Source: Deltaproteobacteria bacterium (lineage in GTDB: Bacteria; Myxococcota; Myxococcia; SLRQ01). From it: a stretch of DNA of 43,171 nt. The stretch covers positions 1 to 43,171 of the forward strand of contig JARGFU010000037.1 in the NCBI GenBank assembly GCA_029210625.1, given 5' to 3'. The position numbers were made by a program, and so were the translations under genes. The notes beneath the pieces were generated by a model. That model saw nothing but the letters and a program-made list of their open reading frames with translations, was not told the DNA's origin and ran no database searches. Each line of letters opens with the position of its first letter. The stretch's first letter is position 1. Positions 1 to 43,171 of the stretch are shown here, piece after piece.

Positions 1-43
1 GCTCCAGGGTCGGGGAGGGTGTCTTCGCCCCACCAAGTGTGTG

Positions 44-200
44 GCACCTCTTTCCAGCACCTCTTTCCACCAAGTGTGTGGCACCTCTTTCGCGCACCTC
101 TTTCGCACCTCTTTCGCAGCACCTCTTTCGCAGCACCTCTTTCGCAGCACCTCTTTCGCAGCACCTCTTTCGGCAGCACCTCTTTCGGCACCTCTTTCGG
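44..200. repeat. Short tandem repeat, 11 copies of GCACCTCTTT
   Basis: The 10-mer GCACCTCTTT starts at 44, 57, 81, 94, 105, 119, 133, 147, 161, 176 and 188. It is mostly followed by CG or CGCA, which gives a unit of about 14 bp. The first part also holds a larger duplication: the stretch starting CACCAAGTGTGTGG begins at 31 and again at 68, a 37-bp period. The block lies directly upstream of the histidine kinase start at 264. It is read through in all three plus frames, so it creates spurious upstream extensions of that gene. Units are too short and too unevenly spaced for a CRISPR array. No function is evident; it could be a slippage-prone repeat or a row of binding sites. Confidence 0.85.
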
Positions 201-263
201 CCGCTCGCGCTGTATCCGTGTCGCCTCGGAGGCCTTATACCTCTGCCTGGGGGGGGACAAAGA

Positions 264-2015
264 ATGGCCACGATGGATCCCACCGCGGAAGCGGATCATG
301 CTCCTTGGAAACTCCAGGCCGAGCAGCACCGGGCCCGCGAGTTCTCCGCGCGCCAGCGGGAGCTCGCAGCGGAGGGCCGTGCCGAGGGAGCGCGCGCGCG
401 CGCCGAGGGCGGACGGATTCGCGCCGAGGCCGCCCGCATTCGGGACGAAGCCGCGCGCACCCGAGACGATGCCGCACGGGTCCGCGACGACGCGGCGCGA
501 GTCCGCGACCAGGCGGCGCGGGCGCGCGATCTCGCCAACCAGGCCCGTGAGCAAGCCCTGGGCCAGCGCCTGCTCTCCGCGGCGTCACTCGACCACATCG
601 GCTGGCAGAAACTGCTCGAGCTCGACCGCGCCATCTCGGAGCAGGCCTACGAGGCAGCCTCGCGGGACCGGGAGGCCGCGGGCCTCGACCGGGAGGCCGC
701 CAACAAGGATCGTGACGCCGCGGAGCGCGATCGCACGGCGGCAGACAGCGATCGCGCCGCCGCCGACAAGGACCGCGTGGCCGCCGAAAAGGAGCGTCAG
801 GCCGCCGACGCTGACCGCGCCGCCGCCGACAGCGACCGCGAGGCGAGCGAGCGGGAGCTCTTGAGGGCCGCCGAGCACATCTCGAAGTCGGAGCGCCTGC
901 TCGCGGTGGGCCGGTTCGCCGCCGGCGTCGCTCACGAGATCAACAACCCGCTCGCGGCGATGCTGGCGACGTTGAGCAGCCTCCAGCGCTCGGTGGCGAA
1001 GGACGAGGTGTCCACCGATGAGCTCGCCCCGCTGCTCGACGACGTGCAGCTCTCCGCCGATCGCATCGCCCACGTCCTGGCCGACATGAAGACCTGGTTG
1101 TACGGGGGCGACGAGCTCCCGGCGCGCCAGCGGGTCGATCTCGACCACCTGATCAAGGAATCGCTGCGGCTCACCACGGCGGAGGTGGGAGCCGCGGCGA
1201 AGGTGATCGTCGACCAGCAACCGACGCCGCCGATCTGGGGCGTCGCCCCACGGCTGGGCCAGGTGCTGACGAACCTCCTGCTCAATGCTGCGCACGCCAT
1301 CTCCGGCCCGCCCGAGGCCAACGAGATCAGGATCACCACCCGTGCGGTGGATCAGGCGGTGCTCATCGAGGTGCGGGACACCGGACCAGGCATCCCCCCC
1401 GAGGTGCTGCCAAGGATCTTCGACCCGTTCTACACCACCCGGGAGGGCACCGGTGGCACCGGGCTCGGCCTCGCCATGTGCCAGCGCATCGTGGCCCAGC
1501 ATGGTGGCGAGTTGAGGGTGGAGACCCACCTGGGGGAGGGGTCGACCTTCTGCGTCGAGCTCCCCACGGGGAGCGAGACCGTGGTCAGCAGCAAGGATGG
1601 CCCCGAGGCGAGCGCACCGGCACGCAAGGCGCGTGTGCTGATCATCGACGACGACGTGGACTTCGCCCGGGCGATGACGCGGCTGCTGGCAGAGTCGTGC
1701 GAGGTGTCGGTCGCGGTCAACGGGGTCGAGGGGCTGGAGCGCTTGCTGGCACCGGAGGCGCACTACGACGTGGTGCTGTGCGACCTGATGATGCCGGTGA
1801 TGAACGGCATGCAGATGTACCGGCGGCTCAACGAGGTCGCGCCCGATCTGGCGGCCAAGCTGGTGTTCGTCACTGGCGGCGCGACGACGGAGGAGTCAGG
1901 GGACTTCATGGCGTCGATACCGAACGTACAGCTGCAGAAGCCCTTCAGCATGGGGCGCCTCCTCGCGCTGATCGAGGAGCACACCGCGCCGGACTCGCCG
2001 CCTGTCGGCGACTAG
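264..2015 (+). CDS. Soluble hybrid histidine kinase with C-terminal receiver and long heptad coiled coil
   Basis: This is a 583-residue cytoplasmic sensor kinase with no membrane segment and no PAS or GAF domain recognised. Residues 39-101 are nine heptads of an R-[AD]-x-A-A-R-x type, and 135-197 are nine more of a D-R-x-A-A-x-x type; both should form highly charged coiled coils. The HisKA domain carries phospho-acceptor H224 in an HEINNP motif. The HATPase_c domain follows with an N box (LTNLLLNAAHAI) and G boxes (DTGPGIP, GTGLGLA). A receiver domain ends the protein, with Asp pocket IIDDDVD, phospho-acceptor D507 in CDLMMP, and K559. I chose the ATG at 264 because a purine-rich stretch precedes it and upstream codons fall in the tandem repeat. 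The signal and the downstream partner are unknown. Confidence 0.9.
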   Translation: MATMDPTAEADHAPWKLQAEQHRAREFSARQRELAAEGRAEGARARAEGGRIRAEAARIRDEAARTRDDAARVRDDAARVRDQAARARDLANQAREQALGQRLLSAASLDHIGWQKLLELDRAISEQAYEAASRDREAAGLDREAANKDRDAAERDRTAADSDRAAADKDRVAAEKERQAADADRAAADSDREASERELLRAAEHISKSERLLAVGRFAAGVAHEINNPLAAMLATLSSLQRSVAKDEVSTDELAPLLDDVQLSADRIAHVLADMKTWLYGGDELPARQRVDLDHLIKESLRLTTAEVGAAAKVIVDQQPTPPIWGVAPRLGQVLTNLLLNAAHAISGPPEANEIRITTRAVDQAVLIEVRDTGPGIPPEVLPRIFDPFYTTREGTGGTGLGLAMCQRIVAQHGGELRVETHLGEGSTFCVELPTGSETVVSSKDGPEASAPARKARVLIIDDDVDFARAMTRLLAESCEVSVAVNGVEGLERLLAPEAHYDVVLCDLMMPVMNGMQMYRRLNEVAPDLAAKLVFVTGGATTEESGDFMASIPNVQLQKPFSMGRLLALIEEHTAPDSPPVGD

Positions 2016-2052
2016 GGAGTCGAGCCGCTGGCCAGGAGGGCGGCGGTTCTTC

Positions 2053-2325
2053 CTACGCCTCGCGCTTCAGGCGCCGTGGCAGGATCTCGGTGAGGCCGAG
2101 GTAGACCGAGAGCCCGACGATGGCGATCCAGGTCTCGATGGCGTAGAGGCGGCGGGTGGCCATCAGCTCGAAGGGCACCTGCCTGGCGGCCGTCGCCAGG
2201 GGGCCCTCGACGCTATCGAAGGTGACGACGCCGAAGACCATGTAGGCGCCGTAAGCCACCTGGATCACGAGGTTCACGATGATGATCCAGTGGAGGATCC
2301 GCCAGGGCAGGGCGAGCTTGCTCAT
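2053..2325 (-). CDS. Small two-segment membrane protein, unknown function
   Basis: A 90-residue protein. It has one hydrophobic stretch near the N-terminus (WIIIVNLVIQVAYGAYMVFG) and a second near the C-terminus (ETWIAIVGLSVYLGLTEIL), followed by a basic tail RRLKREA, so two membrane spans are likely. It starts two bases after the stop of the alpha/beta-hydrolase gene, so the two are almost certainly co-transcribed and translationally coupled. I do not recognise the family. Its fixed position behind a secreted hydrolase suggests an envelope role, but that is inference only. Confidence 0.7.
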   Translation of the reverse strand: MSKLALPWRILHWIIIVNLVIQVAYGAYMVFGVVTFDSVEGPLATAARQVPFELMATRRLYAIETWIAIVGLSVYLGLTEILPRRLKREA

Positions 2326-2327
2326 GG

Positions 2328-3299
2328 TCAGGGTCCGAAGCAGCCGGGGGCGTGGGTGGTGAGGAAGGCGCGCATCCGCCGGCCGTACTCGGCGAGGCCG
2401 TCCTCGGGGACGCCGCCGTTGTCGATGCCGTGGTCGGCGCCCTCGACGGTCCACAGCTCCTTGGGGCCGGGCGCGGCGTCGTGGAAGGCCCGCACGTCCT
2501 CGGGTGGGAAGAGGCGATCGTCGCCGCCGTGCATCACGAGGAGGGGGCCGTCGTAGCCCTCGATCTTCTTCGAGTTCTCGAAGTGACCGGAGGAGAGGAA
2601 GCCCGGGGGCAGGGCCAGCCCGCTGGAAGAGCGGGCGATCTGCCGCACCGAGGTGAAGGGTGCCTCGACCATCATGGCGCAGCCCGGATCCGCCAGGCCG
2701 GCCTCCACCGTGGGGATGGTGCCCAGGGAGTAGCCGTAGAGGACGATCCGGTCCGGGTCCGGGACGAGGCCGTCGACGTAGGCCCGCACCGTCCGGGCGT
2801 CGGCGAGGAACTGCAGCGGCGTGGGGTGGGTCGCCGGCTCGCTCTTGCCGTAGCCCCGGTAGTCCCAGGCGAAGACCGTGTAGCCCAGCTCGTGGAGCAT
2901 CTGGATCCGGGGCAGGTAGTGTTCGAGGCCGGCGTAGTTGCCGTGGTGGTAGAGGAGGGTGGTGCCCGCCAGCTCCGGATCGTCGCCGTGGGAGGCGATG
3001 AGGTAGGCGTCGAGCTCTCCCTCGCCGTCGGCGGTGGGGATCCGGTGCGCGGTGACCCGGGAGGGATCGATGGGGCGGATGGACTCGCCGGCCTCGAGGG
3101 TGCCCTCCATCCAGTCGTAGCTCCGGCTCCAGTCGTAGGGGGTCTCGCAGGGCAGGCAGACGCTGTTCCAGTCCGCGGGATCCTCGCAGGTCTCGGGGCC
3201 GACGGCGCTGCAGTGCACGCCCCCGTAGACGAAGGCGTCGAGATCCACGCAGCTGCCGAGGAGGGCGAGGGGCAGGGAGAGCAGGAGGAGCCGCCTCAT
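2328..3299 (-). CDS. Alpha/beta-hydrolase lipoprotein (secreted serine esterase/peptidase type)
   Basis: A 323-residue protein with a lipoprotein signal (LLLLSLPLALLGSC; C16 is the likely lipidated cysteine), so it should be exported and anchored in an envelope membrane. The fold is shown by an oxyanion-region motif HHGNYAG, DYRGYGKS after strand 4, the nucleophile elbow GYSLG, a late HGGDD acid motif and a catalytic-His motif GADHG. The catalytic triad is therefore complete. The layout resembles the dienelactone hydrolase / BAAT-type esterase group, but the substrate cannot be read from the sequence. Its start overlaps the upstream lipoprotein gene by 4 bp and it is followed two bases later by a small membrane protein. 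Confidence 0.85.
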   Translation of the reverse strand: MRRLLLLSLPLALLGSCVDLDAFVYGGVHCSAVGPETCEDPADWNSVCLPCETPYDWSRSYDWMEGTLEAGESIRPIDPSRVTAHRIPTADGEGELDAYLIASHGDDPELAGTTLLYHHGNYAGLEHYLPRIQMLHELGYTVFAWDYRGYGKSEPATHPTPLQFLADARTVRAYVDGLVPDPDRIVLYGYSLGTIPTVEAGLADPGCAMMVEAPFTSVRQIARSSSGLALPPGFLSSGHFENSKKIEGYDGPLLVMHGGDDRLFPPEDVRAFHDAAPGPKELWTVEGADHGIDNGGVPEDGLAEYGRRMRAFLTTHAPGCFGP

Positions 3300-3985
3300 G
3301 ACGCACCTCCCAGCTGCATCGAGATCGAGATCGCGGCGCCCAGGGCGCCGGTCCCGCCGGGGAACCAGACCACCGTCCGGGCGTCGGGGCGGCGGTTGAT
3401 GGAGAAGTAGCGCACGTCGAGCTCCAGCGCCCAGCGCTCGCCCAGGGCGAGGCGGCCGCCGATCGTCGGGGTGAGCATCAGGCTGGGGTAGGCGGGATCG
3501 AGGTAGTCGGAGAGCCCGACGACCAGCAGGTGCTTGCTGCCGAAGGACCAGCTCGCCAGGAGGGCCAGCTCGAAGGTGCCCCAGAGGCCGTTGATGCCTT
3601 CGGCGTCGCCCTCACCCCCGGGCAGGGCCACACCCCAGAAGAGGCGCAGCCTCGGGGTAAGGGCCGGAAGGGCGCCCTTCTCCTCGAGCAAGCCCCAGCC
3701 CGCGCCCACGTGCCCCTGCACGATGCCGAAGGCCAGCGGGGTCAGGCCGAGGCCGTAGTCGAGGTCGAAGGGGCGGCCGGCCAGGGCGGGGAGGCCGCTG
3801 CGGCCCTGGAGGTTGGCGCTGGGGATGGGCAGCACCGCGCCGCCGAGCTTCAGGAGGGGGCCGCCCAGGGTGAGGCCGGCCTCGTGCTCACCCCTGGCGA
3901 GGGGGCGCGCTCCCGAGAGGGTGCTGCAGCCGCCCACCAGCGCGAGGCCCAGGGCAGCCAGGGGAAGGAGTCGGAGCATCTGCAT
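3296..3985 (-). CDS. Lipoprotein with beta-barrel-like body, unknown function
   Basis: A 229-residue protein opening with a lipoprotein signal (LPLAALGLALVGGC). The rest is Gly-rich with alternating hydrophobic and polar stretches such as FELALLASWSFGSKHLLVVGLSDYLD and TIGGRLALGERWALELDVRYF. These resemble antiparallel strands of a small outer-membrane or periplasmic barrel. There is no motif I can tie to a named family. It is the first gene of a tight minus-strand unit: its stop overlaps the hydrolase start by 4 bp. A product on the outer face of the cell working with the hydrolase is a guess from position. Confidence 0.7.
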   Translation of the reverse strand: MQMLRLLPLAALGLALVGGCSTLSGARPLARGEHEAGLTLGGPLLKLGGAVLPIPSANLQGRSGLPALAGRPFDLDYGLGLTPLAFGIVQGHVGAGWGLLEEKGALPALTPRLRLFWGVALPGGEGDAEGINGLWGTFELALLASWSFGSKHLLVVGLSDYLDPAYPSLMLTPTIGGRLALGERWALELDVRYFSINRRPDARTVVWFPGGTGALGAAISISMQLGGAS

Positions 3986-4009
3986 GGCGGGACGATAGCA
4001 CCGGCCGCG

Positions 4010-4495
4010 TCAACGCCGCACCGCCACGTCGACGATCTCGGCCTGCAGCACCGCCTCCAGCGCCTCGGGCGCGACCTCGACGAGGAAGCCCCGCTGGCCG
4101 CCGTTGACCAGGATGGTCTCGTGCTCGAAGAGGTCGATCTGCAGGTAGGTGGGGGAGGGGGTCCGCTGCCCGAAGGGGCTGATGCCGCCCACCTTGTAGC
4201 CGGTGAGGCTCTCGGCCCGGGGGATGGCGCAGGGCTCGATCCGCTTGCGCCCCAGGTGGCGGGCCAGCTGCTTGGTGCCCACCTCGAAGGGGCCGTTCAT
4301 CACCACGACCAGGGGCGCGCCGGTCTCGTCCTCGAAGAGGAGGGTCTTGGCCACCCGCAGGTGATCCACCCCCAGGGCCTCGGCCGAGCCGCGGGTGCCG
4401 CCCCCCTGGTAGCGATAGAGGTGAGGCACGAAGTCGATCTCGTGCTCTCGCAGGAAGCGCACGCCCAGGGTGATCGGATGGTCGGGTCGGCCCAT
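4010..4495 (-). CDS. ybaK: YbaK/EbsC-family aminoacyl-tRNA deacylase
   Basis: A 161-residue cytoplasmic protein of the YbaK/EbsC branch of the ProX/INS trans-editing superfamily. Members hydrolyse mischarged Cys-tRNA(Pro), protecting proline codons from cysteine. The family core is visible: an early conserved stretch HLRVAKTLLFED, then PLVVVMNGPFEVGTKQLARHLG, then the signature TGYKVGGISPFG with the conserved Lys and the GGxSPFG loop, and a C-terminal ETILVNGGQRGFLVEVAPEAL. Length matches the usual 155-165 residues. The gene stands alone and is divergent from the HIT-protein gene, with only 28 bases between the starts, so they must share a very short control region. Substrate preference within the superfamily is inferred from motif similarity. 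Confidence 0.88.
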   Translation of the reverse strand: MGRPDHPITLGVRFLREHEIDFVPHLYRYQGGGTRGSAEALGVDHLRVAKTLLFEDETGAPLVVVMNGPFEVGTKQLARHLGRKRIEPCAIPRAESLTGYKVGGISPFGQRTPSPTYLQIDLFEHETILVNGGQRGFLVEVAPEALEAVLQAEIVDVAVRR

Positions 4496-4523
4496 GGTGC
4501 GGAGAGTCTAGTAGGCTCCCGCC

Positions 4524-4970
4524 ATGGCCTGCATCTTCTGCCGCATCGAGCGAGGTGAGCTGCCCTCCAGCCGGGTCTTCGAGGACGAGCGCTTCCTGGC
4601 CTTCATGGACATCCACCCCTGGAGACCGGGCCACGTCCTGGTCGTGCCCCGGCGGCACGCGGCGCGGGTCGCCGAGCTGCCCGAGGGGGAGGCCGAGGCC
4701 CTCTTCGCCCTCGGCCTGCGCCTGGCCGCGGCCATCCGCGCCAGCGAGCTACCCTGCGCGGACCTGCACTTCGTGCTCAACGACGGCAAGGGCGCCAACC
4801 AGAGCGTGCCGCACGTGCACCTCCACCTGATCCCCCGGCAGCGGCGCGACTTCCTCAAGCTGGCCGGGGCGGTGATCTCCCGGCCGCTGGTGCCCCTGGG
4901 GCGTCCGGCGGCGCGAGAGGTGCTCGACGCACAGGCCGAGCAGATCCGGGCGGCGCTCCAGGCTCGCTAG
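4524..4970 (+). CDS. HIT-family nucleotide hydrolase/transferase
   Basis: A 148-residue cytoplasmic histidine-triad protein. The triad is H97-V-H99-L-H101 in HVHLHLIPR, where the middle His is the nucleophile attacking the alpha-phosphate of nucleotide substrates. An N-terminal CxxC (CIFC, residues 3-6) is typical of the Hint/HinT type and often binds zinc with downstream residues. The PGHVLVVPRRH strand and FVLNDGKGANQSVPHVH block are also family hallmarks. Substrates are probably AMP-lysine-like or dinucleoside polyphosphates; this cannot be settled here. The gene starts 28 bases from the divergent ybaK start. Confidence 0.92.
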   Translation: MACIFCRIERGELPSSRVFEDERFLAFMDIHPWRPGHVLVVPRRHAARVAELPEGEAEALFALGLRLAAAIRASELPCADLHFVLNDGKGANQSVPHVHLHLIPRQRRDFLKLAGAVISRPLVPLGRPAAREVLDAQAEQIRAALQAR

Positions 4971-4997
4971 AGCCGGGCGCCACCCGGAGCGAGAGCT

Positions 4998-5192
4998 CTA
5001 GAGCTCGCAGCTCATGTCGTTGCCGCAGCACTGCGGCGACTTCACCTTGCCGTGGCCGTTGGGGCACTCGGAGATGTGGACCGTGCTGCCGTCGGGCTTG
5101 TCGATCGAGCTGTGGTTCAGCTCGGCGCCGCACTCGCCGCAGGTCATGGTGCCGATGCTCATGCCGCACTTCTCACACTTGTACTTCGCCAT
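4998..5192 (-). CDS. Small zinc-ribbon-like protein, 64 residues
   Basis: A 64-residue protein carrying nine cysteines: KCEKCG, TCGECG, ECPNGHG, and PQCCGNDMSC close to the C-terminus. CxxC pairs this close together normally bind one or two zinc or iron ions in a rubredoxin/zinc-ribbon fold. The start ATG at 5192 is supported by a strong AAGGAG 8 bases upstream; a longer upstream ORF in the same frame has no such signal. I recognise the general appearance (short MAKYKCEKCG-type proteins occur in several bacterial groups) but know of no assigned function. It ends tail to tail with the HIT gene. Confidence 0.8.
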   Translation of the reverse strand: MAKYKCEKCGMSIGTMTCGECGAELNHSSIDKPDGSTVHISECPNGHGKVKSPQCCGNDMSCEL

Positions 5193-5298
5193 GGTGTCTC
5201 TCCTTGGATTGAACACGCCTGAAAGGAAAAAGGGGGGAACGAACCGCCCCGGGAGTCTGGATCCGGCCGCGTCCGGAAGCAAACGGGACCCCACCACC

Positions 5299-5805
5299 CT
5301 AGATCTCGACCTCCTCGGGGTCCGCCGGATCTTCGAGGACTCGCCACTCCTCGGCCTCGGCGTCGAAGTCGGCGATCTGCTCGAGGGGGGTCTTCAGGTA
5401 GCGGCCGCTGCCGGTGGCGGCCACCGTTCCGTCCGGGAGCAGGAGCTCACCGCTGCCCTCGAAGAAGCGCCGGTTCTGTTTCGTGATCCGGGCCAGGACC
5501 CGGAGCTCGCGATCCAGGGGCACGGGCTTCTTGAAGCGCACCTGGAGATCGACGGTGACGCCCCAGATCTCCTCCTCGGAGCCGACCAGGATGGCTCGCC
5601 CGATGGTCTCGTCGAGGATGGTGGAGACGATCCCTCCATGGAGCCTTCCCGGGTAGCTCTGGTGCTCGTCCCGGGCCTGGAAGGTGGCCAGCAGCTCACC
5701 CCCCTCCAGCTCGTGGAAGGAGGTCTTGAGCCCGAAGTCGTTCTTCATCCCACAGACCAGGCACATGCGGCTGTTGGGCTGTCGGGCCACGATCTTTCGT
5801 CCCAT
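5299..5805 (-). CDS. PaaI-type hotdog-fold thioesterase with N-terminal CxxC
   Basis: A 168-residue hotdog protein. The PaaI/YbgC-like active-site helix is seen as HGGIVSTILDETIGRAI, and the beta-sheet regions as TVDLQVRFKKPVPLDRELRVLARI and RRFFEGSGELLLPDGTVAATGSGRYL. It probably hydrolyses acyl-CoA thioesters. The N-terminus has RMCLVCGMKNDFGL, a CxxC-containing lead found in a subgroup of these thioesterases. A GTG at 5832 gives a longer frame, but the ATG at 5805 follows an AAAGAAAGAGAG tract and matches where the subgroup normally begins, so I use 5805. It is divergent from the 89-residue orphan, with a 101-base shared upstream region. Confidence 0.85.
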   Translation of the reverse strand: MGRKIVARQPNSRMCLVCGMKNDFGLKTSFHELEGGELLATFQARDEHQSYPGRLHGGIVSTILDETIGRAILVGSEEEIWGVTVDLQVRFKKPVPLDRELRVLARITKQNRRFFEGSGELLLPDGTVAATGSGRYLKTPLEQIADFDAEAEEWRVLEDPADPEEVEI

Positions 5806-5906
5806 CGATGCGCTCTCTTTCTTTGCGGCCACCCGGCGATCGGCGACCTATCTTTCCTACCGGGACGAGTTGTTTCTGTCGTGGGGAACAGATCGAGGGT
5901 CCGACG

Positions 5907-6176
5907 ATGAACGAGCGACGTTTCGGTGAGGCGGAGATCGAGCTGATCTTGCAGCGAGCTGTGCAGCTCGAGGTGATCTCCGAGATCCTGGGGGGGCGAG
6001 AGCACGAGGGGCTGACCCTTCGCGAGGTCCAGGAGATCGCCCGCGAGGCCGGGATCGATCCCAACCTGGTGGCGCGCGCCGCCTGGGAGCTCGAGGCCCA
6101 CCGGCTCGAGGCGGACCAGTCGATGGGAGAGAGCAAACGGCGCTCGATCCTGCCCTCCTCCCTGGCTCAGGCCTGA
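5907..6176 (+). CDS. 89-residue protein with a short helical module, unknown
   Basis: A small, almost wholly helical and acidic protein: RRFGEAEIELILQRAVQLE, then GLTLREVQEIAREAGIDPNLVARAAWELE. The second half looks like a helix-turn-helix-like 'GLTL-x-E-x-x-x-IA-x-E-x-GID' module that I associate with the N-termini of larger uncharacterised bacterial membrane proteins. Here it stops shortly afterwards with a Ser/Lys-rich tail and has no membrane segment. The ATG at 5907 is preceded by GAGGGT at a suitable distance. It might be a free-standing version or the remnant of a longer gene. Confidence 0.6.
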   Translation: MNERRFGEAEIELILQRAVQLEVISEILGGREHEGLTLREVQEIAREAGIDPNLVARAAWELEAHRLEADQSMGESKRRSILPSSLAQA

Positions 6177-6231
6177 GGTCCGGCGCCGCCTTGCCAGGGG
6201 GTCCACCCCTGGAGGAACCTCCGGGGGCACC

Positions 6232-7419
6232 ATGCACTCCGTCTGGCTCGAGAAGTCCGTCCCGCGGATCCTCCTGGCCCTGGCCCTGAAGCGGCTCTGG
6301 CCCGGGATCACCCTCTCTCCCCTCTCTCCGATCCGGGAGGGGGAGGAGCGCGTGGACGGCCTGCCGGGCCCCGGCTGGGTGCGGGTGGAGAACCGCCTCT
6401 CGGGCATCTGCGGCACGGACCTGCACTACCTGCAGGTCGATGTCGATCCGATGATCCACGGGGCGGCGCTGCCCGGCTACGAGCGGATCTATCTGGGCCA
6501 CGAGGTCTACTCGGTCGTGACCGAGGTCGGCCCGGAGGTCGAGGGCCTGACCGTGGGCGACCGGGTGGCGCTGCAGAAGGAGGCCACCTGTGTCTCCCAG
6601 GGCCTCGCGCCCCCCTGCCCCCACTGCGCCCGGGGGAACTACTCCCTCTGCGAGAACCAGTCCGCGAACGTCGGCCCTCACAAGATCGGCGGCGGCTTCT
6701 CCGGTGAGATGGTGGTCCACGCCTCTCAGCTCTGGAGGGTGCCCGACACCCTCGGCGACGAGGCGGCGGTCCTCCTCGAGCCTCTGGCGGTGGGGGTGCG
6801 GGCCGCGCTGCGGCGCCCGCCGCGGCCGGGCCAGAAGGTGCTGGTGATCGGCTGCGGGATCATCGGACTCGGCCTGATCGACGCTCTACGGATCGTGCAA
6901 CCCGAGGCCGAGGTCTGGGCCCTGGCCCGGCACCCGCACCAGCGGGCGGCCGCCGAGGCCCGGGGCGCGAGGATCCTCGAGGGGGAGCTCCTGGAGGCCA
7001 CCGCCGAGGTCACCGGCGCGAAGCTCTACCAGGGTGAGTTCGGCAACCGGACCCTGCTCGGCGGCTTCGATCTCATCCACGACTGCGTGGGCAGCGCCCG
7101 GACCACCCAGGAGGGCCTGCGGGCCTGCCGCGCCGGCGGCGCCCTGGTGATGGTGGGCCTCTCCCTCTCCCGGATGAAGGTCGACCTGACGCCGGTCTGG
7201 CATCAGGAGGTGGACCTCGTCGGCAGCCTCATCCATGGCGTCGAGGAGTGGGAGGGGGAGCGCCTCTCCACCTACGACCTGACCGGCCGCTGGCTGGCCG
7301 AGGGGCGCCTCTCCACCGAGGGCCTGATCACCCACCGCTACCCGCGGGCGCGCTGGCGGGAGGCCGTCCGCAAGGCCCTCGCGAAGCGCGAGGGCGTCAT
7401 CAAGGTCGTCCTCGAGTAG
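6232..7419 (+). CDS. Zinc-dependent alcohol dehydrogenase (MDR superfamily)
   Basis: A 395-residue medium-chain dehydrogenase/reductase. The catalytic-zinc region is present as C60 in GICGTD and H90-E91 in YLGHEV. A cysteine-rich lobe (C-V-S-Q-G-L-A-P-P-C-P-H-C, later C-E-N) matches the position of the structural zinc but has non-standard spacing. The Rossmann fold begins at LVIGCGIIGLGLIDAL. It probably oxidises a polyol, alcohol or threonine-like substrate with NAD(P)+, and the substrate is open. The N-terminus (MHSVWLEKSVPRILLALALKRLWPG) carries an unusual leading extension before the GroES-like domain. It ends directly against the convergent TerC gene with no spacer. Confidence 0.88.
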   Translation: MHSVWLEKSVPRILLALALKRLWPGITLSPLSPIREGEERVDGLPGPGWVRVENRLSGICGTDLHYLQVDVDPMIHGAALPGYERIYLGHEVYSVVTEVGPEVEGLTVGDRVALQKEATCVSQGLAPPCPHCARGNYSLCENQSANVGPHKIGGGFSGEMVVHASQLWRVPDTLGDEAAVLLEPLAVGVRAALRRPPRPGQKVLVIGCGIIGLGLIDALRIVQPEAEVWALARHPHQRAAAEARGARILEGELLEATAEVTGAKLYQGEFGNRTLLGGFDLIHDCVGSARTTQEGLRACRAGGALVMVGLSLSRMKVDLTPVWHQEVDLVGSLIHGVEEWEGERLSTYDLTGRWLAEGRLSTEGLITHRYPRARWREAVRKALAKREGVIKVVLE

Positions 7420-8220
7420 CTACTTCTTGCGCCGGTGCAGATGGATCGGCGCCGGATCGCGGTCGCGGAGCTTGTCCAGCCAGTTCTGGTAGAGGTCCAC
7501 CGCGAACATCAGCAGCAGGATGAAGATGACGATCCACTGCGGGATGTAGGGGAAGCTCGACTCACCCACGATCAGGTGGGCCACGTGCCCGCCCTCGAGG
7601 ACGAGGACGAAGCCGATGAGGAGCAGCACGAAGAGGCCGAGGATCTCGAAGTCGGGGTTGCGGCTGATGAAGTCCGAGATCTTGCCGGCGAAGGCGAGCA
7701 TCAGCCCGACCGAGATGATCACCGAGCCCACCATCACCGAGTAGAGGTTGGTCATCCCCACCACGGTGAGGATCGAGTCCACCGAGAAGAGCACGTTGAG
7801 GCCGACGATGGTGGCGACCACCTGCACGAAGCGGTCGGCCTGCTTCACCTCTTGCTCGCGGCGGGTGGCCTTCATCCGCAGCTCGTGGACCCCCTTCCAG
7901 ATGAGGAAGAGGCCGCCCGTGAAGAGGACGAGGGCCTTGCCGCTGACGGCGCCGGAGAGGTGCAGGCCCGCCACGGTGGTGTCGAACTCCCAGAAGGGCG
8001 TGGCGGCGTACTCGAGGATCAGGCTGACCCCCCCGAGGAGGCCGAGCCGGAAGACCGCGGCCAGGATGAGGCCGAGGTGGATCGCGCGCTTCCTCCGCTC
8101 GGCGGGCAGCTTGTTCGCGATGATCGTGATGATGATCAGGTTGTCGGCGCCCAGGGCCACCTGGATGAGGGTCACCGAGAAGAGGGCAGCCCAGAAGCTC
8201 AGGTCGGTCAGGAGATCCAT
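7420..8220 (-). CDS. TerC-family integral membrane protein
   Basis: A 266-residue polytopic membrane protein of the TerC/YgaP-YoaE/Alx group. The first segment contains IQVALGADNLIIITIIANKLP, with the Asp-Asn pair characteristic of the family, and the mirrored later segment carries LNVLFSVDSILTVVGMTN. About seven hydrophobic segments are visible, with a basic loop ELRMKATRREQEVK between two halves. Family members are linked to metal-ion (manganese) efflux and tellurite resistance. It lies 14 bases downstream of the TonB-dependent receptor on the same strand, which suggests one transcript and a shared link to metal handling; that link is inference. Confidence 0.88.
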   Translation of the reverse strand: MDLLTDLSFWAALFSVTLIQVALGADNLIIITIIANKLPAERRKRAIHLGLILAAVFRLGLLGGVSLILEYAATPFWEFDTTVAGLHLSGAVSGKALVLFTGGLFLIWKGVHELRMKATRREQEVKQADRFVQVVATIVGLNVLFSVDSILTVVGMTNLYSVMVGSVIISVGLMLAFAGKISDFISRNPDFEILGLFVLLLIGFVLVLEGGHVAHLIVGESSFPYIPQWIVIFILLLMFAVDLYQNWLDKLRDRDPAPIHLHRRKK

Positions 8221-8234
8221 GCGCGGATCCTCTC

Positions 8235-10445
8235 CTAGAAGCGGCCCCGGAGGAAGACGCGCACCTGCCGCCGCAGCCGCTCCCCGCCGTAGCTGCCCCC
8301 GGTCGCGCGGTCGCTGCCGGCGGCCTCTCGCCTCCCCTCCGGGTCCAGGAGGTTGTCGGCGGCCACGCCCAGCTCGACGGAGCGCTCCGCGAAGGTGAGG
8401 CGGTAGGAGGCGGTGGCGTTCAGGGTCGTCCAGGCCCCCATGTCGACCCGGGTCGACTCCGCGAAGATCGAGTCGGGGTCGCCGACCTCGTCGGCGTAGG
8501 CCGAGGCCCAGAAGGCGTCCACCCCGAGGTGGAGCCCCTCCAGGGGGCGCAGCCGCAGCGAGCCGATCAGGCGATGGGTGGGCTCGAGCTGGAAGGGAGG
8601 AGCGTCGGGGGGCTGGGAGAGGACCTGATCCCGGGCGTAGGCCACCATCAGCTCGAGGCGCTCGTCAGGCTTCCAGGAGATCATCAGCTCGCCGCCGACC
8701 GAGGTCGTCTCTCCGTCACCGTTCCGGAACTCCACCACCGCGTCGTCGCTGATCCGCGGGACCCCGGCGAAGGTCTCGACCAGGTTCTCCACCTGCATCC
8801 AGATCGGGTTGCGGTGGACGGCGTAGAAGAGGTCGAGGGTGACGTCGAGCTCACCCTCGAGGAAGGCGCCGCGCCAGCCCAGCTCGGCCGAGTCGGAGAG
8901 CTCGAAGATCAGGTCCTCGTTGCCCAGCGAGGTCCCGAAGATGTGCTGGAGGCGCCGGACGATGTCGGGAGGCGCGTTCTCGCCGCCCTCCAGCCGGACA
9001 TGGGAGAAGGACTCGGTGGTGGTGGGCTTGCGGTAGGCCCGCCCCGCCGAGGCCCGCAGGGCGTGCTCGTCGGTGGCCGCCCAGACCAGCGCGACGCGCG
9101 GGGAGAGGCCCAGATCGGGGTAGAGAGAGTTCCAGTCCAGGCGCATCCCCGCGGTCAGGGTCAGGCGCTCGAGGAGCTTCCACTCGGCCTGGGCGAAGGG
9201 GCCCGCGGCCACCTCCCACTTGGAGAGGTCCGAGCACTGATCGATGTCGAAGGCGGAGAAGGGGACCTCGGGGCAGGTGACGGCCTCCTTGGAGCTGTGG
9301 TGGTAGAGGCGGCCACTGAAGCCCGCGATCAGGCGGAGATCCTCGTGCAGCGTCAGATCCTGATGAAGCTCGAACTCCGTGCCCGGCGTGACGATGGTCA
9401 TCGGGGGCATCTCGGCCAGCAGGATCGGCTCTCCATTGCCGGTGTCCAGGTAGAGGGGGAACTGGAAGTGGGCCCGGGTCCGGGGCAGATCCAGGACCAG
9501 CTGGGCGTGGAAGCCGCCCCAGTCCAGGGAGCCGCGCAGGTAGCCCCAGTGGGCCAGGAAGTCGACGTCGCTGACCACCGTGTAGAGGTTGGTGTCGATC
9601 AGCGAGTAGCCGAGCTCCACCCCGAGCCGGCGGTCCTCTGCGGGGGTGTAGGCGTAGCTCAGGCGCAGCCGGTTGGAGGAGAGGAGGAGGTTCTGGGGAT
9701 CATCGAGGGGGGAGAGGCGGGAGAGGCCGCCGCTGACCCACCAGCCGTGCTTGCCCAGGGTGCCGTGGGCGCGGAGGTCGAGCTCGACGTTGGTGCCCCA
9801 GGCGCCCCAGGCGTCGACCTCCGCCTGAACCGCGTCCTCCCCCGGGCGGCGGGTGATGATGTTCACCACCCCCTGCAGGGCGTTCGCGCCGTAGATCGAG
9901 GAGCCGGGGCCCCGGATGACCTCGATCCGCTCGATGCTGCCGACGTCGACCGGGAGGCCGGTCCAGTTCACGGTGCCGAAGGCGCTCATCGCGGCGTTGC
10001 GCCCGTCGATGAGGACGAGGATCAGGTCCCCGGCGATGGTGCTGTTGGTGCGGATCCCCATGATGGGCTGGGCGGTCGAGACCTTGAAGATGTCGACGCC
10101 CGGCACCCTCCGAAGGAGGTCGGCGACGTTGGTGGCGCCGCTGCGCTCGATGTCCTTGCGGGTGAGGACGGTCACCGTCGAGGGGCTCTCGCTGATCCGC
10201 TGGGCGTGGCGGGTGGCCGAGACGACGATGTCCTCCTCGGCCAGGAGGGCGAACTCGTCCCCCATGTCGAGCTCGCCCAGGTCCAGCTCGCCGAGATCCC
10301 CGAGCTCGTCCGGCGTGGTCTCCTCTTCCTGCGCGAGGGCCGGGAGGGCGGCGAGGGCGAGGGCGAGGCCGAGCACGGAGGGGAGCAGGCGAAGCCCTCC
10401 CCTCGGTGCGAAGACCCCCCGTCTCCTCAAACCCCAGCCGATCAT
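8235..10445 (-). CDS. TonB-dependent outer-membrane receptor
   Basis: A 736-residue outer-membrane receptor. A signal peptide (LLPSVLGLALALAALPALA, cleavage before QEEE) is followed by an acidic repeat-like region (LGDLGELDLGELDMGDE) and a possible TonB box EDIVVSATR. The plug domain follows: VTVLTRKDIERSGATNVADLLRRVPGVDI, later RIEVIRGPGSSIYGANALQGVVNIITRR. The C-terminal barrel of alternating strands ends in VRVFLRGRF with the terminal Phe needed for barrel insertion. The frame stays open upstream to 10895, but that part is antisense to the divergent oxidoreductase gene; the ATG at 10445 gives a normal signal peptide. The ligand (siderophore, vitamin or other) is unknown. TerC follows 14 bases later. 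Confidence 0.92.
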   Translation of the reverse strand: MIGWGLRRRGVFAPRGGLRLLPSVLGLALALAALPALAQEEETTPDELGDLGELDLGELDMGDEFALLAEEDIVVSATRHAQRISESPSTVTVLTRKDIERSGATNVADLLRRVPGVDIFKVSTAQPIMGIRTNSTIAGDLILVLIDGRNAAMSAFGTVNWTGLPVDVGSIERIEVIRGPGSSIYGANALQGVVNIITRRPGEDAVQAEVDAWGAWGTNVELDLRAHGTLGKHGWWVSGGLSRLSPLDDPQNLLLSSNRLRLSYAYTPAEDRRLGVELGYSLIDTNLYTVVSDVDFLAHWGYLRGSLDWGGFHAQLVLDLPRTRAHFQFPLYLDTGNGEPILLAEMPPMTIVTPGTEFELHQDLTLHEDLRLIAGFSGRLYHHSSKEAVTCPEVPFSAFDIDQCSDLSKWEVAAGPFAQAEWKLLERLTLTAGMRLDWNSLYPDLGLSPRVALVWAATDEHALRASAGRAYRKPTTTESFSHVRLEGGENAPPDIVRRLQHIFGTSLGNEDLIFELSDSAELGWRGAFLEGELDVTLDLFYAVHRNPIWMQVENLVETFAGVPRISDDAVVEFRNGDGETTSVGGELMISWKPDERLELMVAYARDQVLSQPPDAPPFQLEPTHRLIGSLRLRPLEGLHLGVDAFWASAYADEVGDPDSIFAESTRVDMGAWTTLNATASYRLTFAERSVELGVAADNLLDPEGRREAAGSDRATGGSYGGERLRRQVRVFLRGRF

Positions 10446-10554
10446 CGGGATCGAACATAGCCTTTCTTTGGTCGGTCCGGAACTTTCCGTGTCGTCTCCC
10501 GGCGCCGGAAAGGGGCGATGCATCTCGGCCCGGATCGTGAAAAGGTCGGTGCTC

Positions 10555-11250
10555 GTGGGAGCGAGGATCATCCGGCGGACCTTTCTGCTCCGCCTCGGCC
10601 GGGCCACGGGGGCGGGCCTGCTGCTGCCGGGCGCGGTAGCCTGCTCGAAGAAGGAGGCGCCCGCCCCGCCACCGGCCCGGCCCGCTCCGCCCGCCGCGGC
10701 TCCGCCGGCGCCGGCGCCGGCGGTCGTCGAGGCGCCCCCCCTGCCCGGGTGGGCGACCGGGCTGGCCATCCTCTCGGGGCAGGCCCACTGCGCCGAGGCG
10801 GTGCTCGAGCTGCTCCTGCCCTCGGACGTCCCGCCCGGGAGCCCCGGCGCGCGGGAGACCCGGGTGCTGCTCCACCTCGATCGGGTGCTCGCCACGCCGG
10901 CCTACGCCTCCTACGCCCGGCTGCTGCGGGACGGCTTCGATCGCCTGGACACGGAGGCGAAGCGAGATCACGGACGCAGCTTCGCCGAGCTCCCCCTCGC
11001 CGCCCGCGAGGCCCTCCTCGGTGACTGGCAGGTGCGCCCGCCGATGCCCCGGGCCTATCCCACCGGGCGCTTCTTCCAGCTGGTCTTCACCTTCGCCCTG
11101 GAGGGCTACCTCGGGGACCCGAAGTACGGAGGCAACCACCAGAAGCTGGCCTGGAAGTGGATCGACTTCTCGCCGGGCTGCCCGACGCCGAGCGGCGCCT
11201 GCGGGCCCGGCCACTCCGGCCATGGCGCTCACGGGGGTCACGGGGAGTGA
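10555..11250 (+). CDS. Gluconate 2-dehydrogenase subunit 3-like protein with Tat lipoprotein signal
   Basis: A 231-residue small subunit of a periplasmic FAD-dependent dehydrogenase. The N-terminus IIRRTFLLRLG carries a twin-arginine motif (R7-R8), then a hydrophobic stretch ending at LPGAVAC, so C30 may be lipidated. A Pro/Ala linker follows. The family core near the C-terminus reads FFQLVFTFALEGYLGDPKYGGNHQKLAWKWIDF, the usual GY-x-x-DP-x-YGGN block, and the tail is His/Gly-rich. I chose the GTG at 10555 because AAAAGG lies about 9 bases upstream; GTGs at 10537 and 10549 are alternatives. Its stop overlaps the large-subunit start (GTGA). Small subunits of this type carry the partner flavoprotein through Tat. 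Confidence 0.85.
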   Translation: MGARIIRRTFLLRLGRATGAGLLLPGAVACSKKEAPAPPPARPAPPAAAPPAPAPAVVEAPPLPGWATGLAILSGQAHCAEAVLELLLPSDVPPGSPGARETRVLLHLDRVLATPAYASYARLLRDGFDRLDTEAKRDHGRSFAELPLAAREALLGDWQVRPPMPRAYPTGRFFQLVFTFALEGYLGDPKYGGNHQKLAWKWIDFSPGCPTPSGACGPGHSGHGAHGGHGE

Positions 11251-12896
11251 AGACCTTCGCGGGGCAGACCGTGGACGTGGTGGTGGTCGGCAGCGGCGCC
11301 GGAGGTGGCACCTTCGCCTACGGTGCGGCGCGGGCCGGCAAGAGCGTGGTGCTCCTGGAGAAGGGGCCCTGGTACCGGGACGAGGACTACGTCCACGACG
11401 AGATCGCCAGCGTGCGGCGGGACATGTGGGTGCCCTATCCGACGGAGGATCCGCACGTCCTGGTGAAGGAGGGCGGCAAGCCCCAGAAGAGCCCCGAGGG
11501 GTGGATCGCCCGCTGCGTCGGCGGCGGCACCGTGCACATGAGCGGCTTCTTCTACCGCCACCATCCGGAGGACTTCCGCCTCGCCCGCCGCTACCCGGAC
11601 CTGCCGGGGGCCGAGCTCGCCGACTGGCCCATCACCTACGAGGCCCTGGCCCCCTTCTACGACGAGGTGGAGAAGATCATCGGCGTCTCGGGCAAAGCCG
11701 GGCAGCACCCCTTCGAGCCACCTCGCGCGGGCGACTACCCCCTCGAGCCCCTCGCCGACAGCAACCTGGCCGAGGTCCTCGATCGGGGCATCGCCCGGCT
11801 GGGCCTCCACGGCTTCGCCACGCCCCGCGCCGTGCTCTCCCGCCCCTACCGGGGTCGCAGCCCCTGCGTCTACTGCGCCTTCTGCGGCTCCTTCGGCTGC
11901 GAGGTCGGGGCGAAGTCGAGCGCCGCCTCGACGATGGTCCCCCTGGCCCTCGCCACCGGCCGCTGCGAGCTGCGCGCCGGGAGCATGGTCTTCGAGATCG
12001 TCACCGACGCCTCGGGCAGGGCGACCGGCGTGCGCTACTTCGACGAGGAGGGGACGATCGTCGAGCAGAAGGCGCGGGTGGTCGTCGTCGGCGCCACCGC
12101 GGTGGAGAGCGCCCGCCTGCTGCTGGCCAGCAGGAGCAAGGCGCACCCCGAGGGGATCGGCAACGCCGAGGGCCAGGTCGGGAGGCACCTCCACTTCTCG
12201 GCCCTCGGCAAGGCCTGGGCCGAGCTCGAGCGAGCGGCGCTGCCGGCGCAGCTGCGCGAGGACGACGGGATGCCCTTCCTCGGACGCTCGGTGCAGGACA
12301 CCTACTTCCTGAAGCAGCACGCCGGCGGCTACGACAAGGGCGGCACCCTCAACTTCATCGGACCCCACCGCAACCCCATCTACACCGCCGAGCGCCTCTC
12401 CTGGCGCGGGCGGCCCGGCCTCTGGGGCGCGAAGCTCAAGGCCGCCCTCCACCGCTACTACCACGAGGTGCGGGAGCTGGAGCTGGAGGTCTTCGCCGAG
12501 TTCCTGCCCAACCCGAAGACCTTCGTCAGCCTGGATCCGGAGGTGAAGGACCGCTGGGGTCTGCCCGCGGCGCGGATCGACGTGAGCGTGCACCCCCTCT
12601 CCCGGGCCCGGGTCACGGAGGTCACGAAGATCGGGATCGAGGTCTTCCGGGCCGCGGGGGCCGCCGCCGCCGAGATCGAGACCGCGGGGGGCTTCACCGG
12701 CTTCCTGCAGGGAGGCACCTGCCGGATGGGGAGCGATCCGAAGGAGAGCGTGGTGGACGCGCGCTGCCGGGTGCATGGCGTGCCCAACCTGCTGGTGGTC
12801 GACGGCGGCGCCCTGCCCACCTCCGGCGGGGTCCCCAACACCTTCACGATCATGGCCAACGCCCTGCGGGCCTCGACCCTGCTCGGCAAGGGCTGA
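11247..12896 (+). CDS. GMC-family FAD oxidoreductase, large dehydrogenase subunit
   Basis: A 549-residue flavoprotein. The FAD-binding GxGxxG is at residues 15-20 (VVVVGSGAGGG). The GMC middle and C-terminal parts show RCVGGGTVHMSGFFYR and the end motif GTCRMG plus SGGVPNTFTIMANALR. Four cysteines at 207, 210, 213 and 218 (CxxCxxCx4C) stand in a position where related sugar-alcohol and long-chain alcohol dehydrogenases have a cysteine cluster, and they could ligate an iron-sulfur centre. There is no signal of its own, so export would depend on the Tat-bearing small subunit encoded just upstream in a 4-base overlap. No cytochrome c subunit gene follows. The substrate is probably an alcohol or sugar and is unassigned. 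Confidence 0.9.
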   Translation: MKTFAGQTVDVVVVGSGAGGGTFAYGAARAGKSVVLLEKGPWYRDEDYVHDEIASVRRDMWVPYPTEDPHVLVKEGGKPQKSPEGWIARCVGGGTVHMSGFFYRHHPEDFRLARRYPDLPGAELADWPITYEALAPFYDEVEKIIGVSGKAGQHPFEPPRAGDYPLEPLADSNLAEVLDRGIARLGLHGFATPRAVLSRPYRGRSPCVYCAFCGSFGCEVGAKSSAASTMVPLALATGRCELRAGSMVFEIVTDASGRATGVRYFDEEGTIVEQKARVVVVGATAVESARLLLASRSKAHPEGIGNAEGQVGRHLHFSALGKAWAELERAALPAQLREDDGMPFLGRSVQDTYFLKQHAGGYDKGGTLNFIGPHRNPIYTAERLSWRGRPGLWGAKLKAALHRYYHEVRELELEVFAEFLPNPKTFVSLDPEVKDRWGLPAARIDVSVHPLSRARVTEVTKIGIEVFRAAGAAAAEIETAGGFTGFLQGGTCRMGSDPKESVVDARCRVHGVPNLLVVDGGALPTSGGVPNTFTIMANALRASTLLGKG

Positions 12897-14123
12897 TCAG
12901 CCCTTCACGCAGAGCACCTGCTTGAGGGTGTGCACCACCTCCACCAGATCCTGCTGGGCGGCCATCACCGCGTCGATGTCCTTGTAGGCCCCGGGGGTCT
13001 CGTCGAGCACGCCCTCGTCCTTGCGGCACTCCACCCCCAGCGTGGCCTCGCGGTGCATGGCCAGGGTGAAGGTGCGGCGGGCCTGCCCCCGGCTCATGGC
13101 CCGGCCGGCGCCGTGGCTGCAGGAGCAGAAGCTCTCGGGGTTGCCCTTCCCCCGGACGATGTAGGAGCGCGCCCCCATCGAGCCGGGGATGATGCCCAGG
13201 TCCCCCTCCCGGGCGCGCACCGCGCCCTTGCGGGTGAGGTAGACCTCCTTGCCGTAGTGGACCTCCCGGGCGACGTAGTTGTGGTGGCAGCTGACGACCT
13301 GCACCTCGGCCTGGAAGCCCGGGACGCCCTTGGTCTTCTTGAGGGCCTGCAGCACCCGCCGCATCATCAGCTCGCGGTTCACCAGGGCGTAGTCCTGCGC
13401 CCACTCGACGGCCTCGAGGTAGTCCTCGAAGAGCCGCGAGCCCTCGCTCAGGTAGGCGAGGTCCCGATCCGGCAGCCCGATCCCCTTCTTCTCCATCTCC
13501 TTGCGCGCCAGCGCGATGAAGTGGGTGCCGATGCGGTTGCCGATCCCGCGGGAGCCCGAGTGGAGCATCACCCAGACCCGCTGCGCCTCGTCCAGGCAGA
13601 CCTCGATGAAGTGGTTGCCGGTGCCGAGGGTGCCCAGGTGGACCACCGTGTTCGAGCGGCGGAGCTGTGGGTGCTTCTCCAGGATCCGCTCCAGCCGCTT
13701 CTCGAGGGGCGCCCAGGCCGCGCCCACCGAGGCGGGGATCTTCTGCCAGGCGCCGACGTCGCCCCGGCCGCCCCCCTTGCTGCGGCCGTGAGGCACCGCC
13801 CCCTCGATCTGGGAGCGCAGGCCCTCCAGGTGGTTGGGGAGGTCGCTGGCCATCAGCGAGGTCTGCACCGCCATCATCCCGCAGCCGATGTCCACGCCGA
13901 CTGCCGCGGGGATGATGGCGGCCACCGTGGGGATGACGGAACCCACCGTCGCCCCCATCCCCCAGTGGACGTCGGGCATGGCCGCGATCCAGCGGTGGAT
14001 GAAGGGGAGCGAGGCGGCGTTCATCAGCTGACGCCGCGCCTCGTCTTCCAGGGGGACGCCGCGGATCCAGGCCTTCACCGGCCACCGGGCGCCCTCCAGG
14101 GTCTGGTAGGGCTCTCGACTCAA
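12897..14123 (-). CDS. rtcB: RtcB RNA ligase (3'-phosphate/5'-OH)
   Basis: A 408-residue protein joining RNA 2',3'-cyclic-phosphate or 3'-phosphate ends to 5'-hydroxyl ends with GTP and manganese, in tRNA splicing and RNA repair. Metal-binding and guanylylation motifs are all present: D78-x-x-C81 in VGVDIGCGMM, LGTGNHFIEV, HSGSRGIGNRIG, and CSCSHGAGRAMSR, where the His before GAGR is the guanylylated residue. Length equals that of E. coli RtcB. The start is a TTG at 14123 behind AGGAGAGGAG; the frame runs on upstream but lacks any ribosome site there. No rtcA, archease or prfH is adjacent. It is divergent from the PHP-like lipoprotein. Confidence 0.95.
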   Translation of the reverse strand: MSREPYQTLEGARWPVKAWIRGVPLEDEARRQLMNAASLPFIHRWIAAMPDVHWGMGATVGSVIPTVAAIIPAAVGVDIGCGMMAVQTSLMASDLPNHLEGLRSQIEGAVPHGRSKGGGRGDVGAWQKIPASVGAAWAPLEKRLERILEKHPQLRRSNTVVHLGTLGTGNHFIEVCLDEAQRVWVMLHSGSRGIGNRIGTHFIALARKEMEKKGIGLPDRDLAYLSEGSRLFEDYLEAVEWAQDYALVNRELMMRRVLQALKKTKGVPGFQAEVQVVSCHHNYVAREVHYGKEVYLTRKGAVRAREGDLGIIPGSMGARSYIVRGKGNPESFCSCSHGAGRAMSRGQARRTFTLAMHREATLGVECRKDEGVLDETPGAYKDIDAVMAAQQDLVEVVHTLKQVLCVKG

Positions 14124-14125
14124 GG

Positions 14126-14135
14126 CTCCTCTCCT
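14126..14135 (-). promoter_or_regulatory. Shine-Dalgarno of rtcB, deciding the TTG start
   Basis: On the minus strand this reads AGGAGAGGAG, followed by CC and then TTG. The first AGGAG sits 7 bases before the TTG at 14123. It is one of the strongest ribosome sites in the window and settles the choice of the rare start codon over the upstream in-frame extension. Confidence 0.75.
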
Positions 14136-14191
14136 AGAACATCCGGCGAGGCCTTCGCATCGGTCAACCGGCTCCCGTAGGATGGGGGCCG

Positions 14192-15610
14192 ATGCGCACC
14201 TCGATCGCCCTCCTGCTCGCAGGTCTCCCGCTCTTCCTGCTGGCCGCCTGCGGACCCCGACCCGGCCCCGAGCCTCCCGGACCGACCTGGACACCCGAAG
14301 AGGTCTACCGGGCCGAGGGCGACGCGGGCGCGGCGGCGGGCCGGGGTCTCCAGGACGCGCGCGGCATCATCCACGGCCACTCCCCCTATTCGCACGACGC
14401 CTGCGACGGGGAGCCGCGGGATCCGGTCACCGACGCCATCGACGAGGCCTGCCTCGACGACCTGCGGCGGGCCATCTGCCAGACCCGCCACGACTTCGTG
14501 ATGCTCTCCGATCACGGGGAGAGCTTCGCCCGGAGCGAGTTCCCCGACGTGCTCCTCCACCGGCCGGCCGAGGGCGACACCCTGGTGGATCGGGGCAGCG
14601 GGCCGGTGGCCAACCGGATCGTCTGTGGCGACGAGAGCACTCTCGTCCTCGCGGGGACCGAGACCGGCGCGATGCCGGTGGCCCTCGAGGGGCACGTCGA
14701 TCCCGATCCGGCCGAGCGCGCCCGCATCTACGGCAGCACCGAGCCGGCCGATCTGATGCGCCTCAAGGCCGCCGGCGCGGTGGTGCTCGCCCAGCACACC
14801 GAGGACTGGAGCGAGGACGACCTCGCCCTCAAGCCCTTCGACGGCTTCGAGATGTACAACCTGCACGCCAACCTCTTCCTCAACGCCGGCCCGGCCCTGG
14901 AGCTGATCCTGCTCGCGCAGGATCCCGAGAACTTCGAGCTCCTGCCCCACCCCGAGGTCGTGCTGGCCCTGCTCTTCTCCGAGGATCCGCGCTACCTCGA
15001 TCGGTGGAGCGGGGTCCTCGCCCGCGGGGTGCAGCGGGTGACCACCCTGGCCACCGACGCCCACCGCAACTCCCTGCCCGACCTGCTCCAGGACGGCGAG
15101 CGGATGGACAGCTTCCGCCGCATGATGCGGATGTTCTCCAACCATCTGTTGATCGAGCCCGGCACCGGCGGCGGCTTCGACGATCGTCAACTGCGGGACG
15201 CCCTGCGGGCCGGCCGGCTCTACGGCAGCTTCGACTACCTCGGCTTCCCGCGCGGCTTCGACTTCCACGCCCGGGAGGCCGGCGTCGTCCGCGAGATGGG
15301 CGCGAGCGTCGTGGTCGGCTCGGAGCTGGTGGTGGAGCCGCCCCGGATCCAGAACCTCGACCCCGAGGCCGCCGAGCCCGAGCTCACCCTGCGCCTCCTC
15401 CGGGCCACCGCCGGCGGCTGGGTCGAGGTGGCCAGCGCGCCGGCCACCGGCGGGACCCTGCGTCACACCCCCTCGGAGCCCGGCGCCTACCGGGCCGAGG
15501 TGCGGATCCGGCCCTTCCATCTGCGGGGCTACCTCGGTGACTACGAGCACCTCCTCGACGAGCAGGACTTCGTCTGGATCTACGCCAACCCGATCTACCT
15601 CGAGCCCTGA
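14192..15610 (+). CDS. PHP-like metal-dependent hydrolase lipoprotein
   Basis: A 472-residue protein with a lipoprotein signal (LLLAGLPLFLLAAC, C20). It has the scattered metal ligands of a PHP domain: H61-G-H63 with H68 (HGHSPYSHDAC), D107-H108 with E110 (LSDHGES), QHTEDW, and TDAHRN. PHP proteins are phosphoesterases in many cases, and envelope-located members of this kind remain poorly described, so a periplasmic or surface hydrolase acting on a phosphate or other ester is the most that can be said. The C-terminal ~120 residues are beta-rich (VVVEPPRIQNLD, EPGAYRAEVRI) like an immunoglobulin-type domain. It is followed five bases later by the FG-GAP lipoprotein. Confidence 0.8.
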   Translation: MRTSIALLLAGLPLFLLAACGPRPGPEPPGPTWTPEEVYRAEGDAGAAAGRGLQDARGIIHGHSPYSHDACDGEPRDPVTDAIDEACLDDLRRAICQTRHDFVMLSDHGESFARSEFPDVLLHRPAEGDTLVDRGSGPVANRIVCGDESTLVLAGTETGAMPVALEGHVDPDPAERARIYGSTEPADLMRLKAAGAVVLAQHTEDWSEDDLALKPFDGFEMYNLHANLFLNAGPALELILLAQDPENFELLPHPEVVLALLFSEDPRYLDRWSGVLARGVQRVTTLATDAHRNSLPDLLQDGERMDSFRRMMRMFSNHLLIEPGTGGGFDDRQLRDALRAGRLYGSFDYLGFPRGFDFHAREAGVVREMGASVVVGSELVVEPPRIQNLDPEAAEPELTLRLLRATAGGWVEVASAPATGGTLRHTPSEPGAYRAEVRIRPFHLRGYLGDYEHLLDEQDFVWIYANPIYLEP

Positions 15611-15615
15611 TCGTC

Positions 15616-17028
15616 ATGCGCCGCCCTTCGGTATTCCTCCTCACCTCCTTCTGCCTGCTGGCCTCGGGCTGTGGTGACGGTGTCGTGAGCATCGCTCACG
15701 ACGCGGGCAGCGATGGCGGTGGCGCCGGGGACGCCGGAGTCGACGGCGGCGCGGATGGGGGCCTCCCCGACGGGGGCGGTGTGGACGGCGGCAGCGACGG
15801 TGGGAGCCCGGACGGCGGGGGAGGGGGACCCACCCGCTACGTCGACGCGAGCGAGCGGCTGCCCTCGACGGCCAGCTCGACCACCGACGCCCTCCTCTTC
15901 GACGCGGACGGCGACCGGGTGGCGGACCTGCTCTTCGTCTCCCAGACCGACGCGGCCGGGAACGAGGGCGGGGTGGAGCTGCTCCTGCGCCGGGGCGCCG
16001 ACCTCGTGCCCTCGCCGATGCCCACCACCGGGAGCTGGACCTTCGGCGCCGCCGGGGACCTCGACCGCGACGGGGATCTCGACGTGGTGCTCACCCGGCC
16101 GGCGCGGACCTCGGCCCAGGTGGCGCTCCTGCTGAACGACGGCGCGGGTGCCTTCACCTTCGACGACACCTCGCTGCCCCTGATCAACGGAGAGGTGAAC
16201 GGCCTCTCCTTCGCCCGCCCGGTCCTCCTCGATCTCACCGGCGACGGGGCCCCCGAGCTCTTCCTCCCCCTCTCCTTCAGCCTCGACTTCACCGACGACA
16301 TGCCGAGCGTGCTCCTCGTCAACGACGGCTTCGGCACCTTCGTCGTGGATCCCGCGGGCCGGCTGCCGGCGATCCCCGATCTCGAGGACTGGACGATCTG
16401 CGCCGCCGCCGGCGACGTGGACGGCGACGGGGACCTCGACCTCTTCCTCGGGGAGGCCGAGCGGCAGCAGCGGCTGCTGATCAACGCCGGCGGGACCTTC
16501 TCCGATCAGACCCTGGACGATGGCAGCGGCGCGCCGCGCCTCCCCCCGGACACCGTGCGCAGCTACCACTGCGAGTTCGCCGATCTCGACGGAGACGGAG
16601 ATCAGGATCTGGTGATCATCACCGACGCCAGCACCAGCAGCGGCACCGCGGTCGCCACCGAGAACGTGGCGCTCTGGAACGACGGCGCCGGCCACTTCGC
16701 CCTGGAGGTCCTGCCCTCCACGGCGGGGCCCCGGGACAGCCGGGGGCTCTTCGTCACCGACCTCGACGGAGACGGGCACCTCGACATCCTCGTCGGGAAC
16801 GCCTCGGACACCCTCGACCACGGGGGGCAGGCCCTGGAGATCCTCCACGGTCAGGGGGGTGGGAGCTTCCTCCCCTTCGCGGGGCTGCCCGCCTTCGGCG
16901 GCGGCGTCTACGCGGTCCCGGCCGCGGACCTCGACGGCGACGGCTGGGGCGATGTCTTCCTGGCGGTGGGGGAGCCGGACCCCGCCACCGGCAGCCTGCG
17001 CAACCGCCTGCTGGTGAGCGCGCCATGA
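15616..17028 (+). CDS. FG-GAP/VCBS-repeat surface lipoprotein
   Basis: A 470-residue lipoprotein (signal LLTSFCLLASGC). An Asp/Gly-rich low-complexity linker of about 45 residues (units such as DGGSDGG) is followed by a beta-propeller of FG-GAP/VCBS repeats. At least seven calcium-loop motifs are seen: DADGDRVADLL, DLDRDGDLDVV, DLTGDGAPELF, DVDGDGDLDLF, DLDGDGDQDLV, DLDGDGHLDIL and DLDGDGWGDVF. Such propellers bind calcium and mediate adhesion or protein contacts on the cell surface. It lies 5 bases after the PHP-like gene, and its stop overlaps the next start (ATGA), so three genes were probably one transcript before the next one was damaged. Confidence 0.88.
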   Translation: MRRPSVFLLTSFCLLASGCGDGVVSIAHDAGSDGGGAGDAGVDGGADGGLPDGGGVDGGSDGGSPDGGGGGPTRYVDASERLPSTASSTTDALLFDADGDRVADLLFVSQTDAAGNEGGVELLLRRGADLVPSPMPTTGSWTFGAAGDLDRDGDLDVVLTRPARTSAQVALLLNDGAGAFTFDDTSLPLINGEVNGLSFARPVLLDLTGDGAPELFLPLSFSLDFTDDMPSVLLVNDGFGTFVVDPAGRLPAIPDLEDWTICAAAGDVDGDGDLDLFLGEAERQQRLLINAGGTFSDQTLDDGSGAPRLPPDTVRSYHCEFADLDGDGDQDLVIITDASTSSGTAVATENVALWNDGAGHFALEVLPSTAGPRDSRGLFVTDLDGDGHLDILVGNASDTLDHGGQALEILHGQGGGSFLPFAGLPAFGGGVYAVPAADLDGDGWGDVFLAVGEPDPATGSLRNRLLVSAP

Positions 17029-17555
17029 GCGTCAGCCAGCGGGAGGCGCCGCCCCTCTACCTCGCCACGCAGACCGTCGACCGGGGCACCGGCTGGCTGC
17101 CCCGGCTGGAGGCGGCGCTGCAGGCGGCGGGCTACGGCTTCGAACCCCTCCCCCTCGATGCAGCCGGCGAGGCCGCCGCTCCGGCGCTCGGGGCGGGGGC
17201 GCTGGTGATCGTGCCCGTGCCCGACGACGCGCGCCTTTCCCTGGCGGTGGAGCGCTTCGGTGAGGGAGCGGCCCGTCATCCCCTCCTCCTGGTCGAGGGG
17301 CTGGGCACCCTCTCGGTCGATCTCTCTGCGACGGGCTACCCCCTCGCGAGCGCCGGGCTCGGCCCCGAGGGCCGCGTCCCAGGCCGAGGTGTCGGTCCCG
17401 CACGCCGCCAACCCCAGGGTCAGGCCGGCCGTGAGCAGCGCGGAGACGAGCGGGCGAGCGAGGCGGCGGTGGTCCATGTCTTCTCCCCTAGCGAATGCCG
17501 GGCCAGCTTCCCGGCGTGGCCTCAACTACCTGATCTGACGGGAAGCTCGAGATGA
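17025..17555 (+). pseudogene. 5' fragment of an unknown gene, 3' end apparently lost
   Basis: The gene starts well, with an ATGA overlap to the FG-GAP lipoprotein. About 110 residues have normal protein character (LYLATQTVDRGTGWLPRLEAALQAAGYGFEPLPL, ALVIVPVPDDARLSLAVERFGEG, HPLLLVEGLGTLSVDLS). From about base 17372 the third codon positions lose their G/C bias and the text turns into Arg/Gln/Gly filler. From there the opposite strand encodes the front of a lipoprotein. The frame happens to stay open to 17555. I read this as a 3'-truncated gene rather than an intact 176-residue protein. The family is not recognised. Confidence 0.55.
17360..17477 (-). pseudogene. 5' fragment of a lipoprotein gene, rest missing
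   Basis: On the minus strand an ATG at 17477 follows a good ribosome site (GGGGAGAAG) and opens a lipoprotein signal: MDHRRLARPLVSALLT, a Leu-rich core, then LAACGTDTSAW. After about 40 residues, near base 17360, the G/C-third-position pattern fades and the frame runs antisense through the 3' part of the plus-strand fragment and into the FG-GAP gene until 16908. A start, a ribosome site and a signal peptide with no body indicate that the 3' part of the gene was removed. The same event would explain the truncated convergent neighbour. Confidence 0.5.
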
Positions 17556-17673
17556 CGCGTCACGTCACGTTACGGTGCCGGAGGGGCCAGAAGTTGAACG
17601 GTGTCGCCCCCGCTTGGTGGAGCCTTCCCCCCATTGGTACTAGGGTCGGCTTCTCTCTTGCTCCGGGGGCTCG

Positions 17674-19083
17674 ATGAAGTACTGGGGAAACAGCGTCGTC
17701 GTCACCTTGATGATCCTCGCGCTGCTCTTGCTGGCGGCGATGGGGTTGCGGCTGATCTTTCCACCGCTGAAGAAGTGGGCGATCCCGGTCAGCATCCTCG
17801 CCGGCGTCCTCGGCTTCTTCCTCGGGCCAGACGTGGCGGGCCTGCTGCCCCTGGACCGGGAGGTCCTCGAGGTCATCGTCTACCACGGCCTCGCGATCAT
17901 GTTCATCGCCATCAGCCTGCAGTCGCCCGCCAGGACCAAGGGCCACGTGGCCGGGGGCGTGCGCAGCTTCACCTTCGGCATCCCCTTCATGCAGGCCCTG
18001 CAGACCTTCCTCGGGCTCCTGATCATCCTCTCGCTCGGCCTGGCCCTGGGAGAGGCGGTCCACCCCGGGATCGGGGTGATGCTGACCCTCGGCTTCGAGG
18101 AGGGACCGGGTCAGGCCCTCGCCCTCGGCGCCGCCTGGGAGGAGAACGGCATGAAGGACGGGGCGCAGATCGGCCTGATCATCGCCGCCCTGGGCTACGC
18201 CTGGTCGGTCTTCCTGGGCGTGCCGCTCGCCATCTACGGCCGCCACAAGGGCTGGGTGTCGAAGCCCCCCGAGGTGGCGGTGGAGCTCGAGGCCGCGGGG
18301 GAGGGCGAGGCCCTCGAGGCGCCCGGCGCCCTCGACAGCCTGACCCTCCAGGGTGTGGTGGTCCTGGGCGTCTACGGGATCACCTGGCTCGTCTGCATGG
18401 GGCTCTCGACGGCCCTGGCCGGCATGCCCGACATCGCGTCGGCGGTCTGGGGCTTCCACTTCATGATCGGCGCGGGCGTGGCCCTGGGGGTCCGCCCCTT
18501 GCTCGACCGCTTGCCCGGCGGGACCCCCGTCAACGATAAGCTCGTCACCCGGCTCTCCGGGGTCGCGGTCGACGTGATGACCTGCGCCTCCCTGGCCGCG
18601 GTGCAGCTCGCCGTCTTCCAGGCCAACTGGGTCACGGTCGTGCTGGTCACCACCCTCGGTGGGGTGGCGACCCTCATCGCCGTGCTCTACTTCGCCAGCC
18701 GGGCCTTCCCCGACGCGCCCTTCGAGCACGCCCTGGTCTGGTTCGGCATGAGCACCGGGACCCTCGCCATGGGCCTCGCGCTGCTGCGGATCGTCGACCC
18801 CGATCTCAAGAGCCCGGCGCCGGTGACCACGGTCCTCGGCTCGGCCGGCGCCATCGTCTTCGCCGCCCCGATCCTGGTGGCGGGGATCCCGATGACGGTG
18901 GCGGCCTTTCCCGAGCGCTACCCCCTCTACGGCTGGCTCGCGATGGGCGTCTTCCTGATCTACGGCCTGATCCTGGTGGGCGTCTGGCGCAAGTTCGCGC
19001 CGCTGCGCTTCCACGGGAAGATCACCCAGCTCTGGTGGCGGCCGGCCGAGACCTCGGCAGAAGCGAGCGAAGGCAGCGCCTAG
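17674..19083 (+). CDS. GltS-like sodium:glutamate symporter family protein
   Basis: A 469-residue polytopic membrane protein with about 11-12 hydrophobic segments. The first half contains MLTLGFEEGPGQALALGAAWEENG, which matches the re-entrant substrate loop of the GltS family (usually GHGT-type). A matching second half has VWFGMSTGTLAMGLALLRIVDP. A charged, Glu/Ala-rich cytoplasmic loop (VELEAAGEGEALEAP) divides the halves. Known GltS proteins import glutamate with sodium; this member has a variant loop, so another organic anion is possible. It stands alone and converges on the Na/Pi cotransporter gene with 22 bases between the stops. Confidence 0.8.
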   Translation: MKYWGNSVVVTLMILALLLLAAMGLRLIFPPLKKWAIPVSILAGVLGFFLGPDVAGLLPLDREVLEVIVYHGLAIMFIAISLQSPARTKGHVAGGVRSFTFGIPFMQALQTFLGLLIILSLGLALGEAVHPGIGVMLTLGFEEGPGQALALGAAWEENGMKDGAQIGLIIAALGYAWSVFLGVPLAIYGRHKGWVSKPPEVAVELEAAGEGEALEAPGALDSLTLQGVVVLGVYGITWLVCMGLSTALAGMPDIASAVWGFHFMIGAGVALGVRPLLDRLPGGTPVNDKLVTRLSGVAVDVMTCASLAAVQLAVFQANWVTVVLVTTLGGVATLIAVLYFASRAFPDAPFEHALVWFGMSTGTLAMGLALLRIVDPDLKSPAPVTTVLGSAGAIVFAAPILVAGIPMTVAAFPERYPLYGWLAMGVFLIYGLILVGVWRKFAPLRFHGKITQLWWRPAETSAEASEGSA

Positions 19084-19105
19084 CCGCCGCAGCGCTCCCC
19101 ACCGG

Positions 19106-20770
19106 CTACCAGGTCGTGTGGGCGGCCAGCTTGGTGACGTTGAAGGCGTAGTCGCCCAGCTTCTCCATGTTGGTCATCATGTCGATGAAGATCAGGCCGG
19201 CTCGCACCTCGACCTCGCCCTCCTGCATCCGGGTGGCGTGGGCCTTGCGGGCGCGATCTCGTAGGTCGTTGACCTTCTTCTCGATGATCCGGGCCTCGCC
19301 CACCAGCGACTCCTGCTCCGGCGTCAGCGCCTGGTGGGCCAGCTCGATCGCCTCGACGACCAGGTCGATCATCTCGTCGAGGTCCTTCCGGGCCTCCTCG
19401 ACGACCGCGTACTTCTTGTCGTAGCGGCGCGCGGCGAGCAGCACGAGGTTGTTGCAGTGGTCGCCCATCCGCTCGAGATCGTTGGCCATGTCCAGGGCCC
19501 GGGTGATCTCCTCGGAGGCGCTCTGGGAGATGGGCGCCCGGCCGATCTCGGCGCAGAAGGCGACGATCTCCTCCTCCATCCGGTCGGTCCGGTCCTCCTT
19601 GCGCTTGATCTCGTCGACCAGTGGGCCGAGCTTCTGATCCGGGTGGCAGAGCACCTCGTTGACCTGGTCGAACATCCCCCGGATCACCGCCACCATCTTC
19701 TGCAGGCCCAGGCGCACCTCGTAGAGGGCCAGCTCGGGGGTCGAGAGGAGGCCGGTCTGCAGGAGCGTGAAGTGCTCCTGCTCGTCCTTCTCGTCCTCGG
19801 AGAAGGGCACCAGCCACATCACCGCCTTCTGGATGACGGGCACGAACCAGATCAGGACGGCGGTGTTGGTGAGGTTGAAGAAGGTGTGGAAGGCGGCCAG
19901 GTGGGTGGGGGTGGCCAGCGGATCGGTGAGGGGATCGCCGGGGATCATCCCGTCCACCAGCGCCAGCACCCCGCCCATCACGGGGAGCATCCAGATCACG
20001 CCGAAGACGTTGAAGAGGGTGTGGGATCTCGCGACCCGCTTGGCGTTCCGGTTGGCCCCGATCGAGGCCAGGTAGGCGGTGATGGTCGTGCCGAGGTTCT
20101 CCCCGAGGACCATGGCGGCGGCGACGTCGTAGCCGATCCACCCCTTGGCGGCCATGGCCAGGGTGATGGTCATGGTGGCCGAGGAGGACTGCACGATGAT
20201 GGTGAGCACCGTGCCGACCAGGATGAAGAGGAGGATCGACCAGAAGCCGAGGTTCGCCCACTCCTGGAGCCAGGCCAGCTGCTCGGGGTTGTGCTTGAGG
20301 TCGGGCACGCCGTCCTTGAGGAACTTCAGCCCCAGGAAGAGCAGGCCGAAGCCCACCAGCACCTCGCTCCACTGCTTGGCGTGGCGCGAGTTGATGAAGG
20401 AGAGGGGGAAGCCGATGCCGATGATCGGCAGGGCGAACTTGGTGATCGAGATCTTGAAGCCCAGGAGCGAGACCATCCAGCCGGTGATCGTCGTGCCGAT
20501 GTTGGCCCCCATCACCGGGCCGATGGCCTGGACCAGATCCAGGAGCCCGGCGTTGGCGAAGGAGACGATCATCACCGTGGTGGCGCTCGAGGACTGCACG
20601 GCGCAGGTGATGAGGAAGCCGGCGAAGACGCCGGTGAAGCGGTTGCGGGTCAGGCCGTTGAGGATCGCCCGCAGCCGATCGCCGGCGACCTTCTGCAGGC
20701 CGTTGCTCATGATGCGCAGGCCGTAGAGGAAGACGCCCACGCCGCCGAGGATCATCAGGATACTGGCCAT
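19106..20770 (-). CDS. Na/Pi cotransporter family protein with C-terminal PhoU domain
   Basis: A 554-residue membrane protein. Two inverted half-repeats carry the family's QSSS signatures: AVQSSSATTVMIVSFANAGLLD and IVQSSSATMTITLAMAAKGWIG, each followed by a GxxxGANIGTTIT or LGENLGTTITAYLA segment. These form the sodium-phosphate pathway of the NptA/SLC34-like group. From roughly residue 340 the protein is soluble and helical (ALYEVRLGLQKMVAVIRGMFDQVNEVL, ANDLERMGDHCNNLVLLAARRY), the PhoU-like domain that is normal in bacterial members. It imports phosphate or exports it to keep balance; direction is not deducible. No pst or pho regulator genes are near. Confidence 0.9.
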   Translation of the reverse strand: MASILMILGGVGVFLYGLRIMSNGLQKVAGDRLRAILNGLTRNRFTGVFAGFLITCAVQSSSATTVMIVSFANAGLLDLVQAIGPVMGANIGTTITGWMVSLLGFKISITKFALPIIGIGFPLSFINSRHAKQWSEVLVGFGLLFLGLKFLKDGVPDLKHNPEQLAWLQEWANLGFWSILLFILVGTVLTIIVQSSSATMTITLAMAAKGWIGYDVAAAMVLGENLGTTITAYLASIGANRNAKRVARSHTLFNVFGVIWMLPVMGGVLALVDGMIPGDPLTDPLATPTHLAAFHTFFNLTNTAVLIWFVPVIQKAVMWLVPFSEDEKDEQEHFTLLQTGLLSTPELALYEVRLGLQKMVAVIRGMFDQVNEVLCHPDQKLGPLVDEIKRKEDRTDRMEEEIVAFCAEIGRAPISQSASEEITRALDMANDLERMGDHCNNLVLLAARRYDKKYAVVEEARKDLDEMIDLVVEAIELAHQALTPEQESLVGEARIIEKKVNDLRDRARKAHATRMQEGEVEVRAGLIFIDMMTNMEKLGDYAFNVTKLAAHTTW

Positions 20771-20849
20771 GGTCAGGCTACCTAGGGGGAAGGGAGGGGG
20801 ATCTCAAGGACCGGCGCGCGAATCGGGCAAGCCCCCGGTTTTGCAGGGG

Positions 20850-21392
20850 CTAGCGGGCCGCGAGGAGGCGGTCGATGAGTCGGGAGGGATCGGTCTCGAC
20901 GATGAAGCGATCCATGTCGAGGTCGCCCACGTAGCCGTGCCGGTGAGCGAGCTTCATCTGCTGATCGAGGGGATCGAAGTAGCCCCCCACGTCGAGGAGG
21001 CCCACCGGGTGGGGCTGGAGATTCAGCTGCCGGGCGGTGAGCATCTCGAAGACCTCGTCGAGGGTGCCCACCCCGCCGGGCAGCGCCACGAAGGCCACCG
21101 AGAGCTCCGTCATCAGCGCCTTGCGCTCGGCCATGCTCTCGACGACGTGCATCGGGGAGACCCGCGGGTGCTGCAGCTCCTTCGCCACCATGAAGCCCGG
21201 GATCACCCCGTGGAGCTCTCCTCCGCGCTCGAGCATGGCGTCGGCGAAGATGCCCATCATGCCGACGTCACCGCCCCCGTAGACCGCGCCCAGCCCCTTC
21301 TCGCAGAGCACGGCGGCGAGCTGCCGCGCGGCCTCGGCGTGGGAGGGATCGTCGGAGACCCGGGAGCCGGCGAAGATGCAGATGCGGTTCAA
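20850..21392 (-). CDS. LOG-family nucleotide phosphoribohydrolase
   Basis: A 180-residue Rossmann-like protein of the LOG (lonely guy) / TIGR00730 group, which splits nucleoside 5'-monophosphates into base and ribose 5-phosphate. The diagnostic catalytic stretch is complete: PGGVGTLDE at residues 105-113, with the partner Arg-Lys in SMAERKALM (residues 87-94). The N-terminus IFAGSRVSDDP and YGGGDVGMMG also match. The start codon is TTG at 21392 behind GGGAG at 8 bases; no in-frame ATG fits. The usual substrate in bacteria is AMP or CMP or a cytokinin-like N6-substituted nucleotide. It lies between the Na/Pi and AsmA-like genes on the same strand. Confidence 0.88.
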   Translation of the reverse strand: MNRICIFAGSRVSDDPSHAEAARQLAAVLCEKGLGAVYGGGDVGMMGIFADAMLERGGELHGVIPGFMVAKELQHPRVSPMHVVESMAERKALMTELSVAFVALPGGVGTLDEVFEMLTARQLNLQPHPVGLLDVGGYFDPLDQQMKLAHRHGYVGDLDMDRFIVETDPSRLIDRLLAAR

Positions 21393-21465
21393 GGTTGTCT
21401 CCCAGAGGTGAGGTGAGGCCGCAGTATGACCCGGTGCACCTCCGGCGCGAACCGGGGAAGAAGTC

Positions 21466-22185
21466 TCAGCGTCCCAGCAGGCCCTGGAGCGCCTTGCCGG
21501 CCTCCCGCCGCAGGGAGTCCGCCGCGCGGCCGAGGGCCTTCTTCTGCACCTCGGCCGAGGCGCGCCGCGTGAGGGTGCCCAGGATCTGGCGGGCGATGCC
21601 CTCCGGGGTGGCGCCTCGCTTCCCGCCCAGATCGGTCATCACGATCCGGGGCAGCTTCAGCTCCTCCTGTCGCTTCAGGGGGAGGAGGTTGGCCTCGATC
21701 CGCCCGCCCTCGAAGAGGAGCTTGCGGATGATCAGGCGGGGTCCCGGGCCGCCGCCCTCGCCGGAGGCCTTGGCGCCGCCGCCGCCACCGCCGCCGAGGC
21801 CCTGCTCGATCTCCTCGAGGTTCGAGCGGCCGTCCTCGCGCAGCTCGAAGAAGACCTCGGGGTCGCGCACGACGATGCGGTCGATGACGATCACGTCCTC
21901 GGTGAGGGAGTCGGTCGCCACCTCCACGGTGAGCTCGTCGAGGGAGAAGGCCAGGGGGGCCTCGAAGCCCTCGGGGTTGGCGACGGTCAACCCGCGGATG
22001 GTGCTCGCGCCCTCCTTCAGGTCGATCCGCACGCCCCCGACCTTCACCCGGGTTCGGGCGGCGGCGGAGCCGTGGGTCTCGATCGCCGACTCGACGAGGG
22101 CGTCGAGGTTCGTGACCAGGTAGTAGACCCCGGCCCCGGCCAGGGCGGCGAGGAGGAGCAGGCCAGCCGCGAGGATCTTCTTCAT
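21466..22185 (-). CDS. AsmA-like periplasmic/membrane-anchored protein
   Basis: A 239-residue protein with an N-terminal membrane anchor (ILAAGLLLLAALAGAGVYYLVTNLD). The body resembles the start of AsmA/DUF748-type proteins: VKVGGVRIDLKEGASTIRGLTVANPEGFEAPLAFSLDELTVEVATDSL, then VIVIDRIVVRDPEVFFEL and RLIIRKLLFEGGRIEANLL. A poly-Gly loop (seven Gly in a row) interrupts it. AsmA-like proteins belong to the repeating-beta-groove family that moves phospholipids between membranes; this one is much shorter than the long members, so it may be a partner or a regulator. It follows the activase gene by 9 bases and is probably co-transcribed. Confidence 0.7.
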   Translation of the reverse strand: MKKILAAGLLLLAALAGAGVYYLVTNLDALVESAIETHGSAAARTRVKVGGVRIDLKEGASTIRGLTVANPEGFEAPLAFSLDELTVEVATDSLTEDVIVIDRIVVRDPEVFFELREDGRSNLEEIEQGLGGGGGGGAKASGEGGGPGPRLIIRKLLFEGGRIEANLLPLKRQEELKLPRIVMTDLGGKRGATPEGIARQILGTLTRRASAEVQKKALGRAADSLRREAGKALQGLLGR

Positions 22186-22194
22186 CAGGCCATT

Positions 22195-25100
22195 CTATGC
22201 GCCCAGGATGGGCAGCATCTTCTTGAAGGCCTTCGGGATCATCGGCCCGGTCTTGCGAGGCTTCGGCGTGGGCCGGGACTTGGCTGCGAAGCGCGCCCGC
22301 ACCTCGAAGGCGAAGTTGTCGAGGACCTCGGGGTCGATGGGATCACCGTTCACCGGCAGCGTGAGCGAGAGCAGGCCGTCGCGCTCGGCGACGTGGTAGA
22401 GCTGCGCCTCGGCGAGCTTGGCCGGCATGCACTCGTGGGGGCCGATGTTCACCGCGCCGTCGATCAGGCCCTCGTGCCACTCGTGGAGGGGGCCGCCCAC
22501 GGTGAGGATGGCCTCGCCGAGGAGCTTGGGCCGGATGTACTCCTTGCCGGCCTCGATGGTCTCGGCCACGCTGATCCGCGGCGGCCAGCCCAGCTGCTGC
22601 CCCATCATCGTGTAGGTGCGGGCGGCCACCCGCCGCTGCACGAAGGTGGAGAGGTGCTGATCGAAGCCGATGTGCCGGTCGAAGGCCTGGTTGATGTGGT
22701 CGGTGTACTCCAGCCACTCGCTGAAGGGCGCGAAGCGGACCTTGAGGCCGCGGGCCTCCAGCTCGTCGATGAGGAAGCCCGAGGCGAAGGGATCGCAGCG
22801 CACGTAGATCTCCCCGACCATCAGCACCGTGGGCACCTCGCCGCCGCCCTTCACCGCCGCGAAGGCCGCCGAGGCCTCCTTGAGCAGGGCCGAGACGCCG
22901 AAGAGGCTGCCGTTGGCCACCTGGAGCAGGGCCGGGCCGATGCGCAGATCGGACTTGCGGCCGACGTCCTCCAGCAGCTCCCAGAGGCGTCGGGAGAAGC
23001 GGTCGTAGACCTCCTGCGCGGCGCCCTCGCGGATCTCGACCGGTCGCACGTCGTAGAGGGCCGCCAGGAGCAGGTCGCTGGCCGCGAAGCCGGTGAAGAC
23101 CAGGGCGGCGAAGCCGGCCGGGACGCCCTCGAAGTAGTTGTCGTCCCCCGGCGACCAGATCCGCATCCGGTCGTCCAGCTTCAGGCGCTCCAGCACGATC
23201 TCGTGGAGGATGTTGTAGACGCCGAAGCGGCAGGGGCCGTTCGCGGTGGGCATGAAGAAGGCGAACTTCTCCTCGCCGGTCTCGTCGGCCTCGAGGCGCT
23301 CGAGGAGCGAGCCGAGGGTGATGGTCATCGGCACGCACTCCTTGCCGGAGGTGTGCCGGCGGCCGATCCGCACGGTGTCGCGGGTGGGCATCGGCAGGGC
23401 CTCGGTGGGCACCCCCACGCCCCGCAGGGTGGCGGCCAGGGCCTCGGCGCCGGCGCCCATCCGGGGCACCAGGAGGGTCTCGCCCCGCTGCTGCAGCTCC
23501 GGGAGGCCGGTGCGCGCCCGGTTCAGGGTGCGGGGCGCGCGCTCGGCCGCCAGCCCCTTGGCCCGGGCCTCGCGGTCCTCGCGCACGCAGTGGAGGAAGG
23601 CCTCGACCCGGGTCTTGGTGCCGGCGTCGCCGGAGTGCCCGTCGGTCTCGATGACCGCGAAGGGCTTGCCCTCCATCAGGTAGGCGTAGAAGTGGAGGTT
23701 GAAGCTGTCGGGCCCACAGGAGTAGTTGCTGGCCCAGAGGCTGTAGACCCCCGGGGCGCGCTGGATCTGCCAGGCCGCCCGCAGGTTGCGCTGGCCGTAG
23801 GCCCAGTACATCCGGTCGAAGACCGGGACGTCCCTCTCCACCGGGTAGCAGTCCACCGGGATGGCGATGGCACCCTGCTCCCTCAGGATCGCGGGCACGT
23901 TCGAGTTCAGCACCTTGTTGTAGATGGTGTAGGGGCGGCCGAGGACGACCACGGGGATCAGGCCCTGCTCCTCACAGAAGTCCAGGGCGCGCTGGCCCAG
24001 GCCCTCGAGCGCGGCGTCGAAGCCGGCCTGGGTGGAGACCGCCTCCTCGAAGGCGGCGCGCACCCGCTCGCCCTGCACGCCCAGCTCCCGGGCGAGGTTC
24101 TGCGCGGACTGCCAGAGCTCCACCGAGTGGAGGTTCCCCTCGCCCACCTCGATGATCGGGGAGACGAGGCGGCCCGAGTAGTGCGCGTCCAGATCCTGCG
24201 CGAGCAGATCGGCGCTGCCCTGGATGATCGGGCAGACGGTGGCGTGCTCCTCCTTCGCGACGCGCGGGAGGTTGCGGATCATCGGCAGGAGGAGGGTCTC
24301 GGGCTCGCCCTCGGCCATCTGGCTGGTCAGCCCGTGGTAGAGCTGCATCGGCGCGCAGTAGGGGACGTTGGCGCCCTCGATGCCGCGCTTGAGCACCGCC
24401 TGGTCGGCGCCGGTGTGGATCTCCAGGTCGTGGCCGAGGCCGTGGACGAAGGTGGCCACGAAGGGGAAGAGCCCCTTGAGGCTGAACTCGTCGGTGATGG
24501 CGACCACGGGACGGCCGCGCTTCTGGCCGAGGCGATCGCGCAGCTCACCGAGCAGCGCCTCGCGCTCCCGGAAGGGGTCCGGGGAGAGGTCGGGGAGCTT
24601 CACCTTGCCGGTGCCCTTGTCCCAGAGCGAGCAGGCGCCGCCCCAGGTGAAGGTCTGGGCCTGGCTCTCCACCTCGGTCTTGATCCGGTCGATCTTGCAG
24701 AGGTTGCCCGAGCCGCCGCAGCCCTGGGTGGACTTGCAGGGGAAGGTGTCCTTCTTGATCACCTCCGCCCCGAGGAAGCGCGAGGGCTCCACCGGCTCGG
24801 CGCCGTTCGACAGCACCGACTCGGGCAGGGCCTTGCGGGTGAGCAGGGCGATCCCCAGGGCACCCACGGTGCCCGGGTTGGGCGGGATGACCACCTCGGA
24901 GCCGGTCTGCCGCACGACGGCCGAGGCCAGGGCGTCGGCCGAGAAGGGCATGCCCTGGCAGAAGATCACCTGGCCCACCGAGCGGCTGCCCTTCACCCGG
25001 TTGAGGTAGTTCTGGATGATCGAGTCGTAGATGCCCGCGGTGATCGAGCGCTGCTCCACCCCCGAGGCCACCGCCTCGTCGATGATCTCGGCCATGAAGA

Positions 25101-26550
25101 CCGAGCAGTGCTGGCCGAGGGAGACCCCCTCGTCGGCCTTCAGGGCCTCCTGGCCCAGCTGCACGACGTTCTCGATGCCCGAGAACTTCCGCCCCTGCTC
25201 CTCGATGAAGGAGCCGGTGCCCGCCGAGCAGGCCTCGTTCATGGCGGCGTCGACCACCCGGCCGCCGGCCAGGCGGATGTACTTCGCGTCCTGGCCGCCG
25301 ATCTCGAAGATGGTGTCGACCCGGTCGTCGAAGAAGAGCGCGCCCTCCGCGTGGGCCGCGATCTCGTTGAGGACGTAGACCCGCTCGCTGCCGTAGCAGG
25401 TGGACATCAGAGAGCCGACGATCTCCCGGCCGCTGCCGGTCGCGCCCAGGGCGAGCACGGGGTGGGCCGCCGCCTCGGAGGCGGTGAAGCTCTCCATCAG
25501 GGCCTGCGCCGCGCCGACCGGGGCGCCCAGGGTGTTGCGGTAGCCCTCCCAGATCACCTCGCGGCTCTCGAGGTCGATGGCCACGGCCTTCGAGCCGGTG
25601 GAGCCGATGTCGAAGCCGAGGATCAGCCGCCGCGCCTTGCCGTTGACCTCCGGCAGCGCCTGCTTCGGCATCCGCTTCACCTTGGGCAGGAAGGAGGCCA
25701 GGCCCGGGACCCGCTCGAGGTCGTGGTGCTCGGCGGGCAGGAAGAGGGCGTCGATGGTCTCGGGGCAGGCCGCCGCCTGCTCGGCCGCCACCACGGCGGT
25801 GCCGAGGGCCTCGAGGTAGAAGAGGCCGATCTCGTCCGGCTCGACGAAGACCATCTGGTTCTTCGCGGCGAAGGTGCGGAAGCTCTCCTGGATCCGCGTG
25901 GCCTGGCAGACCCCGCCCGAGAGCATCAGCCGGGGCGGAGAGAGGTGGGGCTTGATCAGCACCCGGACGTTCTCGCAGACCGCGTCGTAGAGCCCCGCGA
26001 GGATCTGCTCCTTCGACTCGCCCTTGTTGGCGAGGTGGGTCATGTCGGTCTTGAGGATCACCGGGCAGCGCCCGGAGAGGGGGGCCGGATCGGCGATGGT
26101 GGCGCAGAGCTCGCTCGCCTCCTCGATGGAGAGGTCGAAGCGCTCGACCAGCTGCCGCAGGAAGTTGCCGGTACCCTGGGAGCAGCGCGAGTTCTCCCGG
26201 AAGACCTCCATGTCGTGGGCTCGCAGCTCGAGGACCGAGAAGCCGTGGCTGCCGATGGAGACCACCGTGGCCGGGTGCTCGTCCTGGTGAAACCGGAAGC
26301 CCGCCGCCAGGCTCTGCTTCGGCGGCACCCGCACCAGATCGATCTGCCGGCCCATCCGGCCGGTCACCGCCGCCGAGGAGATGCCCTCCCAGCCCCAGTC
26401 GGTCAGGAGGCCCCGGAGGGCTCCTTCCGGCTCCTTGTGGTGCTCGCACCGGGCGGTCCGGACGATCTCCCAGCTCCCCTGGGCGTCCCGGGCGATCTCC
26501 ACGATGCGGACGGACTCGGCTCCGAGGTCGATGCCAACGCTACGATTCAT
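22195..26550 (-). CDS. 2-hydroxyacyl-CoA dehydratase activase, large BadF/BcrA-type fusion
   Basis: A 1451-residue ATPase of the BadF/BadG/BcrA/HgdC type. It drives ATP-dependent electron transfer to a 2-hydroxyacyl-CoA dehydratase or benzoyl-CoA reductase-like enzyme. Residues 1-300 are one ASKHA domain (GIDLGAESV, cysteines C123 in CSQGTGNF and C162). Residues 308-580 are a second (GFDIGSTGSKAV, FEIGGQDAKYI, C441 in CSAGTGSF, C482). A DUF2229-type region begins near 600 (FPFVATFVHGLGHDLEIHTGADQ), followed by GRPYTIYNKVLNSNVPAIL and WASNYSCGPDSFNLHFYAYLMEGKPFAVIE. The Cys pairs would hold the [4Fe-4S] cluster between subunits. A GGAGG site precedes the ATG. Length is typical of the fused group, whose true substrate is usually unknown. 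Confidence 0.88.
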   Translation of the reverse strand: MNRSVGIDLGAESVRIVEIARDAQGSWEIVRTARCEHHKEPEGALRGLLTDWGWEGISSAAVTGRMGRQIDLVRVPPKQSLAAGFRFHQDEHPATVVSIGSHGFSVLELRAHDMEVFRENSRCSQGTGNFLRQLVERFDLSIEEASELCATIADPAPLSGRCPVILKTDMTHLANKGESKEQILAGLYDAVCENVRVLIKPHLSPPRLMLSGGVCQATRIQESFRTFAAKNQMVFVEPDEIGLFYLEALGTAVVAAEQAAACPETIDALFLPAEHHDLERVPGLASFLPKVKRMPKQALPEVNGKARRLILGFDIGSTGSKAVAIDLESREVIWEGYRNTLGAPVGAAQALMESFTASEAAAHPVLALGATGSGREIVGSLMSTCYGSERVYVLNEIAAHAEGALFFDDRVDTIFEIGGQDAKYIRLAGGRVVDAAMNEACSAGTGSFIEEQGRKFSGIENVVQLGQEALKADEGVSLGQHCSVFMAEIIDEAVASGVEQRSITAGIYDSIIQNYLNRVKGSRSVGQVIFCQGMPFSADALASAVVRQTGSEVVIPPNPGTVGALGIALLTRKALPESVLSNGAEPVEPSRFLGAEVIKKDTFPCKSTQGCGGSGNLCKIDRIKTEVESQAQTFTWGGACSLWDKGTGKVKLPDLSPDPFREREALLGELRDRLGQKRGRPVVAITDEFSLKGLFPFVATFVHGLGHDLEIHTGADQAVLKRGIEGANVPYCAPMQLYHGLTSQMAEGEPETLLLPMIRNLPRVAKEEHATVCPIIQGSADLLAQDLDAHYSGRLVSPIIEVGEGNLHSVELWQSAQNLARELGVQGERVRAAFEEAVSTQAGFDAALEGLGQRALDFCEEQGLIPVVVLGRPYTIYNKVLNSNVPAILREQGAIAIPVDCYPVERDVPVFDRMYWAYGQRNLRAAWQIQRAPGVYSLWASNYSCGPDSFNLHFYAYLMEGKPFAVIETDGHSGDAGTKTRVEAFLHCVREDREARAKGLAAERAPRTLNRARTGLPELQQRGETLLVPRMGAGAEALAATLRGVGVPTEALPMPTRDTVRIGRRHTSGKECVPMTITLGSLLERLEADETGEEKFAFFMPTANGPCRFGVYNILHEIVLERLKLDDRMRIWSPGDDNYFEGVPAGFAALVFTGFAASDLLLAALYDVRPVEIREGAAQEVYDRFSRRLWELLEDVGRKSDLRIGPALLQVANGSLFGVSALLKEASAAFAAVKGGGEVPTVLMVGEIYVRCDPFASGFLIDELEARGLKVRFAPFSEWLEYTDHINQAFDRHIGFDQHLSTFVQRRVAARTYTMMGQQLGWPPRISVAETIEAGKEYIRPKLLGEAILTVGGPLHEWHEGLIDGAVNIGPHECMPAKLAEAQLYHVAERDGLLSLTLPVNGDPIDPEVLDNFAFEVRARFAAKSRPTPKPRKTGPMIPKAFKKMLPILGA

Positions 26551-26656
26551 GACTGCCTCCGGTCAGAAGTCTCCTGGCCGGGAGGCGCCGCTCCCCGGGG
26601 TCCCCGGCCGACGGCTGGCTTCTAAGCAGGTCCGGAGAGGGATCGCACGGAAAAAG

Positions 26657-26791
26657 TGACCGGGGTCAGTCAGTGAGAATCACTTGCAAAACTGAACATT
26701 TAGCTCAGATGACACCAATGTCAGTGCGGTGACGTCCATGTCACCCGCAATTCTACTGACGTTCGTGTCAGTGGCGCTGACATGAACGTCA
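26657..26791. promoter_or_regulatory. Array of four TGACRY-NN-RYGTCA operators upstream of the activase
   Basis: Four inverted repeats of exactly 14 bp fit TGACRY-NN-RYGTCA: TGACACCAATGTCA (26710-26723), TGACGTCCATGTCA (26730-26743), TGACGTTCGTGTCA (26757-26770) and TGACATGAACGTCA (26778-26791). Start-to-start spacings are 20, 27 and 21 bases. Two lesser palindromes stand closer to the gene: TGAC-CGGG-GTCA at 26657-26668 and AGTGA-GAA-TCACT at 26672-26684. This stretch is more AT-rich than its surroundings. It lies between the end of the acyl-CoA-binding protein gene and the activase start, so the array most likely controls the activase and the genes behind it. The protein that binds it is not identifiable here. 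Confidence 0.75.
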
Positions 26792-26827
26792 GTGAATTTC
26801 GGTCAACTTCGGGCCGGCGGCCGGCGG

Positions 26828-27082
26828 CTACTTTCCGTCGGCGGAGAGGAGCTTCTCGACCAGCGCGACGTAGCGGGATCGGGCGTCGTCCTGGCTGGTG
26901 CCGGTCAGCTTCTTCCAGGCGTCGTACTTCGCCCGGCCGACCGGGTCGAGCATGCCCGGGCGCTTGCCGGCGCAGTCCCCCTGCGAGCCCTGCTTGAAGA
27001 GGGAGTAGAGGTCGAGCAGCTGATCGTTGGAGGGCTTCTTCGAGAGGGTCTTCACCTTCTCCTGAGCTTCGGCGAAATCCAT
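26828..27082 (-). CDS. Acyl-CoA-binding protein (ACBP family)
   Basis: An 84-residue four-helix protein of the ACBP family, which binds medium- and long-chain acyl-CoA esters and serves as a carrier or buffer pool. Family landmarks are in order: the helix 2 region LSKKPSNDQLLDLYSLFKQGSQGDC, the loop KRPGMLDPVGRAKYDAWKKL, and the last helix SQDDARSRYVALVEKLL. The Tyr and Lys residues of the CoA pocket are retained. ACBP is widespread in eukaryotes but found only in scattered bacteria. The ATG follows GGGGAGAAGG. The gene lies directly upstream of the operator array and the acyl-CoA dehydratase activase, a neighbourhood that fits acyl-CoA metabolism. Confidence 0.9.
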   Translation of the reverse strand: MDFAEAQEKVKTLSKKPSNDQLLDLYSLFKQGSQGDCAGKRPGMLDPVGRAKYDAWKKLTGTSQDDARSRYVALVEKLLSADGK

Positions 27083-27229
27083 GTCCTTCTCCCCATCGCG
27101 TGGAGTGCAAGAAGACTGCGAGTGTCATGGGAATAGCCGCGGCGCCGCCCTTCGAGCAAGACGCGCCGCGGCGCGTTCTCAAGCGAGGGCAAGAGTGCTC
27201 AACTGCGCCACGGAAAGGGGAGCGGCGCG

Positions 27230-28276
27230 ATGAAGGTGGCGGTCACGGGGGCGAACGGGCACATCGGAGCACAGGTCACGCGAGCGCTGGTCGAGGCCGG
27301 CCACGAGGTGGCGGTGCTGCTGCGGGAGGGCAGCGATCGGCGCGGGCTCGCCGGGCTGGAGGTGCAGGAGCACCTCGGCGACATCCTCGATCCCGGGAGC
27401 CTCGAGGCGGCCTTCGCCGGCGCCGAGGTGGTCTTCCACCTGGCGGCGGCCCACCTCAACCACACGAAGGACCCGGCCGACATCGAGCGGCCGGCGGTGG
27501 AGGGCACCCGCAACGTGGTGGCGGCCGCCCGGGCGGCCGGCGTGCGGCGCCTGGTCCACACCAGCACCGGCGCCACCGTGGGCTTCGCCAAGGATCCGGA
27601 GCGGCCGCTGGACGAGCGCCACCGGATGGAGAGCGCGAAGAGTAGCTACATCCGCGGCAAGATCGTCTCCGAGCGGGAGGCCCTGGCCGCCAGCGGTGAC
27701 GAGCTCGAGGTCGTGGTCCTCAACCCCAGCGGCGTCTTCGGTCCTTTCGATCACCGGCTCACCCCGGCGACCCGCTCGATCATCGATCTGCTCCAGGGCG
27801 GGCTGACCTTCTTCTCGGTCTGCTTCACCGACGTCCGCGACGTCGCCCGGGCCCACCTCCTGGCCGCCGAGCGGGGGAGGGCGGGGGAGCGCTACCTGAT
27901 CACCGGGGAGCAGCTCGCCCCGCCGGCCATCGCCGCCCTCTACGAGGAGCTCGGCGGGACCCGCCCCCCCACGCTGCGGCCGCCGGCCTTCCTGGCCAAG
28001 TTCGTCCTGCGCCGGCTCGAGAAGAAGGCGGAGCGGGAGGGCATCGACGCGCCGGCCTCGGCCGACTCGGTCGACGACCTCGACGGCGGCCACCTCGCCT
28101 ACGACGCCCGCAAGAGCCGGGAGGAGCTGGGGATGACCTACCGCCCGGCCCGCGAGGTGCTCACCGACACCTTCCGCTGGCTCCTCTTCGTCGACGCCCT
28201 CAAGCCGAAGGTCGCGGCGAAGGTGCGGGCGGCCCTCGGCGAGGCGGCGTCGCCGGACCCGGGCTGGAGGCACTAG
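27230..28276 (+). CDS. Extended SDR, NAD(P)-dependent epimerase/dehydratase or sterol-dehydrogenase type
   Basis: A 348-residue extended short-chain dehydrogenase/reductase. The nucleotide motif TGANGHIG (residues 6-13) opens the Rossmann fold, LGDILDP and VFHLAAAH follow, HTSTGATVG holds the Ser/Thr position, and the catalytic YxxxK is Y140-K144 (SYIRGK). LNPSGVFGP and FTDVRDVARAH complete the family pattern. The overall form matches 3-beta-hydroxysteroid dehydrogenase / dihydroflavonol-4-reductase-like proteins; the substrate is unassigned. It is divergent from the acyl-CoA-binding protein and followed 9 bases later by the Ca/Na antiporter. An AAAGGGGAG ribosome site precedes the ATG. Confidence 0.88.
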   Translation: MKVAVTGANGHIGAQVTRALVEAGHEVAVLLREGSDRRGLAGLEVQEHLGDILDPGSLEAAFAGAEVVFHLAAAHLNHTKDPADIERPAVEGTRNVVAAARAAGVRRLVHTSTGATVGFAKDPERPLDERHRMESAKSSYIRGKIVSEREALAASGDELEVVVLNPSGVFGPFDHRLTPATRSIIDLLQGGLTFFSVCFTDVRDVARAHLLAAERGRAGERYLITGEQLAPPAIAALYEELGGTRPPTLRPPAFLAKFVLRRLEKKAEREGIDAPASADSVDDLDGGHLAYDARKSREELGMTYRPAREVLTDTFRWLLFVDALKPKVAAKVRAALGEAASPDPGWRH

Positions 28277-28285
28277 AGTACCGGC

Positions 28286-29260
28286 ATGGATCTGCTTCTG
28301 CTCGTCCTCGGGCTCGTCCTCCTCCTCGGCGGCGGTGAGGCGCTGGTGCGCGGCGCGAGCGGGCTCGCGCTGCTGGGCCGGCTCTCCCCGGCGGTGGTGG
28401 GGCTGACCGTGGTGGCCGCCGGCACCTCGATGCCTGAGCTGGTGGTCTCGGTGCAGGCGGCGCTGGCCGGGCAAGTCGGCATCGCCGCCGGGAACGTGGT
28501 CGGCTCGAACATCTTCAACATCGGCATGATCCTCGGCCTTACGGCCCTGATCCGCCCGCTGCGGATCCAGGGGCAGACGGTCCGCCTGGAGTGGCCGGTG
28601 ATGATGCTCGCCTCGCTCCAGCTCTACCTCCTCTCCCGCGACGGGCTCGTCGATCGGGTCGAGGGTGGCTTCCTGCTGGTGGCGCTCGCGGCCTTCGTCG
28701 CCTACCTCGTCTGGATCGGGCGGCGCACCGCGCTCACCGGCGAGCTCGCCGACGAGGAGACCCTGGCCACGGCGAGCTACGGCCAGGAGGGGGCCCGGGC
28801 CTGGGGGCTGAACCTCGCCGCCACCGCGCTGGGGATCGCCGTGCTGGCCGGCGGGGCCTCCCTGACGGTGCGGGGGGCGACGGGCATCGCGGCCGCCCTG
28901 GGGGTCTCCGACACCATCATCGGGCTCACGGTCGTGGCGGCCGGGACGAGCGCCCCGGAGCTCGTCACCTCCCTGGTGGCGGCCTGGCGGGGCCGGGACG
29001 ATCTCGCGGTGGCCAACATCGTCGGCTCGAACATCTTCAACCTGCTGGGGATCCTGGGGACCACGGCCCTGGTCCGGGCGCTCCCGGTTCCGCCCGAGAT
29101 CCTGCAGCGAGATCTCTGGTGGATGCTGGGCGCCTCTCTCCTGCTCCTCCCCCTGATGTGGACCGGTCGCCTGCTCGACCGTCGGGAGGGGGCGCTGCTG
29201 CTGGCCGGGATGATCGCCTACCTCGCGCTGCTCGTGGTGGCGGCGACCTCCGGCGCCTAG
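28286..29260 (+). CDS. Calcium/sodium antiporter, YrbG/CaCA family
   Basis: A 324-residue membrane protein with ten likely helices in two inverted halves. Each half carries the alpha-repeat of cation/Ca2+ exchangers: VVAAGTSMPELVVSVQAAL with GNVVGSNIFNIGMILG in the first, and VVAAGTSAPELVTSLVAAW with ANIVGSNIFNLLGILG in the second. The paired Glu residues in GTSxPE bind the calcium. It should move Ca2+ or another cation outward against Na+ or protons. Its reading follows the SDR gene by 9 bases, so both are probably on one transcript. Confidence 0.93.
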   Translation: MDLLLLVLGLVLLLGGGEALVRGASGLALLGRLSPAVVGLTVVAAGTSMPELVVSVQAALAGQVGIAAGNVVGSNIFNIGMILGLTALIRPLRIQGQTVRLEWPVMMLASLQLYLLSRDGLVDRVEGGFLLVALAAFVAYLVWIGRRTALTGELADEETLATASYGQEGARAWGLNLAATALGIAVLAGGASLTVRGATGIAAALGVSDTIIGLTVVAAGTSAPELVTSLVAAWRGRDDLAVANIVGSNIFNLLGILGTTALVRALPVPPEILQRDLWWMLGASLLLLPLMWTGRLLDRREGALLLAGMIAYLALLVVAATSGA

Positions 29261-29309
29261 AGAGACGCGGCGCGTGCCCGGACCGCGATCTGCGCTATCC
29301 TGTCGCTCC

Positions 29310-30320
29310 ATGCGTCTGCCGAGAAGAGGAGGGTGGGGAGCCCTCGTTCCGATCGTGGCCCTCTGCCTCGCCTGTGGCGAGAAGGGATGGCCCGCGCGCC
29401 CCGCGGACTACGAGTTCGTCTCGCCGACCTACATCGACGAGATCCTCGCGCCCCGGAGGGACGGTCTCCACTACGAGTGCTGCCGGGACTTCGGGGAGAG
29501 CTCCCGGGACTTCATCGAGGACGGTGAGGTGGGCGTCGACAACGCGGTGACGGCCCTCTTCGATGGGCTTGCGATCTTCATCGGCCTGAACTTCCAGGAC
29601 CAGATCGACGCCAACATCGAGAGCGGCAACCTCGCGCTGGTCCTCGACCACGCCTTCTACGAGAAGCAGGAGGAGCCCTTCACCCTGGTGGCCCACCAGG
29701 TGGACTTCGCCGAGGGCACCACCTGGCAGAGCGCCCACCAGGGTGGCGGTCACTTCCGGGTGCGGGAGGAGAGCTTCATGCCGGGGAGCGGGGTCCCCTG
29801 GGGCCGGTTCTCCGAGGCGGTGATCGACGCGGGCGGCACCCTGCGCGGCAGCGGCGGCAGCCTGGTCTGGGGCCTCTCGGTCCTCGGGGTGCCCTTCCGC
29901 GCCCGGATCCGGGACGTCCGGGTCGAGGCGAAGCGCCAGGAGGACGGCGAGGGCTGGGTCCGCTACACCGAGGGAACCCTCTCCGGCTTCCTGACCCTCG
30001 ACGACTTCTACGAGGGGCTCAACAACGAGATCGCCCGGGGCTGCGACTGCCTGGGGCTCACCGAGCCGGTCTACTACAAGAACGTGGACGGCATCTGGGA
30101 CACCCGCTGCGTGAGCGAGGCGCACACCCGCTGCACGCGACCCGAGGAGAAGCGCTGCGGGGACCTCACGACGACCGGCGCCAACGGCCCCTGGCTCTGC
30201 GAGATCATCCTCGACGTCATCCAGGACGCGGCCGACCTCGACCTCGACGGCGATCCGAGCCGCTACGAGGCGGCGAGCCTCGGGCTCTTCTGGTCGTCCG
30301 TGCCCGCGGTGATGGACTGA
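29310..30320 (+). CDS. Unknown Cys-containing lipoprotein
   Basis: A 336-residue protein with a lipoprotein signal (RRGGWGALVPIVALCLAC; the second Cys is the likely lipidation site). The mature part is acidic. It contains the pair CC in HYECCRDFG, and a cysteine-rich C-terminal third (GCDCLGL, DTRCVSEAHTRCTRPEEKRCGDL, WLCEII), which suggests several disulfide bonds in an exported protein. The middle is beta-rich (ALVLDHAFYEKQEEPFTLVAHQVDF). I recognise no family. The ATG at 29310 gives the shortest clean signal; an upstream in-frame ATG at 29274 adds 12 residues without a ribosome site. It converges on copA with one base between the stops. Confidence 0.7.
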   Translation: MRLPRRGGWGALVPIVALCLACGEKGWPARPADYEFVSPTYIDEILAPRRDGLHYECCRDFGESSRDFIEDGEVGVDNAVTALFDGLAIFIGLNFQDQIDANIESGNLALVLDHAFYEKQEEPFTLVAHQVDFAEGTTWQSAHQGGGHFRVREESFMPGSGVPWGRFSEAVIDAGGTLRGSGGSLVWGLSVLGVPFRARIRDVRVEAKRQEDGEGWVRYTEGTLSGFLTLDDFYEGLNNEIARGCDCLGLTEPVYYKNVDGIWDTRCVSEAHTRCTRPEEKRCGDLTTTGANGPWLCEIILDVIQDAADLDLDGDPSRYEAASLGLFWSSVPAVMD

Positions 30321-30321
30321 G

Positions 30322-32763
30322 TCAGCCCGCGAAGCGCCGCAGGCGCAGGCTGTTGCCCACGACGAAGAGGCTCGAGAGGCTCATGGCCGCCGCGGCCAGC
30401 ATGGGGTTCAGCAGCACGCCCACCAGGGGATAGAGGGCGCCCGCGGCCACCGGGATGAGCAGCACGTTGTAGGCGTAGGCCCAGAGGAAGTTCCCCCGGA
30501 TGGTGCGCAGGGTGGTGCGGGCGAGGCCGACGGCGCGCACCAGGGCGTGCAGGTCGCCGGTCATCAGCACGACCTCGGCGCTCTCCATCGCGATGTCGGT
30601 GCCGGTGCCGATGGCGATCCCCACGTCGGCGCGGGCCAGGGCCGGGGCGTCGTTGATGCCATCGCCTACGAAGGCCACGCTCGCGCCTCCCTCCTGGAGG
30701 GCCTTCACCACCTCGGCCTTGTCGGCGGGCAGCAGCTCGGCGCGCACCTCGTCGATGCCCGCGGCCCGGGCGACGGCCTCGGCGGTCGCCCGCCCGTCGC
30801 CGGTGAGCATCACCAGGGTCAGCCCGTCGGCGCGCAGCCGGGCGAGGGCCTCCGGGGCCTCCTCCTTCAGGGGATCGGCCACCGCGAGGAGCCCCACGAG
30901 GCGGTCTCCCTCGGCCACCAGCACGGTGCTGCGGGCCTGCTCGGCCAGCCCGGTGAGCTGCGCCGCGGCGGCCTCGTCCAACGCGATCCCCTCGCTCTCC
31001 ATCAGGCGACGAGAGCCGACCCGGAGGGTCTGGCCCTCGACGCGCCCGGTGAGCCCGAAGCCGGGCAGGGCCTCGACGCCCTCGGCCTCCGGGAGCTCGA
31101 GCCCCCGGGCCTCGGCAGCCGCGACGATCGCCCGGCCCAGGGGGTGCTCGCTGCTGGCCTCCAGGGCGGCGACCCGGCGCAGGAGGGTGTCCTCGTCCAG
31201 GTCGGCCAGGGGGAGCAGGTCGGTCAGCTCCGGCCGGCCGCGGGTGAGGGTCCCGGTCTTGTCCAGCAGCAGGTGGTCGATCCGGGCCAGGCTCTCCAGG
31301 GCGAGGCCCTTGCGGAAGAGCACCCCCAGCTCGGCGCCCCGGCCGGTGCCCACCATGATGGCGGTGGGGGTGGCCAGCCCCATGGCGCAGGGGCAGGCGA
31401 TCACCAGGACGCTCACCGCCGCGACGAAGGCGTGGGAGAGCGCACCCGGGGGCCCGAAGATCATCCAGCCGGCGAAGGTGAGCAGGGCTGCGACCATCAC
31501 CGCGGGGGCGAAGACGCTGGCGATCTTGTCGGCCAGCTCCTGGATCGGCGGCTTGCCACCCTGGGCCTCCTGCACCATCCGCACGATCTGGGCGAGCACC
31601 GTGTCGGCGCCGACCCGGGTGGCCCGGACCACCAGCACGGCGTTCTGGTTCACCGTACCGCCGATGACCTCGGTCCCCACGCCCCGGGAGACCGGCACGG
31701 GCTCTCCGGTGATCATCGACTCGTCGACCCAGCCCTCGCCTCGCTCGACCACGCCGTCCACCGGGATGCGCTCGCCCGGGCGGACCTCGAGCTCCTCTCC
31801 GACCTTCACCGAGTCGACCGGCACCTCACGCCACTCACCCTCCCTCCGCACCCGGGCGGTGGGGGCCTGCAGCTCCATCAGCTTGCGAATCGCCGCCGAG
31901 GTGCGCCCCTTCGCGCGGGCCTCCAGGGACTTGCCCAGGAGGATCAGGGTGAGGATGACCGCGGCCGCCTCGAAGTAGAGGTGAGCCGTGCCCTCGGGGA
32001 AGAGCCCCGGCGCGATCACCACCAGCAGCGAGTACCCGTAGGCCGCCAGGCTGCCCTGGGTGACCAGCGCGTTCATGCCCGGCGAGAGGGCGCGCAGCTC
32101 CGAGAACCCGAGGCGCAGGAAGCGGCGGCCCGGCCCGAAGAGCACCGCCGAGGTCAGCAGCAGCTCGACCACCCCCCAGGCCCGGGCGGGCATCAAGGAG
32201 GTCTTCAGCCCGGCGAGGCCCGGGACGAGCATCGGCCCCATCGAGACCAGCAGCAGGGGCAGGGTGAAGGCCGCGGCCAGCCAGAAGGCGCGCCCCAGGA
32301 CCTCGGCCTCGGAGGCCCGCTCCTCCTCCTCGCCCGCGTCGAGCTCGATGGCCTCGTAGCCGGCACCCTCGATGGCCGCCTTCAGCCCGGCGGCGTCCAG
32401 CATCGCCGGCAAGTAGCGGATGGTGGCGCGCTCGGTGGCGAGGTTCACCGAGGCGGCGACGACCCCGGCCTGCTTCTTCAGCTGGCGCTCGACCCGGCCC
32501 ACGCAGTTGGCGCAGGTCATCCCGCCGATGCCGAGCTCGAGGGTGGCCTCGCCCGCCTCGTAGCCGGCGGCGTTCACCGCTTGCAGGGCAGCGGTCATGG
32601 CCTCGGGGCCCGCGTCCTCGCCGAGGGTCACGCTCGCCGTCTCGGTGGCGAGGTTCACCGAGGCCTCGCTCACGCCGGGCACCTTCTTCAGGGTGCGCTC
32701 GACCCGACCCACGCAGTTGGCGCAGGTCATCCCCCCGACCGTGAAGCGAAGCTCGGTGCTCAT
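30322..32763 (-). CDS. copA: Copper-translocating P1B-type ATPase (CopA)
   Basis: An 813-residue P-type ATPase that exports Cu(I). Two N-terminal heavy-metal domains each carry GMTCANC (C14/C17 and C84/C87). Eight membrane segments follow. The metal gate is C457-P458-C459 in ACPCAMG, the usual CPC of the copper/silver class. Other parts: a TGEP phosphatase motif (ITGEPVP), phosphorylated D501 in DKTGTLT, SEHPLG with the conserved [14 protein letters not shown] and [20 protein letters not shown]. The C-terminal segment has [11 protein letters not shown] and [20 protein letters not shown] with the Met/Ser residues of copper transporters. It is the last gene of an operon with a 4-base overlap to the repressor gene. 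Confidence 0.95.
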
Positions 32764-33047
32764 CGGTACTTCATCAGCTCCATCAGCTCGTCGACGATCT
32801 TGTCCGAGTCTCCCCGGGCCGCGGCGTTGACCACGTGCTCGTGGAGGTGGCTCTCGAGGACCATCCCGCTGACCTTCCCCAGCGCGCCCTGCACGGCCTT
32901 GAGCTGCTTGAGGACGTCCACGCAGTAGATGTCCTCGTCCTCGAGCATCCGCAGGACTCCCTCGACGTGACCCCGGACCGAGAGCAGGCGATTGCGCGCC
33001 TTCTTCCGGGTCTCGTCGTCGAGGTGGAGGCCACCGTGGCAGCTCAC
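32760..33047 (-). CDS. CsoR/RcnR-family metal-sensing repressor with an x-C-H-H metal pattern
   Basis: A 95-residue all-helical regulator of the DUF156 (CsoR/RcnR/FrmR) family. Helix motifs: [42 protein letters not shown], then [12 protein letters not shown]. Counting from C42, the metal positions are C42, H67 and H71. Copper sensors (CsoR) have Cys-His-Cys at these sites; here the last is His, as in the Ni/Co sensor RcnR (His-Cys-His-His). The N-terminal His of RcnR is not in the equivalent place (D10), although H4 and H8 are near. It sits between copZ and copA with 4-base overlaps on both sides, so copper response is expected from context, but the ligand set differs. It probably binds the palindrome at 33275-33294. 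Confidence 0.88.
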
Positions 33048-33247
33048 CCCGTCACCTCGGCCTCGAACCCGACCTCGGTGATGGCGGCGACCAGGGCCTC
33101 GTCGGCAGCGTCGCCCTCGATCACGGCCCGCATCGTCTGCCGGTCCACCTCCACCACCTTCTCGACTCCGGTGACCTGCTCCAGGGCCTCCCGGACCGAG
33201 GCCTCGCAGTGCCCGCAGGTCATTCCCGTCACCTTCAGCGTCTTCAT
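33044..33247 (-). CDS. copZ: CopZ-like copper chaperone
   Basis: A 67-residue heavy-metal-associated domain protein. It has the metal motif GMTCGHC near the N-terminus and the usual beta-alpha-beta-beta-alpha-beta length. It carries Cu(I) to the CopA metal domains. I start it at the ATG at 33247, which has AGGAG 7 bases upstream; a longer frame from 33274 would run through the operator palindrome. It is the first gene of the metal operon, and its stop overlaps the repressor start by 4 bases. Confidence 0.92.
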
Positions 33248-33274
33248 CTCTGCTCTCCTGTGGATGATGGTCAT

Positions 33275-33331
33275 CCCACCCCCCGGGGGGTGGGGTCAGG
33301 CACAGGATAGGCGTCGTCCCGGGGATGTCAA
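33275..33331 (-). promoter_or_regulatory. Promoter and palindromic operator of the copZ-repressor-copA operon
   Basis: On the minus strand a near-consensus promoter reads TTGACA (33326-33331), a 16-base spacer, then TATCCT (33304-33309). Just downstream, 33275-33294 is the perfect 20-bp palindrome CCCACCCCCCGGGGGGTGGG, in a place that would overlap the start of transcription. G-tract/C-tract palindromes of this sort are the known binding sites of CsoR/RcnR-family repressors. Binding there would shut off transcription until metal is present. The aldehyde dehydrogenase gene ends at 33348, immediately upstream. Confidence 0.8.
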
Positions 33332-33347
33332 GCGCCCCCCTCTCCGG

Positions 33348-34799
33348 TCAGCGCATCATGAAGGCCAGGAAGCGCTCGATGAGCTTGCCGTAGGGCGGGT
33401 TCATCAGGTTCAGGGCGTGGAAGCGGCTCTGGTAGAGGACCGCCTTCTGGTGGCTGAAGGTCTCGAAGCCGTGGAGGCCGTGGTAGGCGCCCATGCCGCT
33501 CGCCCCGACGCCGCCGAAGGGCAGCTCCTCGATCACCGCGTGGGTGAGGGTGTCGTTCACCGTCACCATCCCGGCGATCGTCCGCTGCATCATCTCCCGG
33601 ACCCGGCCCGAATCCCGATCGAAGTAGTAGAGGGCCAGGGGCCGGGGGTGGTGGTTCACGTAGTCCACCACCTCGTCCATCGACTCGTAGGTGAGGATCG
33701 GCAGGATCGGTCCGAAGATCTCCTCCTGCATCACCTCCATCTGATCGGTGGCGTCCAGCACCAGGTGCAGGGCCATCCGGTGCTCGGCCGAGGAGAAGTC
33801 CGCGCCCTCGGGGTTGAGCTCGAGGATGGTCGCGCCCTTCTCCCGGGCGTCCTCCAGCAGCCCCTGCAGTCGCTGGTGGTGCCGCTCGTTCACCACCGAG
33901 GTGAAGTCCCGGTTCTCCAGCAGGCCCGGATAGAAGTCGGCGTAGGTGGCCTTGATGCCCTCGACCAGGGCGTCCCGGCGGGCGGCGTCGATGAAGACGT
34001 AGTCCGGGGCGATGCAGGTCTGGCCGCCGTTGAAACCCTTGCCGAAGGTGATCCGCTTGACCGCCTCGTGGAGGGGGAAGCTGGAGTGGATGATGGTCGG
34101 GGACTTGCCGCCCAGCTCCAGGGTCACCGGCACCAGGTTCTTCGCCGCCGCCATCATCACCAGGCGGCCCACGGCGGTGGAGCCGGTGTAGATGAGGTGA
34201 TCGAAGGGCAGCTCGGAGAAGGCCTTGCCCACCTCGGGGCCGCCCTGCACCACCGCCACCAGGTCCTCGTCGTAGATCTCGGCCAGGAGCTCGGCCATCA
34301 GCTGGGAGGTCTTCGGGGTGAGCTCCGAGGGCTTGATCATCGCCCGGTTTCCGGCGGCGAGGACGCTGACCAGGGGCAGGAGGGCGAGCTGCACCGGGTA
34401 GTTCCAGGGCGCGATGATCCCCACCACCCCCAGGGGCTGGCGGACGATCCGCGCGGTGGCGGGCTTGAACTCCAGGGCGACCGGCACCTTCACCGGCTTC
34501 ATCCAGCGGCGCAGGTGCTTCTTCGCGTGCTTGATGGCGCCCACCGCCATCATGATCTCGGTGATCACCGTCTCGTGCCGGGAGCGGCAGACGAAGTCGG
34601 CCTGGATGGCGGCGACGATCGCATCCTGCTTCTCCCGCAGCAGGCGGTCGAGGGCGTCGAGGCGGGCCTTGCGCTCGGCGAGGGTGGGGTAGCGGTCCCG
34701 GTCGAAGGCCTGCTGCTGCTTCTCCAGCAGGTCCTTCAGGGCGAGGGAGGGATCGCCGCCCTTCGCGGGCTTCGGATCGGCTGCGACGGCCGTGGACAT
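33348..34799 (-). CDS. Aldehyde dehydrogenase, coniferyl-aldehyde dehydrogenase-like
   Basis: A 483-residue NAD(P)-dependent aldehyde dehydrogenase. Landmarks: GVVGIIAPWNYPVQLALLPLVSVLAAGNRAMIKPSE (cofactor loop), IYTGSTAVGRLVMMAAA, general base E228 in TLELGGKSP, nucleophile C262 in NGGQTCIAPDY, QEEIFGPILPI, and ELPFGGVGASGMGAYHG near the end. The APDY sequence after the catalytic Cys and the C-terminal basic/hydrophobic stretch are typical of the coniferyl-aldehyde / fatty-aldehyde (class 3-like) branch. It could oxidise aromatic or long-chain aldehydes. It appears monocistronic, and no lignin-type pathway genes lie around it. Confidence 0.9.
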   Translation of the reverse strand: MSTAVAADPKPAKGGDPSLALKDLLEKQQQAFDRDRYPTLAERKARLDALDRLLREKQDAIVAAIQADFVCRSRHETVITEIMMAVGAIKHAKKHLRRWMKPVKVPVALEFKPATARIVRQPLGVVGIIAPWNYPVQLALLPLVSVLAAGNRAMIKPSELTPKTSQLMAELLAEIYDEDLVAVVQGGPEVGKAFSELPFDHLIYTGSTAVGRLVMMAAAKNLVPVTLELGGKSPTIIHSSFPLHEAVKRITFGKGFNGGQTCIAPDYVFIDAARRDALVEGIKATYADFYPGLLENRDFTSVVNERHHQRLQGLLEDAREKGATILELNPEGADFSSAEHRMALHLVLDATDQMEVMQEEIFGPILPILTYESMDEVVDYVNHHPRPLALYYFDRDSGRVREMMQRTIAGMVTVNDTLTHAVIEELPFGGVGASGMGAYHGLHGFETFSHQKAVLYQSRFHALNLMNPPYGKLIERFLAFMMR

Positions 34800-34887
34800 G
34801 ACGGGCCTCCTTCGAAAGTAGCCTATGATTATCCCACGCGCTGGCGCGATGCGTCACCGCTCTCGTCCCCCTCGCTCGGAGGTCCGG

Positions 34888-35676
34888 ATGCGACCGACCC
34901 CACTCGTCCTCGCGCTCGTCTCGCTCGGCCTGACGGCCTGCCCGGGCGCGGCGCACCGGCCCGCGCCGGAGCCCGAGGGCGAGGCGCCTCCGACCGCCGC
35001 GGTCTACGGACCGGCCGAGCTCGCCCCCCGCGGGATGGGCGGTGTGGCCGAGCCGCCCCCGGCACCTCCGGCACTTTCCTCCCCGGCGGCCCGCTGCCCG
35101 GAGGGCTTCGCGCCGCTGGGCGCGGTCTGCCACCCGGCCGCTCCGGCCCTGGTCGAGTCGCGCAGCGCCTGCGAGCGGGAGGGCGGGGCGGCCTGCGAGG
35201 CCCACGCCGGGGCGGTCCTGGAGGTGCTGGAGGTGGCCCACGAGCGCTACGAGGCGATCGCCCTCGGTGGGGGGGAGGGGCGAGAGGCCACCCGTCTGCT
35301 GGCCCGTCAGCTGAAGCAGAAGCTCGACGGAGCCGAGCGCCTCGGCGCGGCCTACGAGGGCGTGATCGCGCTCCCCGCGGGGCCCTGGCGTCACCACGCC
35401 CAGGTGCAGGAGGGTGCCCTCTGGGAGCACCTCGCCGAGGGCCTCACGACGATCCCGGCCCCGGCCCCGCTCACCCCCGAGCAGCAGTCGATCTTCCAGG
35501 CGGCGCTGGAGGAGAAGGCCGCGCCGGTGCGCGAGAAGGCCCGCGATCTCTACGTGCAGGCGGTGACCGGCGCCGCGGGCCTGGGCCTCGAGGACGAGCT
35601 GATCCGCTGGGCGCAGGCGCGCCTGCGGGCGATCGACGGATCAGGCGCGCCGGCGGGTGAGGCCGAGCAGGAGTAG
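34888..35676 (+). CDS. Unknown Ala/Glu-rich lipoprotein
   Basis: A 262-residue lipoprotein. The ATG at 34888 has GGAGG at 7 bases and opens a short signal LVLALVSLGLTAC. The linker is Pro/Ala-rich (HRPAPEPEGEAPPTAAVYGPAE). The mature part contains three Cys in SRSACEREGGAACEA and related places and long amphipathic helices (VLEVLEVAHERYEAIAL, LARQLKQKLDGAERLGAAYEGVIA). There is no recognisable family. Its 3' end overlaps the MYXO-CTERM protein gene on the other strand by 36 bases. Its start is divergent from the aldehyde dehydrogenase with 88 bases between. Confidence 0.7.
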   Translation: MRPTPLVLALVSLGLTACPGAAHRPAPEPEGEAPPTAAVYGPAELAPRGMGGVAEPPPAPPALSSPAARCPEGFAPLGAVCHPAAPALVESRSACEREGGAACEAHAGAVLEVLEVAHERYEAIALGGGEGREATRLLARQLKQKLDGAERLGAAYEGVIALPAGPWRHHAQVQEGALWEHLAEGLTTIPAPAPLTPEQQSIFQAALEEKAAPVREKARDLYVQAVTGAAGLGLEDELIRWAQARLRAIDGSGAPAGEAEQE

Positions 35677-38079
35677 CAGACCGAGGGCCACCGGGGCGCC
35701 GCTCCGCCGGCTGCTCGAGCAGCCGCAGCCCTTCTCGTCGCCGCTCCCTCCACCGCCGCCGTCGCTGACGCTCCCACCGTCGGTGCCGCCGTCCTCGCCC
35801 GTGCCGCCGTCGGGCGTCACCGGATCGCAGGCGTCGCCCGCGCCGTCGCCGTCGCTGTCCGCCTGATCGGGGTTGGGATCCGAGGGGCAGTTGTCGGTGC
35901 AGTCCGGGGCGAAGCCCGGCGGGGGCGTGGCGCTGCAGAAGGTCGAGGGCTCGGCCGGGTGGCCGTGACCGTCGCCGTCTCCGTCGAAGCAGTAGACCTG
36001 GGCCTCGCTCACGGTGGCGTCGACGTCGTCGCAGTCGGAGGCCGCCTCCACTCCGTCCCCGTCGACGTCCGGATCGCAGACGTCACCCAGGCCGTCGAGG
36101 TCGAGATCCTCCTGCCCGGGGTTGCTGGCCGCCGGGCAGTTGTCGTCGCCGTTCGTCACCCAGCCCATGGGCGGGCTGCCGCAGTAGGCGGTGGGCGCGC
36201 CCGGCTCGCCGTGGCCGTCGGCGTCCGCGTCGGGCCAGTGATCGACGCCCGCCTGGACCGAGGCGTCGAGATCGTCGCAGTCGCCGGTGGCGTCCACACC
36301 GTCGCCGTCGGCGTCGGCGTCGCAGGCGTCGCCCTCGCCGTCGCCGTCGAGGTTCGTCTGGAGGGGGTTGGGGGCGGCCGGGCAGTTGTCGAGCGGGTTG
36401 ATCACTCCGTCGCCGTCCAGATCCCCCAGGGGGCCGTCGTCGTTGAGGGGGTCGAGGTAGTCGATCAGGCCGTCACCGTCTGCGTCGTCGTTGGTCGGGT
36501 CGCCGTCGCCGTCGTAGTCCTCGTCCGCAGTGGGGATCCCGTCGCCGTCGTCGTCGGGATCGAGGGCGTCGATGAGGGCGTCGCCGTCGCTGTTCGGGGT
36601 GGCTGTCCCCCCGAGGGTCTCCACGAAGTCACCCACGCTGTCGCCGTCGCTGTCGCCGAGGGAGGGGTCGGTGCCCAGGGTGCAGCGCTCGAGGTGGTCG
36701 GGGAGGCCGTCGCCGTCGCTCTCGACGCTCGCGCCGATGACCTCCACCGTCCGGACGCTCGAGTAGTCGGCGTCCTCCCAGGTGAAGGTGTCGAGGAAGT
36801 TCATGTCTCCCTTGCCCCCGCCGGTCGTGGGCTGGGTGTAGAAGTTGCCCCAAGCCCTCGCGTTCCCCGCGCTGGTGGTGGTGTGGGGCACCGCGGGCTG
36901 CGAGGGATCGCCCGAGCTGACGCCGGTGGGACCGGAGGTCTCGGCGCTCACCAGGCCGTTGGGCATCGTGGTTGCGCTCGACTGGACCAGCGCGTCGTTC
37001 CAGTACATCGAGGTGGGCCAGGCCGCGCCGTTGGCGTCGAGGCGGAAGATCCGCAGGCCCTCGTAGCAGGTCTCCATGTCCCCCGCCGCGTAGTGCAGCT
37101 CGCCCACCGTGAGCATCACCTGGCAGTCGTGGAGACCGTCGGCCACGTCGTTGCCGGCGTTGTCCCGGCCGTCCCAGGTGAAGCTGTTGCTGCCCGGGCT
37201 GACCTGGCCCACCCGGTGGAGGTCCGCCAGGCTGGAGAGGTCGAAGACCCCGTCGTCGTTCAGGTCACAGATCAGGTGGTAGGTGCCGGTGACGTTCGCC
37301 TCGAAGCCGAAGAGCGCGTCGTGGATCCCGGGGGTCACCAGGTCGCAGAGCGCGCCGGTGCTGGCGAAGCTCTCGGCGGTGAGCACGGGGGTCACGCTGG
37401 TGTGCGAGGCGATCGCCGGCGGGTTGAGGTAGATCGGGTACTCCGCGGGGAGGGTGTAGCCGAGCTGCGGCACGCTCACGCCCGGGTGGAGGCCGTTGCC
37501 CAGGACGCCGGCGCGGTTGGCGACGATCATGTAGATGTAGCCGGCCATGCCGTCGAGGCGCAGCTCGTAGACGAGGGTGTCGCTGGCCGAGCCCGCCGGG
37601 ACCAGGGCGAAGACGCTGTAGTTCGCCGCCTCGGAGGGGGAGAAGCCTCCGGCGTTGAGCTGCCAGACCGTGGACCAGAGCCTCCCGAGGTGGAGGGCGC
37701 CGGTGCCGCTGTCCCGGACCGCCACGTCCCAGGGGACATAGGTGAAGGGAGGCTGCCCGGTCGCCGAGTAGAACTGATCCTCGGCGAGGGTGATCCGGTA
37801 GGCGCCGTTCTGCCCCGCCACCGGCGTGATGATCTCTCCCGAGGCGAAGGTCCCGAGCAGGGTGGCGTTGGGAGCGCGCACGTCGATGGACCCCCGGCCG
37901 TTCCAGACGATCACCTCCGTGCTCGCGTCGAGGATGTCCACGGCGAGCGTCACGTAGCGGTAGAGCCCCTGCGGAGCGGGCTGATCGGTCTGCGCGGAGC
38001 CCTCGGCCCGGGCCGGGGAGGAGGGGAGGGCGAGGGCGGAGAGCGCGAGCAGGAGCGCGAGCTTGCGAAGGTTCTTCAT
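35641..38079 (-). CDS. Secreted Asp-repeat protein with MYXO-CTERM-like sorting tail
   Basis: An 812-residue exported protein. After a signal peptide (LALLLALSALALPSSPARA) come about 430 residues of beta-rich sequence with no named domain recognised. Next come thrombospondin type 3-like calcium repeats (DSDGDSVGDF, DPDDDGDGIP, DADGDGLIDYLDP, DLDGDGVINPLDNCP, NLDGDGEGDACDAD, DSDGDGAGDACDP). A Gly/Asp linker leads into the C-terminus GCGCSSSRRSGAPVALGLLLLLGLTRRRA: a GCGC, one hydrophobic stretch, and an Arg cluster. That tripartite tail is the MYXO-CTERM sorting signal, so the protein should be processed and held on the outer surface. I take the ATG at 38079; one at 38097 is an alternative. Confidence 0.88.
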   Translation of the reverse strand: MKNLRKLALLLALSALALPSSPARAEGSAQTDQPAPQGLYRYVTLAVDILDASTEVIVWNGRGSIDVRAPNATLLGTFASGEIITPVAGQNGAYRITLAEDQFYSATGQPPFTYVPWDVAVRDSGTGALHLGRLWSTVWQLNAGGFSPSEAANYSVFALVPAGSASDTLVYELRLDGMAGYIYMIVANRAGVLGNGLHPGVSVPQLGYTLPAEYPIYLNPPAIASHTSVTPVLTAESFASTGALCDLVTPGIHDALFGFEANVTGTYHLICDLNDDGVFDLSSLADLHRVGQVSPGSNSFTWDGRDNAGNDVADGLHDCQVMLTVGELHYAAGDMETCYEGLRIFRLDANGAAWPTSMYWNDALVQSSATTMPNGLVSAETSGPTGVSSGDPSQPAVPHTTTSAGNARAWGNFYTQPTTGGGKGDMNFLDTFTWEDADYSSVRTVEVIGASVESDGDGLPDHLERCTLGTDPSLGDSDGDSVGDFVETLGGTATPNSDGDALIDALDPDDDGDGIPTADEDYDGDGDPTNDDADGDGLIDYLDPLNDDGPLGDLDGDGVINPLDNCPAAPNPLQTNLDGDGEGDACDADADGDGVDATGDCDDLDASVQAGVDHWPDADADGHGEPGAPTAYCGSPPMGWVTNGDDNCPAASNPGQEDLDLDGLGDVCDPDVDGDGVEAASDCDDVDATVSEAQVYCFDGDGDGHGHPAEPSTFCSATPPPGFAPDCTDNCPSDPNPDQADSDGDGAGDACDPVTPDGGTGEDGGTDGGSVSDGGGGGSGDEKGCGCSSSRRSGAPVALGLLLLLGLTRRRA

Positions 38080-38146
38080 CACGAGACCCACCGGCATTTC
38101 CCCCCCAGCAGGCGGCCATTCTATCCTCACCGGGGAGGCGCCAGCG

Positions 38147-39643
38147 ATGAGATTCCCCGAGTACGAGCAGCACGACGCCACCGGCCTGGCCGGGTTGATC
38201 CGTGACGGTGAGGTCAGCGCCGAGGAGGTGCTCGAGGCCGCGCTCGAGCGCCACCAGGCCCTGCACCCCCGGCTCAACGCCCTGATCTCCGACCTCTCCG
38301 CCCGCGCCCGTCAGCAGGCGAGGGGAGGCCTGCCCGAGGGCCCCTTCCGGGGGGTGCCCTTCCTCTTCAAGGATCTCCTGGCCTGGGAGGGTCACCCGAT
38401 GACCTTCTGCGCCAACCTCCTGCGCGACAACGTGGCCCGGGAGACCCACCCGGTGGTCGAGAGGATGCTGGCCGCCGGCCTCAACGTCTTCGGCCGCACG
38501 AACTCCTCGGAGATGGGCCTCCTGCCCACCACCGAGCCGGCCCTCTTCGGCGCGACCCGCAACCCCTGGGATCTCGATCGCTCGCCGGGGGGCTCGAGCG
38601 GGGGCTCGGCCGCCGCGGTCGCCTCCGGGATCGTGCCGGCCGCGCACGCCAACGACGGGGGCGGGTCGATCCGGATCCCCGCCTCGGCCTGCGGCCTCTT
38701 CGGCCTCAAGCCCAGCCGGGGGCGGCACTCGACCACCACCCTCGATCCGCCGGACGGGCACGTGGTGGAGGGCGCGGTCACCCGCAGCGTCCGCGACAGC
38801 GCCGCGCTCCTCGATCTGATCCACGGCAACCGGCCCGGGGATCGCTTCTGGTGTCCGCCGCCGCAGGGGACCTTCCTCTCGGCGGTCGAGCGCGAGCCGC
38901 GCCGCCTGCGCATCGCCTTCAGCGACACCGACTTCCTCGGCCAGCGCGCCCACCCCGACTGCCGGGCGGCGGTGGAGGACGCCGCCCGCCTCTGCGAGAG
39001 CCTGGGCCACGAGGTGGTCGAGGCGCGCCCCGCGGTGGACGGCGAGGCCTACAACGAGGCCTTCGAGGTCCTCTGGAGCGCCGGGCCCGGGCTGATCATG
39101 CGCACCGCCCCGATCGAGGCGAAGAAGGCGGGCGCGCCGGAGCCCCTCCTGCGCCTCCTGAAGAACCGCCGCGTGCTGGGCGGCGCGCTGCGGGCCTTCA
39201 CCCTGAAGACCGGCAAGCCGCCCCTCGAGCCCTTCACCCTGCGCCTGGCCCGCCTCGACGAGGTCTTCGGTCCCGGCTCGGTCTGGCTCGCCTACCAGAC
39301 CTTCGAGGCCGCGCACCGGGTGATCGCGGGCTTCCTGCAGGAGTACGACCTCACCCTCACCCCCACCCTGGGGGAGCCGCCCTGGCCCACCGGTCACTTC
39401 GACCAGACGGGGAGCATCGAGGAGATGAAGGCGACCCTCCTGCGCTACGTCGGCTACACCCCCTTCGCCAACACCGGGGGCTTCCCGGCGATGAGCGTGC
39501 CCCTCTTCTGGAGCGAGGCGGGCCTGCCCATCGGCGTGCACTTCATGGGGCGCTTCGGGGAGGAGGAGCTCCTCTACTCCCTGGCCGGTCAGCTCGAGCG
39601 GGCTCGACCCTGGTTCGATCGGCGGCCTCCGACCCGGGCCTAG
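38147..39643 (+). CDS. Amidase-signature family hydrolase
   Basis: A 498-residue amidase-signature enzyme. The Ser-cisSer-Lys catalytic set is visible: K75 in FLFKDL, the Ser pair 150-151 in PGGSSGGSAAAVASG, and nucleophile S174 in DGGGSIRIPAS. Length and layout fit aliphatic or aryl amidases; no signal peptide is seen, so it is cytoplasmic. It might act on peptides, acyl-amides or 6-aminohexanoate-like oligomers; the specific substrate is not shown. It lacks any GatB or GatC neighbour, so it is not the GatA subunit of a tRNA amidotransferase. A GGAGG precedes the ATG. It ends in a 4-base overlap with the convergent membrane-protein gene. Confidence 0.9.
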   Translation: MRFPEYEQHDATGLAGLIRDGEVSAEEVLEAALERHQALHPRLNALISDLSARARQQARGGLPEGPFRGVPFLFKDLLAWEGHPMTFCANLLRDNVARETHPVVERMLAAGLNVFGRTNSSEMGLLPTTEPALFGATRNPWDLDRSPGGSSGGSAAAVASGIVPAAHANDGGGSIRIPASACGLFGLKPSRGRHSTTTLDPPDGHVVEGAVTRSVRDSAALLDLIHGNRPGDRFWCPPPQGTFLSAVEREPRRLRIAFSDTDFLGQRAHPDCRAAVEDAARLCESLGHEVVEARPAVDGEAYNEAFEVLWSAGPGLIMRTAPIEAKKAGAPEPLLRLLKNRRVLGGALRAFTLKTGKPPLEPFTLRLARLDEVFGPGSVWLAYQTFEAAHRVIAGFLQEYDLTLTPTLGEPPWPTGHFDQTGSIEEMKATLLRYVGYTPFANTGGFPAMSVPLFWSEAGLPIGVHFMGRFGEEELLYSLAGQLERARPWFDRRPPTRA

Positions 39644-40035
39644 CTCCCGGGCGCTCTCTCCTCCTTCTTGGAGGGGAAGAGGCGGGAGAGGGCGCGGGCC
39701 AGGAAGGGGGTCGCCATCCCCACCGGCGCGCCGAGGCCCACCGCGAGGCCGGGATCGCCGAACTTGCCGTGGGCCGCCGAGGCGAGGACCACGCCGATGA
39801 CGAGCTTCACCACGTCCTCGATGAAGCTCTCGCCCATGATCGAGACCACGCCGGTCATCACGAGGGCGAAGACGACCCCGCCGGCGAGGTGCCAGGGGGT
39901 GACGCCCTCCGCGCCGATCAGCCCGAAGGCCCAGGCCGCCCCGAGCTGGAGCCCGGCCATCACCGCCAGGAAGCCCAGCAGCCCGAGGCAGCCCAGGGCG
40001 AAGTCCTTCGCGGGAAATGGTTCGTCGGTCGCCAT
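39640..40035 (-). CDS. Small membrane protein, unknown, divergent from TetR regulator
   Basis: A 131-residue protein with three likely membrane spans: FALGCLGLLGFLAVMAGLQLGAAWAFGLIG, WHLAGGVVFALVMTGVVSIMG and VKLVIGVVLASAAHG. It ends with a basic/acidic tail (LFPSKKEERAPGS). It is divergent from the TetR gene with 67 bases between the starts, which hold two matching operators. A membrane protein divergent from a TetR repressor is very often its target. The family is not recognised, and a role as an effector or permease would be inference. Confidence 0.72.
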   Translation of the reverse strand: MATDEPFPAKDFALGCLGLLGFLAVMAGLQLGAAWAFGLIGAEGVTPWHLAGGVVFALVMTGVVSIMGESFIEDVVKLVIGVVLASAAHGKFGDPGLAVGLGAPVGMATPFLARALSRLFPSKKEERAPGS

Positions 40036-40044
40036 CGCGGCCAG

Positions 40045-40092
40045 CCTACCAGTGAGTAGATTTTGCTTGCAAAACCTACCGACCGGTAGATT
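40045..40092. promoter_or_regulatory. Two TetR-type operators in a 67-bp divergent promoter region
   Basis: Two copies of CCTACC-N5-GTAGATT stand at 40045-40062 and 40075-40092, 30 bases apart. Each contains a CTAC-N6-GTAG inverted repeat; the second is a better palindrome, CTACCG-AC-CGGTAG (40076-40089). Between them lies TTTTGC-TT-GCAAAA (40061-40074). Reading toward the regulator, TTGCTT (40063-40068) and TAGATT (40087-40092) could be -35 and -10 elements, with the start of transcription at or very near the GTG at 40103. Confidence 0.7.
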
Positions 40093-40102
40093 ACTGTCTC
40101 CC

Positions 40103-40693
40103 GTGGCCCGGCCCCGACTCGATCCCGATGGACCCTCGACCTCCGAGCGCCTGCTGGGCGCCGCGGAGAAGGCCTTCGCCCGCTTCGGCTTCGTCGAGAC
40201 CCGCCTCGAGGACATCGCTCGCCGGGTGGGCATCACCCGCCCCTCGCTCCTCTACCACTTCGAGACCAAGGAGCGGCTCTACTCCGAGGTGGTCCGCCGC
40301 GCGGCGGTGCGCCTGCGGGTGGTGATGGAGGAGGCCATCGACGAGGGGGGCACCTTCGAGGAGCTCCTCGACCGCCTCTTCGAGCGCTACGTGCACTTCC
40401 TGGAGACCCACCCCGACCTCGCCCGGGTCCTCCTGCGCGAGGTGCTCGAGGGTCGAGCCTCGCGCACCCAGCTCCTCTCCCGGGAGATCGTCCCGCTCCT
40501 CGACTGGGTCTCCGGCGTCCTGGAGGTGCGGGGCGAGGAGATCATCCCCCCGGATCTTCCGGTGCGCGCCGCCGTCCTCCAGGTCTGCACCGCCGCCCTC
40601 GTCCAGGCCACCTCCGGAAGCTTCCGTGAGGAGGTCTGGGGTACCTCCGATCACTCGGGACAGCTCGCTCGAATCCTCTTCCTGGGTCCCTGA
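40103..40693 (+). CDS. TetR/AcrR-family transcriptional regulator
   Basis: A 196-residue regulator. The N-terminal helix-turn-helix reads ERLLGAAEKAFARFGFVETRLEDIARRVGITRPSLLYHFETKERLYSEVV, the complete TetR pattern. The C-terminal ligand domain is helical (LFERYVHFLETHPDLARVLLREVLEGR) and of the AcrR type with unknown ligand. The start is a GTG with no Shine-Dalgarno before it, and the likely -10 (TAGATT) lies about 10 bases upstream, so the mRNA could be leaderless. It is likely to bind the two operators at 40045-40092 and control itself, the divergent membrane-protein gene, and possibly the di-iron gene 29 bases downstream. Confidence 0.88.
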   Translation: MARPRLDPDGPSTSERLLGAAEKAFARFGFVETRLEDIARRVGITRPSLLYHFETKERLYSEVVRRAAVRLRVVMEEAIDEGGTFEELLDRLFERYVHFLETHPDLARVLLREVLEGRASRTQLLSREIVPLLDWVSGVLEVRGEEIIPPDLPVRAAVLQVCTAALVQATSGSFREEVWGTSDHSGQLARILFLGP

Positions 40694-40722
40694 TAGCCGG
40701 TCGTCGTTCACAGGAGACTCAA

Positions 40723-41868
40723 ATGCGCTTCGAGCAGCTCCCGGTCAGCGAGCGGGCCACCCGCATCAACCGCGGCCTCGAGGAGGCCACCAACCGCTTC
40801 CTGCGCACCTACGATCGGGTGCTGGGCCTCGCGCACCTCGGCGGCCGCAAGGCGCCCTACGACGACGAGCACTACGAGTTCGTCGGCGGGGCGAGCGACA
40901 CGCTGCGGCGCAAGGTCTACGACAAGAGCCTGCGCCTGCTCTGGAAGGCCGAGAAGAACGCGCCCTACCTCTCCTTCAAGGACGCCAGCGAGGTCGAGAA
41001 GTCGCTCGTCGCCTCGGCCGAGAAGTCCCTCTCGAGGGAGGAGAGCGAGGTCCGCGCGCAGCTGACCCTCCCGGAGTTCAAGGCCCGCCTCGACGCCGAG
41101 TACACGCCCCGGCAGAAGCAGGCGATCGTGAACATCCTCACGCCCATCGGGCACGGCGAGGCCTACGCCTGGCTGGTGAGCGCCGAGCTGCTCGGCAGCG
41201 TGAAGAGCACCGGCGCCCGGGCGGCGCTGACCATGCAGGTCCTCGAGGAGGCCAAGCACTTCGTCGTGCTGCGCGAGCTCATCCAGGCCTTCGACGTGCC
41301 GGTGCCCCGCCAGAGCGCCTGGGAGTACCTCTTCCTGGAGCGGGTGCTGAAGGCCGACGGCCTGGAGAAGTTCTTCGGCATGAACATCCTGGTCGAGGGC
41401 ATCGCGCTCTCCCTCTTCGGGGTGCTCGGTCACCTGCCCGGGCTCGAGATGCTCGCCCTCTTCCACCTCGACGAGGCTCGCCACACCGGCCTGCCCACCA
41501 ACTACTTCTCCGAGTTCCCCATGGGCCCCTGGGAGAAGCACAACCCGCGGGCCCGGCTCGCCCGCCTGAACATGCTCCTGCCCGCGCTGGCGCTGATCCC
41601 CCACCTGGAGGAGGACTTCGCCGAGCTCGGCATCGACGCCCTCGAGTTCGGGGGCTCCACCCTGCGCAAGGTGGCCGCCCTGGTCGAGAAGAGCGGCTAC
41701 CCGCTGCCGCTGCCGCGCCCGCTGCTGATGGGCGCCCTCAACGAGCTCTTCAACCTCTACGGACGAGCCACCCGCACGGGCCACCACCACGTCGACTACC
41801 TCGCCGCGGAGGTGACCCGCGATCCCGCTCAGCTCGAGGTCGAGCGGGAGCTCTTCGGGGCCGCCTGA
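40723..41868 (+). CDS. Di-iron ferritin-like protein, oxygenase candidate
   Basis: A 381-residue helical protein with the four-helix di-iron carboxylate pattern. E146 (GHGEAYAW) and E176-x-x-H179 (EEAKH) form the first half; E225 (NILVEGIALS) and E251-x-x-H254 (DEARH) the second. This E, ExxH, E, ExxH order is typical of ferritin-like di-iron enzymes that activate O2 (AurF-type oxygenases, desaturases, ribonucleotide reductase R2-like proteins). No signal or membrane segment is evident. A CAGGAG site precedes the ATG. It lies 29 bases after the TetR gene on the same strand. The function (oxygenation, oxidation or metal storage) is not decided by the sequence. Confidence 0.8.
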   Translation: MRFEQLPVSERATRINRGLEEATNRFLRTYDRVLGLAHLGGRKAPYDDEHYEFVGGASDTLRRKVYDKSLRLLWKAEKNAPYLSFKDASEVEKSLVASAEKSLSREESEVRAQLTLPEFKARLDAEYTPRQKQAIVNILTPIGHGEAYAWLVSAELLGSVKSTGARAALTMQVLEEAKHFVVLRELIQAFDVPVPRQSAWEYLFLERVLKADGLEKFFGMNILVEGIALSLFGVLGHLPGLEMLALFHLDEARHTGLPTNYFSEFPMGPWEKHNPRARLARLNMLLPALALIPHLEEDFAELGIDALEFGGSTLRKVAALVEKSGYPLPLPRPLLMGALNELFNLYGRATRTGHHHVDYLAAEVTRDPAQLEVERELFGAA

Positions 41869-41869
41869 C

Positions 41870-43171
41870 CTAGGGGTTGGGGTTCGTGATCCGGACGGCG
41901 TAGGTGTTGGCGTCGTCCACCGCCAGCTTCAGCCAGTAGCCCTTCCGGGGGTGGAGCTTGCCGCAGAGGATGGGATCGGAGTCCCAGGTCTCCTGGAAGT
42001 AGTTGGCCCCGTCGTAGGCGTAGATCGAGGAGTAGATCCAGCCGGCGAGGACCGCGTTCTCCCAGGTGTTGACCGTCTCGCCGCCGCCGGGGTTCTGCAC
42101 GATCTGGAGCGACGAGAGGAGCACCGCGTCGGGGTGGGGGTTCGCCAGGAGGTTCATGCCCTTCTGGAGGGGCACCTCGACGGTGCTGCCGTTGGTGGTC
42201 GGGGTGGAGTCGCCCGGTGGGGTGAGGTTCTCGCCGCCGGCCATGCCCAGCCAGTAGCCGTAGCCGTCGTGGACCTGCCCGGAGGGGCCGGTGTCCGAGT
42301 AGGCCCCCGACCAGTCACCGACGCCGCTCGAGACCCAGTACATGCAGGAGCTGACGCCGAAGACGCCGCTGCAGGTGTTGGTGGCGCCGAGGTTGTTCTC
42401 GTTGCCGCCGATGTTCCAGCCCGCGTGGACGGTGGACTGGGTCTTGTCGGTGTCGACCCCCAGGAGGCTGGCGACGGGGCCGACGTTCGAGAAGTCGTCC
42501 ACCGCCCTCACCTGCACGTAGTAGCGGGTGTTCGAGTCGAGGCCCGTCAGGGTGATCGTCTCGGTGGCGGTGGCGGCCACGCTGGGGGTGTAGGCGTCGT
42601 CGAAGACGAGGGCGTCGGCCCAGTTGCCCGAGGAGATCGCCTCGTAGCCGTAGCGCACCATGTAGGCCGTGGGGTTGCCCGAGGTCCCGGTGCAGTCCTC
42701 GTAGGGGGCCACGAAGGCGATCGTGATCGTGGTGTCGGTCTGAGTGGTCACCCGCAGGTCGGCGGCGGCGCAGGGCGCGTCGGAGTCGACCAGGGAGGGC
42801 TGGTGGGGACCGGTCGCCACGCCCGCGGCCCAGTTGCCGTTGCTGTCCCGGCTGAAGACCTCGAACCAGTAGTCCTGGCCGTTGGTCAACCCGGTCGCGA
42901 TCGTCGAGGTGCCGGCGCCCACGTACTGGATGGTGCTGGTGCCCAGGGTGTTGCCCTGCAGGTAGGTCGTGCCCTCGGCCGGCTGGTCGGCGATGGCGAC
43001 GGTGTTGCGCAGGATCATCACCTCGGCGAGGTCGCCGTCGCCCGGGTTGCTCCAGTTCAGGGTGATCTGGGTGTTGGCCGGGGAGACGCCGCCCCAGGTC
43101 GCGTCACCCGGAGACTGGTTGTCGATGGTCAGGGTGTCCGAGCCGGTGTCGCTGCCGCTCACCGCGTTGCC
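41870..43171 (-). CDS. Fibronectin type III repeat protein, 5' end beyond the window
   Basis: The gene is open through the right edge of the window (the last codons read Gly-Asn-Ala-Val), so its start is missing. About 433 residues are visible. Two fibronectin type III-like domains are seen: one around ITLNWSNPGDGDLAEVMILRN...GLTNGQDYWFEVFSRDSNGNW, the second around ITIAFVAPYEDCTGTSG...ITLTGLDSNTRYYVQVRAVDDFSNVGP. A C-terminal ~190-residue region (HAGWNIGGNENNLGATNTC, GYGYWLGMAGG, KGYWLKLAVDDANTYAVRI) is unrecognised and has Cys pairs. It probably belongs to a large exported protein of the cell surface. It has no MYXO-CTERM tail. Confidence 0.8.
   Translation of the reverse strand, partial: GNAVSGSDTGSDTLTIDNQSPGDATWGGVSPANTQITLNWSNPGDGDLAEVMILRNTVAIADQPAEGTTYLQGNTLGTSTIQYVGAGTSTIATGLTNGQDYWFEVFSRDSNGNWAAGVATGPHQPSLVDSDAPCAAADLRVTTQTDTTITIAFVAPYEDCTGTSGNPTAYMVRYGYEAISSGNWADALVFDDAYTPSVAATATETITLTGLDSNTRYYVQVRAVDDFSNVGPVASLLGVDTDKTQSTVHAGWNIGGNENNLGATNTCSGVFGVSSCMYWVSSGVGDWSGAYSDTGPSGQVHDGYGYWLGMAGGENLTPPGDSTPTTNGSTVEVPLQKGMNLLANPHPDAVLLSSLQIVQNPGGGETVNTWENAVLAGWIYSSIYAYDGANYFQETWDSDPILCGKLHPRKGYWLKLAVDDANTYAVRITNPNP

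Follow-up and report, generated by a model that had tools for sequence, protein, structure and literature searches.

Two gene fronts meet tail to tail in a draft deltaproteobacterial genome, at a junction that may mark a deletion

Background

Deletion between convergent genes can leave a pair of pseudogenes, and chimeric contigs in short-read metagenome assembly would give the same sequence picture; a truncated pair lying tail to tail is nothing out of the ordinary, whether as genome decay or as a defect of a draft assembly. The locus described here shares with a deletion-derived pseudogene pair its intact starts, the abrupt common end of coding and the antisense readthrough to a chance stop, but differs from it in that no intact relative shows what was lost. 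As compared with a chimeric short-read metagenome contig, it has a junction without a shared k-mer, whereas some of the contig starts in this assembly do share one.

The window (the whole stretch of DNA that was analyzed, 43,171 nt) is the entire contig C37 of a draft genome of 6.11 Mb (64 contigs, 98% complete). Coding character was scored with a model trained on 0.8 Mb from the same genome, a training set in which G+C by codon position is 0.71, 0.49 and 0.96. The features around the junction are as follows.

14192-15610: PHP/CehA-like lipoprotein gene (weak NCBIfam match)
15616-17028, plus strand: upstream FG-GAP repeat gene, intact (Pfam FG-GAP_3, 4e-34)
17025-17369, plus strand: 5' remnant of a gene, about 115 codons
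17370-17555, plus strand: open, non-coding-like continuation of that frame to a chance stop, on the strand opposite the lipoprotein leader and the region upstream of it
17339-17375, no strand: junction, most likely a single switch from plus to minus coding
17367-17477, minus strand: 5' remnant of a gene for a lipoprotein: a ribosome site, then a signal peptide with lipobox LAAC, then about a dozen mature residues
16908-17366, minus strand: open continuation of the lipoprotein frame, not coding-like, antisense to the plus gene and to the end of the FG-GAP gene
17674-19083, plus strand: intact gene for a 469-aa hydrophobic protein, divergent from the lipoprotein remnant (no Pfam or NCBIfam match)

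Two coding fronts that end at one point

The ATG of the plus-strand gene (17025) sits within the ATGA that closes the FG-GAP gene. A coding segment was found at 17017-17369 (score 33.7), with a posterior near 1.0 until about 17340. As scored by frame, the gene reaches +31.9 over 17025-17369 and then falls to -15.3 over 17370-17477 and -14.1 over 17478-17552, which agrees with the preliminary description of a gene that starts at ATGA and loses its bias near 17372. From 17370 to its last codon the frame totals -29.4, and the coding model found no coding-like sequence in 17370-17660. The frame stays open until 17555, giving an ORF of 176 aa for which structure prediction without an alignment returned a mean pLDDT of 42. 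Such an overhang is unremarkable by itself, since in 54 of 1762 coding segments the frame stays open for 120 nt or more past the coding signal (in 12 of them coding resumes in the same frame). The unusual feature is the pair, rather than a single 3' overhang.

On the minus strand, the lipoprotein ATG at 17477 is preceded by GGGGAGAAGAC as ribosome site and opens the leader MDHRRLARPLVSALLTAGLTLGLAAC. The third codon position is G or C in 36 of 37 codons between 17477 and 17367 and in 95 of 114 thereafter; together with the ribosome site and the LAAC lipobox, this bears out the earlier view that the gene starts properly at 17477. The leader is weak on the coding model (+3.6 over 111 nt, posterior 0.1-0.2), and among 37 confident lipoprotein starts of this genome 16% rank below it. 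The pattern of a ribosome site plus lipobox was found at 45 starts in the scanned stretches, 39 of which share the frame of a coding segment; the remaining six rows comprise two antisense places (each listed twice, and both without a clear hydrophobic core), the start of the gene at 14192, and 17477 itself. With this specificity of the pattern, a chance origin of the 17477 start is unlikely. Past the junction, the minus frame scores -17.9 over 17025-17369 and -20.9 over 16911-17024. With both continuations negative, the bodies overlap solely as antisense filler, as had been proposed. The 205 residues formerly given to the minus-strand protein need correction: an ORF of 205 aa begins at TTG 17525, and counted from ATG 17477 the protein has 189 aa.

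A model with a single switch from plus to minus coding outscores plus coding throughout by 18.6 log units, and places the change-point at 17354 (95% range 17339-17375). Neither frame has a stop codon where its coding character ends. A repeat pair, a terminator and an Rfam match were searched for at the junction site and none was found. Both fronts thus resemble genuine gene starts and lose coding character at one point, and the common point of coding loss, with no stop there, is compatible with one event. The preliminary description had one event remove both 3' parts, which the common point within 17339-17375 supports in part, no intact homologue having been found.

Homologues and gene neighborhoods

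The plus remnant (116 residues) has no homologue above noise in 147 genomes of the class and 195 of the phylum (own genome included); the relatives searched included just one other genome of the same family. A scan of genome contigs gave 592 pattern matches, none of which was confirmed, no homologue was found in plasmids, and the best hit of a PDB sequence search had an E-value of 0.41. Besides the own genome, four weak class-level matches were seen (E 1.1e-4 to 8.7e-4). All four were rejected: two of them (L007 and L008) lie on the strand opposite a lipoprotein gene, and the remaining pair falls within proteins of other kinds, which we take to be a thiamine-pyrophosphate enzyme and a photolyase; E-values at this level are noise, since antisense matches reach them too. 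Short homologues with conserved C-termini and related genomes with the same overlapping layout, either of which the preliminary description regarded as counter-evidence, were looked for and not found.

Synteny across the junction was found from the relatives of neither the left nor the right neighbor. Relatives of the PHP-like gene are scattered in 18 of 144 other genomes of the class, mostly at 46-54% identity, and in 14 regions around them no FG-GAP gene or relative of the remnant adjoins. The 469-aa protein, presumably a sodium/glutamate symporter, has no counterpart in the 144 other genomes of the class that were searched; the nearest relatives found (56% and 52% identity) are in MAGs labelled proteobacterium and Rhodobacterales, and lateral gain of the gene is possible. 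Beside these two relatives there is no convincing match to the lipoprotein (best E 0.55) or to the remnant (best E 0.23).

Similar pairs and assembly joins in the same genome

A scan of about 38% of the genome picked out 4 of 235 convergent pairs as resembling this one, tail to tail with both sides open, and 1 of 135 divergent pairs as an open-ended head-to-head pair; some segments appear twice in these counts because the scanned pieces overlapped by about 2-4 kb. Two of the flagged convergent pairs (in C5 and C1) lie within single long ORFs and so are not analogues of the junction. Another, in L147, stems from a gene with a Lys-rich tail whose stop codon is intact, and the fourth is a small 97/157-nt overlap in C2. 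The flagged head-to-head pair is an internal artefact of one long Lys/Ala-rich minus-strand ORF. The pair in the window is not among the four, because its lipoprotein remnant falls under the segment threshold; the convergent-pair scan would likewise pass over any other remnant of the brevity of the 17477 leader.

The L147 tail protein (4035-4481) is Lys/Ala-rich, with an AAKK repeat, and histone-H1-like, and this tail scores as minus-strand coding through its composition. Its gene neighbors are presumably valyl-tRNA synthetase and nadC.

In the part of the genome examined, five stretches are common to contig ends and other contigs. Two pairs of contig starts have exactly their first 55 bases in common (the window with C3, identical over window positions 1-55, and C13 with C61); a third match is also of 55 bases, 136 bases into a contig, and the two others are of 51-52 bases. 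An overlap of exactly 55 bases between contig starts is characteristic of graph assembly with k=55, for which we assume metaSPAdes. Ordinary graph breaks therefore leave a trace in this assembly, as these contig starts attest. No 18-mer from 17300-17430 recurs in 2.32 Mb of the genome, and the longest exact match to the junction among the 40 of 245 candidates scored genome-wide is about 19-20 bases. As no k-mer of graph-relevant length is repeated there, the junction bears no trace of a false join driven by a repeat, from which shared sequence of greater length would be expected; a false join made through a chimeric read or to unbinned sequence would leave no such trace.

The start of C50 matches the window at about 42850-42900, with a run of 51 identical bases and 76% identity across about 1 kb, a diverged repeat near the contig end.

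Explanations of the junction

We lean towards a genuine genomic deletion. The plus gene, at the end of the PHP-like/FG-GAP run, and the minus-strand lipoprotein gene would once have been convergent, and a deletion with one end in each would have taken both 3' parts and whatever lay between them. Past the junction, each remnant would now run on through the other's antisense strand to a chance stop, which would give the lipoprotein a tail of unrelated sequence and the plus protein about 60 unrelated residues at its end; given this readthrough into antisense, both remnants are probably pseudogenes. The change-point, the genuine starts on both sides and the edges free of stops favor a deletion. 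Against it stand the short, weakly scoring lipoprotein leader, the lack of flanking repeats that would suggest a mechanism, the lack of a relative with the intact arrangement, and the lack of a homologue of the plus remnant, so that a longer original is unproven. We infer that the missing 3' parts once existed (from coding statistics rather than from comparison with an intact homologue), that a single event removed them, and that this event took place in the cell rather than during assembly. The earlier account had left deletion and false join side by side; the absence of a graph-relevant shared k-mer now favors deletion, and a false join keeps a minor share of the probability. Such a join would have put two unrelated ends together within C37, whether through a chimeric read, a mixture of strains or faulty scaffolding, and the junction would be absent from the cell. 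A draft in 64 contigs, with contig starts that fit short-read graph assembly, makes room for it, as does the failure to find conserved synteny spanning the junction; however, the junction contains no repeated k-mer long enough to matter to the graph, and the assembly seems not to be rich in such joins, three of the four pairs flagged among the 235 convergent pairs scanned being otherwise explained. We regard it as somewhat unlikely.

Genuine overlapping genes of 176 aa and 189 aa, each ending antisense to the other after loss of a stop codon, are quite unlikely. Both frames are open, and 3' overhangs of at least 120 nt do occur in 54 of 1762 segments (some of them limits of the model), but the continuations are clearly negative on both strands, relatives of these lengths were not found, and the lipoprotein frame would have to run antisense across the entire plus gene into the FG-GAP gene. 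A related reading, in which the two frames are a lineage-specific pair of expressed, mutually antisense genes, each of which gained a new C-terminus from the antisense of the other once the junction had formed, seems far-fetched. An inversion breakpoint, at which the segment between cuts in two co-directional genes was turned around so that their fronts now lie tail to tail here and their backs head to head elsewhere, is compatible with the geometry and requires no loss of sequence. It predicts a reciprocal head-to-head pair, yet the only such pair flagged in the scanned part of the genome was the Lys/Ala-rich ORF artefact, and we consider an inversion very unlikely.

Implications

The significance of this junction is small outside this genome. 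Gene order across 17370 should be relied on only once the join agrees with the reads. Both ORFs should be annotated as truncated, and not as proteins of 176 aa and 189 or 205 aa. More widely, in a genome of about 96% GC3 stop codons are rare, and truncated genes can therefore pass as full ORFs.
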